Assembly: GCA_937625935.1 (NCBI GenBank)
Contig: OW569374.1
Span: 248,001 to 312,000, forward strand
Length of the DNA stretch: 64,000 nt
Direction: 5' to 3'
DNA from: Tetramitus jugosus
Lineage: Eukaryota; Heterolobosea; Eutetramitea; Acrasida; Vahlkampfiidae
Shown here piece by piece: positions 1-64,000 of this stretch. Below the pieces are notes generated by a model, which did not search any database, had not been told where the DNA came from, and saw nothing but the letters and a program-made list of their open reading frames with translations. A program made the position numbers and the translations under genes. Position 1 is the stretch's first letter; every line of letters begins with the position of its first letter.

Positions 1-1056
1 CCAGCCCCACCAGTCGCCAAATTCAACGCACCACCACCAACCAAGGACAGAAACAATCTGTTGACTGATATCAGAAAGGGTACTGGATTGAAAAAAGTAC
101 CAGCGAGTGAATTGAAGAGACCAGCCGAAGTCAAGGATCAATTCAAATCATCATCATCAGGTGGTGGTGGTGGCGGTGGTGGTGTCAGTAGCGGCGGTGG
201 TGCCAATCGATCAGGTGGCGCCCCAGCAGCATTCGTCTCCACTGGAAATCCAATGATGGATGAAATTATGAAGAAGAGAGCCAATATGGCCAATAAGAGC
301 GCTTCATCAACTACTACCAGCACTCCTGCTCCTTCATCAGTTGCTCCACCATCACGTGGCGCTGCTCCACCTGCTGTTCAATCAAGACCAGCACCTACTC
401 TACCATCATTCAAACCACAACAGACATCCTTTTCATCTGCTACTACTACTTCTAATACAAGTGCACCTGCACCTGTTGCTCGTACATTCCCACCCTCTGC
501 AGCACCACCATCATCAAATGCTGCTACTGCTACTGCTGCTACATCAACACCAGTCAAGAGAGCACCACCTCCAGTGATGCCACGAAAGGAAGCACCAGCA
601 CTGCCCAGCAGACGTGAAGTGCCACCACCTACTGCCAGTACTACTACAAGTGCACCACCTACTGCCAGAGCACCACCACCCTCTCTACCACAAAAGAGAG
701 CACCACCTACTCCACCGAATCGTCAAGCCACATCAACACCGCCACCATCAATGCAACCAACACCACCTACCAGACAACCACCATCTGTGCCAACGAGGCA
801 AGCAGCACCAGCCATCCCTACACGGCAACCACCTTCTGTACCATCACCTGTTGTTCAACAACCACAGCAACCACAGCAACCTGTTGTACCAATGAGAAAA
901 CAACCACCACCCATGGCTCCACAACAACAACAAGAAGAGTCATCTAATGGTGGATCTGATGGTCGATTCCAATTCAAGACTGATCTGCCACCTCCACCAC
1001 CATTCAGAAACGTACCAAAGCAGTACAAGAGTGGTAGAACAACTGGTCTTCAATAA
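1..1056 (+). CDS. WIP: WIP/verprolin-like actin regulator (5' end outside window)
   Basis: Binds actin and WASP-family proteins to control branched actin assembly in the cell cortex. The frame is open from base 1, so the N-terminus lies to the left. The first visible residues form a WH2 actin-binding motif (RNNLLTDIRKGTGLKKV, about visible residues 17-33). A glycine run follows, then about 200 residues of proline-rich sequence of the SH3/profilin-ligand type (repeated APPP, RQPP, PTRQ). The C-terminus carries RFQFKTDLPPPPPF, which matches the WASP EVH1-binding peptide at the end of WIP. WH2, then polyproline, then WASP-binding tail is the order known for WIP/verprolin. A second WH2 could lie upstream. 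Family assignment is firm; the missing start means length cannot be compared. Confidence 0.85.
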   Translation, partial: PAPPVAKFNAPPPTKDRNNLLTDIRKGTGLKKVPASELKRPAEVKDQFKSSSSGGGGGGGGVSSGGGANRSGGAPAAFVSTGNPMMDEIMKKRANMANKSASSTTTSTPAPSSVAPPSRGAAPPAVQSRPAPTLPSFKPQQTSFSSATTTSNTSAPAPVARTFPPSAAPPSSNAATATAATSTPVKRAPPPVMPRKEAPALPSRREVPPPTASTTTSAPPTARAPPPSLPQKRAPPTPPNRQATSTPPPSMQPTPPTRQPPSVPTRQAAPAIPTRQPPSVPSPVVQQPQQPQQPVVPMRKQPPPMAPQQQQEESSNGGSDGRFQFKTDLPPPPPFRNVPKQYKSGRTTGLQ

Positions 1057-1525
1057 TCTGCGAATCATCCACAGGCATATGGTGCATGCACACAAACAAA
1101 TACAAATCGATTCAACTGCTACCTCTACATACTTTTTTATACACCATCCAAATATCGACAATAAAGTCAAAACTCTCATTCTGCCATACTCTGCCAATCG
1201 GATGTGAATCACAAGCAACAATTCAACGTGTGGTCGCAATCAATACAACAACAACAATCAGATTCACAAAAAAGGACTACCGTATATGTGTTTATTCTTC
1301 TCTCTGGTGTCTCTTTGTAACGCATCATCCAGAATAGAAATCTTATGTACAACAATGTGGGATTCTATTCTTCGTGATTGGACAATGATCCAGAGGTTAC
1401 CAGGTGAACAGAGAGCTATCTCTCTCTGTCAGTCTGTCTGTCAGTCTTTCAGTCAAATACAGTACATGATGACAGACACAATATGTCATGCATGACTGAA
1501 CCAATGCATGTGTTGGCCTGATCGA
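1057..1525. other. Convergent 3' intergenic region
   Basis: This lies between the stop codons of the WIP-like gene (+) and the Rab gene (-), so it holds the two 3' UTRs. It contains scattered CTGT/CAGT short repeats near 1425-1455 and no convincing reading frame or RNA gene. Confidence 0.6.
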
Positions 1526-2203
1526 TTAACAGAAAAAGTTCCATCGACTATTCCTGTTGACATTAGGTGGATTGATTGGGTGATCCATGGGTGTCTCATT
1601 CGGTTGATGAGAAATGTAGTTGAGAGATTCAGCAACAGCCTGAGCAATCCTTGTGAAGGCCTCGTGAACACCATGTCCCTCCTTTGCCGATGTCTCAATA
1701 AACGGAATACCCAACTCATCTGCCAACTGCTTGCCTCGTGCCGTATCCACTTGAGTCTTACTCTTGAGATCACTCTTGTTGGCCACGAGAATGAGTTGAA
1801 CATTGGGAGAGGCATGCATCTGAATCTCTTGCATCCACGTGTGAACATTGTTGAATGATTCCTCACTTGTCTTATCATACACAACCAACAGTCCATGTGC
1901 ACCTCTGTAGTAACCAGCTGTAATGGCACGGAATCTCTCTTGACCAGCAGTGTCCCACAGTTGCATCTTGGCTCTCATGTCATATTGACGGCCGTTTCTA
2001 TGCACGGTAATGTCTTGAGTGGCAATTCTGAAATCGACGCCAATGGTGGCCTGATGGGCCGTAGTGAACTCATTGTCCGCATACTTCATCAACAGGCATG
2101 ATTTGCCGACTGAACTGTCTCCGACGAGGATGATTTTGGCCAACAAGTCATATTCCCATGGGTTACGACTGTCGTGATGGTTATTGTTGTGATATGTTGT
2201 CAT
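1526..2203 (-). CDS. Rab-family small GTPase
   Basis: GTP-dependent switch of membrane traffic, 225 aa. All G-boxes are visible: P-loop GDSSVGKS, switch I TTAHQATIGVDFR, WDTAGQERFRAIT, NKSDL and ETSAKEGHG. WDTAGQERFRAIT with a G-F-R effector strand is Rab-like, not Ras or Rho. The reading frame is open upstream to 2596, but that stretch has no homology and is rich in promoter-like sequence. The ATG at 2203, about 20 residues ahead of the first beta strand, is therefore taken as the start. The protein ends NFFC, with a single terminal cysteine where Rabs normally have CC, CXC or CCXX, so double geranylgeranylation is not obvious. Subfamily (Rab2, Rab8 or Rab14-like) cannot be decided by eye. 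Confidence 0.93.
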   Translation of the reverse strand: MTTYHNNNHHDSRNPWEYDLLAKIILVGDSSVGKSCLLMKYADNEFTTAHQATIGVDFRIATQDITVHRNGRQYDMRAKMQLWDTAGQERFRAITAGYYRGAHGLLVVYDKTSEESFNNVHTWMQEIQMHASPNVQLILVANKSDLKSKTQVDTARGKQLADELGIPFIETSAKEGHGVHEAFTRIAQAVAESLNYISHQPNETPMDHPINPPNVNRNSRWNFFC

Positions 2204-2700
2204 GACGATGATGTTGTTGTTGTCTGTTGTTGTCTGTGTGGTTTCATTTCTGAAGAAAGGGAGACTCTCGGTCGAAAAATATGTTCGTGGGTCATAAAAA
2301 ACTCTGAGCCCGAGAACGAACATTGGACGAACTCGAAAACTATCCGTTTGGAAGCCTTTCCAACAGACAACTTTTTTTCGGCCCAGATCTCCACAGCACC
2401 CAGAATAACACATCACACCTCGCTTGGGATGGAATACAATTATTCTGATCTTTGTATTCAATACAGTGTTTCTGATCCTCTTCCTGGTTCCGATTCCGAT
2501 TGCTCGATTCTGATTGAATGAGAATGACGTCATCCAACTTTTCTCCGTACCGATATTTTTTTTTCTTTCATTGAAATGATCGCGATATTCCCTCAACAGT
2601 CATCCCCTGTTGTGTTGGCCCACAGCATTCACACACGCACACACAAGCAACAACAACAGCATAAAAAAACAAACAAGCTTGATCATTCACATTTAGAAAC
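2204..2700. other. Divergent promoter region, Rab / threonine dehydrogenase
   Basis: About 500 bp between two divergent starts. A frame runs antisense through it as an extension of the Rab gene but has no recognisable protein content. Short T-runs occur near 2555. No specific factor site is claimed. Confidence 0.5.
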
Positions 2701-3867
2701 ATGTTGTCAACATCATCATCAACAAGAAACATTGCCAAGAGACTCTTGTTCAATCATCATCATCGATCATTCAGCACCACCACCACCACCACCACTCATT
2801 CCTCTCCTCATGTAAAAACACTTGAAAATGAAAGAGTGTTGATTATTGGATGCTTGGGACAGATTGGTACTGAACTCAGTGAAAAACTCAATACACTGAT
2901 TGGTGCAGAGAATGTTGTATTGAGTGACGTATCGACTCCACCGAGTCACTTTTTTAAACAAACCAATGACAACAACAGGAATCCATTCTATTATCTCAAT
3001 GTAGTCAATGACAAGAAGAAATTGAATCGAATTGTAGAGCAGCACAAGATTACAACCATTATTCACAATGCAGCCTTCTTGTCTGCCACTGCTGAGAAGA
3101 ATGTGGAAGATGCAAGTGAATTGAACACGATTGGTCTCCACAATGTCTTGTCTGTTGCTGCTGATCACTCTTCCACGAATCACACGACTATGAATCACAC
3201 GAATCAACAACAACAACAACAACAAATGAAAGTATTTGTGCCTAGTTCAATTGCAGCATTTGGACCAACGACTCCACTCGAATTCGTTCCCGATGTCACC
3301 ATTCAGAGACCTACGACAGTGTATGGCATTGGAAAAGTGTATGCAGAGTTGATGGGAGAGTACTATGCTCTGAAGAAGCATGTTGATTTCAGATCGTTGA
3401 GATACCCTGGTATCATCTCATGGAAATCACCACCAGGTGGTGGCACAACCGACTATGCTGTCTGGATGTTTTACTATGCGTTGAGAAATGAACCGTACGA
3501 GTGTTATTTGAAACCGGATCAACCATTGCCAATGATGTACATGCCTGATTGTATCAAGGCCACTGTTGACTTTTTGTTCCATGTGGACTCTCAATTGCTG
3601 GATCAAAAGAGTCAGAGAACATACAATGTCACCAGTTTCTCATTCACTCCGAAACAATTGGAACAAGCCATCAAAAAGTACATTCCAGGGTTCACTGTGA
3701 CATACAAGCCTGATTTTAGACAGGGTATTGCAGAGAGTTGGCCACGTGTGTTTGATGACAGTCATGCGCGCAGCGATTGGAATTGGACTGTCGAGTACGA
3801 TTTGGACTACATGGTCAGAGACATGATTGAGAACTTGAGACCCATTATTGAGAAGCAAAATAAGTAA
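2701..3867 (+). CDS. TDH: L-threonine 3-dehydrogenase, mitochondrial
   Basis: Oxidises L-threonine with NAD+ to 2-amino-3-ketobutyrate, the first step to glycine and acetyl-CoA in the mitochondrion. It is 388 aa, an extended short-chain dehydrogenase. The N-terminus (MLSTSSSTRNIAKRLLFNHH) is Ser/Arg/His-rich without acids, as in a matrix presequence. The Rossmann fold starts at about residue 46 (VLIIGCLGQIGTEL, GxxGxxG). The catalytic pair is in TTVYGIGKVYAELMGEYY (YxxxK), and RYPGIISW with PGGGTTDYAV is diagnostic for the threonine dehydrogenase branch. A Gln run and Thr/His repeats at 155-175 are a lineage-specific insertion. The ATG at 2701 follows an A-rich leader and is the first in frame. 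Confidence 0.93.
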   Translation: MLSTSSSTRNIAKRLLFNHHHRSFSTTTTTTTHSSPHVKTLENERVLIIGCLGQIGTELSEKLNTLIGAENVVLSDVSTPPSHFFKQTNDNNRNPFYYLNVVNDKKKLNRIVEQHKITTIIHNAAFLSATAEKNVEDASELNTIGLHNVLSVAADHSSTNHTTMNHTNQQQQQQQMKVFVPSSIAAFGPTTPLEFVPDVTIQRPTTVYGIGKVYAELMGEYYALKKHVDFRSLRYPGIISWKSPPGGGTTDYAVWMFYYALRNEPYECYLKPDQPLPMMYMPDCIKATVDFLFHVDSQLLDQKSQRTYNVTSFSFTPKQLEQAIKKYIPGFTVTYKPDFRQGIAESWPRVFDDSHARSDWNWTVEYDLDYMVRDMIENLRPIIEKQNK

Positions 3868-3991
3868 AGAATGTCACACATGTGAGAGTTGTTGTTGTTG
3901 TCGTCAAATTCAAATTGTTTGTCCTGAGACAGCGAATCTTCTTTGAATTCACTCTTTTATTATTCAATAATAATTCTTGTGTGTGTACATC

Positions 3992-5611
3992 CTAGTAACT
4001 TGGGAATGAATCATCGACTGATCTCTTCCATTCAGTGACACCACCATTAATGTTCTTCACATTCTGGAATCCATTGTCCAACAAGAGTTGAGTGGCCTTG
4101 ACGGATGCGATACCTCTTCGGCACATGACATAGATGGGAGTGCTGACGTTGTGATTATCATTATTGCTGCTGCTGCTGCTGGAAATCAATTGTCTGATGC
4201 GATCCAATTGATTGGGCAATTGTTTGAGTGGAATGTTGATGGCATTGTCCAATGATGCAATATCATATTGAACAGACTCACGCACATCAATCAACACATG
4301 ATCAACTTTTGATTGTTGTTCTTGTTGCTGATGATTGGACAATAGCTTTGAATAGTCGACACATGAGATTCTATTCTCATCTGACAATGGAATGGTTGTA
4401 GTAGTGGTTGCAGTAGTGGTTGCTGCTGCTGCTTCTGTACTGCACTTTAATAAATCATCATAGCTAAACAGTTCAGTAATGGTAGGTGAGTCACCACACA
4501 CTGCACAATCCACTCTTCTGTTTCTGAGTCTCACATTCTTAAACGTACAATTCTTTGCATTGAACAGTAGCATTCGATTGTGCAATATTCCATTCTTTAA
4601 TTCATCACTCTCCATGGTACTACTATTACTACTATTACTATTACTACTACTACTACTACTACTACTATTACTATTGTTATTGCTATTGTTGTTATTCTCT
4701 TCATTTGATGCTTCTTTTGCAAATAAAATCTTTTGAACTTCCAATGCTTGCAACACACCAATGACACCTGGTACGACACCCATGACACCACCATCTGCAC
4801 AATTGGTCACTGTCTCTGCAGGTGGAGGAACAGGGAACAAGCATCTATAGCATGGACAATTATTATTATTTTGATTACTATTACTATTATTATTACTATT
4901 ATTATTACTATTGTAGTGATAGACTGTTAATTGACCTTCGAATCGTACAGCTGATCCACTGACCAATGGCTTATTCAACAACACACATGCATCATTGACC
5001 AAATAACGAGTGCTTACATTGTCACTTGCATCTACAATGACATCGTACTGTTGAATGAGAGAGCGGGCATTGTGTACATTGAATGCCTCATCATATGCAT
5101 CAAAATGCAATTGTTGATTGAGGTTGCGACATGTGATGGCTGCTGATTGAACCTTGCTCATGTTTTGTCTGTGTTCATTGTGAATCACTTGTCTGTGGAG
5201 GTTACTGGTATCGACTCTATCGAAATCAACCATGCCCAATCTACCAATTCCAGATGCTGCAAGGTACATGGCACATGGTGCTCCCAATCCACCTGCACCT
5301 ACAATGAGACAACTGCCCTTGCACAGATTGTATTGACCCTTGACACCAATCTGTGGCAAGAGTAGATGACGAGAGAATCTGGCAATTTGATCATTGTTTA
5401 GTAATCTCTTTTGTTTATGTCTTTTTGTATTGTGTAGACTAGTCTTTTCTTGTGGAGTGTTGTTGTTGTTGATGGTGGTGGTAGTGGACGTGTTGTTATT
5501 GGAGGTGGTGGTGGTGGCGCCGTTGGTGGACAACTTGGTCTCCAACTGTTCAATGTAGCGTCTCATTTCGGCATTCTCAGCCATCAGTGACTCGTAGGAC
5601 TGTTGATTCAT
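3992..5611 (-). CDS. MOCS3: MOCS3/Uba4: E1-like adenylyltransferase with rhodanese domain
   Basis: Activates the C-terminal Gly of the sulfur carriers Urm1 and/or MOCS2A by adenylation and loads sulfur from its rhodanese domain, for tRNA 2-thiolation and molybdenum cofactor synthesis. It is 539 aa. A short coiled coil (AENAEMRRYIEQLETKL) is followed by the ThiF/E1 fold with GAGGLGAPCAMYLA, DFDRVDTSNLHRQ and the catalytic-Cys context TNCADGGVMGV. CPCYRC and CAVCG form the zinc tetrad. The C-terminal rhodanese has the active-site loop CRRGIAS. Long Asn/Ser/Thr runs interrupt the E1 domain. A frame-extending GTG lies four codons upstream; the ATG at 5611 is chosen. The neighbouring uS17 gene is also on the minus strand. 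Confidence 0.95.
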   Translation of the reverse strand: MNQQSYESLMAENAEMRRYIEQLETKLSTNGATTTTSNNNTSTTTTINNNNTPQEKTSLHNTKRHKQKRLLNNDQIARFSRHLLLPQIGVKGQYNLCKGSCLIVGAGGLGAPCAMYLAASGIGRLGMVDFDRVDTSNLHRQVIHNEHRQNMSKVQSAAITCRNLNQQLHFDAYDEAFNVHNARSLIQQYDVIVDASDNVSTRYLVNDACVLLNKPLVSGSAVRFEGQLTVYHYNSNNNSNNNSNSNQNNNNCPCYRCLFPVPPPAETVTNCADGGVMGVVPGVIGVLQALEVQKILFAKEASNEENNNNSNNNSNSSSSSSSSNSNSSNSSTMESDELKNGILHNRMLLFNAKNCTFKNVRLRNRRVDCAVCGDSPTITELFSYDDLLKCSTEAAAATTTATTTTTIPLSDENRISCVDYSKLLSNHQQQEQQSKVDHVLIDVRESVQYDIASLDNAINIPLKQLPNQLDRIRQLISSSSSSNNDNHNVSTPIYVMCRRGIASVKATQLLLDNGFQNVKNINGGVTEWKRSVDDSFPSY

Positions 5612-5777
5612 TTTTGTGCGCACAATTGATGTTGTTGCTCGGTTTGTTCTTCCACTAGTTTTTTTTGAGGTGCAATTTCAAGTTTTCGTTGCGCGCAAAC
5701 GAGTGAAAAATGCAAAAGATCAAAAGCAAGAATACAAAAAACAAAAGTCCTTTAGAACAAAGATTTTATTGAGAAAT

Positions 5778-6263
5778 TTAGAGTTCAAACTTCTTCTTTC
5801 CTCCACGTGGAACAACTCTCAAGACGTTGAATCTGACAGTCTTGGTCAATGGTCTGCATTCACCAATAACAACTTCATCACCTTCCTTGACTTCAAAAGC
5901 AGGGGAAATGTGTGCTGCCAAATTTCTGTGCTTCTTCTCGTATCTTTGATACTTTGGAACCCACTTCAAGTAGTCTCTTCTGACAATGATGGTTCTTCTC
6001 ATCTTGGTAGACTTGACCAAACCCTTCATGATTCTTCCTCTAATGTTAACTTCACCAGTGAATGGGCACTTGTTGTCAACAAAGTTACCGTCAATAGCGG
6101 TTTGAGGAGTCTTGAAGCCAAGACCAACTTGTTTGTAGTATCTGATCTTTCTTCTGTCTGACTCGCTGATGCTCTTTGTGTTAGCCTTCAACAAAGCTCT
6201 CTTGTTGCCCAAGAAGATTCTGTGTTGTCTTGGGAAGGATTTGTCGTGGGAAATTTCAGACAT
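5778..6263 (-). CDS. RPS11: 40S ribosomal protein S11 (uS17)
   Basis: A small-subunit primary rRNA-binding protein of the uS17 family, 161 aa, the usual eukaryotic length. Recognisable blocks are [15 protein letters not shown] near the start, [39 protein letters not shown], the [17 protein letters not shown] segment, and the OB-fold end [22 protein letters not shown]. Codon choice is restricted (many AAG, CCA, ATC) as for a highly expressed gene, and the open frame lacks the Asn/Gln runs of its neighbours. The ATG at 6263 is the only sensible start. Confidence 0.98.
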
Positions 6264-6639
6264 GATGGATACGTATAATCTGTGTTTTGACGTGTAGATA
6301 TGTTTGTTTTTTCAAAATTTGAATTCTTGTACACTGTTGACCAAGAAAATTTGGTTGACTACATTGAATTCAATGAACCTTCAAGAAAAAATGACGAGCA
6401 AAATGTTTTTTTCGGCAATGTTGTTCTGTTGAGAAAATGAAACGAGAGCACAAGGGGCTTACTTCTGGGTGAAAAATTGGCCATCTTGAGTGCGATTGTT
6501 CTTGCTGCACTTGCGACACAACACCTTCACACTTCGCACATGTGAATTTTCAACCTTTGTACATGCGTTCGTTTTTTCGCGCCTTTTCTTTTTGTCCGTC
6601 ATATACAATAAACTCTCTTCTCTCGCATCATAAACTACA
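6264..6639. other. Divergent promoter, RPS11 / cupin gene
   Basis: 376 bp between divergent starts. It contains T-rich runs and a TTTTTTCGCGCC block near 6570 that resembles an E2F/DP-type site. No gene is visible. A splice-donor-like AGTAAG on the minus strand near 6460 could mark a 5' UTR intron of RPS11, but nothing confirms it. Confidence 0.4.
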
Positions 6640-7371
6640 ATGATGCAAGGCAATGAATCAAAGACAGTTTCATCAGCTTCTCACAGTAGCGACAGCTCTT
6701 CATCGATGAATGATGCTTCCCACAGCTCTGCGACGTCTTCTCCATACATTCATGAGATTAGAGACCCCAACGACTCATCCATAATCTTATGCTATATCTC
6801 AAGGAGTTATGATCATCATCAATATTACACTGATGTTCATCAACGACAAGAACAACAACCAAACAGCGAAGAACATGAGCAATCAAGAAGAAAACTATCA
6901 AAGCCAAACAATACAACATTTGTAACAAGCGATGAATCAGTGAATCCACAAATTGGTTTCATTGTCTATCCAAAGGATCATCACATCAAGAGACACTACC
7001 ATAGCACACATGTGCAAAGAGTGGTGAGAGGAACACCAGAGACTCTGATTATTCGACAGGGATCGGTCACTGTTCACATTTACTCCATTCTTAACAACAG
7101 TCATCAGCCTACTTCTGGCATTGGTCATCAGAGAAATGATGGTACTGCCTCTACAGTTTCCTCGACTACTGTTGACATTAGTACGAACAAAACTGAACAA
7201 GAACAAGAACAACTGCAATTCCAACATGTGACAAGCGAAACACTGAGGAGTAATGATGTATGTATTCTGATGTCAGGTGGTCATGGATTTACAATTGAGA
7301 GCGATGATACAGTCATGTTGGAGATTAAGCAAGGCCCCTACGCAGGCGTCAATGATAAAGTGTTCTTTTGA
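6640..7371 (+). CDS. Cupin-fold protein of bacterial polysaccharide-cluster type
   Basis: 243 aa. Residues 1-95 are Ser/His/Gln-rich and look disordered. From about residue 105 a single cupin barrel is visible: GFIVYPKDHHIKRHYHSTHVQ (metal-ligand His pattern HxH), RGTPETLIIRQGSVTVHIYS, an inserted Ser/Thr/Gln-rich loop of about 45 residues, DVCILMSGGHGF, and the terminal EIKQGPYAGVNDKVFF. The GGHGF plus (E)KQGPYxGxxDKxxF ending is characteristic of a small bacterial cupin family often found beside sugar-nucleotide and surface-polysaccharide genes. The reaction is unknown. The eukaryotic N-terminal extension and loop suggest an old acquisition, not contamination. Confidence 0.7.
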   Translation: MMQGNESKTVSSASHSSDSSSSMNDASHSSATSSPYIHEIRDPNDSSIILCYISRSYDHHQYYTDVHQRQEQQPNSEEHEQSRRKLSKPNNTTFVTSDESVNPQIGFIVYPKDHHIKRHYHSTHVQRVVRGTPETLIIRQGSVTVHIYSILNNSHQPTSGIGHQRNDGTASTVSSTTVDISTNKTEQEQEQLQFQHVTSETLRSNDVCILMSGGHGFTIESDDTVMLEIKQGPYAGVNDKVFF

Positions 7372-7811
7372 ACTTACTTCAAGCATGGTCACAGACAGTC
7401 CATTCATATTCTTTTAGATTTCTCTTGGACAGTTTTATGTATTGACTTTTCTCTTTGAGTGAGAGATAACTTGGCAAGCAGTATCCGAACTTTCCACAAT
7501 AGGACCTGCGACTCTCACTTGCCCACTGACGTTTGATTAATAAATTCATTCTTAAGTCTAATATCATTCTGATTAGTGTTTCCGGAGAGTGTAAATTCAG
7601 CTGGGATGGGTTTCAATCTGAACAAAACTTCAGTGCCAAAATGCCTTTTATGGCAGAGGGAATCAACCGATTGGTTACGATGAACTATCGGACCTATTTA
7701 AAAGTCAATCCAAATTCGATCGCTCTGAGCGAATTGAACAAAGATTATTCTGTTTTGTTCCTCATCATACGGTCATGAGAGAAATCACAAACAACTAGTT
7801 GATCAACAATT
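7372..7811. other. Intergenic region
   Basis: 440 bp between two plus-strand genes. Two weak overlapping frames (62 aa on minus, 81 aa on plus) lack any recognisable content. Nothing else is seen. Confidence 0.5.
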
Positions 7812-8945
7812 ATGTCACATGACCTCTCAATACTAAATACACTCTTGTGGTGGATTGTAGGGACACGCACCAACAGCCCAACAAAAGCAGGAGCTAATAG
7901 AAGTATCCATCTTTCTCAAGGAGACGAAACAGCAGCAAGTCTCAGAAGAAAGCTCAAAACTGACATGATCTCTACTCCTCTGTTTCTGGCCATTTATTCC
8001 ATCGGATTGTTGGTTACACTTGCTGTCTTGGTTCCCATCATCAAAAGAAGAAAGTGGAACAGACTGCCCATTTTCATCCTGTGTATCATTTTCAACATTT
8101 TGTGCATTGTTTCATCAGCTGTTCGTCTCGCTCGAGTGTATCAGAAATTTGATTACAGCGATCCGAAACAGGTGAAGAAGTTTGTGGCGTTACAAGAAAC
8201 CTTTGTGGCCATCCGTAGCATTTCCTACATTTTTCCTGTTGTTCTCATTTTGACTCTCTGCATTCTGTTTATCAAAGTTTTGGTTTCTATTGGATTGATT
8301 GGTCCAAAGATTTCCTACTTATTGTATTGCATTGGTTCGGCCTTGATCCTTGTGACTGTAATGACAAATGTGGCATTTATATTCTTTGTGTTGTTCGCTA
8401 AGAAGATGTCAGACGTTGCATCTTACCTCTACTTCTCACTCATGAGTTTGTACATTTTCTTGGCTGGTTTATTCTTTGGGATCCTGGCTCTGAGAGTAGG
8501 TGTCCACGCGTTGCGCTTGGCATGTTCGAAGAAGGCACCAAGAAAGATTATCCTTCTCTTCGTCTGTGTTTTTGTTCTACTGGTGCTCAGAATTCCAGCC
8601 TACTTTGTGGCTATGACAGGCGTATTATCAAGAGCTCACATTAACTTTATCATCTCCCACATTTCTGAATGTCTGATTGCATTTGTCGTTTGTATCATGT
8701 TTCATGAAAGGATCGGAGGGAGCTTCAAATCAAAGAAACCTAAAACTGTGCAACTACAGAATTCAGACAAGAAGACTGAACCAATCGAAAAGGGAGAGGT
8801 AGACCTTGAGAGTGGTAAGATTGTTGAGAAAGAAGAAGAAGGAGAACGAGAGCAAGAACCAAAGACAATAGAGGAGCCACAGATGGAACCAGTGTTGGCC
8901 ATAGTGAGTGTCGAAACGGAGAATGAGTATTCAGAGACAAAGTAA
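7812..8945 (+). CDS. Seven-transmembrane protein, function unknown
   Basis: 377 aa integral membrane protein. Hydrophobic segments lie at about 55-78, 84-104, 136-160, 168-194, 204-229, 244-265 and 276-297, giving seven helices. A 50-residue polar N-terminus precedes them and a charged cytoplasmic-type tail of about 75 residues follows, ending in Glu-rich repeats (EKEEEGEREQEPKTIEEPQ). The 7-TM layout would fit a GPCR-like or a TOM1/THH1-type membrane protein, but no signature motif such as DRY, NPxxY or a retinal lysine is evident. An internal ATG at residue 52, just before helix 1, is an alternative start. Called by topology only. Confidence 0.75.
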   Translation: MSHDLSILNTLLWWIVGTRTNSPTKAGANRSIHLSQGDETAASLRRKLKTDMISTPLFLAIYSIGLLVTLAVLVPIIKRRKWNRLPIFILCIIFNILCIVSSAVRLARVYQKFDYSDPKQVKKFVALQETFVAIRSISYIFPVVLILTLCILFIKVLVSIGLIGPKISYLLYCIGSALILVTVMTNVAFIFFVLFAKKMSDVASYLYFSLMSLYIFLAGLFFGILALRVGVHALRLACSKKAPRKIILLFVCVFVLLVLRIPAYFVAMTGVLSRAHINFIISHISECLIAFVVCIMFHERIGGSFKSKKPKTVQLQNSDKKTEPIEKGEVDLESGKIVEKEEEGEREQEPKTIEEPQMEPVLAIVSVETENEYSETK

Positions 8946-9259
8946 CAAAGAGGTGAGGTGAATGTGGGAGAAGTTATCTCTCCTCTCAACGAAGGACTTG
9001 ACAAAAAGCAATACAACCGAGATGCACATGAACTATCATGATCAAATTGTAATCCACATCGTCTCGGGCAATATTACGCAACATGAGAATTCCAGTTGCT
9101 TATGTAGCGTCATGTGATGATCAGGTGAGAGATTTGATGATTTGAATTCGATAATAAATGTTATTCAGAGCGGTTAAAGACGTTGAACAACAATTTGACT
9201 TCCTTTTTTTCACTGTTAAAACAAAAAGAAACACAAAAACTGTGTTATTATCATATCGC
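8946..9259. other. Intergenic region
   Basis: Spans the 3' end of the 7-TM gene and the leader of the next gene. An in-frame ATG at 9158 would add 34 residues to the next protein; otherwise nothing is seen. Confidence 0.4.
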
Positions 9260-11740
9260 ATGGCATCTGGGAAACACATGCAATCTCTCACCACACCACG
9301 TGGGCGCCTCTCCTCTCAAATGGTTCATTCAGATAATGAGGTTGTTGACAATGATGATTCTGTTGCGATTGCACAACAACAACAGCAACAACCACCACCC
9401 ACAAAGATTCCAAGAAGAATGAGTGGTGCGACTCATGAGACTTGCACAGTGGTCGACGACTCCTTATCATCATCCCCAACAGGATCAGCAGCAGCAGCAA
9501 CAACAACAACAAGTACAGCAACCATAATGATGATGATGATTCCACTGGAGATTGTTCTGAACCATGTGTCACTGTTTTTGACAGGTATGGATGTGAGTGC
9601 ACTGCTCTGTACCTGCAAGGCGTATCATGAGCTGTATTCCCCATCGGTACGTGAGATTCAAATGGCATATCTGAATCATCACCATGGTAGTGGAGATCGG
9701 AGCACATTGGAAACATTTCTACCATTGATCCATCTAGACAATTGTCGTAGTAAGGGTAGTGGTGGTGGTGGTGCTAGTGGTCGTTGGAGTAGTAGTACTA
9801 CGATAGCAAGAATTGAAGCTGAATTGATTGAAAGCACACAAGAAACGACTGCCACCACTGTTACGAGTATTCTACTGCCACTGTTCTTTGAATACAATCG
9901 ACAATTGGTTGCAAACAAGGGTCAACAGAGTCAATTTGTGGCAGCAGGCGGTGCTGTGTTGAATTATGTGTTGGGCTATGATCACAAGGAGATTCTCAAA
10001 CGCAGGGAAAAGCATGCACAATACTCTGGTGATCTTTTTAGTGGTGATATCATCTACTACTATCCACCGTGTGACATTGACATTTTTATCATTGGCACGA
10101 ACCCTGAGGAATCTCACTCTGCACTACGCAACATTCTGCACCAATTCCACAAAGAGGCCACAGAACAGGGGGTCCGTTATGCTGTGAGTCAAAGTGCTAC
10201 CACATTCAATATTGTCCCAGAATCGGCCAGTGACACAGTGGTTCAAATCATCCTTCGTCGTATCGGGAGCATTCACGAGTTGCTTACATTCTTTGATTTA
10301 GACTGTTCTCGTTTTGCTTTTGATGGCGTTCATTTGTATAGCAATTCTTTGGGTTTACGCGCAATTACAACCGGGGTGAACATTCTAGACTCTGGCATGC
10401 ACAACAATGCTCTCTGCATGAGAAGGGCAGCCAAATACAGACATCGTGGCATTGTTACCATTTTTCAGGACCATCCTTTGCACCATCTATTTAATGAAGA
10501 GATGATACACAGTCTTTTCAGACCAAGAGAGCTCCAGAACGCAATTGAGAACCCATATTCAAAACACAGACTTTGTGACAGTTTCTCCTCTCCAGACCTT
10601 AACAATTGTGGTGAGTTTTATCAGAATTTGAACCGAAGAATTGGCGACTATGGTGCTATCGTTCGCCACTTGAACGGAGGAGGCGATTCTTTTGTTGATG
10701 GTCATCGACTGTCATTGTCCATTGCTGAAGTTTATGCGTTGAATCGTTCCATTCTGGGCACAGAGACCTACAATGAAGAGTATATCGCCTACAATTATCT
10801 CATCTCACGTTGTGAGATATGCAAGCAATATTTTGCTTCCTGCAGTGGCAGAAGGGCCAGATCCACTTCAGGAAAGTGCAAGGCATGCAACTCTCTTCCT
10901 GAACAAATGTTTGAGAATATTGACTTGCGACATCAGGTAGCTGTTCTCTTTGGTTGTTCGCTGCATTCAATCATGTTCACAGTGACTCGCTTGCTTCAGG
11001 GTGGAGCAAAAGTTGTTTACGCAACACACTGTGTACAACAAGCCCTCTCTGATTTCCAGATGTTGGACGTGTCGACTAATCGCAAGAACCTAGTGGTTTA
11101 TCCCCTAAACTTGTTTGACGATGAGTGTCCAAGACTGTTGGTTGAATTTCTTAAACTCTGCTTTGGTCGAATTCACATTGTTTTCAATGGTTCTGCTGGA
11201 TTTACAACCTACTACGATGGAATCAATTGTGTCAGTAAACTCGATGTCGACGATCCAGAGACTGTTGTTGAATCATCTCTTGCCTTCTTACACACGAATG
11301 CACAAGCTAGGAGATTGTGGTTGTCTGCTTGTCAATCTGCTTGGGGCACAAGCGAGAAAATGACGCAACTCATTCACGATTCGATGAGTGAAATTACCTG
11401 TTTGCGATTCTTCTATGATGCTCATGCTCTTGGACCTATGGAACTGCTCAAGGCTTTACGTTCCTTGCTCCATACAAGCCGTGAAGATCCAAAGTCATCT
11501 CACGTTGTGAACCTATTGTCTGTTGGTGATGAATATATCAGCATAGGAGCCGTCAAACAGGACATTGTACCCTTCACGCGTAACAACGCTCATAACTGGG
11601 CCAAGGATGGTGTCTTGATGAATGCTCTGGAGTCCACCAGTCAATATTCGAGCGATTGGTTGTTATACCCTGTGCTCTACGGAACTGAGGTGTACGGGAA
11701 GAGATTCAGGGGATGCCAGACGGTGCCTTGGACCTGGTAG
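9260..11740 (+). CDS. F-box / nucleotidyltransferase-like / degenerate SDR fusion protein
   Basis: 826 aa from ATG 9260; an in-frame ATG at 9158 would add 34 residues. After a low-complexity N-terminus, residues about 93-126 (IPLEIVLNHVSLFLTGMDVSALLCTC) resemble an F-box. Next comes a block with AAGGAVLNYVLGY and CDIDIFIIG, the G-G and D-x-D pattern of nucleotidyltransferase folds, then FFDLDCSRFAFDG. A CxxC...CxxC zinc cluster (CEICKQYF..CKACNS) separates this from a C-terminal Rossmann segment (VAVLFGCSLHSIMFTVTRLLQGGAKVVYAT...HIVFNGSAG). The last segment follows the short-chain dehydrogenase plan, but the Gly-rich loop and NNAG are altered and no YxxxK is seen. It is probably a ubiquitin-ligase adaptor with enzyme-derived domains. 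Substrate unknown. Confidence 0.7.
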   Translation: MASGKHMQSLTTPRGRLSSQMVHSDNEVVDNDDSVAIAQQQQQQPPPTKIPRRMSGATHETCTVVDDSLSSSPTGSAAAATTTTSTATIMMMMIPLEIVLNHVSLFLTGMDVSALLCTCKAYHELYSPSVREIQMAYLNHHHGSGDRSTLETFLPLIHLDNCRSKGSGGGGASGRWSSSTTIARIEAELIESTQETTATTVTSILLPLFFEYNRQLVANKGQQSQFVAAGGAVLNYVLGYDHKEILKRREKHAQYSGDLFSGDIIYYYPPCDIDIFIIGTNPEESHSALRNILHQFHKEATEQGVRYAVSQSATTFNIVPESASDTVVQIILRRIGSIHELLTFFDLDCSRFAFDGVHLYSNSLGLRAITTGVNILDSGMHNNALCMRRAAKYRHRGIVTIFQDHPLHHLFNEEMIHSLFRPRELQNAIENPYSKHRLCDSFSSPDLNNCGEFYQNLNRRIGDYGAIVRHLNGGGDSFVDGHRLSLSIAEVYALNRSILGTETYNEEYIAYNYLISRCEICKQYFASCSGRRARSTSGKCKACNSLPEQMFENIDLRHQVAVLFGCSLHSIMFTVTRLLQGGAKVVYATHCVQQALSDFQMLDVSTNRKNLVVYPLNLFDDECPRLLVEFLKLCFGRIHIVFNGSAGFTTYYDGINCVSKLDVDDPETVVESSLAFLHTNAQARRLWLSACQSAWGTSEKMTQLIHDSMSEITCLRFFYDAHALGPMELLKALRSLLHTSREDPKSSHVVNLLSVGDEYISIGAVKQDIVPFTRNNAHNWAKDGVLMNALESTSQYSSDWLLYPVLYGTEVYGKRFRGCQTVPWTW

Positions 11741-11751
11741 AGCTATTTCCT

Positions 11752-12135
11752 TCATGAATGTCGCATGAAAGTAGCGAAGCATTCCAAAATAACCCTCTGC
11801 TCTGTTGTTACAAAGTACTCTTGGATCAACACGGAGCACCATCGAGGAGTTCTTGATTTCAGACCATCTCTCATTCGTGCTTTATAACACAAAACTGCTC
11901 TGTTACGAATTGATTTGTCCACATGCATTTCATCTGTCATAATTTGTTTCCACTCCAATAAATACCTAGCAGTATCTTCTGTATGAGTCAAAATGTCCGA
12001 AATCAAGGTTTCTACTAACTCTTTTCCTTCACAACCTTGGAAAATTCGATCACCCAATAAACCCAAAAGGCAAGAAATCAATCGATTCTGAACGAAAGGA
12101 ACCAATAATGTGGAGACTGAGAAAAACGTATCCAT
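11752..12135 (-). CDS. Hypothetical protein
   Basis: 127 aa, not recognised. The frame lies convergent with the preceding gene, with only 11 bp between the stops. The N-terminus is mildly hydrophobic (FFSVSTLLVPFVQNRLISCLLGLLG) and could be a signal or anchor. The rest is mixed, with three Cys and a basic middle (KARMRDGLKSRTPRW). There are no low-complexity runs and the start is a proper ATG. It could be a real small gene or one exon of a spliced gene continuing into the AT-rich stretch upstream. Confidence 0.35.
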   Translation of the reverse strand: MDTFFSVSTLLVPFVQNRLISCLLGLLGDRIFQGCEGKELVETLISDILTHTEDTARYLLEWKQIMTDEMHVDKSIRNRAVLCYKARMRDGLKSRTPRWCSVLIQEYFVTTEQRVILECFATFMRHS

Positions 12136-12512
12136 AATTTGAGGTTTACAAGAGTTACTATTAAGGATGTTAAGTCAAGGTCATTTCACGATGGTAAATT
12201 AATTTTTTATTATATTTAACTCTACATTATTTCATGATATTATCTATTATTTAATTAAATAATTCACTGACGATTTTAAGAAGTTTTGTTTTCCGATGTT
12301 TCGACTTCGTGTCTCGATATGTGAAAATTAATGAGCTGCTATCTGGTTAACTCATTTAAAATGCTTTGTGTTGCTCCTGTGCGCTGAATTTGTTGTTGGC
12401 TAACTCATCCGAAATTTCATGCTTGGGCCAGTTTGCTCGGACAGAATAAAGTACGTCGTTACGAGATATGATTGTTCATGATTGTTGTTGTTGCTATTGA
12501 TTGTTTTTTTAT
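12136..12512. other. AT-rich intergenic region
   Basis: Contains a strongly AT-rich core (about 12195-12270, with repeated TTAATT/ATTATT). No reading frame, RNA gene or clear motif is visible. Confidence 0.5.
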
Positions 12513-13511
12513 TTACTTGTTGAACCACTTGTTGTATGCATCGAGCATAGTGACACCCAAACGTGCAGGGGATTGAGAGACAACGATACCAGCGTCTTCC
12601 AATGCTCTAATCTTGCTTGGTGCATCACCCTTGCCACCGCTAATGACAGCACCAGCGTGACCCATTCTTCTGCCAGGTGGAGCAGTCACACCAGCAATGA
12701 AACCGACAACAGGCTTCTTGATTGGATGATTCTTGAGGAATTCAGCAGCTTCTTCTTCTGCTTGTCCACCAATCTCACCAATCATAATGATACCTTCAGT
12801 CTCTGGATCTTCCAAAAACAGTCTCAACACATCAATAAAGTTGGTGCCGTTGAATGGATCACCACCAATGCCAACAACAGTGGATTGACCGAGTCCAGCA
12901 CTCGTAGTCTGATGAACAGCCTCATAGGTCAATGTGCCCGATCGACTCACAATACCAATCTTACCAGGTGTGTGAATATAGCCAGGCATAATACCAATCT
13001 TGCACTCATTTGGCTTAATGATACCAGGGCAGTTGGGTCCAATGAGACGAGTCTTTGATTGTGACTTGAGGGCGTGCTTGACCTTGACCATGTCATGCTG
13101 TGGAATGCCCTCTGTGATGCACACAACGAGATCCATCTCTGCTTCAATGCTCTCCAAGATGGCAGCAGCAGCACCTGGTGGTGGCACATAAATGACAGAT
13201 GCTTGGCAACCAGTTTGTTCCTTTGCCTCACGAACAGAGCGATAAATGTTGACGCCTAGATGAGTGCTGCCACCCTTTTGTGGATGAACACCACCCACCA
13301 TTTGTGTTCCATACTCGATGGCTTGTTGAGTGTGGAAGGTGCCCTGTTTGCCTGTAATACCCTGACAAATGACCCTTGTGTGCTTGTTGATGAGCACCTT
13401 GGGTGCTTGTCCTGCTGGGTAGGCAGAGGAGACGGCTGCTGAAGTGGTGCTGTATTGACGACACAGAGCAGCACTCTTGACTAGTAGATTTTGACTCTTT
13501 CTCATCATCAT
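12513..13511 (-). CDS. SUCLG1: Succinyl-CoA ligase alpha subunit, mitochondrial
   Basis: Alpha subunit of the TCA-cycle enzyme that converts succinyl-CoA to succinate with formation of GTP or ATP. It is 332 aa. Residues 1-35 ([22 protein letters not shown]) are a basic, Ser-rich matrix presequence. The CoA-binding Rossmann domain begins [22 protein letters not shown], with [14 protein letters not shown] next. [13 protein letters not shown] and [13 protein letters not shown] follow. The phosphorylated active-site histidine is in [15 protein letters not shown]. Full length, with no insertions and a clean ATG start. The beta subunit is not in the window. Confidence 0.97.
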
Positions 13512-14013
13512 CGTGACTATTTTTTTTTTTATTGTATGTGGTGGTGTTGGGGTGTTGGGTTGTTGATGATCACAGCAATGTTGCTTTTTTTTTCTTCTGA
13601 TTGTGTGATTTTCCTGTGTGGGCTTGGGTGCTGTGTTGTAAAATTATTGCGCTTGTTGTCGTGGAGTAATTTACCCGGGTTTTTTTTTCTTGTGTGGGTG
13701 GTTGATGTGTTGGCGGTGACTTGGCAAGTCTCTCGTCGATTGTTGTTGAAGGTGACCCATAAGAAAATGGTTCGATTGTGAATTTTTCGATTCAAAATAT
13801 GTCAGTGCGTCAGTGAAACCAATGTGAATGATGACAAACAAACGCCGTTTCATGTATTCATAGAAACCCGGTGACGAACATTGCTGCAAGAATGAACCTT
13901 TGTCCTTAGATCCTTGTCTGACGCACTCGATAACAACTTCTTTTTTTTGTATCCCCAGCCACACAGCAGCAAGAAAACACAACAACCACAACAGCGATTG
14001 ACTTCTTGGAAGG
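13512..14013. other. Divergent promoter region
   Basis: About 500 bp between the SUCLG1 start and the next plus-strand gene. GT-rich on the plus strand with several T8-T10 runs (13519, 13584, 13680, 13940). No supported gene. Confidence 0.45.
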
Positions 14014-14511
14014 ATGAGTCTATGGCTGTTTTCTTTTCTGGCCAGCCCTCTGCTCTACAAACTATATCGCAGTGCAAGACAGAATACAACAACAACAACA
14101 ACAGCCACCACACATCAAGAAGCACAGAACAATCATGAGAACGAACAAAATGAGATGAATTTCACCACCATTGATCATGATCACCAACAAAAGACGGAAC
14201 ACGAATTGACACTGAAATCAGCAGTTGTCGAAGAACAACCACACGGGTCCATTTCCATGAACAATCATCACCATCATCACATGAATGATGAACTCGATCA
14301 CACTGTGGAGATTGAACTGCCTCAGTCAGTCATCAGCAACAACAATAAGAAGAACAATAAGAATCATTCATATGAAGCAAGTGCAGGAATCATATGGATG
14401 CATGGACAGAATGCACCCATCTCTTATGATACACCAGGTGGTGAACTGCCCTACCTGTATGAACAGTGCAATGTCATCTCTACACTCATCAAGAACAGAA
14501 ATCAACTCTAA
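14014..14511 (+). CDS. Hypothetical protein with hydrophobic N-terminus
   Basis: 165 aa, not recognised. A short hydrophobic N-terminal stretch (MSLWLFSFLASPLLYKLY) could be a membrane anchor or targeting peptide. The middle is Thr/His/Asn/Glu low complexity (residues 25-110). Only the last 45 residues look conserved-like: SYEASAGIIWMHGQNAPISY, then TPGGELPYLYEQCNVISTLI. The ATG at 14014 follows a typical CA-rich leader. It could be cut short if a downstream exon exists, but no donor stands out. Confidence 0.5.
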   Translation: MSLWLFSFLASPLLYKLYRSARQNTTTTTTATTHQEAQNNHENEQNEMNFTTIDHDHQQKTEHELTLKSAVVEEQPHGSISMNNHHHHHMNDELDHTVEIELPQSVISNNNKKNNKNHSYEASAGIIWMHGQNAPISYDTPGGELPYLYEQCNVISTLIKNRNQL

Positions 14512-14962
14512 CTCTGGTCTGCACAGATAACAGATAAAGGAAGAGCAGTCTGCAGAGGAGAATTCAATTTGTCACACAACAAGATTTGGAGAATTCTTTT
14601 TTTGTATTGATCACGGAGATGATCACCGGTGGTTGCGGTTTTGCTGTTGAGAAACAGAAGTGGAGTTGACCACTACGCGTTGTTGACCCGCATACTAGCT
14701 GTTGGGTCGATCGACTCAGGAAGATTGTTTTCCTCAGACTGTTGGGGCGACTGTGCCCAATGCGGCATTTCAAGCGGAAGTAGCCGTAGAGTTTCACCTT
14801 TTCGGATAATTATTATTGGCGCCTCTCAAGCAAAAGTCCTGGTGGTGGTGATTCTCTCACGAGCCAGACACAGATATTTATGCTTGTTAAAAAAAACAAC
14901 GCAACTTGCTCCAAACCAACAACGCATCCATACAATAAACGACAAGAACAACAATATCTACA
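14512..14962. other. Intergenic region upstream of LCB1
   Basis: Promoter and 5' UTR of the LCB1 gene plus the 3' end of the preceding gene. The last 50 bases are A/C-rich, the typical leader composition here. No gene seen. Confidence 0.45.
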
Positions 14963-16561
14963 ATGAGTAGTAGCAATACAATAACGAATAGCAATAGTGG
15001 AGGTGGTGGACTGTTGAGTGACATGAACAATAACATTTCATTGTCTCAAATTGTAAATCGGTTGATTCAATTGATTGTGGCAGAATTGGAGGAGAGACCA
15101 CAACGATTCTTGATTGACATGAGTCTCTTCTTTTGCTTCATCTATGTCATCTTTAGTAAATCATACAAAATTCCAAAACCTACCAAATTGACCCCTGAAG
15201 AAGTCAATGACTTGTTGAATGAGTGGACACCTGAGCCTCTATTGCCCATCAAACCACAAAAGTTATCATCCCCTCGCACGACTGAAGTGGCACTGTCACT
15301 CTCTTCTCATGACGACAATCACCATAAAACAACAACAACAACAAGCAGCAGTACAACAGCAACAAGTACCAATGGCAACATTGTGTCCAGTGCACTGGAA
15401 ACCAAGTTTACTCTCCAGGGCAAAAACGATCCTGTTCACAACTTTGCCACCTTTAATTTCTTGGGATTGGTGGGTGATAGGGACATTATTGCAAAGTGCA
15501 AGGAAACCATATTAAAGTATGGTGTGGGATCATGTGGACCCAGAGGCTTCTACGGCACGATAGACGTCCATTTGGAACAAGAGAGAAGATTGGCAGAGTT
15601 CTTGGGCACAGATGCCTGCATTCTCTACTCTTATGGCTTTTGTACCATCTCCTCTGTCATTCCAGCCTTCTCCAAGAGAGGTGACATTATTCTGTATGAT
15701 CAGGGAGTGAACTTTGCAACTCAACAGGGCATTGAACTGTCTAGAACCAGTGCACAGTCATTCAAGCACAATGATCTCAACGATTTGGAGAGACTGTTGA
15801 GAGAAGTGGTGGCCAAGGACACACACGGTCGTCGTCCAGTCAAAAACAGACGATTCATTGTCATCAATGGTGTCTATGAGAATTATGGCGATGTGGCTCC
15901 ATTGGCCAAAATGATTCAACTCAAGCACAAGTACAAGTTCCGTATCATCATGGACGACAGTTTTGGCTTTGGTGTGTTGGGCAAGAATGGCAGAGGAACA
16001 CCAGAGCACTGTGGTGTCAGCATCAAGGACATTGATATCCTGTCTGCCAACTTGGAGAACTCGATGGCAACTGCTGGTGGATTCTGTGTCGGCAGTAGAC
16101 AAGTCGTGGAGCATCAGAGATTGTCTGGACTGGGATATTGCTTCTCTGCCTCTCTGCCACCATTCACTGCCACGGCTGGTATTGAAGCATTGAAACGATT
16201 GCAAAAGAATGGTGCTTGTCTGATGAAGGACCTCGAGTACAATATACGATTGACATTTGATTCGTTGAGCAAGGTGTTGCCATCATGTCTCAAGCTCGAA
16301 GGATCCTATCACTCACCCATCATGCACATTCGCTACAGGGGAATGAACGACACGAAGGCTACTCTCAAACTGTTTAAGCAAGTGGTGACACGTGCTCTGG
16401 ACAAGAATGTAGCTGTCGTCTGTCCAAAGTACTCCAAGAGAGAGATCAATGAACCTGCACCAAGCATCCGTATCGCAGTCAGTGCTGCACACTCTGCCGA
16501 AGATGTGCAATACTGCGCCTCTGTTCTCAAAACTGTGTTGCATCAACTGTTTCAATCATAA
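14963..16561 (+). CDS. SPTLC1: Serine palmitoyltransferase subunit 1 (LCB1)
   Basis: Regulatory subunit of the ER complex that condenses serine with palmitoyl-CoA, the first step of sphingolipid synthesis. It is 532 aa. One N-terminal membrane helix at about 48-66 (FLIDMSLFFCFIYVIFSKSY) is followed by the alpha-oxoamine synthase fold: FNFLGLVGDRDII, YGVGSCGPRGFYGTIDVHLE, DACILYSYGFCTISSVIPAF and DDSFGFGVLGKNGRGT. At the place of the PLP lysine the sequence reads NLENSMATAGGFCVG, with no lysine, as expected for LCB1 and unlike LCB2. The Cys mutated in human HSAN1 has its counterpart in YGVGSCGPRG. A Ser/Thr-rich insertion sits at about 112-138. Confidence 0.95.
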   Translation: MSSSNTITNSNSGGGGLLSDMNNNISLSQIVNRLIQLIVAELEERPQRFLIDMSLFFCFIYVIFSKSYKIPKPTKLTPEEVNDLLNEWTPEPLLPIKPQKLSSPRTTEVALSLSSHDDNHHKTTTTTSSSTTATSTNGNIVSSALETKFTLQGKNDPVHNFATFNFLGLVGDRDIIAKCKETILKYGVGSCGPRGFYGTIDVHLEQERRLAEFLGTDACILYSYGFCTISSVIPAFSKRGDIILYDQGVNFATQQGIELSRTSAQSFKHNDLNDLERLLREVVAKDTHGRRPVKNRRFIVINGVYENYGDVAPLAKMIQLKHKYKFRIIMDDSFGFGVLGKNGRGTPEHCGVSIKDIDILSANLENSMATAGGFCVGSRQVVEHQRLSGLGYCFSASLPPFTATAGIEALKRLQKNGACLMKDLEYNIRLTFDSLSKVLPSCLKLEGSYHSPIMHIRYRGMNDTKATLKLFKQVVTRALDKNVAVVCPKYSKREINEPAPSIRIAVSAAHSAEDVQYCASVLKTVLHQLFQS

Positions 16562-16661
16562 ATAACACTTGTAAGAGTCCAAGTGCAAAGTACTTTAATG
16601 GTCATTTATTATTGTGATTGCTCTTGTTATTGCTATGGGTTGGTTGGTTGGTTGGTTACGC

Positions 16662-17843
16662 TTAGTAGGCTGGATCATAATCTGCTTCGGACAATTTCTT
16701 CTTGTTGGCGTCTTCGGGACCGCGTTCCATCATGCGTGCAATAATGTCATCCATGGTCACCATGGAATAGGTTGGATCTTCGTATGCCTCGGCAGCCTCA
16801 TCAGAAATCTCTCCCAACAGCTGGAACATGGTGGATCGTTGAGATTGCAGGAATTGATCAAACTTGAGAATGGATTTCATTTCTTCTGCTTCGAGCATGG
16901 ACTCAAACGAAGATCCATTCTCCTCAAATGGAGATCTCTCAATCATGTTTGGCAACATTTCAGATGGCAATCCGTACAATAGTTTGGCTTGCTGTTCCGT
17001 TTCTCTCTTCTTTTGCTTGTCCAGTGAATCGGCAGATGACTCTGATTCAATGACACGCTGGTAGAGAAGCGTCTCGGCACTCAATGGATCATTCATGGGT
17101 CCAATGCTCTCTTCGATGGGTGTCACTGGAACAGCCGTGTTCAGATAACTGCGAGACATGTACATGTCCAACAGTTCATGCTCTGGGTACTGCTCTGGTG
17201 TCATGGATTGCTTGTCTCTGCCATAAATCTTTTCAAATTCCTCATTGGACAAATCCTTGTATCTCTTGCTCAACAATTCATACTGATATTGGATGGCTTG
17301 AGTCTTGCCCAGTGCACCCAACTCTCTTCTCTGTGCATCTCTCACACTCTCAAACTGATCCAACTCTTCATACAATTCCTGAATGGCCTGCTTATTGATG
17401 ATCAAGTGTTGTTTGAACAAGTGATTTCTGGCGTGGGTCAATGCCTGAAAGTACGCACTCACATAAAAGTCTCTCTGGAAACGAGGTGGCAATTGATTAA
17501 AGTCACGGGTGATGCGAATGTGTTGAATCTTGCCTAGTCCGTTCATGGTGACCTGCACGGACTTGCATGGTGTACCGCCGACAAATGTCTGTTTTTGAAT
17601 TTCGTATTGAGCATAGTCTTTTCTCTCGTGAATCTTGCCCATAATCTTTTGAGCAGATGCGTATTGCAATTGTCGACCACGGACCAAAAAGTCCATGACA
17701 CGGGCAATGTGACCCACGTCTCTCACTTCATTGTTTTCTCTCGTGGTGGCAAAAGTCACATTTTCACGCAACAAGTTGTATGTGTAAATTTTGTTGATGC
17801 TGGGCAAGTGCCTCTCAAACATGCGATTGAATTGTAGTGCCAT
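16662..17843 (-). CDS. YbaB/EbfC-like protein
   Basis: 393 aa. Residues about 60-140 follow the plan of the bacterial nucleoid-associated YbaB/EbfC family: an N-terminal helix (YASAQKIMGKIHERKDYAQYEI), then TPCKSVQVTMNGLGKIQHIRI matching the YbaB beta-hairpin VxVTMNGxGxxxxVxI, then a long helix (FYVSAYFQALTHARNHLFKQH). The remaining 250 residues are charged and helical (QELYEELDQFESVRDAQRRELG, then SKRYKDLSNEEFEKIYG) and are not recognised. A role with DNA, perhaps in mitochondria, is inference. The start ATG 17843 is clear. No low-complexity runs are present, which suggests conserved function. Confidence 0.6.
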   Translation of the reverse strand: MALQFNRMFERHLPSINKIYTYNLLRENVTFATTRENNEVRDVGHIARVMDFLVRGRQLQYASAQKIMGKIHERKDYAQYEIQKQTFVGGTPCKSVQVTMNGLGKIQHIRITRDFNQLPPRFQRDFYVSAYFQALTHARNHLFKQHLIINKQAIQELYEELDQFESVRDAQRRELGALGKTQAIQYQYELLSKRYKDLSNEEFEKIYGRDKQSMTPEQYPEHELLDMYMSRSYLNTAVPVTPIEESIGPMNDPLSAETLLYQRVIESESSADSLDKQKKRETEQQAKLLYGLPSEMLPNMIERSPFEENGSSFESMLEAEEMKSILKFDQFLQSQRSTMFQLLGEISDEAAEAYEDPTYSMVTMDDIIARMMERGPEDANKKKLSEADYDPAY

Positions 17844-18121
17844 TTTTGTTCTTTTTCTTCTTGTTTGTTGTTTGTTGTTGGTTGTTGGTAGTTGTTGTTG
17901 TTGATCAAAGGGATGTGGTTGGTTGATTGGACTTGTAAAAAGATAAAAATGAAATGCTCACTCTCAATCTCTCTCGTTCGTTGGTGTTGGCAAAAAAATG
18001 CTCTCTTATTGTTGTTGGTGTGGCGGTGGATGTTTTTCGTTGTGTGGAAAAATATTTTGCGGTCTTATTTTACAATGAAGCGGTGAAAAAAAAGAGAATG
18101 ATAGGGATACAATGGAGGTTG

Positions 18122-18463
18122 TTATTGATTATTGTTGTTGCTGTTGTTGCCGTTGATATCGTCATATGTTTTGTCCACTTCTATCCTCTGGACAGTTCCA
18201 AGTTGTGGATCTTCTACACGTGCATCCATGGATGTCTCATGTTCGTCTCTGTGATAAGTGTCTTGATTCTGTGGGCTCATGATATTGTGGTACGTGTCAG
18301 AGATGAAGTGTCTTGTGGATTCGATGGCGGACTGGATCATTTCACTTGGTGTTGAACTTCTTCTTTTTGTATGATGATCAAAGGAATCGGGGCGTTCTCC
18401 TCTTTGGAAAGCCAAAGTGTCTTCATCTTCCTCTTCTCGTTCAAAGTTGTTATCTGGGTTCAT
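18122..18463 (-). CDS. Small hydrophilic hypothetical protein
   Basis: 113 aa, acidic and polar (MNPDNNFEREEEDEDTLAF...), ending in an Asn/Gln run. Not recognised. Asn-rich ends and charged composition are normal for this genome, and the opposite-strand frame is hydrophobic and less protein-like, so the minus strand is preferred. Support is composition and a clean ATG only. Confidence 0.4.
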   Translation of the reverse strand: MNPDNNFEREEEDEDTLAFQRGERPDSFDHHTKRRSSTPSEMIQSAIESTRHFISDTYHNIMSPQNQDTYHRDEHETSMDARVEDPQLGTVQRIEVDKTYDDINGNNSNNNNQ

Positions 18464-18721
18464 TCTGTATGTTTGCTTTGATCCAATACGGCAGTTGATT
18501 TAGGAGAGGACTTGAATTCAGTTCTGTGGTTTTCTTTTATCACTCGTGTGTTGTATTGACAGTACACTCACTCGGTCACACGCGCTCGACAAGTCAAAAA
18601 TAACAAAAAATTCATTTATAGTTTGGTGGTGTAGATGGTGGAATAATGGCATTTCAGACCAGATCTGGATCAGATCATGAACGTACAGGCACAGACAAGG
18701 CACGCACGCACACTCAAATGA

Positions 18722-20224
18722 TTATTGATTGAGCAACACACGCTTGACAAGAATCATTTCAACTGCTTCTTGAATAATGTCCATGGCCTCAACCAGATCA
18801 TTCATCTCCACTGCACAACTGAATCGAATGAGTTTTTGAGTCGGATTCATACCAAATGCCACACCAGGCACACATGCCACTCCAGTCTTTCGACTGCCAT
18901 GAATGTACATGTCTCTAAAGAATTGTTGTATTTGTTCATCCGTTTTCACTCCAAACTCATCTGGTAACAACTCACTAAAATTGACAAAGACATAAAAGGT
19001 TGCACTGGGCACACGGGCCACCACCAACAATTCTCTTCCTGTTTCCTTTGTCACATGACAGCCATACATTCTGCCCAATTGATTCAATCTCTGTACAACC
19101 AACTCTGTTCGTTCACTGTAGCTGCGACTGACTTGTTGAACGAGTGATTGAATCGGATGATCCATAATGTATTGCAGTGATGCTCTGAGACCTTCTTGTG
19201 AACAGATGCTGGCATTGGCACTGCATGCCATTTGAATGTTGGTCATGCATTGGACGAGTCGTTGATCATAGCAGCAACAGAAGCCACATCTCATACCGGG
19301 CATTGCACCCAGGCCCTTTGAAGCAGACAGAATGAGAAATGAATTGTTGAGTACTCTGGTGGATGCATACTGGAGAATACTCACATGTTGACGATAGGAG
19401 GATGTTGTTGATAATGATTGATCACTACTACTAGTACTACTACTAGTATTGTTGTTATTATCATTGTTGTTACTATTATTGTTATTGTTGTGGTTGACAA
19501 TACCAAAGTACACTTCGTCCAGAATAATGGAGAATCCATCATTGGTCAACTGTAATTGCTCATCCAGAAACTGTGCCAATTCTTTGGCTTGTTGTTGACT
19601 GAGATTGGAACCGACTGGATTGTTGGGATAGCACAGAACAATACTCTTGATTTGTTGTTGATATTGATCAAATACTGTTCTGAGTGAGTCAACAGTGGGA
19701 ATGAATTGATGACTCTCGTGTGTCTCCACCGGGACAAACGTTCCTCCCAACAACTCTGTTTGATGCTTGTAGAGGCCATAGGCAGGCAACGGTGACACCA
19801 CAACATCATTCTCACTCTCAATGGATAGTGCCAACACATTGTACACGGCTTGCACTGCACCTGCTGTAATAATGACATTTTCAGGTGAATACACCACATT
19901 GTTGTGATCATTCTCACTATTATTATTCTGATGATTCTGATTATGATTGTCATGATTGTGAAAGAAGAACATTTGATTGATGAATTGAGATGCAGTTTGT
20001 CTCACTGACAACAATCCTTGCACATCAGTGTACGGCATTTTGTTCGTGTCAATCAATTGTACCATTGCATCGTGTGCTGATTGGAAAATGGGCAAGTTGG
20101 GAGTGCCTTGTGCAAGACTGATAATCTTTGCATTCTGTTCTTGAATGATTCGATTGGTCTCTGCTGCAATTTGCTTGATGGTGATTGGTTTTGCATTTTG
20201 TATGCGATTCAACACTTGTACCAT
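18722..20224 (-). CDS. PLP-dependent aminotransferase, class I/II
   Basis: 500 aa from ATG 20224; the open frame continues upstream only from a GTG. Fold-type I aminotransferase: IISLAQGTPNLPIF near the start, MPYTDVQGLLSVRQTASQFI, ENVIITAGAVQAVYNVLAL, DVVVSPLPAYGLYKHQTELLGG, CYPNNPVGSNL (NNPxG), DEVYFG, and the Schiff-base lysine in LSASKGLGAMPGMRCGF. SPSARLxRFS-type arginine binding is represented by KLIRFSCAVEMND near the end. An Asn/Ser run of about 45 residues lies between DEVYFG and the lysine, and a His/Asn run sits at about residue 90. Substrate cannot be told; aspartate or aromatic amino acids are possible. Confidence 0.9.
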   Translation of the reverse strand: MVQVLNRIQNAKPITIKQIAAETNRIIQEQNAKIISLAQGTPNLPIFQSAHDAMVQLIDTNKMPYTDVQGLLSVRQTASQFINQMFFFHNHDNHNQNHQNNNSENDHNNVVYSPENVIITAGAVQAVYNVLALSIESENDVVVSPLPAYGLYKHQTELLGGTFVPVETHESHQFIPTVDSLRTVFDQYQQQIKSIVLCYPNNPVGSNLSQQQAKELAQFLDEQLQLTNDGFSIILDEVYFGIVNHNNNNNSNNNDNNNNTSSSTSSSDQSLSTTSSYRQHVSILQYASTRVLNNSFLILSASKGLGAMPGMRCGFCCCYDQRLVQCMTNIQMACSANASICSQEGLRASLQYIMDHPIQSLVQQVSRSYSERTELVVQRLNQLGRMYGCHVTKETGRELLVVARVPSATFYVFVNFSELLPDEFGVKTDEQIQQFFRDMYIHGSRKTGVACVPGVAFGMNPTQKLIRFSCAVEMNDLVEAMDIIQEAVEMILVKRVLLNQ

Positions 20225-20362
20225 ACTTGTGCTATGCTTGTGATGTCCGATTTGTGTTTTGATGATTGTTGGACCTTTTTGTTTATTTTGGTGTGTGTTT
20301 TTTCGCGACTCACTGGCGTTGGAGGTGTGCGATGGCACTTGAGAAGAACTGGCCAGATTGAA

Positions 20363-21040
20363 CTACAATGATAGTTTCAGTACCATTTCGTTCTGATTGC
20401 ACTCTGGACTTTGGTGAACAAGTGGACACATTCGGAGTGCTTCGTCAATCACGCGAGTAGAGTCATGATGATTCTTGAGAGAAGGGCTCGTGTAAATAGA
20501 CAACCAGGCATTGTTCTCGTCCAATGAGATTTGACACGCAAAGTAAGCATCGGACATCCACAGTATAGAGCACTCACCATTCTTACAATTGTACTCTGAC
20601 TTGATCTGGACGAGTGAGTAGAGGTGAATGTTCGATCCCATCATACTAAACGATTCATCGTTCTTTGCATGTGTCAGAATGAGACTCATGTTCTGAGGTG
20701 GTTGATCATGTTGTGCATTGGGGTTGTCAATCACTGGTACACTCCATTCAATCTTGTGTATCATTCGATTGAGTGACTGTTTCATTCTCTTGTTGTCGTT
20801 GCTGGCAATGTCATCGGCATATGTGATGTGAGCAGGCACAGTGATGGGCTCTTGCTCTGACATGCATAACAAGTTTCCATTGGTACTGCTTTTGGTATTC
20901 ATAACAAATGGTATGAAGGAAATGTGAGGCATATTGGTGTCGTGTTGAGTCAATGTTGATGCGTGAATCACAGTGAACAACAATGCCACTACAACCAAGA
21001 ATGAGATCAAATAGATTGATGATTGACTATAGTTCCTCAT
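20363..21040 (-). CDS. Putative secreted or type II membrane protein, unknown
   Basis: 225 aa. Residues 9-27 (YLISFLVVVALLFTVIHAS) form a signal peptide or signal anchor after a short polar N-terminus. The ectodomain has Cys at several positions (LLCMSEQEP, YNCKNGECSILWM, YFACQI, RMCPLV) that could pair, and one N-x-S/T site (NMS). No family is recognised. It is transcribed in the same direction as the aminotransferase, 138 bp upstream of that start. Confidence 0.6.
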   Translation of the reverse strand: MRNYSQSSIYLISFLVVVALLFTVIHASTLTQHDTNMPHISFIPFVMNTKSSTNGNLLCMSEQEPITVPAHITYADDIASNDNKRMKQSLNRMIHKIEWSVPVIDNPNAQHDQPPQNMSLILTHAKNDESFSMMGSNIHLYSLVQIKSEYNCKNGECSILWMSDAYFACQISLDENNAWLSIYTSPSLKNHHDSTRVIDEALRMCPLVHQSPECNQNEMVLKLSL

Positions 21041-21217
21041 GTCCTTCGTATTCAGAATTCTACTATGTGGTTCTTTCGTTTGTGAACCTGATGGACTGTC
21101 TGTGACCGAAGCCAGACACTAAAATAACCATGCCATTCTATTTATGACGAATTGCCTGAAGTTTCATTTTCACACTGCGGAGAAACCTTGACCGCAACAA
21201 AGAAACAACAACAAGAG

Positions 21218-22729
21218 ATGATGATGCGCACGAGTCTATCTAGACTATCAAGAGTCGCTACTCTTCCATCCCTCGTTCAACAGCAACAATATGCAATTAT
21301 CCCTACATCATTGCACACTGTGAATCATCATCACATCAACATACATAATAACAATAACAATAATAACAGCAGCAGTCATGTCATCTTCTCGCAAACAAAG
21401 AATTACCATGCATCTGTTCACTGTTCATACTCTGCATGTTCCAATCCTGATTGTTGTGGTGGAGTATGTGGAACATCAACAACAACAACAACATCAACAA
21501 TAGCAGCAGACAACAGTAATGATGATGATGAGTATCATTTGAACAATCAAGAAGAACAAGTTCAAATCCATGACCTTATCAACACAATGAATCAAGTCAA
21601 ACAATTGTATCAGAGTACAATGTATGACAAGTGTGTCAATGCATGTCAAGACACGATTCAACTCTTGGCACAATATCACAAACAAAATGAAAACAATCCT
21701 GTCATGTCCATGATGATGACTGATCATTTGATGACTCAAGTCTATTGTTTTAGATACTTGTGTCAATTGAATCTTCGTCATCATCATCATCATTCTACTA
21801 TGATGGATGATGATGATCATCAAACAGCGAATGATATTGAATCATCATTCCTATCTCTCTATCAACAACAGAATCAACAACAACAACAACATCCATTCCT
21901 ATCCTATACCAATATTGTACATCTCATGATGAACAACAATAACAAACAACACGATGATGGTCGTCATCCTCATAATCTTCATGACAAGAGTCAAGTCATG
22001 ATGATGATCAATCAAGAGCTAAACTCTCTGATGAATCAATACCCACGCGTTCCATTGTTTCTCTACACAAAGTTACAAGCCATGATGATGCATCATCATC
22101 ATCATCGCTCCATCTCATTCTCATCACTCTTGCTCAACAACAACAACCATAACAACAACAAGAATAAGAAGAGTAAGATGGTGAATAATGATGCTGCTGA
22201 GAATAGAATCGATAGTAGTGTGATGCGTGACATGGCACAGACATCACTTGAACTGATCTCTCTCTTGTCAAACACAACAACAACAACAAACACGAGTAGT
22301 AGTAGTAATGGTAGTAGTATGAATATGATGAATCCAATGATTATTCCATTGTCTGTCATTACACCACACAGGAATCAAATGTTGTCACTCTGCTATTCTG
22401 CTCGATCATTGAGTTCATTGTTGTCGCTTGCTTCTACTGGAGCAAATGATGACAAGGAAGACATTTCTCGTATGGAGGAACAATTGAAGTCAGATATTGA
22501 TCAAGCCATTGAGTGGATAGAACCAATTATGACTTTTAGGTTGTCAAGGAAAATGGAGTCTCATTCGTTTGATCTCATCTATCCATACATGTATAGATAC
22601 ATGGCCAACAAGCACATTTACACTGAACAGTACAAGGATTCGGAACTAGTGATTGAACAAGATTATCTCAAGTGTCAATCATTGTTGTCCTTATTGACTT
22701 CTCGTGTTGCACACAATGAATCTCATTGA
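21218..22729 (+). CDS. Low-complexity protein with probable mitochondrial presequence
   Basis: 503 aa from ATG 21218; the frame upstream starts only from TTG. The N-terminus MMMRTSLSRLSRVATLPSLV has regularly spaced Arg and Ser, no acids, and looks like a matrix-targeting helix. A CSYSACSNPDCCGGVC patch follows. The rest is helical with TPR-like flavour (INTMNQVKQLYQSTMYDKCVNACQDTIQLLAQYHKQ), broken by long His, Asn, Gln and Ser runs. Not recognised; a mitochondrial TPR-type protein is possible but unproven. Confidence 0.6.
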   Translation: MMMRTSLSRLSRVATLPSLVQQQQYAIIPTSLHTVNHHHINIHNNNNNNNSSSHVIFSQTKNYHASVHCSYSACSNPDCCGGVCGTSTTTTTSTIAADNSNDDDEYHLNNQEEQVQIHDLINTMNQVKQLYQSTMYDKCVNACQDTIQLLAQYHKQNENNPVMSMMMTDHLMTQVYCFRYLCQLNLRHHHHHSTMMDDDDHQTANDIESSFLSLYQQQNQQQQQHPFLSYTNIVHLMMNNNNKQHDDGRHPHNLHDKSQVMMMINQELNSLMNQYPRVPLFLYTKLQAMMMHHHHHRSISFSSLLLNNNNHNNNKNKKSKMVNNDAAENRIDSSVMRDMAQTSLELISLLSNTTTTTNTSSSSNGSSMNMMNPMIIPLSVITPHRNQMLSLCYSARSLSSLLSLASTGANDDKEDISRMEEQLKSDIDQAIEWIEPIMTFRLSRKMESHSFDLIYPYMYRYMANKHIYTEQYKDSELVIEQDYLKCQSLLSLLTSRVAHNESH

Positions 22730-22812
22730 GTCATACCTGCATGATTTGTGTTCAAAACCGCGCCAACAAACAGTACAATGAGACTCGTGACCACACAAGC
22801 AGGTAGAAGAAA

Positions 22813-24147
22813 ATGATACAATTCTCAGTGAACAAACAAATGAAAGTAAAGATATTGATCGCTTCCATGTGCCTGTGTATTCTATGTGCTTTGCTATTCT
22901 CCTTGTACTCAGTGTTTGTACTCGTAGAGAAGGGTGGAGACCAGACAAACACATTACTTCGAGATTCTATTGTTTCGAGGAAGGGGATAGTAAATGTTAG
23001 CTCGAAGCAAGATTCAAATTCGAACAAGACGCCGCTAGAAGGGAGAAGAGAACTCACTCAACTGTTTCATCACAAGAATCTAGATAATCGGTCAGCAATG
23101 AACAAATTGACCAGTTTCGAGAGAATGAATTCTATTGATATCAGAATGACTAACCAGGAGGAAGAACGCTACAACAAGATCATAAGTGAACCATTGGAAC
23201 AAAAATTGAAGCGAATCTCCCAAAAGTTAAAACACTCCGAACAGATTATCATAACAACTTGTACCAGTGGTTTCAAAGCATTTCTCTACAATTGGATGTG
23301 CAGTATCGAGAATATTCCAAAAGAGGAGACTAGTGACGTTAGATTGCTAGATCATGTCTTAGTCTACACAGTAGATGAATACTTAGCTCAAGAGTTAATA
23401 ATGAAGAGAAACTTTTCGAATGTGTATCTGGACAAACAAATGTTCAAGAAAGAGAATGATGTCAATGGGAAGTCAAGAACTGATAAGAGTATAAATGAGG
23501 ATGATAAAATCATGGCAAACAGTCGAATGGTTCTCAATTTTGATACTCTGGCTTATCAGCGTCTCATCATGTATCGAACCAACTTCATTAAACAGGTGCT
23601 TACTCGATACAATATTCGAGTGTTACTGGCAGACAATGATTCCGTGTGGTTACACAATCCATTTAATCACCTATTATCTGGAGCTTATTCAACCGACATG
23701 ATTGCTCAGGATGATAGAAGAACGGAAGATAAGGAGCATTTGACGTGTGGTGGTTTCCTGTATCTCAACAATACTGATGCAATGAAGAAAACTTGGAATA
23801 TCATCGCCAAAAGCTATGAAGAGTTGATCACGAATGCTGAGGTTCCAAAATATGACAATGAACAATACATGTTGCAGAGTATGGTTGGAAAGAGCTATAA
23901 TGTAAGCTATTTACCCTTGCACTTGTTTCCAAATGGAAATGTCTACTTTAATCAAATCATGAAACAACAGAATGCAACGCTGTTGCGTGATGTCATGGTG
24001 GTCCACAATAATTTTATCGTAGGTATGACAAGGAAGTTGTTTCGCTTCAGGAAACATCGATACCACTTGTGGCAAGTGAACGAAAAGGATAACTTCAAGT
24101 GCATGCCCAGACGAGAGATATCATCCATTCTCAGCGAAACACAATAG
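22813..24147 (+). CDS. Type II membrane glycosyltransferase, nucleotide-diphospho-sugar transferase family
   Basis: 444 aa. A cytoplasmic tail of about 10 residues and a single membrane helix (ILIASMCLCILCALLFSLYSVF) precede a stem and a lumenal catalytic domain. The domain matches the RRA1/AGO61-type nucleotid_trans family: LMYRTNFIKQVLTRYNIRVLLADNDSVWLHNP, where AxxDNDSVW supplies the D-x-D metal site, then LTCGGFLYLNN and YDNEQYMLQSMV. Likely a Golgi enzyme adding a sugar to protein or glycan; donor and acceptor unknown. The start ATG 22813 lies 83 bp after the preceding stop. Several N-glycosylation sequons fit lumenal topology. Confidence 0.82.
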   Translation: MIQFSVNKQMKVKILIASMCLCILCALLFSLYSVFVLVEKGGDQTNTLLRDSIVSRKGIVNVSSKQDSNSNKTPLEGRRELTQLFHHKNLDNRSAMNKLTSFERMNSIDIRMTNQEEERYNKIISEPLEQKLKRISQKLKHSEQIIITTCTSGFKAFLYNWMCSIENIPKEETSDVRLLDHVLVYTVDEYLAQELIMKRNFSNVYLDKQMFKKENDVNGKSRTDKSINEDDKIMANSRMVLNFDTLAYQRLIMYRTNFIKQVLTRYNIRVLLADNDSVWLHNPFNHLLSGAYSTDMIAQDDRRTEDKEHLTCGGFLYLNNTDAMKKTWNIIAKSYEELITNAEVPKYDNEQYMLQSMVGKSYNVSYLPLHLFPNGNVYFNQIMKQQNATLLRDVMVVHNNFIVGMTRKLFRFRKHRYHLWQVNEKDNFKCMPRREISSILSETQ

Positions 24148-24239
24148 ACCCAAATGGCAACAGTCACCATACATGGATGAATGAAGAACGAGTATTAATA
24201 ATACACACTCAATTCACACACACACACACACGTCTATTA

Positions 24240-25154
24240 TTATTGCAAGGGATTGGATCGAGAGTACATTCGAATGAGTGACACTCCAAATGCCTTCAAA
24301 TCCTGACACAGGAAATAAAACACAGATAGGCCATGAGGATCTCTGGATCGTTGAATTTCAGAGCTCATTCGAATCTTTTTCGTCACAAGACTCACATGAA
24401 CATTGTTCATGACAATCTCCAACTCTTGAATGCCATCTGTTCCATGATAGTCTGGTTGCGGCCAGTCTTCATCATCAATAAACTCCATTCCAGCAGCACC
24501 ATGATGATGACGGTGGTGAGATGATGGTAGAGGAAGGAGTATACAACTGGATTCAACAATAGATTTCACGTGATTCATCACTGATTGAGACAGATGCACT
24601 TGTTTCCAAATCGTACCATCAATACTATTATCACTTTCACGATCGTTTCTCCCAAAATTGTTAGTATGACGATAGTGTTGACCATCTGCAGCTGTGCGAT
24701 TCATGTACTTGAATAGACCATTGGAATGAAATGTGAATTGCATGCACTCGTAAGGATGATGATGATGATGATGAGAGAGAGGAGATGTACTTCGACCACC
24801 AATGTACAATCTGACATAGAACTCATCCTGTAGAGCCAATGATTGATGATTAGTAATCACATTTTCTGTCGAATCATCATTCTCATCATCATTCTCCTTG
24901 TTTGTTGCTAATGAATTCACTTGTGTGGTGATTGAATGATCTTGATGATGATTTCTGTTGTTGTTGTTGTAGTTTCTACGACTCTTCTTGTCGTTGTTGG
25001 TTGTATTGGGAGAGTAGTGATCACGGCTACTGCTTTTGGAGGAGAGAAGCTGTTGTTGTTGTTGTTTCTCATCATCATCATCATCATGTGATCGTTTGTG
25101 GTGTCGATCGGTATCACTTTCATCACTGTGATTGCGGTTGCGATGGGACGACAT
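24240..25154 (-). CDS. MAGO: Mago nashi, exon junction complex core
   Basis: Binds Y14/RBM8A and eIF4A-III on spliced mRNA. The protein is 304 aa, against 146 in human. Residues 1-109 are a lineage-specific polar extension (SR/His/Asp/Gln-rich). The Mago core starts at about 110: EFYVRLYIGG (human-type FYLRYYVGH), YECMQFTFHSNGLFKYMNRT, VHLSQSVMNHVKSIVESS, DWPQPDYHGTDGIQELEIVM, and DPHGLSVFYFLCQDLKAFGVSLIRM at the end. His runs are inserted in two loops. The ATG at 25154 is chosen over an upstream in-frame ATG at 25217 because the extension looks like leader. It is kept although introns are rare here. Confidence 0.93.
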   Translation of the reverse strand: MSSHRNRNHSDESDTDRHHKRSHDDDDDEKQQQQQLLSSKSSSRDHYSPNTTNNDKKSRRNYNNNNRNHHQDHSITTQVNSLATNKENDDENDDSTENVITNHQSLALQDEFYVRLYIGGRSTSPLSHHHHHHPYECMQFTFHSNGLFKYMNRTAADGQHYRHTNNFGRNDRESDNSIDGTIWKQVHLSQSVMNHVKSIVESSCILLPLPSSHHRHHHGAAGMEFIDDEDWPQPDYHGTDGIQELEIVMNNVHVSLVTKKIRMSSEIQRSRDPHGLSVFYFLCQDLKAFGVSLIRMYSRSNPLQ

Positions 25155-25427
25155 GATAAAATTTGTTTGGTTTGTTTTGATAAAAGAAACAAGAAGTGTG
25201 GATCCATTGGTCCTCACTACAAAACTCTGTGGTAATCATCTTCGCCAGAAAGTTGCTTCCTGGGGTTGAACTCAATGCTGTGATGGAGCACTCGGCCAAG
25301 ATGGCTTGCACTTGTCAACATCATAGTGGAATTTATACAAGCAATATTCTCCGATGTGGTCTCTTCTAAAATTCACTGAACCGCATCCCAGTTCGGCAAC
25401 TCCACACACGCAACCACAACAACCAAA

Positions 25428-26912
25428 ATGAATCTAATTATTAGAAGGAGACTCATCGTGGCAATTATTATCACCCTTTGTTTCATTCTCTGTTTTCAAT
25501 TGTATTTGGAGTGGGATGGACTCAAAGTTCTGGTCAATCGAAGCAGAAGCAACAGCCGGACGAGCAACCACTCTCCAACACAACCACCACCAACAACAAC
25601 TGCCACTGTGACAAGTAAGCCTCCCAATCGTAACAGTGGCGGCAGTGAGAATAAAGTGGCAACTCACAACTCTCCAACAACCAGTGACAATTGGAACAGT
25701 CGCAGTGACGTTGCTGAGGTGTGGCCCATTATTCAAAACAAAAGACGTGCCATGAATTACAATTGGTGGCAATCGATGGACCTCTATCATTCTCACTTCC
25801 CAGAAGAGGTCCAAATTAACAGGACAAGCTATCTCGATGCGTTTGACCATGTGATTCGAACGTTAATGGAACACGATGATTCCAACACCTCGACCCAATC
25901 TTTGAAGACAACAACCACAAATGCTCACTCTCTCACTGATAATAACAATGACGATAATAACAATAGTAATTATGATCAGAAGCAGCCTTCCACCAACACC
26001 AACACAACTGAAAGTGGTGCAAGCAGCAAAAAGGCAGAACTGCCCTATGCTTACGTTACTTTTGTGGACTCGTCTCCTCATCACCGAGGCTTAAACTACA
26101 TGTATGGTGTCCTTGCTCTCATTGGCAGTTGGAAATTGTCAAAATCAAAGATACCATTCATTGTCATGCACACGGGAGTACTGCCGAAAAAGATTTCAGA
26201 GCCATTGAAGAACATACCAGGTGTTTCGATTGTGAGTGTCAACAAGGATAGTATTCCGATGCCACAGTTTGCTGCCTGGACTACACCTGAATGGAGAATC
26301 TCCTTTCAAAAATTGTCAATGTTCTCCATGGTTCAATATGAGAAGATTGTGTTCTTGGATTCGGATACGATGCTGCTGCAGAATGTGGATGAAATGTTTG
26401 GTCTACCGAACTTGTCTGCAGGCAGAGACAACTGTGATCATTGTAAGATTCACAGAGGAATGAACGCTGGTGTGCTCGTGATTGAGCCATCGTTGGACAC
26501 GTGGAACTTCATCAAGGACTATTCACAAAAGAAATCTTGTCTGACTGGCAATTTCAGATGGTCGGACCAAGAGCTCTTAATTTGCTTGTATGCTAAAGAT
26601 GTGCCCGAACGGATTGGTACATGGCATGCATTACCACTCGAGTACAACTTTTTCCTCAACAATTGTGATTGTAGGCCGATGCAATCAAAAGATCCATTGT
26701 ATTCACCGTGGAATGATGATGAATTGAAGATCCTTCACTATACATGTTCTGGAAAACCATGGGGCCACATGTCAAGAAGAGACTACTTTAAGCATCCTCT
26801 GGCCAGTTGGAGCTGTCAAGATAGGTACATTGCGAAATGGTTCAACTTTTTGGATTATGTCCTGACGTTGATGAACACAAATCTAGCCGAATTGCAACAG
26901 TTAGATTCGTAA
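25428..26912 (+). CDS. Type II membrane glycosyltransferase family 8
   Basis: 494 aa. A membrane anchor at about 7-27 (LIVAIIITLCFILCFQLYL) is followed by a Ser/Thr/Asn-rich stem (to about residue 200) and a GT8 domain. Conserved elements: AYVTFVDSS, a YMYGVLALIGSWKLSKSKIPFIVM block, the catalytic D-x-D in KIVFLDSDTMLLQNVDEMF, MNAGVLVIEP, WSDQELL, and LHYTCSGKPWG (the HxxGxxKPW signature) near the end. The signature is that of glycogenin/galactinol synthase/GUX-like enzymes; the membrane anchor points to a Golgi glycan enzyme, not glycogenin. Together with the other glycosyltransferase nearby it is the second Golgi enzyme within 5 kb. Confidence 0.92.
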   Translation: MNLIIRRRLIVAIIITLCFILCFQLYLEWDGLKVLVNRSRSNSRTSNHSPTQPPPTTTATVTSKPPNRNSGGSENKVATHNSPTTSDNWNSRSDVAEVWPIIQNKRRAMNYNWWQSMDLYHSHFPEEVQINRTSYLDAFDHVIRTLMEHDDSNTSTQSLKTTTTNAHSLTDNNNDDNNNSNYDQKQPSTNTNTTESGASSKKAELPYAYVTFVDSSPHHRGLNYMYGVLALIGSWKLSKSKIPFIVMHTGVLPKKISEPLKNIPGVSIVSVNKDSIPMPQFAAWTTPEWRISFQKLSMFSMVQYEKIVFLDSDTMLLQNVDEMFGLPNLSAGRDNCDHCKIHRGMNAGVLVIEPSLDTWNFIKDYSQKKSCLTGNFRWSDQELLICLYAKDVPERIGTWHALPLEYNFFLNNCDCRPMQSKDPLYSPWNDDELKILHYTCSGKPWGHMSRRDYFKHPLASWSCQDRYIAKWFNFLDYVLTLMNTNLAELQQLDS

Positions 26913-27140
26913 GACAACAAGTCAACAATAAGATATTTATTCGAATAGAGTGTTTTACTCGCATAGGAATCTAACTGGAATAAGGGAGAAAAGTCGCTGC
27001 TCTCCCATCTTCCTCTAAACTGTCATGCATAGCTCAAGGCAAAGCAACAAAGGAAGTACACGCACTTCCTTTTCAATAACAATGTGTTTGTATTTTTCAA
27101 ACTATTTTTTCAACTCAACACGACCACCATGTAACGAGAC

Positions 27141-27464
27141 TCATTCTTGCTCATTCTCCCACTCTCTCAACAAATTCTCGGCAATCAGTGCCACTGCTTC
27201 CGGGTGGAGATATTTTGGATAATAAAAGTACATTTTGGGTTGTTCAACATCCGTTTTGTCATCGCTGGCCTTCTTCCATAAAATAGGTTCTTCTTCCTCT
27301 CTGCTCCTGCTTGCTTGATTCAATGTTTCTTCTGATCGACGTACTTGTTGTTGTTGTTGTGCTTCTTCCTTTGCTGAAGTAGACGGCACATGAATGACAT
27401 TTTGTGTGGGTTTCCGAAAGTTGAACGGCCTCTTCAGGGTCGATCCTGATTGATCATTGTTCAT
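27141..27464 (-). CDS. Small hypothetical protein
   Basis: 107 aa, charged, with Gln run. The last 35 residues (PKMYFYYPKYLHPEAVALIAENLLREWENEQE) look structured, and the rest disordered. Not recognised. It sits 22 bp upstream of the GYF-gene stop in the same direction, and has a clean ATG. Confidence 0.45.
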   Translation of the reverse strand: MNNDQSGSTLKRPFNFRKPTQNVIHVPSTSAKEEAQQQQQVRRSEETLNQASRSREEEEPILWKKASDDKTDVEQPKMYFYYPKYLHPEAVALIAENLLREWENEQE

Positions 27465-27486
27465 TGCTCAATATTGAATTCTTTAT

Positions 27487-30400
27487 TTATTTTTTCTTGC
27501 CAGTAGTTTTCTTGGATGCATTCTTTGATTGGGACTTCTTGACAGGCAGAGGGAAGTCAGCAATGAAAGAGGATGAGCCAGTGGTCGAGGCTTGTGCAAC
27601 AGGAGCACTAGCAACAGGACCAGAAGGTGCCTTCTTAGATGCCAAGGAAGGGAACTGGGAATTATCCATTAGTTTGGTTGAGGCAGATGGTGAGTTGACT
27701 GGGATCACACTGGCTTGTTGTCTTGAAGATGGTGAGCTCAAGATGGAAGCGTATGAGAAGTCAGACTTGGTCTTCTGAGATTTAGCAGCCTTCTTGGACA
27801 CGGTTGGGACAGAAGTAGCTGTGGTTGCCTTCTTTGTTGGAGCTGGGAAATCTTTGGAGCTTGGAACGTTTGATGTTTTTGTTTCCTTTCCTTCGTCATA
27901 GTTCCAGAACAAGTCATCCTCTTCTTCATCTTCCTGCTTCTTCTTTGGCTTCTTGTCCTTCTTGGATATGTTCTTCTTGGCTTCTTCAGCTGCAGGAGTC
28001 AGTGCGTTGGCGCCCCAAATGCCACTTGAGACATTTTGCTTACTAGTAGCCTTGGAACGTTGAGTTTCGTTTTTCTCTTGTTCCTTGCGATGAACTTGTT
28101 CACTTTGAATGTCCAAGATTGAGGAAGATGGTGCAGAGGAAGCAAGACCCCAAGCAGGCTCCTGGCTATCGGCAGAAGTGGCCGAAATACCCATCTTTTT
28201 CTTTTCCTTATTCACCTTTTTCTTTAACTTACTCTCTTGCTTCATCACATCTGCGGTAGAGGTAATCACGGCCTGCTCTGAAACATTACTCCAAGTTGCT
28301 GGAGTTGAAACAATCAATATCTCAGTTTGAGGCTTAGGTGGCTTGGTTTTCACTGTACTTGGTTCTGGTTTTTCTTCTTCCACATGTTGGTTATCTTCGG
28401 TTTCGAGCTCGGTTTGCTCAGTTTCGACTTCTTCTTCTTCCTCTTGCGGGGAGACTTCTGGCTCCTCTTCTTCCTGCTCCTCAGTTTGTTCTGGTTCAGG
28501 TTCTTGATGAGTAGGTTGATGAGGAAGAGGATTGACAAGCTTTGAAACCTCTTGACTCTTCGCCTTATTCTTCTTGCTCTTCTTCTTCTTCTTTTTTGAG
28601 GCCTTATCTTCCTTCTCTTCTGTTGTGGATGTAAAAGAACTAGGTTCAATAACCAATGATGCTGAAGAAGAAGGAATAAAGGTATCATCATCAAGAACAT
28701 AGCCATCCTTTGGTGATTCAGTCTTCGATTGCTTCTCAGAACTAGAGATCTCTGTGACCTTCTGTTCGGTTTCGACATTTTCGTTCTGTAAATTTTCAGC
28801 AACTGGAGTTTCTACGGTTTGAGGTGCAATATGGGTGTGTTGTTGAGGATGAGGCATGTGCATAAAATGTTGAGGATGCATTCCCATTTGATGCATCATA
28901 ACTTCTTGTCTCTGTTGAGCAAACTTCATCTTCAAGTCTTGCTCAATTTGCTCAGCAGTCATTAGCTCGTCAGAGATTGGCGCAGGACCTCCGAATCCAA
29001 CCCATGGCTGCGGATGCATCATTGTAGGTGACATAAATTGAGGAGGGATAGGCATTCCCTGTTGTTGCATTCTCATCATCATCTCATACTGTTGTCTTGG
29101 AGGCACCATATGAGGATTCCAGTGATGTGGGCCGACAGGAGGGTACTGCTGCGGGTGCTGAGGCATAACACCGCGAGGGAGTTGTTGATGAGGCCCAGGA
29201 TGAGGGAACATGTGTCTATGTGGTGGCAATCCACCACCAACATGCTGTGGAGGGATCTGGTGATTTGGCATTGGTTGTTGTGGTTGCTGATGCTGGGATG
29301 ACATTGGTTGATGTTGCAACTTTCTAGCCGGTGGGAAGTTTGCTTGTTGTGCCTGCTGGGATGATGGCTGTTGCGCGCCTGCTGTCGCAGCAGAGGTTTG
29401 AGGGTGATGATGATCATTATCATCCATCAACACATTCTCAATTGCACGCTTCTTCTCACACTCATCAGCCATATCGAGCACTTGCTTCAAAATCAATGGC
29501 GAGTACTTTCTTGACTGTGATTGATCATTCACATCGAATGGCTTCACAAAAACAGTCTCAGCAGAGAAATAGCCACTATTGACCCATTCTTTCAACTTTT
29601 CCAATGTAAATGGTCCCTGATAGGTCTTATTGTCATTCGTGTATAGCCAATGTGATTCATAGTCGATATCATCAGGTAATTTCAATGGTGATTCAACTTG
29701 TTGTTGCTCATTCTCTTCCCCTGTCTGATTCACAGCTGGTGCTGCTCTTCTTCTCCAAGAGTGATCTTCGAGCGCAGGTGAAGAATGAGGAGGAGAGGAG
29801 GTGGCATCAAACTGCTGCTGCTGCTGCTGTTGCTGATGATGAGAACCATGGGCAGGAGCGACACCACTTGGTTGTTTAAATGCTGATCTCCATGAATCAG
29901 TCATTCTTTGAGTGTTGGCTGATAAACTCTCCAATGAGAAACCTTCGTTGGCATCGGATCCAAATGTGCTATTGTCAACGAGATTGGAATCAACACTTCT
30001 ATTGTTGTTGTGCATGTGAGACGCATGCTCACCACCTCCCAAAAGTATATCATGATCAGACATATCCGTTGCCCACAATGGTTGCATCGGAGGTGTAGAT
30101 GGTGAAACAATAGAGTCTAGTCTCGCATTGTGATGAGCGGTCAATCGAGAGACTCCCATATGATGACTACTACCACCACCACGACCTCTGCCTCTACCTC
30201 TGCCACCACTCATCATTGCACCACCACCACCAACGCTGGATGATGATGATGACGCAAGAAGAGTGGATGATGATGATGAAGGTAGTAGTTTGGGTTTGTT
30301 GGTAGAATCAGGACATATGCGCGTACTTGCATCCCATTTAAACAAATCTGTTGTGTTCACTGGTGCAAGAATGTTTTGTGAGGTGACAGTGGACCACACT

Positions 30401-30630
30401 GTGAATCCTTCAGGGAGAACTTTGCTTGCGTTTGATGATTGCCATGCTTCAAACTTGTCCAACAATTCTTGTTTTGAGAATCGTGTTTTTCTGCCACGTC
30501 CAGCAAAAGAACTACCAAATGCTGTATTGTGAGTAAATGGTGTGTTGCTACTATTATTGTTATTACCACCATCCACAGTCAATGGTGCTGCTGTTGATTG
30601 TTGTTGGTCGAATGCGTTATGACTGGACAT
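27487..30630 (-). CDS. GYF-domain protein, GIGYF/Smy2-like
   Basis: 1047 aa from ATG 30630. A GYF domain at about residues 325-370 (WLYTNDNKTYQGPFTLEKLKEWVNSGYF) has the QGPF..xxMxxW...GYF signature that binds proline-rich PPG(F/I/L/M) peptides. GYF proteins of the GIGYF/Smy2 type act in translational repression and mRNA decay. Around it are disordered Gln/His/Pro-rich segments (middle), acidic Glu runs (about 700-770), Lys runs (SKKKKKKSKKNKAK) and, near the C-terminus, FSYASILSSPSS and LMDNSQFPSLASK, which resemble short linear motifs seen in RNA-regulatory proteins. The N-terminus contains an RGRGRGRG box. Role in mRNA control is inference from family. Confidence 0.82.
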   Translation of the reverse strand: MSSHNAFDQQQSTAAPLTVDGGNNNNSSNTPFTHNTAFGSSFAGRGRKTRFSKQELLDKFEAWQSSNASKVLPEGFTVWSTVTSQNILAPVNTTDLFKWDASTRICPDSTNKPKLLPSSSSSTLLASSSSSSVGGGGAMMSGGRGRGRGRGGGSSHHMGVSRLTAHHNARLDSIVSPSTPPMQPLWATDMSDHDILLGGGEHASHMHNNNRSVDSNLVDNSTFGSDANEGFSLESLSANTQRMTDSWRSAFKQPSGVAPAHGSHHQQQQQQQQFDATSSPPHSSPALEDHSWRRRAAPAVNQTGEENEQQQVESPLKLPDDIDYESHWLYTNDNKTYQGPFTLEKLKEWVNSGYFSAETVFVKPFDVNDQSQSRKYSPLILKQVLDMADECEKKRAIENVLMDDNDHHHPQTSAATAGAQQPSSQQAQQANFPPARKLQHQPMSSQHQQPQQPMPNHQIPPQHVGGGLPPHRHMFPHPGPHQQLPRGVMPQHPQQYPPVGPHHWNPHMVPPRQQYEMMMRMQQQGMPIPPQFMSPTMMHPQPWVGFGGPAPISDELMTAEQIEQDLKMKFAQQRQEVMMHQMGMHPQHFMHMPHPQQHTHIAPQTVETPVAENLQNENVETEQKVTEISSSEKQSKTESPKDGYVLDDDTFIPSSSASLVIEPSSFTSTTEEKEDKASKKKKKKSKKNKAKSQEVSKLVNPLPHQPTHQEPEPEQTEEQEEEEPEVSPQEEEEEVETEQTELETEDNQHVEEEKPEPSTVKTKPPKPQTEILIVSTPATWSNVSEQAVITSTADVMKQESKLKKKVNKEKKKMGISATSADSQEPAWGLASSAPSSSILDIQSEQVHRKEQEKNETQRSKATSKQNVSSGIWGANALTPAAEEAKKNISKKDKKPKKKQEDEEEDDLFWNYDEGKETKTSNVPSSKDFPAPTKKATTATSVPTVSKKAAKSQKTKSDFSYASILSSPSSRQQASVIPVNSPSASTKLMDNSQFPSLASKKAPSGPVASAPVAQASTTGSSSFIADFPLPVKKSQSKNASKKTTGKKK

Positions 30631-30837
30631 GATTGAACGAAAAAAGATGATGATATATAGAAATAACACTCAATAAACAGTCGTGGAAGAAGCTTTTTGG
30701 TTTTTTTTTGTGATTGCGAAAATCAAATCTTGTGAATTGTTTTGGCGGCAAACGCACACTTTTCTTTCTCTTTTTACAATAGAATTTCTTGTCGTGCGCG
30801 TTTGTGAGCAAAAATAATTGAACAACAGCAGAATAAC

Positions 30838-32031
30838 ATGAACAGCAATAAATCATCAAGGGACTCAGCTGATCAGGTTGATAGTCTGATGCAATCATTG
30901 TTGTCCAAGATTCCCAAAGCAGACACCATTAGCACTACCCGCACTGGTGGTGGTAGCAGTAGCAACAATAATAAAACTCCACAACAACAGCAGCAGCAAA
31001 CAACAAAAAGCAAACCATCTTCCTCAGCTGGACTATTTTCAAAATCAAAGGACAACGTTCCACTGGTTGGCAATGATTTGGATCTGAAGGAAATTGATTT
31101 GATTACGAAGCGATTGGCACAAGATTTGAACACTGCTTCATTCTTGTCTGATGATGATGATGATGATGATGATTCGGATGATGATGATATTTCTGATGAT
31201 GACGAAGAAGAGTTTAGAAAGCAAATTTTGAGAGAATTTTCCAATGTCATGAACAAGGGATCAGAATCGGCCAATGCAACTGAAAAAGTCTCGAAACAAA
31301 CTCTAAAAATGCTCTATCTTCAATTGCTGTCCCAAGGACCAACCTTGTTGTCATCTCAGGACAAGGCAGATAAATTTATATCGAAACTCACAGCAAACGA
31401 AGTGACAGCACTGACCGAATTATTACAGAAGAGTCCTGATGAGATTCTCCAGTTTTTCAATGGAGATGAAATGGTGAAGAAAGCGATTGAAAATCAAAAT
31501 ATTATTGATCTGGCAGCAACAGGCAAGGAAGAGATGAGAAGAGATTTGTGGAGAGATTTGACAAGTGATGATCTAGAGTTCGATAAGGATGAGGAGGGAA
31601 AGAGCAAATATAGAGAGATTCCTACAAGTGTTCGGGAAGCAATTAAGGCTTTTGAAAACAATGCATTACACTATAGTCAACATCCAGCAGCATTATTGCA
31701 GTTGTGTGATAAGTTATCTCCAAGCGATCAAAACATATTCCTCGACATTTTATATCGCGAATACACACCAGATAAGATGAATCAACTAGTCAACAAGGAT
31801 AAAAGCACGCAAAAAGAGCCTCAAGTGCAACCTGCAGTTCAGCAAGCTCAATTCGATGGAGATTTGGTGGCTAATGTATTTAAGGAGGTACTTACCCATT
31901 TCAGGATGTTTAAGAAGTATCCGAACAAGTTCGAACCACTATTGAACAAGCTTAATGAGCAAGAGAGAGATGCTTTTGATTCACTTGTCAGGGCATTTTG
32001 GGATCTAAAAATCGACGAAATAAAACTGTGA
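30838..32031 (+). CDS. Hypothetical protein with acidic run
   Basis: 397 aa, not recognised. N-terminal 60 residues Ser/Gln/Asn-rich; an Asp/Ser/Glu run at about 103-121 (DDDDDDDDSDDDDISDDDEEEF). The remainder is predicted helical without gaps (QTLKMLYLQLLSQGPTLLSS; LPxxVR-like segments; FKEVLTHFRMFKKYPNKFEP), looking like an all-alpha domain. The C-terminal FDSLVRAFWDLKIDEIKL ends at the stop. It shares a 207-bp divergent promoter with the GYF gene. Confidence 0.7.
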   Translation: MNSNKSSRDSADQVDSLMQSLLSKIPKADTISTTRTGGGSSSNNNKTPQQQQQQTTKSKPSSSAGLFSKSKDNVPLVGNDLDLKEIDLITKRLAQDLNTASFLSDDDDDDDDSDDDDISDDDEEEFRKQILREFSNVMNKGSESANATEKVSKQTLKMLYLQLLSQGPTLLSSQDKADKFISKLTANEVTALTELLQKSPDEILQFFNGDEMVKKAIENQNIIDLAATGKEEMRRDLWRDLTSDDLEFDKDEEGKSKYREIPTSVREAIKAFENNALHYSQHPAALLQLCDKLSPSDQNIFLDILYREYTPDKMNQLVNKDKSTQKEPQVQPAVQQAQFDGDLVANVFKEVLTHFRMFKKYPNKFEPLLNKLNEQERDAFDSLVRAFWDLKIDEIKL

Positions 32032-32115
32032 ATGCGTTCTGAGTCATTTTATCCAGACACAATGATATTGGAGTTAAAAGAACAAAATGAAAAATTTGGA
32101 GAATCAACAGAGAAT

Positions 32116-33546
<1,431 letters not shown>

Positions 33547-33586
33547 TTATGCGGCAACTGCACACGGTAACTGTCCAAAACTACAG

Positions 33587-33610
33587 TTTGGCGCGTTTTT
33601 GGGCGCGTTT
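33587..33610. promoter_or_regulatory. E2F-like double site between beta-tubulin and TMEM18
   Basis: TTTGGCGCG at 33587 followed by GGGCGCGTTT at 33601. Both resemble the E2F/DP core TTTSSCGC. It sits about 125 bp upstream of the beta-tubulin ATG and 107 bp upstream of the TMEM18 ATG. Factor binding is inference. Confidence 0.35.
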
Positions 33611-33716
33611 GTGAAAAATTCAACATTACAAATTTTTACAAGCAAGAAGCTTCAATATTCCATATCAAGGCGGGCTATTGCCTCCGGTCGGAGCAAAACA
33701 ATCAGAATCAGACGAT

Positions 33717-34419
33717 ATGGACACAGCACTTGATCAGATCAGAACCCAGCACAAGAAACTGGTGGATGTTGTGCTAGGCAACTTGCGCAACTTCACAACA
33801 ACGCCTAACAATCAGACAATCTTTGAAGCTGCCTTTAGCTCAATAGCAGAATTTGTCAACTCGATCAATTGGCGCGAAGAAAAATGGCTCCAAACCTTGG
33901 TTGCTTTCCACATTGTGATGTTTCTTCTGATTATTGCAACTCGGAATCACAAGAACATTCATGCTTTCTTCTTTATTTTAATATGTATGTGTTGCATTGA
34001 AGATCAATCATGAATCAAAACGAAGATTAACAATGTCTGACACCAACAATTGATTATTCTGATCAGCTGGACTAGTCATGTTAGCTCAAAGGATGAACAA
34101 GCTGGCCGGTGATCACTGGCAGCAATTTGCAACTGAGAACTATTTTGATGAGAGTGGCTTCTTTATTTCCACTATCTTTTCAGTCCCTCTTGTGCTGAAT
34201 GCGACTATCATCCTCGTATGTATTCGCGGAAACATCAGTTTGGTACCTTTTTGTTCCAATATTAACCAAGATGATCCTCACACTCTATAAATGCACATCT
34301 AGGTCATATACCTTGTTCACACAGCTCGTTTATTGATTCAGGTCAAACGAAAACAATTGTTGCATCGCCACAGACAACAAGCTTCAAGCACAAGATCAAC
34401 CAAAGAGAAGAAGGAATAA
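33717..34419 (+). CDS. TMEM18: TMEM18, three exons
   Basis: Small nuclear-envelope/ER membrane protein, 161 aa after splicing. Exons: 33717-33984, 34076-34215 and 34342-34419. Introns have GTATGT donors and TAG/CAG acceptors (phases 1 and 0). The joined protein follows the TMEM18 plan: NWREEKWLQTLVAFHIVMFLLI (helix 1), NIHAFFFILIFMLAQRMNKLAG (helix 2), WQQFATENYFDESGFFIS, TIFSVPLVLNATIILV (helix 3), then a basic tail (VKRKQLLHRHRQQ...KEKKE). Helix-2 residues join correctly only if intron 1 is removed, which supports the splice sites. The ATG at 33717 is the first in frame. TERT begins 73 bp after the stop. Confidence 0.88.
33985..34075 (+). other. Intron 1 of TMEM18 (91 nt)
   Basis: GTATGT donor, TAG acceptor; splits the codon for Phe in the second membrane helix after its first base. 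Confidence 0.85.
34216..34341 (+). other. Intron 2 of TMEM18 (126 nt)
   Basis: GTATGT donor, CAG acceptor, between codons; removes in-frame stops and joins the third helix to the basic tail. Confidence 0.85.
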
Positions 34420-34448
34420 AACTTTTCTTTTTTGTATTGAACGATGAC

Positions 34449-34461
34449 ATTCCCGCCAAAT
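34449..34461. promoter_or_regulatory. E2F/DP-like site in the TERT leader
   Basis: ATTCCCGCCAAAT, reverse complement ATTTGGCGGGAAT, is a near-perfect E2F consensus (TTTSGCGSGAAA type). It stands 32 bp before the TERT ATG in an intergenic gap of only 73 bp. Function is inference. Confidence 0.45.
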
Positions 34462-34492
34462 AAAAAGCAATCACAAACACGCGTTGGAATGA

Positions 34493-37400
34493 ATGTCAAG
34501 CAAAACCAACACAAACGATCCAATATTGTTGAGAGAGGATCATGGAAGTGATCACCTGATCCAGGGAAACAACGTTCTGAAAATGGTTTTTAGTGACCTG
34601 TGGATGCCTTTGATTCAATTTGTTTCCAAGATCATGGAACGACACAACAGCACAACAGTACCCATTCATTCATCATCTAATCAAGCAACAAACCAATTGT
34701 TGCGAGACGCATTCATATGTGTGCCTCCAGACGCAGAAAAGCAACCAAGCAGCCTCAACAGACTCAATTTTCAGCATAGCTTAAGTCAGAGTGAAATTGT
34801 GAATCTTGTGATCTATTCCATGGTTCCTAAAGTACCAAAGATGAAAACTCAGCATGTATTGGCGTATGGTTACTCTCTCCCACGGCCTGGTCTAAACAGT
34901 GTCAGTGCTTTCAATAGTGCTGAGTGTTTCTTTCCGAATACTGTTGTTAATGTGGTGAAGGGTCATGCGTGGAACGGGTTACTCAGTTTGATTGGTGATG
35001 AACTAATGACCTATATTCTGAAGTATTCGATTGTGCTTGTTCCAGTACCTAATGGAGCTTATCTTCAAGTATCAGGGTGAGTATGCTCTTAGTTCGTCCT
35101 GTTTTGCTGTTCAATCTTTGCTCACAAATAATTGGATGTCAATAGAAAACCCATGATACAATACTTATCGACACTTAAAGACAGGATAACATACTCCAAA
35201 GAATTAAGTAACGATTTCTTTCGTTCCAGTAAGTTTAGCCATATTGTTCCTAAAACTACAGTATCTCGCAATACAATTCTCCCTGAGGATGACGACATTA
35301 CTTGGCCAGTGTCTCCCATCCCAAAAGTAGATGTCGTATCACAAGACAGCATCGATAACGCCTTACCTGAGCTGATACCAGATAATGAGAATAGGCAGGA
35401 GTATTCGAAAATCAACAGACCGAAGGTTGATAGTGGTAGCAAGAAACGAAAGCGATCTTCAAACGAAAACAAACGGAAGAGAAACAAAAAGAGACTTTCT
35501 GTGTCCACTTCAACAACAGATCAAACTAAACCGAATGGAAACAGTGATAGTAATGTAATTGTAAGAAAGCCAAGTAACATCATTATTCCCCGAGGGATGA
35601 TCTTTTATTCCTATCGTGTTAGGCCTGTCAATGGTTTTCCTAAAAATCATCTTTTTAACGATGCTACTAATGATGAAGCTGGACTCAGAAAAATCTATTC
35701 GACAATCTTTAACAAATCTCGGTTTTCATATTCCAATACTGGTAACACCACTACTATTAACCAAAAGAAAATGAAGAAGATAAAGAAAAAGTACCCAGAA
35801 TTGATTGATTTGATTAAGCAGCTCCAGAAGAATATTAGAAAAAAATTCACTTCATTCCCTTATCTATTGGATCACCATTGTCCAATCTCTGGGGATGTCC
35901 ATATAAGAGAATTAGCTCAGGAAGTTGAACAACAGGACGCTCAATTATCACAACACAAAGAGGAGCATGAGTCATTAGTGCCTGAGGATTACTGGGAAAT
36001 ATATGACGATGAGCTATTGATGACTCAGCTAGAAGTATGTGAGGAGGAGAGAGTGAAGGCAGTAGCTGATGCAGAACCACTCTCTGCTCGATTCGAAGAG
36101 CTGATTCAAAATAATACTTCTCACACACAAGTTTCAAGTTTTATCCGAGCTGTGTGTAGGCGAATAATTCCATTAGACCTCTGGGGTTCAAAACAAAATA
36201 TGCACAAATTCCATAATAACATCGATAAGTTCATCAGATTGGGGAGATATGAACAATTTTCATTACACAATGCCATGGAGGGAGTGAAAATCACCGATAT
36301 GAAGTGGAATACCAGAAAACGAAATGCAAACACGATGTCATCTTCAAACGCTGAGTTTCAAAAAAGGAGTTCGATCACAGAACAGTTCATCTATTTTGCT
36401 TACACTGATATTGTGGTACCACTACTTCGAACTTATTTTTATTGTACAGAGAGTAACACGGATAGAATGTCCGTTTATTATTTCAAGAGATCTGTTTGGG
36501 CTGATGTAAGTGTTTTATCTTGGAGACGGTTAATTGATGAGAGTTCTGTATTCCAGAAGATATCAAAGAACGCAGCGTTAGAGGTATTACAGAAGAGCAA
36601 ACTTCCTTGCTCACATGTGAGATTACTACCGAAGCAAACATCTGTGAGACCTATTATTAATCTTGGACAACAAAAGAATGCAAAATCAGAATCGACCAAT
36701 TCTTTGCTTAAAAACATTCTTTTCGTAATGAAGTTTGAAAACGAGCGTCACAAAGAAAGATTGGGAAGTTCTGTATTCAGCACGATTGAAGTTTACACAA
36801 AACTATTGCCTTTTATTAAATTGTGGAGAAAAGCGCACTCAAAAGAGAGACTATATATTTGTTGTACGGATGTTAAGGGAGCATATGATACAATTCCACA
36901 TGCTAAATGTCTCAGTATATTGGAAGATAACATATTTAACCATCCTGAGTATATGATCATGAAACATGCAATTATCCGACCATATATGGGTAAATTATCA
37001 ACAAAGTTTGAACGCTCTGCTTGTTTGCCCGGCCAATTTCCTCAGATCGAACAAATGGCTGGTCAACTTTCATCGAAGTTCAGTAAGAGCGTAATTAACG
37101 ATCAAGTTGTTCATCAATATATTGATAGAGCCCAAATTTTAACGCTGCTTCGTAGTCACATTGAAATGAATGTTATTAAGATGCGATCAAAGTATTATGT
37201 TCAAAAAGTTGGCATTCCCCAAGGTAGTGTTATTTCTCCCTTAATTTGCAGCTACACCTATGGAGACATGGAACGAAAACATTTTAGTGAATTATGTGGT
37301 CTGTATGAAGAAAATGAAGCAGGATTGATTCGCTATTGTCTTATCTGCAACAAGAAGGTTGATCCAATATCGAAGAGAGCATCTACCCGACTTTGTTTCT

Positions 37401-38356
37401 GTAAAGGAATGAGGAGAAACGAAGGAACAAATTCAACAGCAACTGAAAATCCGAAAGAAACTACATATCTTCCCTCTTTGAATATCACTGATACCAGTAG
37501 TGCAGCGTCTACTGTTCCAAAGAAGTCTCTTGGTGTTCTTGTTCGTCTAATCGATGATTTTATGTTTGTTACAAATGACGAGTCAGCGGCACGACAGTTT
37601 GTTATCTCTATTCATTCTGGTTTCCCAGAGTATGGCGTTTCTGTTAATGTGAAGAAAACTAAACTGAGCTTCGACATGGCCGTAGTGTCAACAATCAATG
37701 ACACATACGAAACAACGATGCTCGAAGCTAAGAGTCAAATATTTTGGTGTGGTTTCATTTTTGATGCCAAATCATTTGAAGTTCGGATGGACTATTCAAA
37801 GTACACGGATGGAAAGTTGATGGACAAGGTGTCTAAAGATCAGAAGAATATTGGTCTCAACGTCGCACGAAAGTTAAAGCAAACTATTTCTTGGAAGTGT
37901 AATCCATTGGCGATAGATCGAACTGTGAATTCACACTGGACTGTATGTTTGAATGTATACCAACTTTTTCTATTTTGTGGCATGAAAATGCACGTGTTGT
38001 TGGCAAGTACGCAACGAAATACAGCACACTCTCACCGATTGCTCATCGGAATCATATGTGATGTGATTGGCTACATGTGGGTCTGTATCAAAGCTCGTAC
38101 TTCATCCTTCATAGAGGTGCAAGGATCGTTCACAGACATCACAGAAGCTGAGACGAGCTATCTGGGAATAATCGCATTCCAAACAATTCTAACGAGAAAG
38201 AAAAAGTTTGTGGAGTATAGATCAGTGTTAGAATCTCTGAGCATCATGTTGAGTCACCATTCATTCGAATGCTTGAGTGGAGAAAAGAAACAACTGCTAC
38301 AGGATGTCATCGTTGACTCACACCACGATCTTCTCCTAAAGAAAATACATTATTGA
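34493..38356 (+). CDS. TERT: Telomerase reverse transcriptase (TERT), two exons
   Basis: Catalytic subunit of telomerase, 1264 aa. Exons 34493-35076 and 35146-38356; the GTGAGT/TAG intron joins VSG to KPMIQYL in frame. Domains in order: TEN domain (HVLAYGYSLPRPG, FFPNTVVNVVKGHAWNGLLS, VPVPNGAYLQVSG); a basic disordered linker; TRBD with IPRGMIFYSY, the QFP motif SSFIRAVCRRIIPLDLWGSK and the T motif (TYFYCTES..YYFKRSVW); RT domain with VRPIINLG (motif 2), DVKGAYDTI (motif A, Asp770), VGIPQGSVISPLICSYTYGD (B'), RLIDDFMF (C, Asp998-Asp999), FPEYGVSVNVKKT (D) and FWCGFIF (E); and a C-terminal thumb of about 190 aa. All three catalytic aspartates are present. A Ser/Thr-rich insertion with a Cys pair sits between B' and C. 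Stop lies 16 bp from the convergent NUFIP-like gene. Confidence 0.96.
35077..35145 (+). other. TERT intron (69 nt)
   Basis: GTGAGT donor, TAG acceptor, phase 2; it lies at the end of the TEN domain and removes an in-frame TGA at 35078. Confidence 0.88.
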
Positions 38357-38372
38357 AGTCGCTTTCAGATGT

Positions 38373-39938
38373 TTACTGTTCGTTGGAATAACCGAGCTCC
38401 TTCAAGGCTTCCTTTGATAAATTTTGAAGCGTTGCCATGTATTCCTCGACTTCTTTTTCCTCTTGCTTTGACACGAGCTGTTCATTGTCAATAAATTCAT
38501 CATCTGATGATTCTTCATTATCAACCTTCTCTCGTTCACTTTCGTCCGATGAAGATGAATCACTACCCATGATATCGTCCATTTCATCTGTTTCTTTTTT
38601 CTCTTCCTTATTGCTCGCTGTCGTTTCTGTTGTTGTCATAGACTTGGAGGGGTGTCTGTTGTTCCAATAGGTCATCTCATCATTCGTCCTCGATTGAATC
38701 ATTTCGAGTCTCTCCTTGACCTCATTCGTCAAATTATCACCATCAAAAAACTGTTCATCTATAATGTACCGGAAGCACTGGAACAATAAGCTCTGTTCTC
38801 TTCGAATCTCCTTGTGCAACAATTTTTGTAGCAGCGAAGGTCCCTTCATTGCTGTAAACTCTTGTTGTTGCTGTTGTTGTCCTTGGTATTGTTGTTGAAA
38901 ATGTCCTTGTTGATGACCATATCTTCCACCATGCATAGCACTTGCACCACCTCTGCCTCCTCGATGAGAAGGACCACCACTACCATGATGCATTCCTCCT
39001 CCTCCTCTATTACCTCCACCTCTGCCATGATAGGGATGATGACTCATCATTCCACCACTGTGACCATGATGCACTCCTCCTCCTCTTCGATTGTTGAAAC
39101 GATTATTGTTATTGTTCCGTATCGAATAATTGACATTCTCTTGATTGTCTTCTCCCGTGTAGAATGATGGTCTCCGATAAGTTTGTGAATGACTATTGGC
39201 ATGATTATCATTCGTATGATTGTTACTATTCAAATGTTGTCTACTACTGCTACTGCTACTGCTACTCGCATGACTAATTTCATTCTTCTTCTTATCCTCG
39301 TTCAACAACACTTGCTCACCACTAGCACTAGCATTGCTACTATTCTGTTGTCTATGATTGTTATGGTTGTTGTTATGGTTGCTGTTTTGATTGTGATGAA
39401 TACCTCTCATGTCATCAATACCCATCATTTGTAACAATGGAGCCACCTTGTCCGTCGCAGTCACAATAATCTCACCTCTCTTTCTTCGTTCATCAATCTC
39501 TGCTTGCTTCTCTGCCACCTTGTTTCTCGTCGGATAATTTCTCTTTCGTTCTTCAATGTACGCCCGAATGTCCTCTGCTGTCTCTAGTGGTTTCTTGTAC
39601 AGCATGCGAAAAATGGGATTCTTGTAGTCCTTGTCATACAGTTTCATGAACGGTGCATATTTGGCTTCTTCTTCTCCATTGTCATTTTCACCATCGACAT
39701 CAGCATCATTGTTATGCTGTTTTCGATGATGATGAGAACGATTGTGATGTTTTCGATGATGATGATGGTTACCATTGCTGTTTGCATATCTTTCTCTGAG
39801 CCATGCTTGTGGATGTTGTTGTTCTGATTGTTGTTGTTGTTGTTGAGATGGAGTGGATACTGATACTGATGATGATGATGATTGAGGTTGTTGGTATTCT
39901 GGTGAGGAACAATAGGAGGCGACCAAATTTTCACTCAT
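38373..39938 (-). CDS. NUFIP1: NUFIP1-domain protein (snoRNP assembly)
   Basis: 521 aa. Residues about 122-157 (EDIRAYIEERKRNYPTRNKV, then AEKQAEIDERRKRGEI) match the NUFIP1/Rsa1 conserved peptide (W/YIEERKRNYPT pattern), which bridges Snu13/15.5K in box C/D snoRNP assembly. The rest is disordered: Gln/His runs in the first 90 residues, an RGG/Gly-His box (RGGGNRGGGGMHHG..RGGRGG) at about 285-345, and an acidic Ser/Asp/Glu tail. A structured helix pair near 365-400 (SLLQKLLHKEIRREQSLLFQ) is unassigned. The zinc finger present in animal NUFIP1 is not seen. It is convergent with TERT. Confidence 0.8.
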   Translation of the reverse strand: MSENLVASYCSSPEYQQPQSSSSSVSVSTPSQQQQQQSEQQHPQAWLRERYANSNGNHHHHRKHHNRSHHHRKQHNNDADVDGENDNGEEEAKYAPFMKLYDKDYKNPIFRMLYKKPLETAEDIRAYIEERKRNYPTRNKVAEKQAEIDERRKRGEIIVTATDKVAPLLQMMGIDDMRGIHHNQNSNHNNNHNNHRQQNSSNASASGEQVLLNEDKKKNEISHASSSSSSSSRQHLNSNNHTNDNHANSHSQTYRRPSFYTGEDNQENVNYSIRNNNNNRFNNRRGGGVHHGHSGGMMSHHPYHGRGGGNRGGGGMHHGSGGPSHRGGRGGASAMHGGRYGHQQGHFQQQYQGQQQQQQEFTAMKGPSLLQKLLHKEIRREQSLLFQCFRYIIDEQFFDGDNLTNEVKERLEMIQSRTNDEMTYWNNRHPSKSMTTTETTASNKEEKKETDEMDDIMGSDSSSSDESEREKVDNEESSDDEFIDNEQLVSKQEEKEVEEYMATLQNLSKEALKELGYSNEQ

Positions 39939-40098
39939 GGTTGTTGTTGCGGCTACCTGTTATTGTTTGGCTCTATTTTGCTTTTATTGATGTTCTTGGT
40001 TTTTGTTGAAGCAAAGTTTTGTTGTATGGAACGGGCGGGTTTTTGTTTGCGTTCTTTTTATTGGACCAATCTTCTGAATGGAATATTTCTTCGTCTCA

Positions 40099-41124
40099 TT
40101 AGAGAAGTTGTGCTAGACGAGCTGCTCTCTCCTCCATCTTGACTGAAGACTGACTTTGTTGAACTGCTGCGTTCGATTGCTGCATATGAGCGACTCTGAT
40201 ACCTTCATGGGTCGAAGTTGGGTGAGTGTCTCCTGATAGAGCAGCTGCATTTCTTTGTTGATCCAGTGGCAATTGGGAAATGGAGGTTGATTGAGAGGAG
40301 AGAATTGAATCAGATACTCCCATGGATCTCGTTCTTGGTACCGTGGTATCCATCCTCTGAACTGATCCTGGAACAGCATTGTATTGCACTGGCTCGGCCA
40401 CATAGGTTTCAATAGAACCGGGACCAACAACGAAACCGCTCAAGTCCCTCTGACTCAATCTCTGATACATCTCCTGATCATTGATGATGGTTGTTGTGCT
40501 TGGTCTCATCTCAGCCAACTTTTCTACTGGTTGTTCCACAATTTCATAAATGGGTTGTTCAATCACTTCTGTAATCACTGGTCTAATGATCCTTCTTCGA
40601 ACAATACGGCGCACCTGACGCACCTCTGGTTCAGCATAAATCACTTCGACACCGTCATTGTCCACATATCTCTCACCTCCCTTGATATTCATGAGATTGT
40701 GAATTCTTTGACGTTCCTGATCTGACAACAGCTTTCCTTCCTCTTCAATGATGGGTTCATCCTGGATCACAATCTCCTGTACTTCATGGGTAATTCGTTT
40801 CTCAATGGGTTGTTCTCGAACCTCAATCTGGTATTCTACAAGTTTCTCATTGATGATATTCTTGTTCACCACTTCCTTTCTCACATTCTTCAAAATCTTG
40901 TCCAGAACAGGCTTCTCATGTGAAACAGTGACACCAGACTCTGCACCAAATTGAGTTGCATCAAATGAGGTGGAAGTAGATGACAAGGGGGTTTGTAACT
41001 GAGGTTGTTGCAGCTGTTGTTGTTGAATTTGTTCTACCATTGTGTAACTGTCGTTATGACCAGGCTGAGTGCAGAGTGTATTCAATTTTATTTGATGTGG
41101 ATCTTCACAATGTTGTGGAATCAT
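40099..41124 (-). CDS. Charged-repeat protein, alveolin/articulin-like
   Basis: 341 aa. A central tract (about 75-215) is built of short valine/isoleucine-proline-charge repeats: VVNKNIINEKLVEYQIEV, REQPIEKRITHEVQEIVI, RRIIRPVITEVIEQPIYEIV and EQPVEKLAEM. Such alternating hydrophobic/charged E-x-P-I/V repeats are the hallmark of alveolins, articulins and epiplasmins, which form membrane skeletons. Gln-rich ends flank it. No exact family repeat can be proved by eye, and generic stress-protein repeats look similar. The ATG at 41124 lies 124 bp from the tRNA gene. Confidence 0.5.
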   Translation of the reverse strand: MIPQHCEDPHQIKLNTLCTQPGHNDSYTMVEQIQQQQLQQPQLQTPLSSTSTSFDATQFGAESGVTVSHEKPVLDKILKNVRKEVVNKNIINEKLVEYQIEVREQPIEKRITHEVQEIVIQDEPIIEEEGKLLSDQERQRIHNLMNIKGGERYVDNDGVEVIYAEPEVRQVRRIVRRRIIRPVITEVIEQPIYEIVEQPVEKLAEMRPSTTTIINDQEMYQRLSQRDLSGFVVGPGSIETYVAEPVQYNAVPGSVQRMDTTVPRTRSMGVSDSILSSQSTSISQLPLDQQRNAAALSGDTHPTSTHEGIRVAHMQQSNAAVQQSQSSVKMEERAARLAQLL

Positions 41125-41239
41125 TCAAAAAAATTAACTATTTCAGGCCAGATCGCCCAATAGACACTACCTATTAACCTATTATTTTTAGTGTGGTTGA
41201 TCTATGGTTGTATTCACGAATCGCTCAGAACTGACATCC

Positions 41240-41244
41240 AAAAA
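41240..41244 (-). terminator. Pol III terminator of the tRNA gene
   Basis: TTTTT on the minus strand, starting 4 nt past the tRNA discriminator base. Confidence 0.75.
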
Positions 41245-41247
41245 GAT

Positions 41248-41318
41248 CTCGATCACCGGGAATCGAACCCGGGTCGCCAGAGTGACAGTCTGGAATGCTA
41301 CCCCTATACCATGACCGA
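41248..41318 (-). tRNA. tRNA-Asp (GTC)
   Basis: 71 nt without an intron. The acceptor stem TCGGTCA/TGATCGA pairs fully (one G-U) with discriminator G. The anticodon stem is CCAGA/TCTGG with loop CTGTCAC, giving anticodon GTC. The T arm is CCGGG-TTCGATT-CCCGG, which also supplies the B box; the A box is in the D arm (TGGTATAGGGG). It ends in a T5 terminator. The gene's upstream side faces the retrotransposon-like units. Confidence 0.95.
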
Positions 41319-41388
41319 TGTTGCATGAGAATCATAGGTTGAATAAAACACAGAAAAAACAAAAAAACGCAGAAAAAAACGGAATCAC

Positions 41389-42537
41389 ATGTCTGGTGAT
41401 TCAACAAATTTGGTGAAGGAATACGGCAACAGCCGTTATGCAGTGTGGACCACTGCACGGAAAGGCACGAGGCCAAGTGACAGAGAGGTCGTCATTACTG
41501 GCAACGGTAATGGCGTCTCTCAGTCATCTTTGGCAAGAAAGATTGGAGAGGAGTTTGGTGACTGGCTCAACCGAGTCCAAGTCATCAAAAGGAAAGGCCA
41601 GCAACGCTTTGTTGCATGGGTGACGGTCAAGGGTGACCGCATCTATGACTTTGTTGATTTGTTCAACAAGCAAAGGAGGATTGGCAATAGCACTGCTGCA
41701 CCCAAGCGCAGTGTTGATTGCACAAGAAAGGTGGTCGTCCATGGCATGAAGAACATGTCAGTGGACGACATCAAGAAGCTACTGGGACCTGAAAAGGTCG
41801 CCAGTGTGCTCAAGAAGCGTGACACTGCTTTCGTGGTCATGGGTGATGAAACCTATGCACAAGCAGTGCTCACCGGAGAGAACAAGGTAAAGGCCACGGT
41901 CACTCGATACGTCGAGAGGCCACATGATCCTCTCAAGGCCGTCAACAAGAGGTTGACAAAGATGTACGAGGAGCTGCTGACGGTGGTTGACGCACTGCGT
42001 CGACAGGTCACAGAACTCACCAAGGAATTGGCAAAGACAAAGGGCCAAGAGGGCAACAAACCGGTTCCGATACCGGAACAAGAAGTTGCACAAAGAACTG
42101 CTCCTGGTCTGATGGAGACAGAAGAACAAAGGAGTGCAACACCACTGCCAACAGTGCCTGTTGCACAGCTCAGCGCTGAAAATCAGCAAATCCTGGAGCA
42201 AGTGAATGCCACTTCTCCAGTGTTTGCTAGAGCGAAGAAGGAAATTGCTGCATTGGCACTGGCCAGTGCACGCAAAAGGTATGGTTTGACTGAGGACGAA
42301 CCAGTCATTGTGGATGTGGACGACGACTCCGAAAAGGAGATTCAAAGTCCACAACTCAATGACAACAAGAAGAGGAGTGCTAGGATCACACTGGGTGATC
42401 TGAGGAGCAACAAGGCCCAAAACAAGAAAACAACAACAGATGGCTCTGTGTCCATCGGCGGTCCTACTACAAGGTTACGCTCTTTGATGAAGGGCATCAA
42501 TCAAAACACTCACCTGAGTGATTCTTCCAACCTGTAG
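41389..42537 (+). CDS. Retrotransposon ORF1-like protein (two RRM-like folds, coiled coil)
   Basis: 382 aa. Two segments look like RRM folds: residues about 31-95 (EVVITGNGNGVSQSSLARKI ... RFVAWVTVKGDRIYDFVDLF) and 113-172 (KVVVHGMKNMSVDDIKKLLG ... AFVVMGDETYAQAVLTG). A coiled coil follows (KAVNKRLTKMYEELLTVVDA then RRQVTELTKELAK, about 183-215), then a charged disordered tail. An RRM plus coiled-coil layout is that of the RNA-chaperone ORF1p of LINEs, although there the coiled coil precedes the RRM. No CCHC knuckle is seen. No homology search was possible, so the LINE assignment rests on fold pattern and on the neighbouring ORF2-type zinc domain. Confidence 0.6.
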   Translation: MSGDSTNLVKEYGNSRYAVWTTARKGTRPSDREVVITGNGNGVSQSSLARKIGEEFGDWLNRVQVIKRKGQQRFVAWVTVKGDRIYDFVDLFNKQRRIGNSTAAPKRSVDCTRKVVVHGMKNMSVDDIKKLLGPEKVASVLKKRDTAFVVMGDETYAQAVLTGENKVKATVTRYVERPHDPLKAVNKRLTKMYEELLTVVDALRRQVTELTKELAKTKGQEGNKPVPIPEQEVAQRTAPGLMETEEQRSATPLPTVPVAQLSAENQQILEQVNATSPVFARAKKEIAALALASARKRYGLTEDEPVIVDVDDDSEKEIQSPQLNDNKKRSARITLGDLRSNKAQNKKTTTDGSVSIGGPTTRLRSLMKGINQNTHLSDSSNL

Positions 42538-42568
42538 GTGCACCGTCGGGGACAACAAGAGAAGAAGA

Positions 42569-42598
42569 GTGAGCGACGCCCTACGGGTCGTCACTCAC
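42569..42598 (+). other. 3' UTR hairpin of retro-unit 1, UAC triloop
   Basis: GTGAGCGACGCCC, loop TAC, GGGTCGTCACTCAC: 12 pairs, one C-A mismatch and a single bulged T. Located between the stop codon and AATAAA. Confidence 0.75.
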
Positions 42599-42613
42599 AA
42601 AACAAGTCAATAA

Positions 42614-43360
42614 ATGAGCAATCGTGTGCTTGCGCACACTTGGTTGTATGGAACAAAAAAAAACACAGAAAAAACAGCAAAGGGGTTTATGCACATAATC
42701 CGATGTAATGGGCAATACGCCAGAGGTCGTGATGATCTCAAAGAGATACTCTTCAGGGAAAGAAAGGCCACAATCGAACAGTACCCAGAGTGGTGGTTAC
42801 AGTCTGCCGCAATGGAGCACAAGAACCAATTCGAGTTTCTCAAGAACCCCTTTGTTATAGATCGCCGGTTGGAATGGTTCCACGCACAGATCAGAAGCGG
42901 TACATTGCACACTAGAGCAGTGTGTAATGATTTGTATGATGATGACGAACCGGATCTGTGTCCAAGGTGCGGTATTGAGTCAGAAACCATCATTCACTGT
43001 CTGATCCGATGCAAGTGTGCTATAGACGCTCGTCGAAAACTTGTGTTGGAAGTTTACAACAAACTGCTCAGACTCCCATTGCATCGAGAATCGAATGTGA
43101 ATTTGTGGTTTGACAAAGTTGTATTCAGAAATGGGGTACTTCTCCCGAGATCCCGGAAGACCAGTCGGGAGTACCTCTCGGGAATGATGGGCGTTGAAAG
43201 TGAAGCTCTTGATGAGGTTATGGATGCGCTGGTGAAGAATGGAATGAAGTTAGAATTAGCCCTTCGCAAGGCACGTAGCTTTGTCAGTTGGGTAAAGAGT
43301 CGCTGCATCGTTACTTTGCACACACTTTACCAGCAATCAAAAGACTACAAACAGAAGTAA
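42614..43360 (+). CDS. LINE ORF2 C-terminal fragment with zinc-binding domain
   Basis: 248 aa open frame, part of unit 2. It starts at an ATG overlapping the AATAAA of unit 1 and reads through the poly(A)/leader junction (residues 1-26), so an alternative start is ATG 42692 (MHIIRCNGQ). Residues about 96-135 (IRSGTLHTRAVCNDLYDDDE ... CPRCGIESETIIHCLIRC) are a reverse-transcriptase zinc-binding module, CX2CX8HX4C, as found at the end of non-LTR retrotransposon ORF2. The reverse transcriptase and endonuclease domains are absent. The frame is intact, so either this is a 5'-truncated insertion or it encodes a small protein. Confidence 0.65.
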   Translation: MSNRVLAHTWLYGTKKNTEKTAKGFMHIIRCNGQYARGRDDLKEILFRERKATIEQYPEWWLQSAAMEHKNQFEFLKNPFVIDRRLEWFHAQIRSGTLHTRAVCNDLYDDDEPDLCPRCGIESETIIHCLIRCKCAIDARRKLVLEVYNKLLRLPLHRESNVNLWFDKVVFRNGVLLPRSRKTSREYLSGMMGVESEALDEVMDALVKNGMKLELALRKARSFVSWVKSRCIVTLHTLYQQSKDYKQK

Positions 43361-43378
43361 CGCTCTCCGAGCGTTACT
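43356..43378 (+). other. Perfect hairpin with UCC triloop (unit 2)
   Basis: AGTAACGCTC, loop TCC, GAGCGTTACT; ten base pairs, no mismatch, overlapping the ORF stop. Confidence 0.85.
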
Positions 43379-43390
43379 GAAAGGTAAGAC

Positions 43391-43415
43391 TAGTGCCGCT
43401 CTGCGAGCGGCACTA
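43391..43415 (+). other. Perfect hairpin with UGC triloop (unit 2)
   Basis: TAGTGCCGCTC, loop TGC, GAGCGGCACTA; eleven base pairs, no mismatch. Confidence 0.85.
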
Positions 43416-43637
43416 TGAGTATAAGTGAAATTAATGGAAAGAAAGATAAACAATAAAGTGAGCAACTGCGCGTTGTATCAAAAAAAAAAAAAAAACAGAA
43501 AAAACAGCAAAAGCGCCTCTTTAGTGGAATCAAGAAGGATATCGCCAAGAAGACAGCAAAACAGTTCGTGGATAATACTAAGAGGAGATGTGTTGAGGTG
43601 ATGCTTCGCCTCTTCACAACCTCCAAAGAGATGGCTG

Positions 43638-43666
43638 GTTGCTGATGCTCTACGAGCACCAGCAAC
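43638..43666 (+). other. Hairpin with UAC triloop (unit 3)
   Basis: GTTGCTGATGCTC, loop TAC, GAGCACCAGCAAC; twelve pairs and one A-C mismatch. Confidence 0.8.
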
Positions 43667-43680
43667 AAACAATGCAAAAG

Positions 43681-43699
43681 TGACGGCATTCTGCCGTCA
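43681..43699 (+). other. Perfect hairpin with UUC triloop (unit 3)
   Basis: TGACGGCA, loop TTC, TGCCGTCA; eight base pairs. Confidence 0.8.
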
Positions 43700-43778
43700 T
43701 AAACAGCTACATCATGTGGAAGAGAAACAACAACGAATAAACAGCGCAACCATTGGTTGTATTAAAAAAAAAAAAAAA

Positions 43779-44050
43779 CAGCAAAAGCGCCTCGTGATGT
43801 CCATGGTCAACGGGAAAAAAGACACAGAGGCGAAAGCTGTTCATTGATACGCTTGAGGATATCAAGCAACACCAAACATTCCAGGAAGAGAATGTGTATC
43901 AGTCAAGGAACAGGCTGGAGTTTGTCAAACAATGTTTGACTTTTGATGGATACATCAAAAGAAGGCAATGTGACGATTGCTACCTCGCTAGATACGTACC
44001 AACTACGGAAAATAAAGAGAGCACTACTCACAACTACGTAAAGGTCTAAT
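43779..44050 (+). mobile_element. Retro-unit 4: leader plus unmatched body, right end not clear
   Basis: Starts CAGCAAAAGCGCCTC right after the A15 of unit 3, identical to unit 3 there, then diverges. A frame of about 70 codons (LFIDTLEDIKQHQTFQEENV ... QCDDCYLARYV) ends at a TAA at 44047. No poly(A) or UNC hairpin was found at its end, so the right border is a guess. It could be a truncated or decayed unit. Confidence 0.5.
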
Positions 44051-44320
44051 CAAACAAAAACTCATGGCCAACTCGACTGTGAAACCTCTATCCGGAGGGC
44101 ATTTATTTGGAAAACCACAAAGTTTTCCGGCGGAGTTTCGAAAGTGACCTTTTTGGAACCATCCAAGCTACATAAAAGAATCTTGACGAAAAAAATAGTG
44201 ACCAACTAAGGAATTTTTTCTGGAATCCGCTTCGGATGGAAATAGACTAGTTGTCGAAATGATACACCAAGAGGATTGTGTTCCTCTCACCAACAATTAA
44301 CTGAAAACAAGAGATAAATC

Positions 44321-46138
44321 ATGTCATGTATTGATATTATATGTGTCCACTACGCAGACAGTGATACTTACAAGTGCTCTCCATTCTTTGTCCGGTTCTC
44401 TCAAAAGTCGACCGAGACCAATCTGGTTCGCATCTATGTCCACGAAGAGAATCCTCCTTGTTGTATGTCTTCGGGTGCAGAAAGCATGGATCCCACATCT
44501 TCCTCCGAATCACCTCCACGATCCACAACAACGATACTACCGCACCCTCAAAACGTGCTCGACAATCGAACAGTTCAGTCTCATCGTAACACGGAGAGCG
44601 TCACTGGAGACACGTGCTTTGTGCTCGAGAAGGGACACAAATATCCCTATTTTGTGAAAGCGAAACAATTTCATGACCGTTCATTCTCGATCAAATCATT
44701 CATTCCTTCGACACCGGATTCCTCATGCTCTTCGGCATCGAGCTCTCGGTCATTCACCCCCTCTTCGAGCTCATCCATGACACCAATGACACCCAGGACA
44801 CCTTCCACACCGCTCACACCACTAACACCACTCAGTCGAGCTCAAACACCCCTGCCTTTCACTTCCTCTCAAGCAGACTTGCGTCACTGCTATTCCAATC
44901 ATCCTCAAGTTATGACCTCACAACAATCACCACCAACACAACAACAACAACAAAAACAACGACGACAGCACTCTGTGAGTGAGCCAGCGACTCCTGAGAG
45001 ACACAAGCGAAGTGGCCTCTTCTCTAAATTGAGACGTCATAGCTCTCGACACAAACTCGCAATCGATGAGAACACATCCGCAATGCTCAACTCGGATTCT
45101 TGTCCAGATTTAGGAAACAACGAAGAGGAATCGATAGCCGGTGAAACACCCAACGGTTCTCCTGCTTGTCATCAACACGAAATGAACCTCAATGGTTGCC
45201 AAGATGATCATGTGATGATGCCCAATCCAACGGAACCAACAATGAAGAAAAAGAAATGGATGGACCGTTGGTTGGACAAGATTAATCGTGAAACGCATCA
45301 CGAAGAAGTGTTGACTCCACCTTCGGACTTTATTAAACGAATGAAGTTGAAGAAGGAAGTGACCAAGATTACTCTAAAGGCCAATGGACAGACCATTGAA
45401 GGCCGAATATTCCTCTGGGACAGTAAGCAAAGGTGCATCATTAGCGACATTGATGGAACCATTACACGAAGTGACACCAAGGGCCACATTTTAACCAGAT
45501 TAGGTGTGAATTACTGTCATCGAGGAATCATTAGCCTGTTCAATCAGTTGAGCAACAAGGGGTACAAGATTATGTACTTGACAGCACGACCCATCACGTT
45601 GTTTCCACGTACGAGGGACTACATTTGTCGCATACAGGAAGGAACGTGCAAAATGCCCATTGGCCCAGTGATCACTGCACCCAACAAGACATGGAACGCT
45701 TTTGCACGCGAATTGATCATTCGGAAACCAGAAACGTTTAAAATCGCCATTTTGAAAACAATAAGAGAGTTGTTCCCTGCAGATCACAATCCTTTTGTTG
45801 CTGGGTGGGGCAATCGAACAACAGACGATTGTTCATACATATCTGTTGGTATAGAACCTTCGAGAGCATTCCGAATTAATTGTAAGGGTGAAATTGTGAC
45901 TTCAGATGATCAATTCTCCTCGATGAGTCATCTCGACCACATGCTTGAGAAATTAGGCGTATTTCCTCATTGTAGATCTGGTGTATCTGAAGCAGTTCAA
46001 AGATATCATGATCTGCAGGAGACTTTACAACATCCCCTTGAGTTAGTTGTGAATATGAATCGAAAGTCAAAGGGAGGTATTGATATTGAAAAATTCATCA
46101 GAGAACAATACTCAACTCCTGGAAGCACTGAAACATAA
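44321..46138 (+). CDS. LPIN: Lipin, phosphatidate phosphatase
   Basis: Mg-dependent phosphatidic acid phosphatase producing diacylglycerol for triacylglycerol and phospholipid synthesis, 605 aa. The start MSCIDIICVHYADSDTYKCS PFFVRF matches the N-LIP core (CIDIIVV..D..xCSPFHVRFGK), but the 20-25 residue amphipathic helix that normally precedes it (VG..NPATLSG) is absent. A long Ser/Thr/Pro and Gln-rich middle is followed by the C-LIP/LNS2 phosphatase domain: IISDIDGTITRSD (DxDxT catalytic motif), YLTARPITLFPRTRDYI, MPIGPVITAPNKTWNA, LPFVAGWGNRTTD-like PFVAGWGNRTTDDC and YISVGIEPSRAF. The retro-units end about 270 bp upstream, so the missing N-terminus may lie in an unseen exon or may have been lost. 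Confidence 0.92.
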   Translation: MSCIDIICVHYADSDTYKCSPFFVRFSQKSTETNLVRIYVHEENPPCCMSSGAESMDPTSSSESPPRSTTTILPHPQNVLDNRTVQSHRNTESVTGDTCFVLEKGHKYPYFVKAKQFHDRSFSIKSFIPSTPDSSCSSASSSRSFTPSSSSSMTPMTPRTPSTPLTPLTPLSRAQTPLPFTSSQADLRHCYSNHPQVMTSQQSPPTQQQQQKQRRQHSVSEPATPERHKRSGLFSKLRRHSSRHKLAIDENTSAMLNSDSCPDLGNNEEESIAGETPNGSPACHQHEMNLNGCQDDHVMMPNPTEPTMKKKKWMDRWLDKINRETHHEEVLTPPSDFIKRMKLKKEVTKITLKANGQTIEGRIFLWDSKQRCIISDIDGTITRSDTKGHILTRLGVNYCHRGIISLFNQLSNKGYKIMYLTARPITLFPRTRDYICRIQEGTCKMPIGPVITAPNKTWNAFARELIIRKPETFKIAILKTIRELFPADHNPFVAGWGNRTTDDCSYISVGIEPSRAFRINCKGEIVTSDDQFSSMSHLDHMLEKLGVFPHCRSGVSEAVQRYHDLQETLQHPLELVVNMNRKSKGGIDIEKFIREQYSTPGSTET

Positions 46139-46186
46139 AATGTTTTTGTAAGATATATAACCATGAACTCCATCCACTATCTTTAC

Positions 46187-48046
46187 TTATTTTCCTGAAA
46201 GCAAATCCTTTTTCAATCCCAACTCCTCTATCATGCGTTCTCTCATGATAAACTTTTGAATCTTGCCAGTGACTGTCATTGGAAATTCATCTACAAATTT
46301 AATGTATCTGGGAATTTTGAAGTGCGTAATTTTGTCTTTGCAGTATAACTTAATTTGTTCGTCTGTTACTTTCCCTTTAGCATGTTCCTTCAAAATAATC
46401 CATGCACACACTTCTTCTCCATACTTGGCGTCGGGCACTCCAATCACTTGAACATCGAAAATATCTTCATGTCTGTACAAAAAGTCTTCAACTTCTCGTG
46501 GATACACATTCTCGCCTCCTCGAATTAACATATCCTTGATTCGTCCTACAATTGACACATATCCACCTTCATCCATAACTGCCAAATCACCAGTGTGCAT
46601 CCATCTGGATGAATCTAGCACTTCATCAGTTTTTTCTTTGTCATTGTAGTATCCAAGCATGACAGAATACCCACGAGTGTACAATTCTCCAGTCGATCCT
46701 CTTGGAACGATATTTCCATTCGAGTCAACTATCTTGACCTCTAAATGGTCCAACACGGTACCCACAGTTGATACTCGCTTTTCGATTGGATCATCAGCTC
46801 TAGACTGTAACGACACTGGTGACGTTTCAGTCATACCATAACAAATTTGTACCTCCTTCATATGCATTTCATCAATGACACGTCTGCAGACCTCGATAGG
46901 ACAAATGGAACCTGCCATAATACCTGTACGGAGTGAATCTAGCTTGTACTGGTGGAAACTCGGATGATTCAAAGTGGCAATAAACATTGTAGGCACACCG
47001 TACAGTGAAGTACACTTGTGCTTTTGAACGGATGCGAGTACTTCAGCCGGATCAAAACCTCTTCCTGGATACACAATTGTAGATCCATGAGAAAGACAAT
47101 TTAGATTGCCCATAACCATACCAAAACAATGATACAATGGAACAGGGATGCACACGACATCTCTCTCTGTATAATTTAACCTCTCACCCACAAAAAATCC
47201 GTTGTTTAAGATATTGTGATGCGTTAGTGTCGTACCCTTTGGCTTACCGGTCGTTCCAGAAGTGAATTGGATGTTAATCGGATCATCAAACTGTAGCTCA
47301 TTTGCAATGTCGTTCAACATGCCTTTGTCGATCCCACCTGACAACTTCATCAAATCACGATGGAAATCCAACACGCCACTCATGTGTGGATAGAGTTGAT
47401 TTGGATCTTCTGAGGCTTCATCTCTGATCTGAACAACACATTTCAGATGCGGTATTCGGGGCACATGGAGGTGATTAGGCCTGCTTGTCTCTAGCTCTGG
47501 TATCAAATCATGCAACAACTTTAAATAGTTGCTTGATTTAAAACTTCTGGCACAAATGAGAACCTTGCACTCAACCTTTTTTAGTGCAAACTCCAGTTCA
47601 TAGGAACGATAAGCAGGGTTAATATTCACGAGGATAACACCCAATTTGGCTGTCGCAATTTGCAGCATGAGCCATTCGAGACAATTGGGTGACCAGATAC
47701 CTAATCGATCACCCTTCTCAAGACCCAACTCAACCAATCCCATGCACAACACATCCACCAACTGACTCAATTCACTATAGCTATATTTTACATTTTGATG
47801 ATCCACAATGATACCTGGGTTGTTTGGGAACTGATCTACAATTGAATCGAAATGAGCACCAATGGTCTTTCCAATCAAGGGTGTATTGGATGTGCCATGA
47901 GCGTAGCTTGGTTGCGGAGTCGATTGAGTTGTAGTTGCATAAGGGCGGCATTTTTGTTGTAAAGTTGTGGCGTTGATCGGACTAAGAATAAGAGAGCGAA
48001 TTGCATGTCGAGCAAACTTTTGATGAAAGACCAGAGACAATGACAT
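46187..48046 (-). CDS. ACSF2: Acyl-CoA synthetase, ACSF2-type, mitochondrial
   Basis: Activates medium-chain fatty acids to acyl-CoA with ATP, 619 aa. Residues 1-40 ([20 protein letters not shown]) form a basic presequence. ANL-superfamily motifs: [18 protein letters not shown] (ACSF2-typical start), [20 protein letters not shown] (A3), [43 protein letters not shown] (A7-A8), [14 protein letters not shown], and the acyl-adenylation lysine in [13 protein letters not shown]. Full length without insertions. The stop lies 48 bp from the lipin stop, so the two lipid genes are convergent. Confidence 0.95.
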
Positions 48047-48198
48047 GTCGTTTACAAGGCAAATATTGGTACAGGGAAGTGAACGTCGCTCTCGTTTTGT
48101 TTTTTCTCGAAAGCAAGCTCAGAACAGCTATTTTTTGATTGCATGTCAAAGGGGATTTGGTGTTTGACTCTTCTCTGCAATCCGGAAAATTTCGGACT

Positions 48199-49400
48199 TT
48201 ATTTAAACTTCAACCTATGCAGGTCGTGAGTCTCTTGCTGTGAAGCTGACAAGGAAGCAATGTGTTCTTGATAAATACGGAGGAAGGATTCATTGTCAAC
48301 CTTCAATAGGATAGTTGCTTGACGTGGTTTTGTGCAGGCACTTCTAAAGTCTGCCACTGTTTGACCATGTGTCACTTCACCTTTCGTTTCGGTATCGACA
48401 AATCCTCGTTGATGCTGGAAAAGCTCAGGATGCATGAGGTACATTATTATGGCGGCATCATGCACATAAAGGTGCGGTGCTCCAATGCTCACATAAGCTT
48501 TCAAGTAATAACGAGAAATCAGAGACAAAAACCGGCCCACATAACCTGCCTCCTCCAACTTATCCAGATGAGATTCATCCATTGTAATTTGATGTGTAAC
48601 ATCAAGTGGAGCAATAACAATATCAGGAAATGATTGGAAAATGAGCTTTGTTGCCTCTGGATCATGGAAGACATTCGCTTCAGCTACAGGTGAAACGTTA
48701 CCTCGACCATTAAAAGCACCACCCATCATACACACTCTCTTTGCCAATAATGGCAAATTTGGCTCAAGTTTCAATGCAATAGCCACATTGGTCTGTGGTC
48801 CAATTGTTACAATACTAATCTCACCTGGATTCTCTGCACATAGTCGTACAATAGCCGCAGCTGCAGAGAGTTGATGAGATCTGGGAACAACTACGACATT
48901 ACTATCATCAGAAGAAGAAGAAGAAGAAGAGGCGCACCCATCGTTCGATTCATAACACCCAACATCATCACTCGACTCACTCAGCAATACTGGAAATTCA
49001 TCAAGTGACACATCACCCAGACCATTTTCACCGTGGAATCGTATGCCACCAAAACCTGGACCATATCAGCAGCAGATAATTAACACCATTCATCACCACT
49101 GCCTTGTTAGCAATACTCGACTCATTGACTTATTTGTGTGATCACAGGCAAAACAAATTACTTACCATGAAAAGGTCTCATCAATGGATCTTTTGCGCCA
49201 ACATAGACAGGAATGTCAGTCCTGTTGACGAGCTTTAGAATTTTTCGAGCATTGTTGGCCAAAAGCTCAACATTCCCGTGGTTGCCATGAACAATTGTTA
49301 AAGCTTCCACTTGAATACGAGGAGATGCAAGAGCCAATAGGATAGCCATGGCATCATCCACTCCAGGATCACAATCAATGATAATTCTCTCAGTTGACAT
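48199..49400 (-). CDS. Inosine-uridine nucleoside hydrolase, two exons
   Basis: Hydrolyses nucleosides to base and ribose for purine/pyrimidine salvage, 363 aa. Exons (minus strand): 49400-49166 and 49055-48199, with a GTAAGT/CAG intron that joins MRPFHG to FGGIRFHGENGLGD in frame. The Ca-binding motif IIIDCDPGVDDAMAI is near the start, VHGNHGNVE follows, TIGPQTNVAIAL is in the middle, and the C-terminal base-leaving His lies in HDAAIIMYLMHPELF. An Asp/Ser-rich insertion (residues about 115-140) is unusual. The ATG at 49400 is chosen; the open frame upstream begins only with GTG. Confidence 0.93.
49056..49165 (-). other. Intron of the nucleoside hydrolase gene (110 nt)
   Basis: GTAAGT donor and CAG acceptor on the minus strand, phase 1; homologous sequence is continuous only across the splice. 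Confidence 0.85.
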
Positions 49401-49499
49401 TTTGTGTTTTGGTTTTGTTGTCGACGCGAACACAAGAAAAAAAGTTGGAAGAAAACATGAATTATCCGAACGAAACTTTCCTGCTTTATTCTTGCGAGA

Positions 49500-50588
49500 T
49501 TACAAACCAAAGAAGTAAATGTCCTGGGCACCATAAGTCTCACCGGCGTTGATGACACACTTGGCGACCTCTCTGTAGGCCTTGAGACACTTCTTGTATG
49601 GGCAAGAGCTCTTGTTCAACAAGACAGAAGTGGAAAGCGAAACAGAGTTAGGGCAATTCTGGGCCAAGCACTGCAAATAAGCATTGGTTGATGGCTTTCT
49701 GAATCCGTCAGTGTAGTAGCACTCTTGAATCTTGTTTCCATAGTTTCTATTCTGGCAGACAAGATAAGTGCAATCACAGAACTCATCACCGGTGCAATCA
49801 CCTTGCCTGTAACACCTCTTGTTCTGGCACAGTCCATAATCACCACCACACTCCTCAGCATAGTCAGCAACACAGTCATATGAACCAGTGCAAGATTCAC
49901 GAAGTCTTGGTGGATAAGTGCAAACGTTGTCAATACACTTCAAAGCAGCACCAGAAGCACCATCGTCGACTGGTCTGCAAATATCTGATGGAATGTCTCC
50001 AAAAGGTGTGCAGCTGTCACCTTCCTTCTTGTAATCGAGAGAGACACAAGTGATGTTGACGCACCATGAAGATGAGTCACATTTTCCACCGAGACATTGC
50101 TCTCCAATGGTTGGCAAAGCAGTACATTTTGAGTTGACACAGCCAAAAAGGTCGCCCTTGAATGGTTTGCAGTCAGATTGTGTCACACAGCTATCACCAG
50201 CCTCAGCATAGGCACAGCTTCCAGAATTACACTTGCGAGATTGACATTCAATACCAGCAGAGCACGACTTGCCAACTTCCTTGGTCCACTTGCACTTGTT
50301 TTCAGTCTTGTCACAGTAGATGGCTGGATTTTCGTTGACACCAAATCCCTTGTAGCACTCGTAGTGGTGAGTGCATTTATCACCAATGAAAACTTGCTTT
50401 GGGAAGCAGACACCATCTGTTGGGGCACAGTATGAGTCACCGAGACACTCGAATTCATCACATGTTTGGTTGATACCACTGTAGGCACGGGTGCATTCAA
50501 AGAGCTCTGGAACCTTAACAGCTTTTGTCGTTGTTGCCAGTAGAGTTAGTACTAGCGCAAATAGAGTCACAATAATAGTAGTTCTCAT
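49500..50588 (-). CDS. Secreted cysteine-rich protein, copy 1
   Basis: 362 aa. A signal peptide at residues 1-24 (MRTTIIVTLFALVLTLLATTTKA) is followed by about 340 residues with more than 30 Cys in patterns such as CDEFECLGDSYCAP, HHYECYKGFG, CDKTENKCKW, IECQSRKC, CLGGKCDSSSWC and GYDxxEECGGD-like. Sequons NxT/S occur (GINQTCDE, VNITC). It ends ...DIYFFGL without a hydrophobic tail, so it is predicted to be soluble. It is the first of three tandem paralogues on the minus strand. Family not recognised; a disulphide-rich surface or secreted protein. Confidence 0.85.
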   Translation of the reverse strand: MRTTIIVTLFALVLTLLATTTKAVKVPELFECTRAYSGINQTCDEFECLGDSYCAPTDGVCFPKQVFIGDKCTHHYECYKGFGVNENPAIYCDKTENKCKWTKEVGKSCSAGIECQSRKCNSGSCAYAEAGDSCVTQSDCKPFKGDLFGCVNSKCTALPTIGEQCLGGKCDSSSWCVNITCVSLDYKKEGDSCTPFGDIPSDICRPVDDGASGAALKCIDNVCTYPPRLRESCTGSYDCVADYAEECGGDYGLCQNKRCYRQGDCTGDEFCDCTYLVCQNRNYGNKIQECYYTDGFRKPSTNAYLQCLAQNCPNSVSLSTSVLLNKSSCPYKKCLKAYREVAKCVINAGETYGAQDIYFFGL

Positions 50589-50660
50589 GATAGATGATAG
50601 ATAGAAATGTGAGTTGTGTTTTTGTTGTTCGTTGGGTGAACGTTCGTTTGTGAAATCATT

Positions 50661-50694
50661 CTGTGTGTGTGGGAGCAGCGAACTCAATGTGAAC
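50661..50694 (-). promoter_or_regulatory. Upstream element of cysteine-rich copy 1
   Basis: CTGTGTG, then GCAG, then TCAATGTGAAC, 73-106 bp upstream of the ATG. The same order and spacing recurs ahead of copy 3. Probably shared by duplication or a common regulator. Confidence 0.45.
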
Positions 50695-50887
50695 GTTCAC
50701 CCAACCCTCCATGGATTGTTATCCCAAGTTCGATCGTTCTTCTCATTATACGAACTTGGATGAATCAACAATCTGTCAATCAATCACGAACGGATCACCC
50801 AAATCTTATTGACCTTTTTTGAACTTCTACCCCTTCGTTGCTATGTGAAACTCGGGACAGTAAGAAGCTTTATTGTATCTTGAGTGT

Positions 50888-51991
50888 TTAGAAGCCAAAA
50901 AAGTATGGATTTTCAGCACCATATTCTTCACCAGCCTTAATAACACAATTGACGTATTCCTTGTATTGACCGCGACACTTCTTTGCGGGACAAGAGTTGC
51001 TGTTCTCCATGACAGCTGAACTAGTGTAGACAGTAAATGGACACTTTTCAGCAAGACACCTTGTAAAGGAGGTTTCCCTTGTTCCTCTCAATCCATCCAC
51101 GAAAGAGCACTCATGAATTCTATTGCCATAATTTCTGTTCATGCATACCAAGTTGGTACAATCACAGAATTCGCTAGGAAAATCGCAGTTATTATTTGAA
51201 GAGCACGGTTGCTTTTGGCATGTACCTAGATTGCCATTACAAGACTCAGCATAAGCACTAACACAATTGTTTGTGGCGTTGCAATATTCACGGAGTCTTG
51301 GTGGATAAGTGCAAATCTTATCAATGCACATCATATCTGATCCTGCTGCACCATCTCTATTTGGCCTACAGACATTAAATGGAATGTCACCACCAATGGT
51401 GCACGAGTCACCTTCCTTCTTGTAGTCCAGTGGAACACACGATCCTTTGACGCACCATGCTGAACTGTGACACACATTACCGAGGCCTCTGCATGGATTA
51501 CCGGCCTTTGGCTTGGCTTCACATCTCGAATTGACGCATCCAAACAATTCAGTCTCAAATGGCAAGCAATCATAATCAAGGGTACACACATCACCAATCA
51601 CCTTTTGAGTACAAATGTTGTTGGAACACTTTCTAGATTGACACTCAATGTTGCTTTGACACTTTGCATCAACTTCCTTGGTCCACTTGCACTTATTTTC
51701 AGTCTTGTCACAGTAGATGGCTGGATTTTCATTGACTCCGAATCCTCTGTAGCACTCATAGTGATGAGCGCATTGTTGTCCAATGAAGATTTGCTTTGGA
51801 ATACATCTGTTCTCTGCACAGAAGGAGTCACCAATGCATTGGGATTGCTGGATGCCACCACATGTTTGATTGACACCGGCGTAGGCATGGCCGCACATTT
51901 CGAGTTTGACTACGGATTTGTCATAGGCATGGGATGAGGATGCAAGTAGGGTTAGTACGAGCGCAATTACAGTCACAACAATGATTTTCAT
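50888..51991 (-). CDS. Secreted cysteine-rich protein, copy 2
   Basis: 367 aa. Signal peptide MKIIVVTVIALVLTLLASSSHA, then a Cys-rich chain colinear with copies 1 and 3: SFCAENRCIPKQIFIGQQC, AHHYECYRGFGVNENPAIYC, IECQSRKCSNNIC, VVC/CLDYDCLPF and CDFPSEFCDCTNLVC. Its N-terminal block is nearer copy 3, but NENPAIYCDKTENKCKWTKE equals copy 1, a mosaic. It ends NPYFFGF with no anchor. No close upstream element shared with copies 1 and 3 is seen. Function unknown, predicted extracellular. Confidence 0.85.
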   Translation of the reverse strand: MKIIVVTVIALVLTLLASSSHAYDKSVVKLEMCGHAYAGVNQTCGGIQQSQCIGDSFCAENRCIPKQIFIGQQCAHHYECYRGFGVNENPAIYCDKTENKCKWTKEVDAKCQSNIECQSRKCSNNICTQKVIGDVCTLDYDCLPFETELFGCVNSRCEAKPKAGNPCRGLGNVCHSSAWCVKGSCVPLDYKKEGDSCTIGGDIPFNVCRPNRDGAAGSDMMCIDKICTYPPRLREYCNATNNCVSAYAESCNGNLGTCQKQPCSSNNNCDFPSEFCDCTNLVCMNRNYGNRIHECSFVDGLRGTRETSFTRCLAEKCPFTVYTSSAVMENSNSCPAKKCRGQYKEYVNCVIKAGEEYGAENPYFFGF

Positions 51992-52246
51992 CTCTCTTTA
52001 TATTTTCTAATTGATTTTGTTCGTTTTGATTTTAGGTGGCACTTCACAAAGAAACAAGTTCTCTTTCGCACTGGTTGAGCCTCCCTTGTTCTTCGAACGG
52101 ATGGTGACAGGTGAGAGGATGCCCAAACTGATGATTTCACGTTACCCCCTTTGTATCCGCATCTTACAAGATAAGTTCGGTTGAGAAGCAGTTGGTGAGC
52201 GAGGTGTCGATTTACGATATTCAGTTTATTGACGAGTCAGCGATGA

Positions 52247-53407
52247 TTAGAACATGAAGGCAACGTTGAAGATGATCAACAACACGGCAATCATTGGGCT
52301 CAATCCGGACAAGCTGGCAGAACTGACACCAAAGAAGTACACATTTTCTGCGCCGTATTCCTTTCCAGCTTCTCTCACACATCTCACATTTTCCTTGTAT
52401 TGAGAACGGCACTTTTGATAAGGGCAAGACTTGGTGTTGAGCATGATGGATGAAGAAGTGTAGATTGTGTCAGGACACTTCTCCTTCAAGCACTTAGTGA
52501 ATGCAGTTGCTTGTGGAGCTCTCAAACCGTCAACATAGGAGCACTCATGAACCATGTTGCCGTATTTCGTGCTCATGCAAACGTTGTTGGTGCAGTCACA
52601 GAATTGATTAGTACCACATGCAGTGTCAGAGTAGCACTCTGTCTTTTGGCATGTGTCATAGTCACCACCACACTCCTCAGCATAGTCAGCAACACAGCCA
52701 TATGGACCCGTGCAAGATTCACGAAGTCTTGGTGGATAAGTGCAAACGTTGTCAATACACTTCAAATAGGTACCAGAAGAACCATCTTGAGTTGGTCTGC
52801 AAATATCTGATGGAATATCACCGTTGATTGTGCAGCTGTCACCTTCCTTCTTGTAATCGAGAGCGACACAAGTGATGTTGACGCACCATGAAGATGAGTC
52901 ACATTTTCCACCGAGACATTGCTCTCCAATGGTTGGTAGAGCAATACATTTCTCATCGATTGGATGGCAACCCAACAATTCACCATCGAATGGCTTGCAG
53001 TCAGATTCTTGCTTACAGGCATCACCAGCCTTGACACGAACACAGACACCAGAGACACATCTGTTCGATTGACATTCAATGTTCTTTTGGCATGTCTCCT
53101 TGACTTCCTTGGCAAACTTGCACTTGTTATCAGTCTTGTCACAGTAGATGGCAGGGTTCTCATTTGGATCATTGAATCCTCTGTAGCACTCATAGTGATG
53201 AGCACACTGTTGTCCAATGAAGATTTGCTTTGGAATACATCTGTCTTCAGCACAGAAGGAGTCACCAAGGCATTGGGAATTATTGTCAGCACAGGTTTGG
53301 TTTACACCACTGTAGTAGTGGGTACAACTTGGAAGTGTTGGAACATAAACAGCTTGGGTACTTGCTAGTAGGGTTAGTACTAGTGCAAACAGGATAATTG
53401 CTTTCAT
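52247..53407 (-). CDS. Cysteine-rich surface protein with C-terminal anchor, copy 3
   Basis: 386 aa. Signal peptide MKAIILFALVLTLLASTQA, then the same Cys-rich chain as copies 1-2. Unlike them it continues past NVYFFG with SSASLSGLSPMIAVLLII and FNVAFMF: a small-residue stretch, then about 15 hydrophobic residues to the end. That is the plan of a GPI-attachment signal or a terminal membrane helix. It therefore looks like the surface-anchored member of the trio. The middle (CLGGKCDSSSWCVNITCVAL) is nearly identical to copy 1 even in DNA. Confidence 0.85.
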   Translation of the reverse strand: MKAIILFALVLTLLASTQAVYVPTLPSCTHYYSGVNQTCADNNSQCLGDSFCAEDRCIPKQIFIGQQCAHHYECYRGFNDPNENPAIYCDKTDNKCKFAKEVKETCQKNIECQSNRCVSGVCVRVKAGDACKQESDCKPFDGELLGCHPIDEKCIALPTIGEQCLGGKCDSSSWCVNITCVALDYKKEGDSCTINGDIPSDICRPTQDGSSGTYLKCIDNVCTYPPRLRESCTGPYGCVADYAEECGGDYDTCQKTECYSDTACGTNQFCDCTNNVCMSTKYGNMVHECSYVDGLRAPQATAFTKCLKEKCPDTIYTSSSIMLNTKSCPYQKCRSQYKENVRCVREAGKEYGAENVYFFGVSSASLSGLSPMIAVLLIIFNVAFMF

Positions 53408-53982
53408 GATAGGGATAAGGTAGTGACAGTTATTTGGTTGTTTTTTGTTTCGGTAACAACACCTGAAGTTCACACACACTCACTCTGTGTGGGCAGAACG
53501 TTCAATGTGAACCTCGCATTAGAGTTCGATTCCCATTGTGTTGTTCGTTGGTGGTGCCTGCGATCTTTTTCTCACCTGTCACCTGTCTCCGCCTTTTTTT
53601 GGGCAAATCGGGCCACGGTTCACAATCGTTTACACGAATGATCTTGTTGTTCCGGGTCTACGAATCTGTACTCAATCGAACTGGTTTCTCCAACTGTAAA
53701 CCAGCTAACTTGCTAAGTTTTCGGTGGTCCAGTTCGATTAGGGACCAAGATCAATGTGCTAAGCAAGAGGTCCGAAACAATTCTTTGAAATAACGTTGAG
53801 AGAAGTGACATCCAGCAAATTCTGAATTATTTCCGCTGCGAAACTCCAAGAAAAACTGGAGGAGCATTTTGTCGGAGCAAAGATCATTGGAAGAAAAAGT
53901 GCAGGTCGCGAAAGCTCAAAAAAACAAAGTTCTCGGCGCCGCAACGCAGAAAAAGCAAACAACAGACAGAACAACAACAAAA
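53408..53982. other. Divergent promoter, cysteine-rich copy 3 / TFIIE-beta
   Basis: 575 bp. It holds the shared upstream element (53484-53512) and the TFIIE-beta leader. An open frame runs into the TFIIE gene from TTG at 53869, but the ATG at 53983 is preferred. No further gene. Confidence 0.5.
53484..53512 (-). promoter_or_regulatory. Upstream element of cysteine-rich copy 3
   Basis: CTGTGTG-GGCAG-TCAATGTGAAC order at 77-105 bp upstream of the ATG, the counterpart of the copy 1 element. Confidence 0.45.
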
Positions 53983-54834
53983 ATGTCATCAACAACAACA
54001 AAACGATCAATCGCTCGTGATCTCAACATCTCTGATATCAACACGAGTACGCGGTACAGAGACACTCATTCTTCTTCGGACCAAGAAAGTGGCGGAGATT
54101 CAAAAAAAAAGCGCGGGAGACCAAGCAAACAAAGCATTTTGAGTAAACATTTGAAAACATTGGTGGATTACATCAAGGAGAATGAGAAACCCATCACATT
54201 TAACAATCTAGTCAAAATCACAGAGGTGGACACTCAGTTGGACGACAAGAGTCTCCAGTCGTTGTTTCAAGACTTGAAAAACAATGCAAAAATGAGTTTT
54301 ACGTGGGATCGGAATCAGAACTCTGTAGAGGACGAATTGGAGAATGAAATGTTGCTCATGATGAAACAAGGCTTTTTCACCTATCAACCAACGCACAGTG
54401 TGCGCAACAAGAATGACATTAAGAATTTGTTGTTGAAAGAGTATTATTCCACTGGATTGGACTCAAAGGAACTAAAAGACAGTTATAAGAATGCGGAGGA
54501 AGATGTGAGAGAGCTCATTGCCAACAAGGAAGTCTATTCGGCCAAGAGCAGTGAAGGAAAGAGCTTCATTTTGTACTACAAGGATCCAACACTGTTGATG
54601 AATGTGGACAGGGATCTGATGGACATGTGGAACGAAGTGGGCAAGAAAATACCACAGCAGAACATTAATCTGGAGGGTGCTTTGAATCAGTGTGGACAGA
54701 AGCCGTTGGAAGCTGTCGAGTGGTTGAATGAACGAAAGAAGAAGGTTCAAGAGGACAATAAGAAGACCAAGAGGAAATCAAAGAGAAGAAAAATTACCAA
54801 CTCTCACTTGCCTAGTGCTGAGAATGTCAAATAA
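53983..54834 (+). CDS. TFA2: Transcription factor IIE subunit beta
   Basis: General RNA polymerase II initiation factor subunit, 283 aa (human GTF2E2 291). A Ser/Lys-rich N-terminus with a GRPSK patch is followed by the two winged helices: SKHLKTLVDYIKENEKPITF and FTWDRNQNSVEDELEN, then FTYQPTHSVRNKNDIKNLLL (FKPKYNVRDKKALLxLL pattern of TFIIE-beta), VYSAKSSEGKSFILYY (KKILFFND position) and MDMWNEVGKKIPQQNINLEG (LWRSVxVDxMDEEKI position). The C-terminus is basic. Each landmark lies in the family order. The ATG at 53983 follows an A-rich leader. Confidence 0.88.
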   Translation: MSSTTTKRSIARDLNISDINTSTRYRDTHSSSDQESGGDSKKKRGRPSKQSILSKHLKTLVDYIKENEKPITFNNLVKITEVDTQLDDKSLQSLFQDLKNNAKMSFTWDRNQNSVEDELENEMLLMMKQGFFTYQPTHSVRNKNDIKNLLLKEYYSTGLDSKELKDSYKNAEEDVRELIANKEVYSAKSSEGKSFILYYKDPTLLMNVDRDLMDMWNEVGKKIPQQNINLEGALNQCGQKPLEAVEWLNERKKKVQEDNKKTKRKSKRRKITNSHLPSAENVK

Positions 54835-54923
54835 AACATTCGTGTTTTGCAAGTTCAAACGAACTCGGTTTCACAATTTAGCGCCATTTTTCTTTTTCTC
54901 GTTGAACTGGAAAACAAAGTCTG

Positions 54924-55367
54924 ATGATGACCGATTGGAGAGAGAGTTTACATTGCGATTTTATCCAAAGTGGCCATGCGCTCGGAGTGCACTTGCTTCA
55001 ACGAAATCAAGTCATTCTGTCCATGTCATCAAATGATGATGATGACAAGAAGCAACACCAAGCAGCTGCTTTTCAAGTGAAGGACACAAATGGTTTCTTT
55101 GATTTGTTTCAAGTCAACCATCAACAGGATTTGACACGAATTTCAGTTCTAGAGACAAGCAAGGAACTGCCAAAGACGGTGGAGTTTATTATTGCATGTA
55201 GGCCGACTTTGAACAGCGTCATTGCACTATCGAAACAAAAGATTTATTCATTGTTGGTGTATCGGTTGCACTCTGAGCTCGTTTTATGTGTGTTCGTGAT
55301 GAAGAAACAACCGAATCAAATGAGAGAAACGTTGAAATTGGCAGAGAAATATGTTACAACAGTGTGA
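54924..55367 (+). CDS. Small protein, possibly roadblock/LAMTOR-like
   Basis: 147 aa. A central Asp/Lys/Gln patch splits two parts. The last 40 residues (NSVIALSKQKIYSLLVYRLH, then SELVLCVFVMKKQPNQMRET) have the spacing of the terminal beta-strands and helix of roadblock/LC7 proteins, in particular LAMTOR2 (LLLCMYAKETV). The N-terminal part (ALGVHLLQRNQVILSMSSND) could be the matching first hairpin. The evidence is weak, and it may be unrelated. Starts at MMTD in a gap of 89 bp after TFIIE-beta. Confidence 0.4.
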   Translation: MMTDWRESLHCDFIQSGHALGVHLLQRNQVILSMSSNDDDDKKQHQAAAFQVKDTNGFFDLFQVNHQQDLTRISVLETSKELPKTVEFIIACRPTLNSVIALSKQKIYSLLVYRLHSELVLCVFVMKKQPNQMRETLKLAEKYVTTV

Positions 55368-55434
55368 AGCACATTTGGAAGGCGACATTGAGAGCAAATA
55401 CTTCACAACTAGTAGTTGTTATCAACTAGAAAAA

Positions 55435-56392
55435 CTAGGAAGATTGAAGACATGCTTCGATTGCTTGTCGGAAGGAAGACAGTTGATTCATATAATTAGA
55501 GTAAGTTAAATTGGCAGCATGTGGTCTCTTAGTGCGTGATGTTGCTGCATCTAATGAGTGTTGTTGATCGTTAAAGATGGAATCGATTTTGGGAATGAGC
55601 AAAGTGCTAGCTATCTGTGGTTTGATCTCATATATTATCTTCAGAATGGACTCGTATAGCTTTTGAATGATTGATAGGGAAGTTTCTGTTTCATTTGTTT
55701 GGAGCAGTATTTTAAATTCGTAGTCCATGATTGCAACCAAGGATTGAATGATGATATCACTTTGACTAAGAATGTTAGTAATATTTCCCTCTTCGGCCAT
55801 TGAATGAACTGATCGATAAAAATGTAATTTGTGCATGTACATTGGATCGAGTTTTGAAGAATGTTTAGGCCAATTGTGTTGTTGTGAACTAGTACAGATG
55901 AATGTGTTTGTGAGTACGACATCCATAAATCTATCTTGATTACGTTTGTGTGTTATTCACATACATGTTTTTGAATATGAGGGAGGGTTGCTGTACATCC
56001 ATTGCTGTGTAGTCATGCATTGCCATCCTTGCAAGTCGTTTGACATTATGATAATCTCCTGATTCAATGCACTTTGGCATTTTTGTAATTATATTGGTCA
56101 TATATTGAGTCATATCATTCGAGTAATTGTTGCCCATGCAAAGTTTAGTCATGTTTGTATGGCTCTCGTATTCTACATATCCCCGTGCAACACTCAACCA
56201 CAGTTTATGATCCTTTACTTTTTGCCTCAATATGGCTATTTCTTGCTGAAGTTCATCCCTATAATGCAGTTGCTGATCCAATGTCTGTGCTTGACTGTCA
56301 TACTGCTCGATTCGCTCCCTGAGCTTCTCAATGTTCTCATCACAAAGACCCTTCTCATTCGAACTACTACTTTCCCTATCAATCTGACTCAT
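55435..56392 (-). CDS. Coiled-coil protein, two exons (putative 34-nt intron)
   Basis: Two frames on the minus strand join as exons 56392-55965 and 55930-55435 across a 34-nt interval with GTATGT donor and TAG acceptor; the joined protein is about 307 aa. Residues 10-60 (EKLRERIEQYDSQAQTLDQQ, LHYRDELQQEIAILRQKVKD) form a coiled coil. The rest is helical and not recognised. If the interval is not an intron, the two are separate ORFs of 150 and 163 aa, or a frameshifted gene. Confidence 0.55.
55931..55964 (-). other. Candidate very short intron (34 nt)
   Basis: GTATGT at the donor and ATAG at the acceptor, phase 2; removal restores a continuous frame (SLIFKN|I|FMDVV). Confidence 0.5.
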
Positions 56393-56635
56393 CACTATTC
56401 TATTGATTTGTACATGATCAACAGAGTTCTGTCATCACCATAAATTTAGCAACTTCCGTCATCGTAGTTGCCAGACAGCGGACAAATCGGATCGGGATTT
56501 ATGTCAAATCCGTTACGAAATTCCCAACAATTTTTGTTCGTTCTATTGTTTCAGTAACCAGAAGTCTGACTCACTCGTTGTGCTCGTGATCGTAAGCAAA
56601 AAGGATTTCTTCTTTCAATTCATATCTCCTGGAAC

Positions 56636-58084
56636 ATGATTCAACTCCAAGCTTTGCCCAGTCCTATATTGGTGACTCGAAGAAGGCGAAGAAGAACAAA
56701 CTTTTCAACTTTGAACGCGATCGCTGCTGCTTCTCCTCATCAACAACGCTCTTCGACTCATAATTTGACATCTCCCGTCAGAGTGCACCCCGTAATCCTT
56801 AGATCACCTAGCCGTATCAAGACTCCAACTAAGTGCCTTCAATTTGAAGATAAGGAAAATTGTGCTCCACCTTCCTCTGTGACTCCAAGAAAGCTCATTA
56901 CATATACACCTCCGAGCAGCAAAAAAGTAAATCAAAAGAGTCGTAGTTTGACTCCACTTCAGAAGAGCCCAAGGGTATTGAGCCCTCGAGTTCGCAAAAC
57001 GGCCAAATCTGTTGTTGTCACTCCACCGAGAACAAGAAGAATTGGTGGCGCTGCTGGTAAACGAGGCAAAAGATCTCCTGTTCAAGCCGTTTCACTTGAG
57101 ATGGATGAGGAGGAGTTTGAAAGTTCGGATACTCGATTGACAAATATCTTTATGAAGCCTGGCAGGAAAGTTTCTGGTTCTCGGTTGGATTTGTGTGATG
57201 ACTGTGTTCAATATGTGACAAAGAGACACGAAGTGATTGAGATTTTGTTTACGAATATTAAGTTGGCATTTTATCAGTCTGCTGTGAACAATGATTCAAC
57301 AGTTTTGCTACAGTTTTGTTTGAATGAGCCTGTGACAATTGGACAAAAGGAACACTATCATTTCCAATTTTTTTCATCGGTGACCAGAACAACACAGAAA
57401 GCAGTCAACAAGAGATTTGCAACCTTTTTGAAGACATTTAAAGCCAGATCAAAGCTTGAAGTGGAAACGAGTGATAGAAGCATGGAGTTTAGTGCACTGT
57501 CTCATCGGTCTACTGCGTTATTTGCTCCCACTCAGAATTGCTTGGTCAGCTTCACAAATTATCCTTTCTTTGTTGCCCAATTGTCTGATGTTGAACTCAT
57601 TAGTCTCGATCGAGTTAGATCAGAGGGTAGCTTTGATATGGCAGTTGTTTCTAAGGATTATTCAAAACCTGTGGGCATGATTGAATCGATTCCCATGGAG
57701 TTTGTTGACTTGATTCGAAAGTGGTTGAAATCCAAGGACATTAAGTTCTTTGAAAGTCCATTTAACACAAACTGGAAAAAGTTGATGATGGAAATTGTCC
57801 AGAGCGAGGATTGGGATCCATGGGGTGATGAAGGATGGAACTACTTATTGGGACCTGATGAAGATGAAGAACAAGAGGTGGTCGATGATGAAGATGACGA
57901 AGACGATGAAGAGGACTACCGACCTGAGAGTGATGATGATGAATATTGTTCTGGTGGAGAGGAAGGAACACCAATCAAAAAGAAGAGCAAAAAGATACAG
58001 TCAGAAACTCCTTCCTCTTCCTGCAAACGCATGCGAACTCCTTCAAAGAGAATTGCCTCTCGTAAAGCACCCAGATATGAGTAG
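56636..58084 (+). CDS. Stand-alone Spt16 middle-domain protein with KEN box and S/T-P sites
   Basis: 482 aa. The N-terminal 160 residues are basic and disordered, with many S/T-P sites (TSP, RSP, KTP, VTP, YTP, LTP, KSP, LSP and others) and an EDKENCAP KEN box at 73-75. From about 185 it follows the Spt16 middle (PH-like) domain: LLQFCLNEPVTIGQKEHYHF, FFVAQLSDVELISLDRVRSE, FDMAVVSKDYSKPVGMIESI, PMEFVDLIRKWLKSKDIKFFE and LMMEIVQSEDWDPWGDEGWN. An acidic tail (DEDEEQEVVDDEDDEDDEED) ends it, as in Spt16. The aminopeptidase-like N-domain of Spt16 is absent. A histone-binding FACT paralogue is inferred. Confidence 0.78.
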   Translation: MIQLQALPSPILVTRRRRRRTNFSTLNAIAAASPHQQRSSTHNLTSPVRVHPVILRSPSRIKTPTKCLQFEDKENCAPPSSVTPRKLITYTPPSSKKVNQKSRSLTPLQKSPRVLSPRVRKTAKSVVVTPPRTRRIGGAAGKRGKRSPVQAVSLEMDEEEFESSDTRLTNIFMKPGRKVSGSRLDLCDDCVQYVTKRHEVIEILFTNIKLAFYQSAVNNDSTVLLQFCLNEPVTIGQKEHYHFQFFSSVTRTTQKAVNKRFATFLKTFKARSKLEVETSDRSMEFSALSHRSTALFAPTQNCLVSFTNYPFFVAQLSDVELISLDRVRSEGSFDMAVVSKDYSKPVGMIESIPMEFVDLIRKWLKSKDIKFFESPFNTNWKKLMMEIVQSEDWDPWGDEGWNYLLGPDEDEEQEVVDDEDDEDDEEDYRPESDDDEYCSGGEEGTPIKKKSKKIQSETPSSSCKRMRTPSKRIASRKAPRYE

Positions 58085-58403
58085 TTTGATTCCTCAAGCC
58101 TCTCATATCATAATATAATGTACGTTCGTGGGAAATAGTCTTTCCCACAACTTTTGTAAATTGACAAACTTGTATTCCTTGCATCAACAATCATCCCTCA
58201 CCTGGAACGGATGTCCGTTCTCTCTTTTTCGTCAACAGGAGAATTTTCGCACTTGGAGAACCACGTCAAATGTCTCTCCGGAGTAACAGAACAGGAGCTT
58301 TCAACTGTTGTTGGGCTTTAGGCAAAGACACCCAAAAACCAAAAACACCCAGAAGTCATTGTTCACTAAACAAACAAGCAAACAAACTGTTAAAAAAAGA
58401 CAA
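58085..58403. other. Intergenic region
   Basis: Between the Spt16-like gene and the patatin-like gene. A frame starting at TTG 58308 extends the next gene, but no ATG supports it. Nothing else seen. Confidence 0.4.
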
Positions 58404-59711
58404 ATGCACGGAAATTTGTTGTTGAATCGTAAGGTATCGGATCCACCAAGGGTCAGAGGTCAAAGACCATCTGCCACTCCATTCACCAGAGAAGACTCGG
58501 CTCGATCCAAGTTCAATATTCTCGCATTGGACGGTGGTGGCATGAGAGGTATCATTGAATGTGCCATTGTTGAAGAAATTGAAAAAAGAACTGGGAAACG
58601 AGTGTTTGAACTGTTTGATTTGATTGTCGGTGTGTCGACGGGTGCGATTCTGGCCGTTGGTGCCATTTATCAGTCCAGCGCCACCCGGGGCAGAGAGTTG
58701 TACAAGGCGATTGGACCACAGGTGTTTGGAAAGAAAAAAATGCTGCAGGCGTTGACAAGAGACCACAAGGGCGTGTACAATAGTACGAAATTGAAGGAGG
58801 AGTTGACAGAGGAGTTTGGATCGTATAGCTTGATGGATCCGAGCTGTAAGAACCCTCGTGTCAAAGTGGGTGTCATCTCATCCGAGTTTATCACTTCAGG
58901 CAGTTACAAGGTTGTCATGTTCCGCAATTATGAGCCAAAGAGGCCAGATGCTGCATCGAGATTTAGTGATATTGGTGTGGTGGACTCCCTGATGGCATCG
59001 TCTGCTGCTCCACTGTACTTGGATGCTGCTGTCATAAAGGACACAATGTTTTTTGATGGTGGACTCATTACGAACAATCCAGCGCTCGAGGCACTGATGG
59101 AAGCAAGGCTTGTATTCGGTAAGCACAAACAATTCACATTGTTGAGTTTGGGAACGGGAACAATGACATCGAGTGTGCGTGGAGATGGTACTGATCTCTC
59201 TCCTGCGTCTCCATTGAGCAAAGCGAGTGCTTCCTCGCGATTTTTAAGTGTTTCGGATGAGGGCAAGGATCGAAAGAGAGCTCTATCCAATGGAACTACG
59301 AGTCGATTTAGCTTGTTCCGGTCATTAAAGGATGAGAACAATAATGGCGTGCCTGATAATCCTTTACTAGAGAATATTAAGAAGCTGGTAGATGCGATTG
59401 GTCAATCGGATCACTTGTGTGATACTGTTGAAAAATATATCGCATCGAGCTGCGATGATAATCAGGTTGAGTACTTTAGACTGAGCCCTCCTGGTTTGGG
59501 TAATTATGACCTGTCTGTCTCCGATCCAGAAGTGTTGGACACCATTTTCAAAAAGACACAGGACTATATCAAACAGAACCCTGATCTATTTGATCGACTT
59601 ATTAGAAGTATACTCAAGAGTAACTTTACTGAAAAAGAACTATCAAATGGTGATGAACCACCCTTGTATTATGAGAAGCCAACAGGTCCACCTCCTGCTT
59701 ACAGTCAATAG
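58404..59711 (+). CDS. Patatin-like phospholipase (PNPLA family)
   Basis: Lipid acyl hydrolase with a Ser-Asp dyad, 435 aa. The patatin domain begins NILALDGGGMRGIIECAIVE (oxyanion G-G-G-x-R-G), the nucleophile is in LIVGVSTGAILAVG (GxSxG), and the catalytic Asp is in MFFDGGLITNNPALEA (DGG/NNP). LLSLGTGTM and a Ser-rich insertion follow, then a helical C-terminus ending PPLYYEKPTGPPPAYSQ, a PPxY-type short motif. No signal peptide or membrane segment. The order is that of iPLA2/PNPLA enzymes. Membrane phospholipid turnover is likely; exact substrate unknown. Confidence 0.92.
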   Translation: MHGNLLLNRKVSDPPRVRGQRPSATPFTREDSARSKFNILALDGGGMRGIIECAIVEEIEKRTGKRVFELFDLIVGVSTGAILAVGAIYQSSATRGRELYKAIGPQVFGKKKMLQALTRDHKGVYNSTKLKEELTEEFGSYSLMDPSCKNPRVKVGVISSEFITSGSYKVVMFRNYEPKRPDAASRFSDIGVVDSLMASSAAPLYLDAAVIKDTMFFDGGLITNNPALEALMEARLVFGKHKQFTLLSLGTGTMTSSVRGDGTDLSPASPLSKASASSRFLSVSDEGKDRKRALSNGTTSRFSLFRSLKDENNNGVPDNPLLENIKKLVDAIGQSDHLCDTVEKYIASSCDDNQVEYFRLSPPGLGNYDLSVSDPEVLDTIFKKTQDYIKQNPDLFDRLIRSILKSNFTEKELSNGDEPPLYYEKPTGPPPAYSQ

Positions 59712-59751
59712 AAGCAATTTTATGACTGTAACTTGTAATAAAATAATTCCT

Positions 59752-62700
59752 TTACGCAATTCTTATTTGAGGCACATGTATCCTTTCTGTGTCATCCACT
59801 TGATCAGGTTCGATGATGCGGAAGTGATCTGATGGTTTATCGAGAGGAAGGACGCCAACAAATTCGCGTAGATGTACTGCTGTTGGTTCGGCATGACACT
59901 TGGCTTGTCTCTTCTTCAGCAAGAAGAATAGGACAACCAACATTAACGTTACGATGGCAAATACTGCACACAAACCTGCTGCACCAAATAGTACAGACAA
60001 AATGATAACTAATCTCGAATCACCACCCTTCTTACTATCTGCGACAGAGTTTGGTTGGTTGAAATACAGCATATTGTAAGCATCAAAAACCCTCTCGTCA
60101 GAAATGTCATGAAGCCGTCGAGCCCCTGTATGCGACAGTTTGGATTGGATATGAACATAGCAGAGAAGAGGAGCATCAGGTTTGACGAAGACTCGGAGGG
60201 GAGATGCACTGAAAGATAATCCTGCCTTCATGCTATCGTGCAAATCAACACGTAGTGGTGAGAAATTGCTTAGAGCGAAGGTAGAATTAACAACCAGCTG
60301 CTCCCAAACGGCCATTGAACTACTGGGCTTGGTACAACCCAAGAGACCGAGGCTAGGGTTATAAACAGGCATGGGTGCACCACTCTGGTTCATACAGCAG
60401 AGGAATGCGTTGTCAATAGAGATGTGAAGAGAATCCGGTAGAGGAAATCCATTTAGAGTGCTCGCAGAAACAACAAGATTTGGTCTATCTTTCGTAGAGA
60501 AAATGGCATCTGTTTCTTTTCCTTCCCTATAGAATGTTGTTGTAGTATAGATCCCCTCAATTATTGTTCCTGGAGGGAAAGGGACCTTGTAGCGAATATT
60601 CAAAGGAACATCTACTGTCACACTTTCTGAACCAAAATCTGAAACGAATAATCTGAACATGTATGTATCGGTATAGTCTTGAGCCACAAAATTAGATAGC
60701 ACTTCGACAGTATATTCCCGATCTTTAGAGGGTACCTTTGAGATAGAGAATGAGTTACCTGCATTGGGAAGAGATAAGATATCTTTGATTACCATTCCAT
60801 CCTCTAGAAGAATACTGAATCTCACGAATAATCTTCCATCTCGAGTAGTTACAAGTTCTTGTCTCATAATAATGCCCAGATCAGAATTTTCTATGGAGAC
60901 AAATGAGTAACTATCTCCACGGAACACCAGTTGCACTGTAAGAGTCAGTTGATAGTTCACAATTTGACATACTCCGAAATTCAACGAAGGATCCAAAACA
61001 TAGGCTATATTCACTGGAAATTTTGTATTCCAGACCAATCCATTAGGATCTAGCGATGTGATCGTGTGTTTATCAGATACAATGTCTGAGATGTTTCTTC
61101 TTATAGTAATGAACGTGTAACACGTTCCTTGAACGGTCTCAAATATCCAATTGTTCTCATAGAGGGTACTGCAATTATTAAACTCTGAAGAACTGGCAAG
61201 GATAGTAACACCTGGGATATAGATTGATTGAGGTATGTTCAATACTAACCCTAAAATGTCATCATCATAGGAGATGTAGTAGAACTCGGGCGACTCATAT
61301 GGGGATCGAAAACCACAGACATTCTCTTTAATGTCACAATATTCACCTACCCATCCTTCATTACATCTTAAACAGTAACTATCAGAGGTACATTTATCAC
61401 AGTTATAGAGACATCTTCTCTCACATTGAGGACCAAACCAGCCAGATCTACAAGACGTACAATTTGAAGTCGAATTCTGTTGACATATAGGGAAAGTACA
61501 AGTTGCACCATACCATCCTTCAACGCACTGTGTGCATGCATTTGGTCCAAGGCATTCTTCACAGTTCCAAGGACAAAAATCGTCACACATTGGGCCATAA
61601 AATTCACCTTCACACTTTGAACAATTGGAAGGTGAGCTACACGATTCGCAACCAGGAAAACATATCGGGATGTCACAATTACTGCCCAACCATCCCTCCT
61701 CACAAACTTCGCATGTACCACCTTCTGAACATTTTTCACAATTCAAGGGACACTCTACCGCACAGTTGATGCTCACACCATAGTATCCATCTGAGCACTT
61801 TGTACATAAGTAAGGGGTTGTGCAGTTGGCACAGTGAGTGGGACATATCGGATCACATTGAGGACCGCCATATCCTTCTCGACAAGCACATTTATCAAAA
61901 TCAATACACTGCCCATTTCTTGAGCAAACTGATGCGTTGCCACTAGATATTCCGAAGCAAGAGAACTCGTCACAATTAGAGCCGACCCATGGTGCTTCGC
62001 AAGTACACTTATTTGTTTCAGTACAGTTACCCCTGCCCGAGCAAACCATAGGATCAATATCCATCAAATTAGAGCACACTCTTCGTTCAATTCCATACAT
62101 CACAGTAGGTGCTAAAGTGTATTCCCTCTTATCTTGAGAGATTATGGTACTAGAAAACCTACCAACAGCAGAACCGAGAGCAACTCCTCTGCCAGTGTGC
62201 GTTGTAAAAACAATTGCACCTTCTGAATAGGACATTCTAACCACTCGTTCGTTGTCCCAAATGGTCGAGTTGACACGAACGGGATATGGACCAACATTTA
62301 TCGGACCCGTTGGTCCAAAGAAACCACCCATGTAGACAACACCATTACTATCCAAGAAATAAGAAAAATAACCACTAGCTACAACTTGAATGAGCTTTGC
62401 CTTGTTCATATCTGGACCTTTTTCTAACTTGACTGGAAGCAATTGAGGTATGAGTGAGTCAGGACGAAGCCCATAGTATCCGTTGACGATGAAACCAAAC
62501 CCATATAGATCATTATTTATCATGATGCAGATCGTTTGACTTGAGGCTGAATACGCAGTATTCGAACCACTACTGCAAGTCACAACATTTGACAAAATTG
62601 GTCTGTAGTCAGAAATGTTGGTATTCAAGATCCCCAAACCAAGAACACCATCCCGATCCAAACCCAGTCCATAAAGAGTGCCATTGCTGATTATGAACGA

Positions 62701-64000
62701 ATACTCTTCTTCTACAAGACCCCAAGTAATGGTTCCAAAGTCATCGATTTCTTTGTACCCATAAGTGCTGTTGTAAATACCTGCATTGATGCCCTGACTG
62801 TGAATGAAATTTCCCACAAGTATGTTATTAGTGTATGAAATACTAACGTAGTTTCCTACAAAATTCGATACACCTGAGGGAGTGAACGACGCGGGTGTGG
62901 GCTGTGTTGTTGTGTGAGTTCCATTTGGTATTTCTGAACCATAAGCAAATATCTTTGAATCCTCTGTAGTAAACATGGCGAATTTTGAACCTCCAGAAAC
63001 GGCCAGAGGAAGAAATAACTCAGAGGAAGAGAGAGAGCTTGATGACACGGCTGTTCCTGACATTGAGCCTGAAATAGAGACTGATCTAGAGCTTCTCTCA
63101 GTACAAGTTACTCCCTTCCACTCAGACTTGCATCGAAAACATGAATCACCTCCGTAGCAGAGATCACAGTTGGTCATACAAGAATATTGACATGCTACTC
63201 CATACTTTCCTGACTTGCATGTAGCGCATACACTAGGGGTAATGCAGGAAGAGCACGAAGATGGACAGATTGGTGTCTCACATCTCGTTCCATTCCAACC
63301 TTCCAGGCATGCACAAACATTAGGAGATGTGCATACTTGATGAAACCCAGAGCAATCGTTGCAATTTGGCGTGAGGCAGTTCAAGTTAGTATCACTCCAT
63401 CCAATCTCACATGATTCACACGATCCATCCATTGAACACGTTCTACAATTACCTGGACAAGAAAGAGCACAATCTTGTCCGTAGAATCCATCCTTGCAGA
63501 TACTGCAGATCCCTTTTGAACATGATAAACAACTCCCAATACAGCTTCTTTGTATTGAAAACAACGGAGAATCAACAATACTGTTTCCACCAAACAAAAA
63601 GCGCACAACGTAGTCCGAGGCTTCGGGGACTTGATGAATTTTCCATGAAACGGACGTATAAATCTTAACGAATCCGCTAGCTATGAAAACTATCGAATTT
63701 GGATATGTGGGGGACAATAGTCTGGCTTCGAATGAACTTGAACACGTATACAACTCGACGAACAAATACCCATTATCTAACACCACAGGCTTAGAGATGG
63801 AGACTCTTTCAGGTAGTAATAACCGATCTTGAATAATTGTAAGGTAACTTCCAATTCCAGGAGGGCCATAAGAATTGAGAAATTTGGGGTTTCCGTTATG
63901 ATAGTATCCAGATGCCTCAAGAGGTAAAGTGGTCACAAAATCGACATAGAAACATGCAGAGTAGTAACAATTGGACGCTGTCACAAATCTGGTATTGTAT
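59752..64000 (-). CDS. Giant EGF-repeat / RCC1-like single-pass membrane protein (5' end outside window)
   Basis: More than 1415 aa; the frame is open to the window edge. Order from the N-terminal side: an unassigned beta-type domain, EGF/laminin-like repeats (CSGFHQVCTSPNVCAC, CPSSCSSCITPSVC), then an RCC1-like block (SKFAMFTTEDSKIFAYG, YSFIISNGTLYGLGLD, GYFSYFLDSNGVVYMGG, AIVFTTHTGRGVALGS), then a second series of about ten EGF-like repeats (MVCSGRGNCTETNKCTC and on), a long beta-rich region, a membrane helix near residues 1335-1358 (LVIILSVLFGAAGLCAVFAI) and a 50-residue cytoplasmic tail. Probably a cell-surface adhesion or receptor protein. The stop lies 40 bp from the stop of the convergent patatin-like gene. 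Confidence 0.82.
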   Translation of the reverse strand, partial: YNTRFVTASNCYYSACFYVDFVTTLPLEASGYYHNGNPKFLNSYGPPGIGSYLTIIQDRLLLPERVSISKPVVLDNGYLFVELYTCSSSFEARLLSPTYPNSIVFIASGFVKIYTSVSWKIHQVPEASDYVVRFLFGGNSIVDSPLFSIQRSCIGSCLSCSKGICSICKDGFYGQDCALSCPGNCRTCSMDGSCESCEIGWSDTNLNCLTPNCNDCSGFHQVCTSPNVCACLEGWNGTRCETPICPSSCSSCITPSVCATCKSGKYGVACQYSCMTNCDLCYGGDSCFRCKSEWKGVTCTERSSRSVSISGSMSGTAVSSSSLSSSELFLPLAVSGGSKFAMFTTEDSKIFAYGSEIPNGTHTTTQPTPASFTPSGVSNFVGNYVSISYTNNILVGNFIHSQGINAGIYNSTYGYKEIDDFGTITWGLVEEEYSFIISNGTLYGLGLDRDGVLGLGILNTNISDYRPILSNVVTCSSGSNTAYSASSQTICIMINNDLYGFGFIVNGYYGLRPDSLIPQLLPVKLEKGPDMNKAKLIQVVASGYFSYFLDSNGVVYMGGFFGPTGPINVGPYPVRVNSTIWDNERVVRMSYSEGAIVFTTHTGRGVALGSAVGRFSSTIISQDKREYTLAPTVMYGIERRVCSNLMDIDPMVCSGRGNCTETNKCTCEAPWVGSNCDEFSCFGISSGNASVCSRNGQCIDFDKCACREGYGGPQCDPICPTHCANCTTPYLCTKCSDGYYGVSINCAVECPLNCEKCSEGGTCEVCEEGWLGSNCDIPICFPGCESCSSPSNCSKCEGEFYGPMCDDFCPWNCEECLGPNACTQCVEGWYGATCTFPICQQNSTSNCTSCRSGWFGPQCERRCLYNCDKCTSDSYCLRCNEGWVGEYCDIKENVCGFRSPYESPEFYYISYDDDILGLVLNIPQSIYIPGVTILASSSEFNNCSTLYENNWIFETVQGTCYTFITIRRNISDIVSDKHTITSLDPNGLVWNTKFPVNIAYVLDPSLNFGVCQIVNYQLTLTVQLVFRGDSYSFVSIENSDLGIIMRQELVTTRDGRLFVRFSILLEDGMVIKDILSLPNAGNSFSISKVPSKDREYTVEVLSNFVAQDYTDTYMFRLFVSDFGSESVTVDVPLNIRYKVPFPPGTIIEGIYTTTTFYREGKETDAIFSTKDRPNLVVSASTLNGFPLPDSLHISIDNAFLCCMNQSGAPMPVYNPSLGLLGCTKPSSSMAVWEQLVVNSTFALSNFSPLRVDLHDSMKAGLSFSASPLRVFVKPDAPLLCYVHIQSKLSHTGARRLHDISDERVFDAYNMLYFNQPNSVADSKKGGDSRLVIILSVLFGAAGLCAVFAIVTLMLVVLFFLLKKRQAKCHAEPTAVHLREFVGVLPLDKPSDHFRIIEPDQVDDTERIHVPQIRIA

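Follow-up and report, generated by a model that had tools for sequence, protein, structure and literature searches.

Four retrotransposon-like bodies lie head to tail upstream of a tRNA-Asp gene in the Tetramitus jugosus window, by which the whole stretch of 64,000 nucleotides analysed here is meant. The locus raises the question of how such a series arises, and why the same short sequence seems to recur at its junctions. A sequence-only reading had described a tRNA-Asp neighbour, four bodies in one direction and AATAAA followed by A9 (42655-42663), A16 (43480-43495) and A15 (43764-43778) at the close of units 1, 2 and 3; all of these are present, the tRNA gene being identified by ARAGORN. Unit 4 lacks poly(A) and can be recognised only to about 44007, short of the end proposed at that time, 44050. 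It is argued here, with a probability of about 0.93, that the array was built up by independent insertions, stacked at one site, of a tRNA-targeting LINE family and of ORF1-only elements related to it.

Table 1. Features of the array at the tRNA-Asp gene (positions in the window; distances are from tRNA-Asp).
Feature	Position	Strand	Remark
tRNA-Asp (gtc), target gene	41248-41318	-	ARAGORN
tRNA 5' flank still in place	41319-41361	+	final 17 nt (41345-41361): target-site duplication 1, left copy
Unit 1: family A ORF1-only element, intact frame, poly(A)-ended	41362-42659	+	43 bp upstream of tRNA-Asp
Unit 1 ORF1-like protein, 382 aa	41389-42537	+	
Unit 1 3'-terminal hairpin motif GCAAT...GTTGTAT	42618-42649	+	precedes poly(A)
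Target-site duplication 1, right copy	42660-42676	+	overlaps A9
Target-site duplication 2, left copy	42665-42681	+	
Unit 2: 5'-truncated LINE 3' end (ORF2 C-terminal part, 3' UTR, poly(A))	42682-43494	+	48 bp from tRNA-Asp
Unit 2 3'-terminal hairpin motif GCAAC...GTTGTAT	43462-43478	+	
Target-site duplication 2, right copy	43495-43511	+	
Target-site duplication 3, left copy	43504-43519	+	
Unit 3: 5'-truncated LINE 3' end (C-terminal ~36 aa of ORF2, 3' UTR, poly(A))	43520-43777	+	56 bp from tRNA-Asp
Unit 3 3'-terminal hairpin motif GCAACC...GGTTGTAT	43746-43762	+	
Target-site duplication 3, right copy	43778-43793	+	
Unit 4: ORF2-internal LINE fragment (aa about 899-986), without 3' end or poly(A)	43794-44007	+	56 bp in ancestral coordinates

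The sequence shared after each poly(A) tract, previously taken for one and the same leader, does exist, but it changes register at every junction and is not one constant sequence. It consists of three overlapping duplications of 17, 17 and 16 bp, corresponding to flank positions 27-43, 32-48 and 41-56 from tRNA-Asp. The first word, AAAACACAGAAAAAACA, lies at 41345 and 42660, the second, ACAGAAAAAACAGCAAA, at 42665 and 43495, and the third, ACAGCAAAAGCGCCTC, at 43504 and 43778; each has exactly two copies in the 64-kb window. Among 1985 random 80-nt pairs drawn from the window, a common word of 15 nt occurred in one pair and a longer one in none. It had also been proposed that the rest of the genome be searched for leaders and ends, and the leader words proved to be locus-specific: in the 26.3-Mb genome the third word (up to one mismatch) occurs at two places and the joined first and second words (up to two mismatches) at three, all of them in the window, while the reversed-pattern controls gave 0 in both cases. 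The unit bodies, unlike these words, have dozens of related copies in the genome. Because the leader is absent elsewhere while the bodies recur, it is not part of the element, and an origin as element sequence was rejected. The leader is host DNA, the 5' flank of tRNA-Asp, duplicated by each insertion.

Unit 1, which begins with AAAAAACGCAG..., is 99% identical across 1.3 kb to a copy in another locus (L010). It has a complete ORF1, its own ends and no ORF2, and is an ORF1-only non-autonomous element. The protein of unit 2 shares 74% amino acid identity with residues 1049-1274 of the ORF2 of the C29 LINE, its ORF2 C-terminal part has a CxxC...H...C motif, and the unit has a 98% identical relative in L012. 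A Pfam match of unit 2 to SPO22 was sub-threshold and was taken as chance. Unit 3 matches C28:242308-242563 at 100% over 256 nt. Unit 4 shares at most 50% amino acid identity with LINE ORF2s; its nucleotide relatives reach 80% over about 215 nt, and more in shorter stretches. A search of 44001-46000 for a right-hand duplication of at least 8 nt of the flank end was negative, and since unit 4 has no 3' end its own duplication cannot be seen. It is presumably the oldest of the array.

Intact LINEs in this genome carry an ORF1 and an ORF2 of 1274-1284 aa with endonuclease and reverse transcriptase (RT). Two of these ORF2s were scanned with Pfam, giving RVT_1 at E 1e-24 and 7e-29 and Exo_endo_phos at E 5e-5 and 1.5e-4, both of the latter just below Pfam's own cut-off. 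With an APE-type endonuclease and RT in ORF2, a poly(A) end and shared flanking words, they are non-LTR elements. In four of them (C20, C29, C34 and C35) ORF2 lies in the -1 frame, shares 4-7 nt with ORF1 and has its own ATG inside the overlap; the TRE5 family of Dictyostelium is marked by modular A/B and B/C untranslated regions and by an ORF2 reached by -1 frameshift. The best match among 14 ORF2 homologues is 24% identical, and the two homologues with species names are not dictyostelid. Solved structures related to ORF2 by sequence comprise five R2-type or reverse-transcriptase-like entries.

The 21 ORF1-only units with both ends, unit 1 included, measure 1.0-1.5 kb, each closed by the hairpin motif and poly(A). 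Full family-A matches in the genome are 91-100% identical, and families A and B are about 50% identical to each other. By BLASTP, the ORF1-only proteins share 28-40% identity with LINE ORF1s (36-40% with three, 30% with a fourth), and none of the six LINEs looked at has an ORF1 close to them; at such low identities the ORF1-only families are unlikely to have arisen from these LINEs by recent deletion. In a tree of ORF1 they stand apart from the LINEs on long branches with support of 80/98, in a group that takes in P0005 and P0006, known from proteins alone. Ratios of dN/dS of 0.26 for nine intact A copies and 0.13 for five intact B copies show the signature expected of purifying selection on these proteins. 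A Pfam scan of the 382-aa protein of unit 1 gave no match. Its N-terminal half is predicted to be RRM-like and to be followed by a long helix, and fold searches returned many RRM proteins, with an rmsd of 2-3 for single-domain matches at residues about 108-178 and of 5-33 for two-domain matches; given these values, 'RRM-like' is all that is claimed. That L1 ORF1p is not among the 50 fold matches listed is uninformative.

ORF1-only elements and LINEs have a 3' hairpin motif in common. Fifty-six unit ends were chosen by an AATAAA-like signal, GTTGTAT and A6, so that only the upstream half of the motif counts as a finding in this set: GCARY lies 3-30 nt upstream in 52 of the 56, and under a looser test CARY (3-26 nt) is found in 53 of the 56 real ends versus 36% of shuffled upstream stretches. 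When ends were picked by AATAAA and A8 alone, GTTGTAT was present in 42/45 rows versus 2/52 A8 runs without AATAAA, the 42 including one (L028) that has GTTGTAT by chance and some that are second A-runs of one end.

LINEs and both ORF1-only families are found upstream of many tRNA types, pointing away from the gene. An element match lies within 6 kb upstream of 17 of the 53 best-scored nuclear tRNAs, divergent in all 17, and downstream of three of the 53. This genome-wide association is a lower bound, since 63 of 1593 tRNA candidates were scored, with 40 of 302 for a concatenated tRNA search, mostly Leu and Ser genes. A located tRNA within 3 kb upstream is missing for 38 of 61 family-A 5' ends and 31 of 48 family-B 5' ends, counts bounded by the 106 tRNA genes placed in the genome. 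The insertion point lies 42-46 bp from the tRNA in family A (11/11 with a usable word), at 46, 56, 56 and 56 bp in family B and at 47-51 bp in four LINEs. Of the ORF1-only insertions, 15 offer both a usable word and a located tRNA, and every one of these falls at 42-56 bp; the distance seems to depend on the element family.

Duplications are not peculiar to the window. A word of 13-34 nt (mode 16) spans the unit in 17 of the 21 ORF1-only units with both ends, and a word of 11 nt in one more, while mismatched controls reach 12 nt in three of 412 pairs. A usable word is lacking in the third L023 unit (6), in L029 (3) and in C34 (5), whose duplication is split by a LINE. The 34-nt word, in C35, is mostly poly(A) plus GGTCTAATAATA. 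Consecutive junctions share at least 10 nt in 35 of 44 pairs versus 156 of 3954 mismatched pairs, words that may include up to 5 As of the poly(A) tract, and the remaining nine pairs share less. Similar series at other tRNA genes, which the sequence-only reading had thought worth looking for, do occur: in seven arrays, that of the window among them, at least two nested duplications follow one another in a chain.

Two loci prove the order of insertion. At C34 a family-A unit stands behind the LINE, and the duplication of the LINE takes in 15 nt of that unit's 5' leader. At L027 a family-B unit has a family-A unit behind it, and the 13-nt word flanking the former is the 5' leader of the latter, so that bases of the element, not of the host, were duplicated. 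In both, the tRNA-nearer unit was inserted second. The nested duplications of the window would be identical under either order. An age gradient along arrays was dropped as support: with first and last units compared and the overlapping locus L029 left out, 10 of 16 multi-unit loci go in the expected direction, the tRNA-nearest poly(A)-ended unit having the closer relative, which is not significant, and the window itself goes against the clock, the closest relative of unit 3 being at 100% and that of unit 1 at 99%.

TRE5-A recognises its targets through TFIIIB/TFIIIC, and its ORF1 protein is suspected of carrying target-site choice. The machinery in T. jugosus probably recognises the Pol III-transcribed tRNA gene, perhaps via the same factors. 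The DNA would be nicked about 42-56 bp upstream of the gene, and poly(A)-tailed RNA would be copied in by target-primed reverse transcription with its 5' end toward the tRNA and about 16 bp duplicated. With the landing zone fixed beside the tRNA, new insertions would displace older ones outward, in the window as elsewhere, and re-duplicate nearly identical bases, giving nested, register-shifted duplications that resemble a leader. ORF1-only elements would encode the ORF1 protein that they need and use ORF2 protein supplied in trans, aided by the 3' hairpin motif that they share with LINEs; this motif and the common target zone point to such use indirectly.

The order could also be reversed, later elements being attracted by the A-rich junctions between units already in place and not by the tRNA gene, so that the outer units are the younger. 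The junctions are indeed A-rich, the duplications in the window fit either order and divergence does not settle the matter. However, this would need insertion 1-2 kb from the tRNA, whereas 15 of 15 ORF1-only insertions lie at 42-56 bp, a range that also holds the window units at 43, 48, 56 and 56 bp in ancestral coordinates, and at C34 and L027 it is the tRNA-proximal unit that is younger; younger outer units are improbable. The sequence-only reading had offered serial insertion at the same place or, alternatively, several RNAs joined end to end in one reverse transcription. Such template jumping would suit head-to-tail poly(A)-ended units that come from different families, but one event would leave one outer duplication and not one per unit. 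Each of units 1-3 has a duplication of its own, the register differing from one unit to the next, at 43-56 bp from the tRNA, which supports serial insertion, and the words between them are locus-specific and not element sequence; the concatemer was rejected as extremely unlikely.

Unit 1 with its ORF1 and unit 2 with its ORF2 end resemble two segments, and the series might be taken for one composite element in which the inner poly(A) tracts and leaders would be conserved spacers. It had been envisaged that the whole block might recur as one intact element, and one other cluster, C42:175905-178262, does have the order ORF1, ORF2 end, U3-like end. Yet its ORF2 family differs (43% identity), its U3 match is 75%, and it is read as a single truncated LINE with an ORF1-only unit in front. 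Moreover, ORF1-only units occur alone (L015, L016), other orders are found (in C34 and C35 a LINE precedes an ORF1-only unit, in L023 and L033 an A unit precedes a B unit), LINEs have an ORF1 of their own and the spacers vary by locus, which leaves a segmented element hardly credible. Repeats can mis-assemble, and the array is known from the assembly alone; an artificial join or chimera is nevertheless very improbable, as many independent tRNA genes have arrays built in this way, with duplications specific to each locus.

Separate insertion beside the tRNA gene thus stands as the preferred reading, and its nested duplications illustrate how a fixed landing zone stacks insertions. More tentatively, and with the balance somewhat against it, the ORF1-only families could be long-lived 'ORF1 replicons' that outnumber intact LINEs: their ORF1 protein would be selected for cis action on its own RNA, ORF2 protein would be borrowed in trans, and ORF1 protein would set the distance to the tRNA (about 44 bp in A and mostly 56 bp in B, a difference of roughly one helical turn). 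If true, this would be a natural experiment in which 'where to land' (ORF1) is separated from 'how to copy' (ORF2). The apparently different distances of the two families offer a way to test the role of ORF1 protein in target-site choice.

No title on tRNA-targeting LINEs in Heterolobosea was found in the literature searched, and the available parts of two Naegleria papers report no such elements. Among known systems, HAL1 (half-L1) of mammals derives from L1 and is not known to target tRNA genes. The accessible part of its description gives ORF1 only, a poly(A) tail, target-site duplications and RT from full-length LINEs (PMC5322556), and HAL1 is to this extent like the ORF1-only elements with their poly(A) tail and duplication. 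TRE3, Skipper-2, DGLT-A, Ty3 and others also use tRNA genes as landing sites (PMC5006619, PMC5911963), but they choose another distance or side of the tRNA or are LTR elements. Closer is NLTR-B of Polysphondylium pallidum, which excerpts of PMC5911963 present as a non-LTR element 39-64 bp upstream of tRNA genes; its ORFs are separate and it encodes an RNase H domain, whereas Pfam lists no RNase H in the two LINE ORF2s scanned here.

The nearest parallel is TRE5-A of Dictyostelium discoideum. According to the parts of the sources available, it inserts about 44-54 bp upstream of tRNA genes, with 80.2% of tagged insertions at 47+/-3 bp (PMC5391098, PMC5911963); TRE5 elements in general land about 50 bp upstream, Dictyostelium TREs form TRE-TRE tandems, and TRE5-A.2 is a partner that contains ORF1, lacks ORF2 and seems to be mobilised in trans (PMC5391098). 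On this partial view, the elements described here are like TRE5-A.1/TRE5-A.2 in upstream tRNA targeting, a 5' end facing the tRNA, tandems and a partner without ORF2, a likeness of layout. The earlier remark that no described element has this layout does not stand, and by analogy the behaviour itself is already known in kind. Set against the 44-54 bp of TRE5-A, the present elements lie at 42-56 bp, likewise divergent, with family A slightly nearer the tRNA at 42-46 bp. What the comparison suggests to be new is a heterolobosean host in place of Amoebozoa, two diverged ORF1-only families under purifying selection and a seemingly family-specific distance. The combination of tRNA-upstream LINE targeting and an ORF1-only partner has been worked out in social amoebae, and its presence in a heterolobosean as well points to convergence in compact genomes or else to great age.

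A tRNA-Asp(gtc) gene in the window is accompanied by four retrotransposon-like pieces, arranged head to tail and directed away from it, the first beginning 43 bp upstream of the tRNA (units 1-4, numbered outwards). As the sequence-only reading had it, three are poly(A)-ended: in each of units 1-3, AATAAA and a small hairpin motif precede the final A run (A9, A16 and A15, respectively).

Features of the window at and around the tRNA-Asp gene
Feature	Position in window	Strand	Description
Telomerase reverse transcriptase gene	35132-38356	plus	one open frame, 1074 aa
tRNA-Asp gene	41248-41318	minus	
Unit 1		plus	intact open frame for a 382-aa protein
Unit 2		plus	225 aa homologous to the LINE ORF2 C-terminal end (in one LINE residues 1049-1274, at 74%)
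Unit 3		plus	final ~256 nt of a different LINE
Unit 4		plus	ORF2-internal fragment, without a 3' end

That reading also gave units 2-4 one common leader. Instead, their apparent common start consists of three different, mutually overlapping words (exact stretches shared by both flanks of a unit, that is, target-site duplications), at flank positions 27-43, 32-48 and 41-56 from the tRNA. Each has exactly two copies in the window, one either side of a unit. A genome-wide search (26.35 Mb, 56 contigs), which that reading had proposed for leaders and ends, placed the third word, with up to 1 mismatch, only at its two sites in the window, and the joined first and second words, with up to 2, only at three sites there; for the unit bodies, by contrast, the matches listed include dozens of relatives. 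A leader belonging to the elements was therefore rejected. Since the words are paired around units 1-3 and confined to this locus, every poly(A)-ended unit is a separate insertion that duplicated 16-17 bp of tRNA flank, and the suggested serial insertion at one place stands.

Unit 1 belongs to family A, one of two families (A and B) of ORF1-only elements. Among the 108 of 353 candidates that were scored, family A has at least 35 full-length matches (91-100% identity, 34/35 without stops), and at least 17 near-full B-like matches, at about 50% identity, lack stops; 61 family A and 48 family B 5' ends were found by pattern. The encoded proteins are homologous to LINE ORF1s, yet group apart (80/98 support, long branches). 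Among copies picked as intact, pairwise dN/dS is 0.26 in family A (9 copies, mean dS 0.11) and 0.13 in family B (5 copies, mean dS 0.04); given these low values, the protein seems to be important for the spread of its own element. Its AlphaFold2 model, of low overall confidence (pLDDT 63) but better in the N-terminal half, has a predicted RRM-like fold in that half, followed by a long helix. Opposite family-B-like ORFs at four loci (L020, L021, L023 and L033) lies an antisense open frame of 219-289 aa starting MIARAAISFLTFLNT; it probably only mirrors the coding strand.

Six LINE loci were inspected, named by contig (C20, C34, C29, C35, C18 and C23). Four carry an intact ORF2 of 1274-1284 aa, overlapping ORF1 by 4-7 nt; in the other two, C18 and C23, it is interrupted or short. 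ORF1 is open throughout in C20, C29, C35 and C18, and interrupted in C34 and C23. A domain scan of two ORF2s found endonuclease and RT domains, and 10 of the 150 ORF2 C-terminal matches listed lie in open frames of at least 1200 aa. Between target-site duplication and LINE start there are runs of A31 (L039/L035, C20) and A17 (L037/L041, C29), and ORF1-only units likewise have a few additional As; such As are possibly untemplated or an A-rich leader. Upstream of a tRNA-Glu gene (L028), a further element starting ATGTCAACACAAGGACCG resembles ORF1 of the C35 LINE; element families are more numerous than those classified.

Upstream of the tRNA, family A elements are inserted at 42-46 bp (11/11 with a usable word), family B elements at 46, 56, 56 and 56 bp, and four LINEs at 47-51 bp. 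The targets are tRNA-Asp, Lys, Asn, Ser, Leu, Tyr, Thr, Ala, Val, Glu, Gly and Arg genes. The families differ in distance (15 insertions, exact Mann-Whitney p = 0.003; 26 5'-end distances, with a fixed 10 nt subtracted for family A, p = 3e-5), in small samples of non-randomly chosen loci; the words of the two families lie only about 2 bp apart at L023. How far from the tRNA an ORF1-only element inserts seems to vary with its family, at about 44 versus mostly 56 bp. An element match lies within 6 kb upstream of 17 of the 53 nuclear tRNA genes with the best scores, in divergent orientation in every case (17/17), and 3 of the 53 have a downstream match. Contigs C54 and C56, with tRNAs and COX1 at identical coordinates, are apparently the mitochondrial genome twice. 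Among the 120 matches listed for the COX1 of C54, the closest stands at 87%, and the only two readable species names are the heteroloboseans Pleurostomum flabellatum (68%) and Acrasis kona (65%); the host is accordingly taken as probably heterolobosean.

The comparison sample comprised 20 regions of ~10 kb around ORF1 matches (the first of 192 planned, ordered by contig number), smaller regions, and loci returned with the searches. Of the 21 ORF1-only units with both ends, 17 have a word of 13-34 nt in common between their two flanks and one has a word of 11 nt, against 3/412 mismatched control pairs reaching 12 nt. Over all arrays, consecutive junctions have at least 10 nt in common in 35/44 cases versus 156/3954 mismatched comparisons. 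Like series, which the earlier reading suggested seeking at other tRNA genes, do occur: chains of two or more nested duplications are present at L018, L019, L023, L030, L031 and L033, as in the window. Two arrays prove the order of insertion. In the C34 array an ORF1-only unit stands behind the tRNA-near LINE, and 15 nt of its 5' leader are part of the LINE's duplication; at L027 a family-B unit is flanked on either side by a word that matches the 5' leader of the next unit out, of family A. The outer unit was thus the older in both arrays. In the window, the distance rule suggests that unit 4 came first and unit 1 last. At L030, two tRNA-Val genes 2.3 kb apart enclose an ORF1-only unit and a LINE end, and at G000:C42:175905-178262 the matches follow the order of the window (ORF1, ORF2 end, an end like that of unit 3) with other families.

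LINE and ORF1-only 3' ends have GCARY...GTTGTAT plus poly(A) in common. The GCARY half is present in 52/56 unit ends selected by GTTGTAT, and GTTGTAT in 42/45 ends selected by AATAAA and A8 alone, compared with 2/52 control A8 runs without AATAAA. This end is a candidate feature through which one ORF2 protein might recognize all the elements.

The array is genuine, well explained and of an ordinary kind. What is new is the host and, in the ORF1-only partners, their divergence, their number and the way they are spaced; the portions of the literature reached by our searches held no report of tRNA-targeting LINEs from Heterolobosea. Mammalian HAL1 elements are ORF1-only (PMC5322556). The tRNA-targeting elements (TREs) of Dictyostelium, according to PMC5911963 and PMC5391098, occur as tandems, and TRE5 elements insert upstream of tRNA genes, at 44-54 bp and in opposite orientation; the TRE5-A ORF1 protein binds TFIIIB subunits, and TRE5-A.2, which lacks ORF2, is apparently mobilised in trans by TRE5-A.1. 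The window elements behave like TRE5-A.1 and TRE5-A.2, a likeness claimed for mode of action rather than descent.
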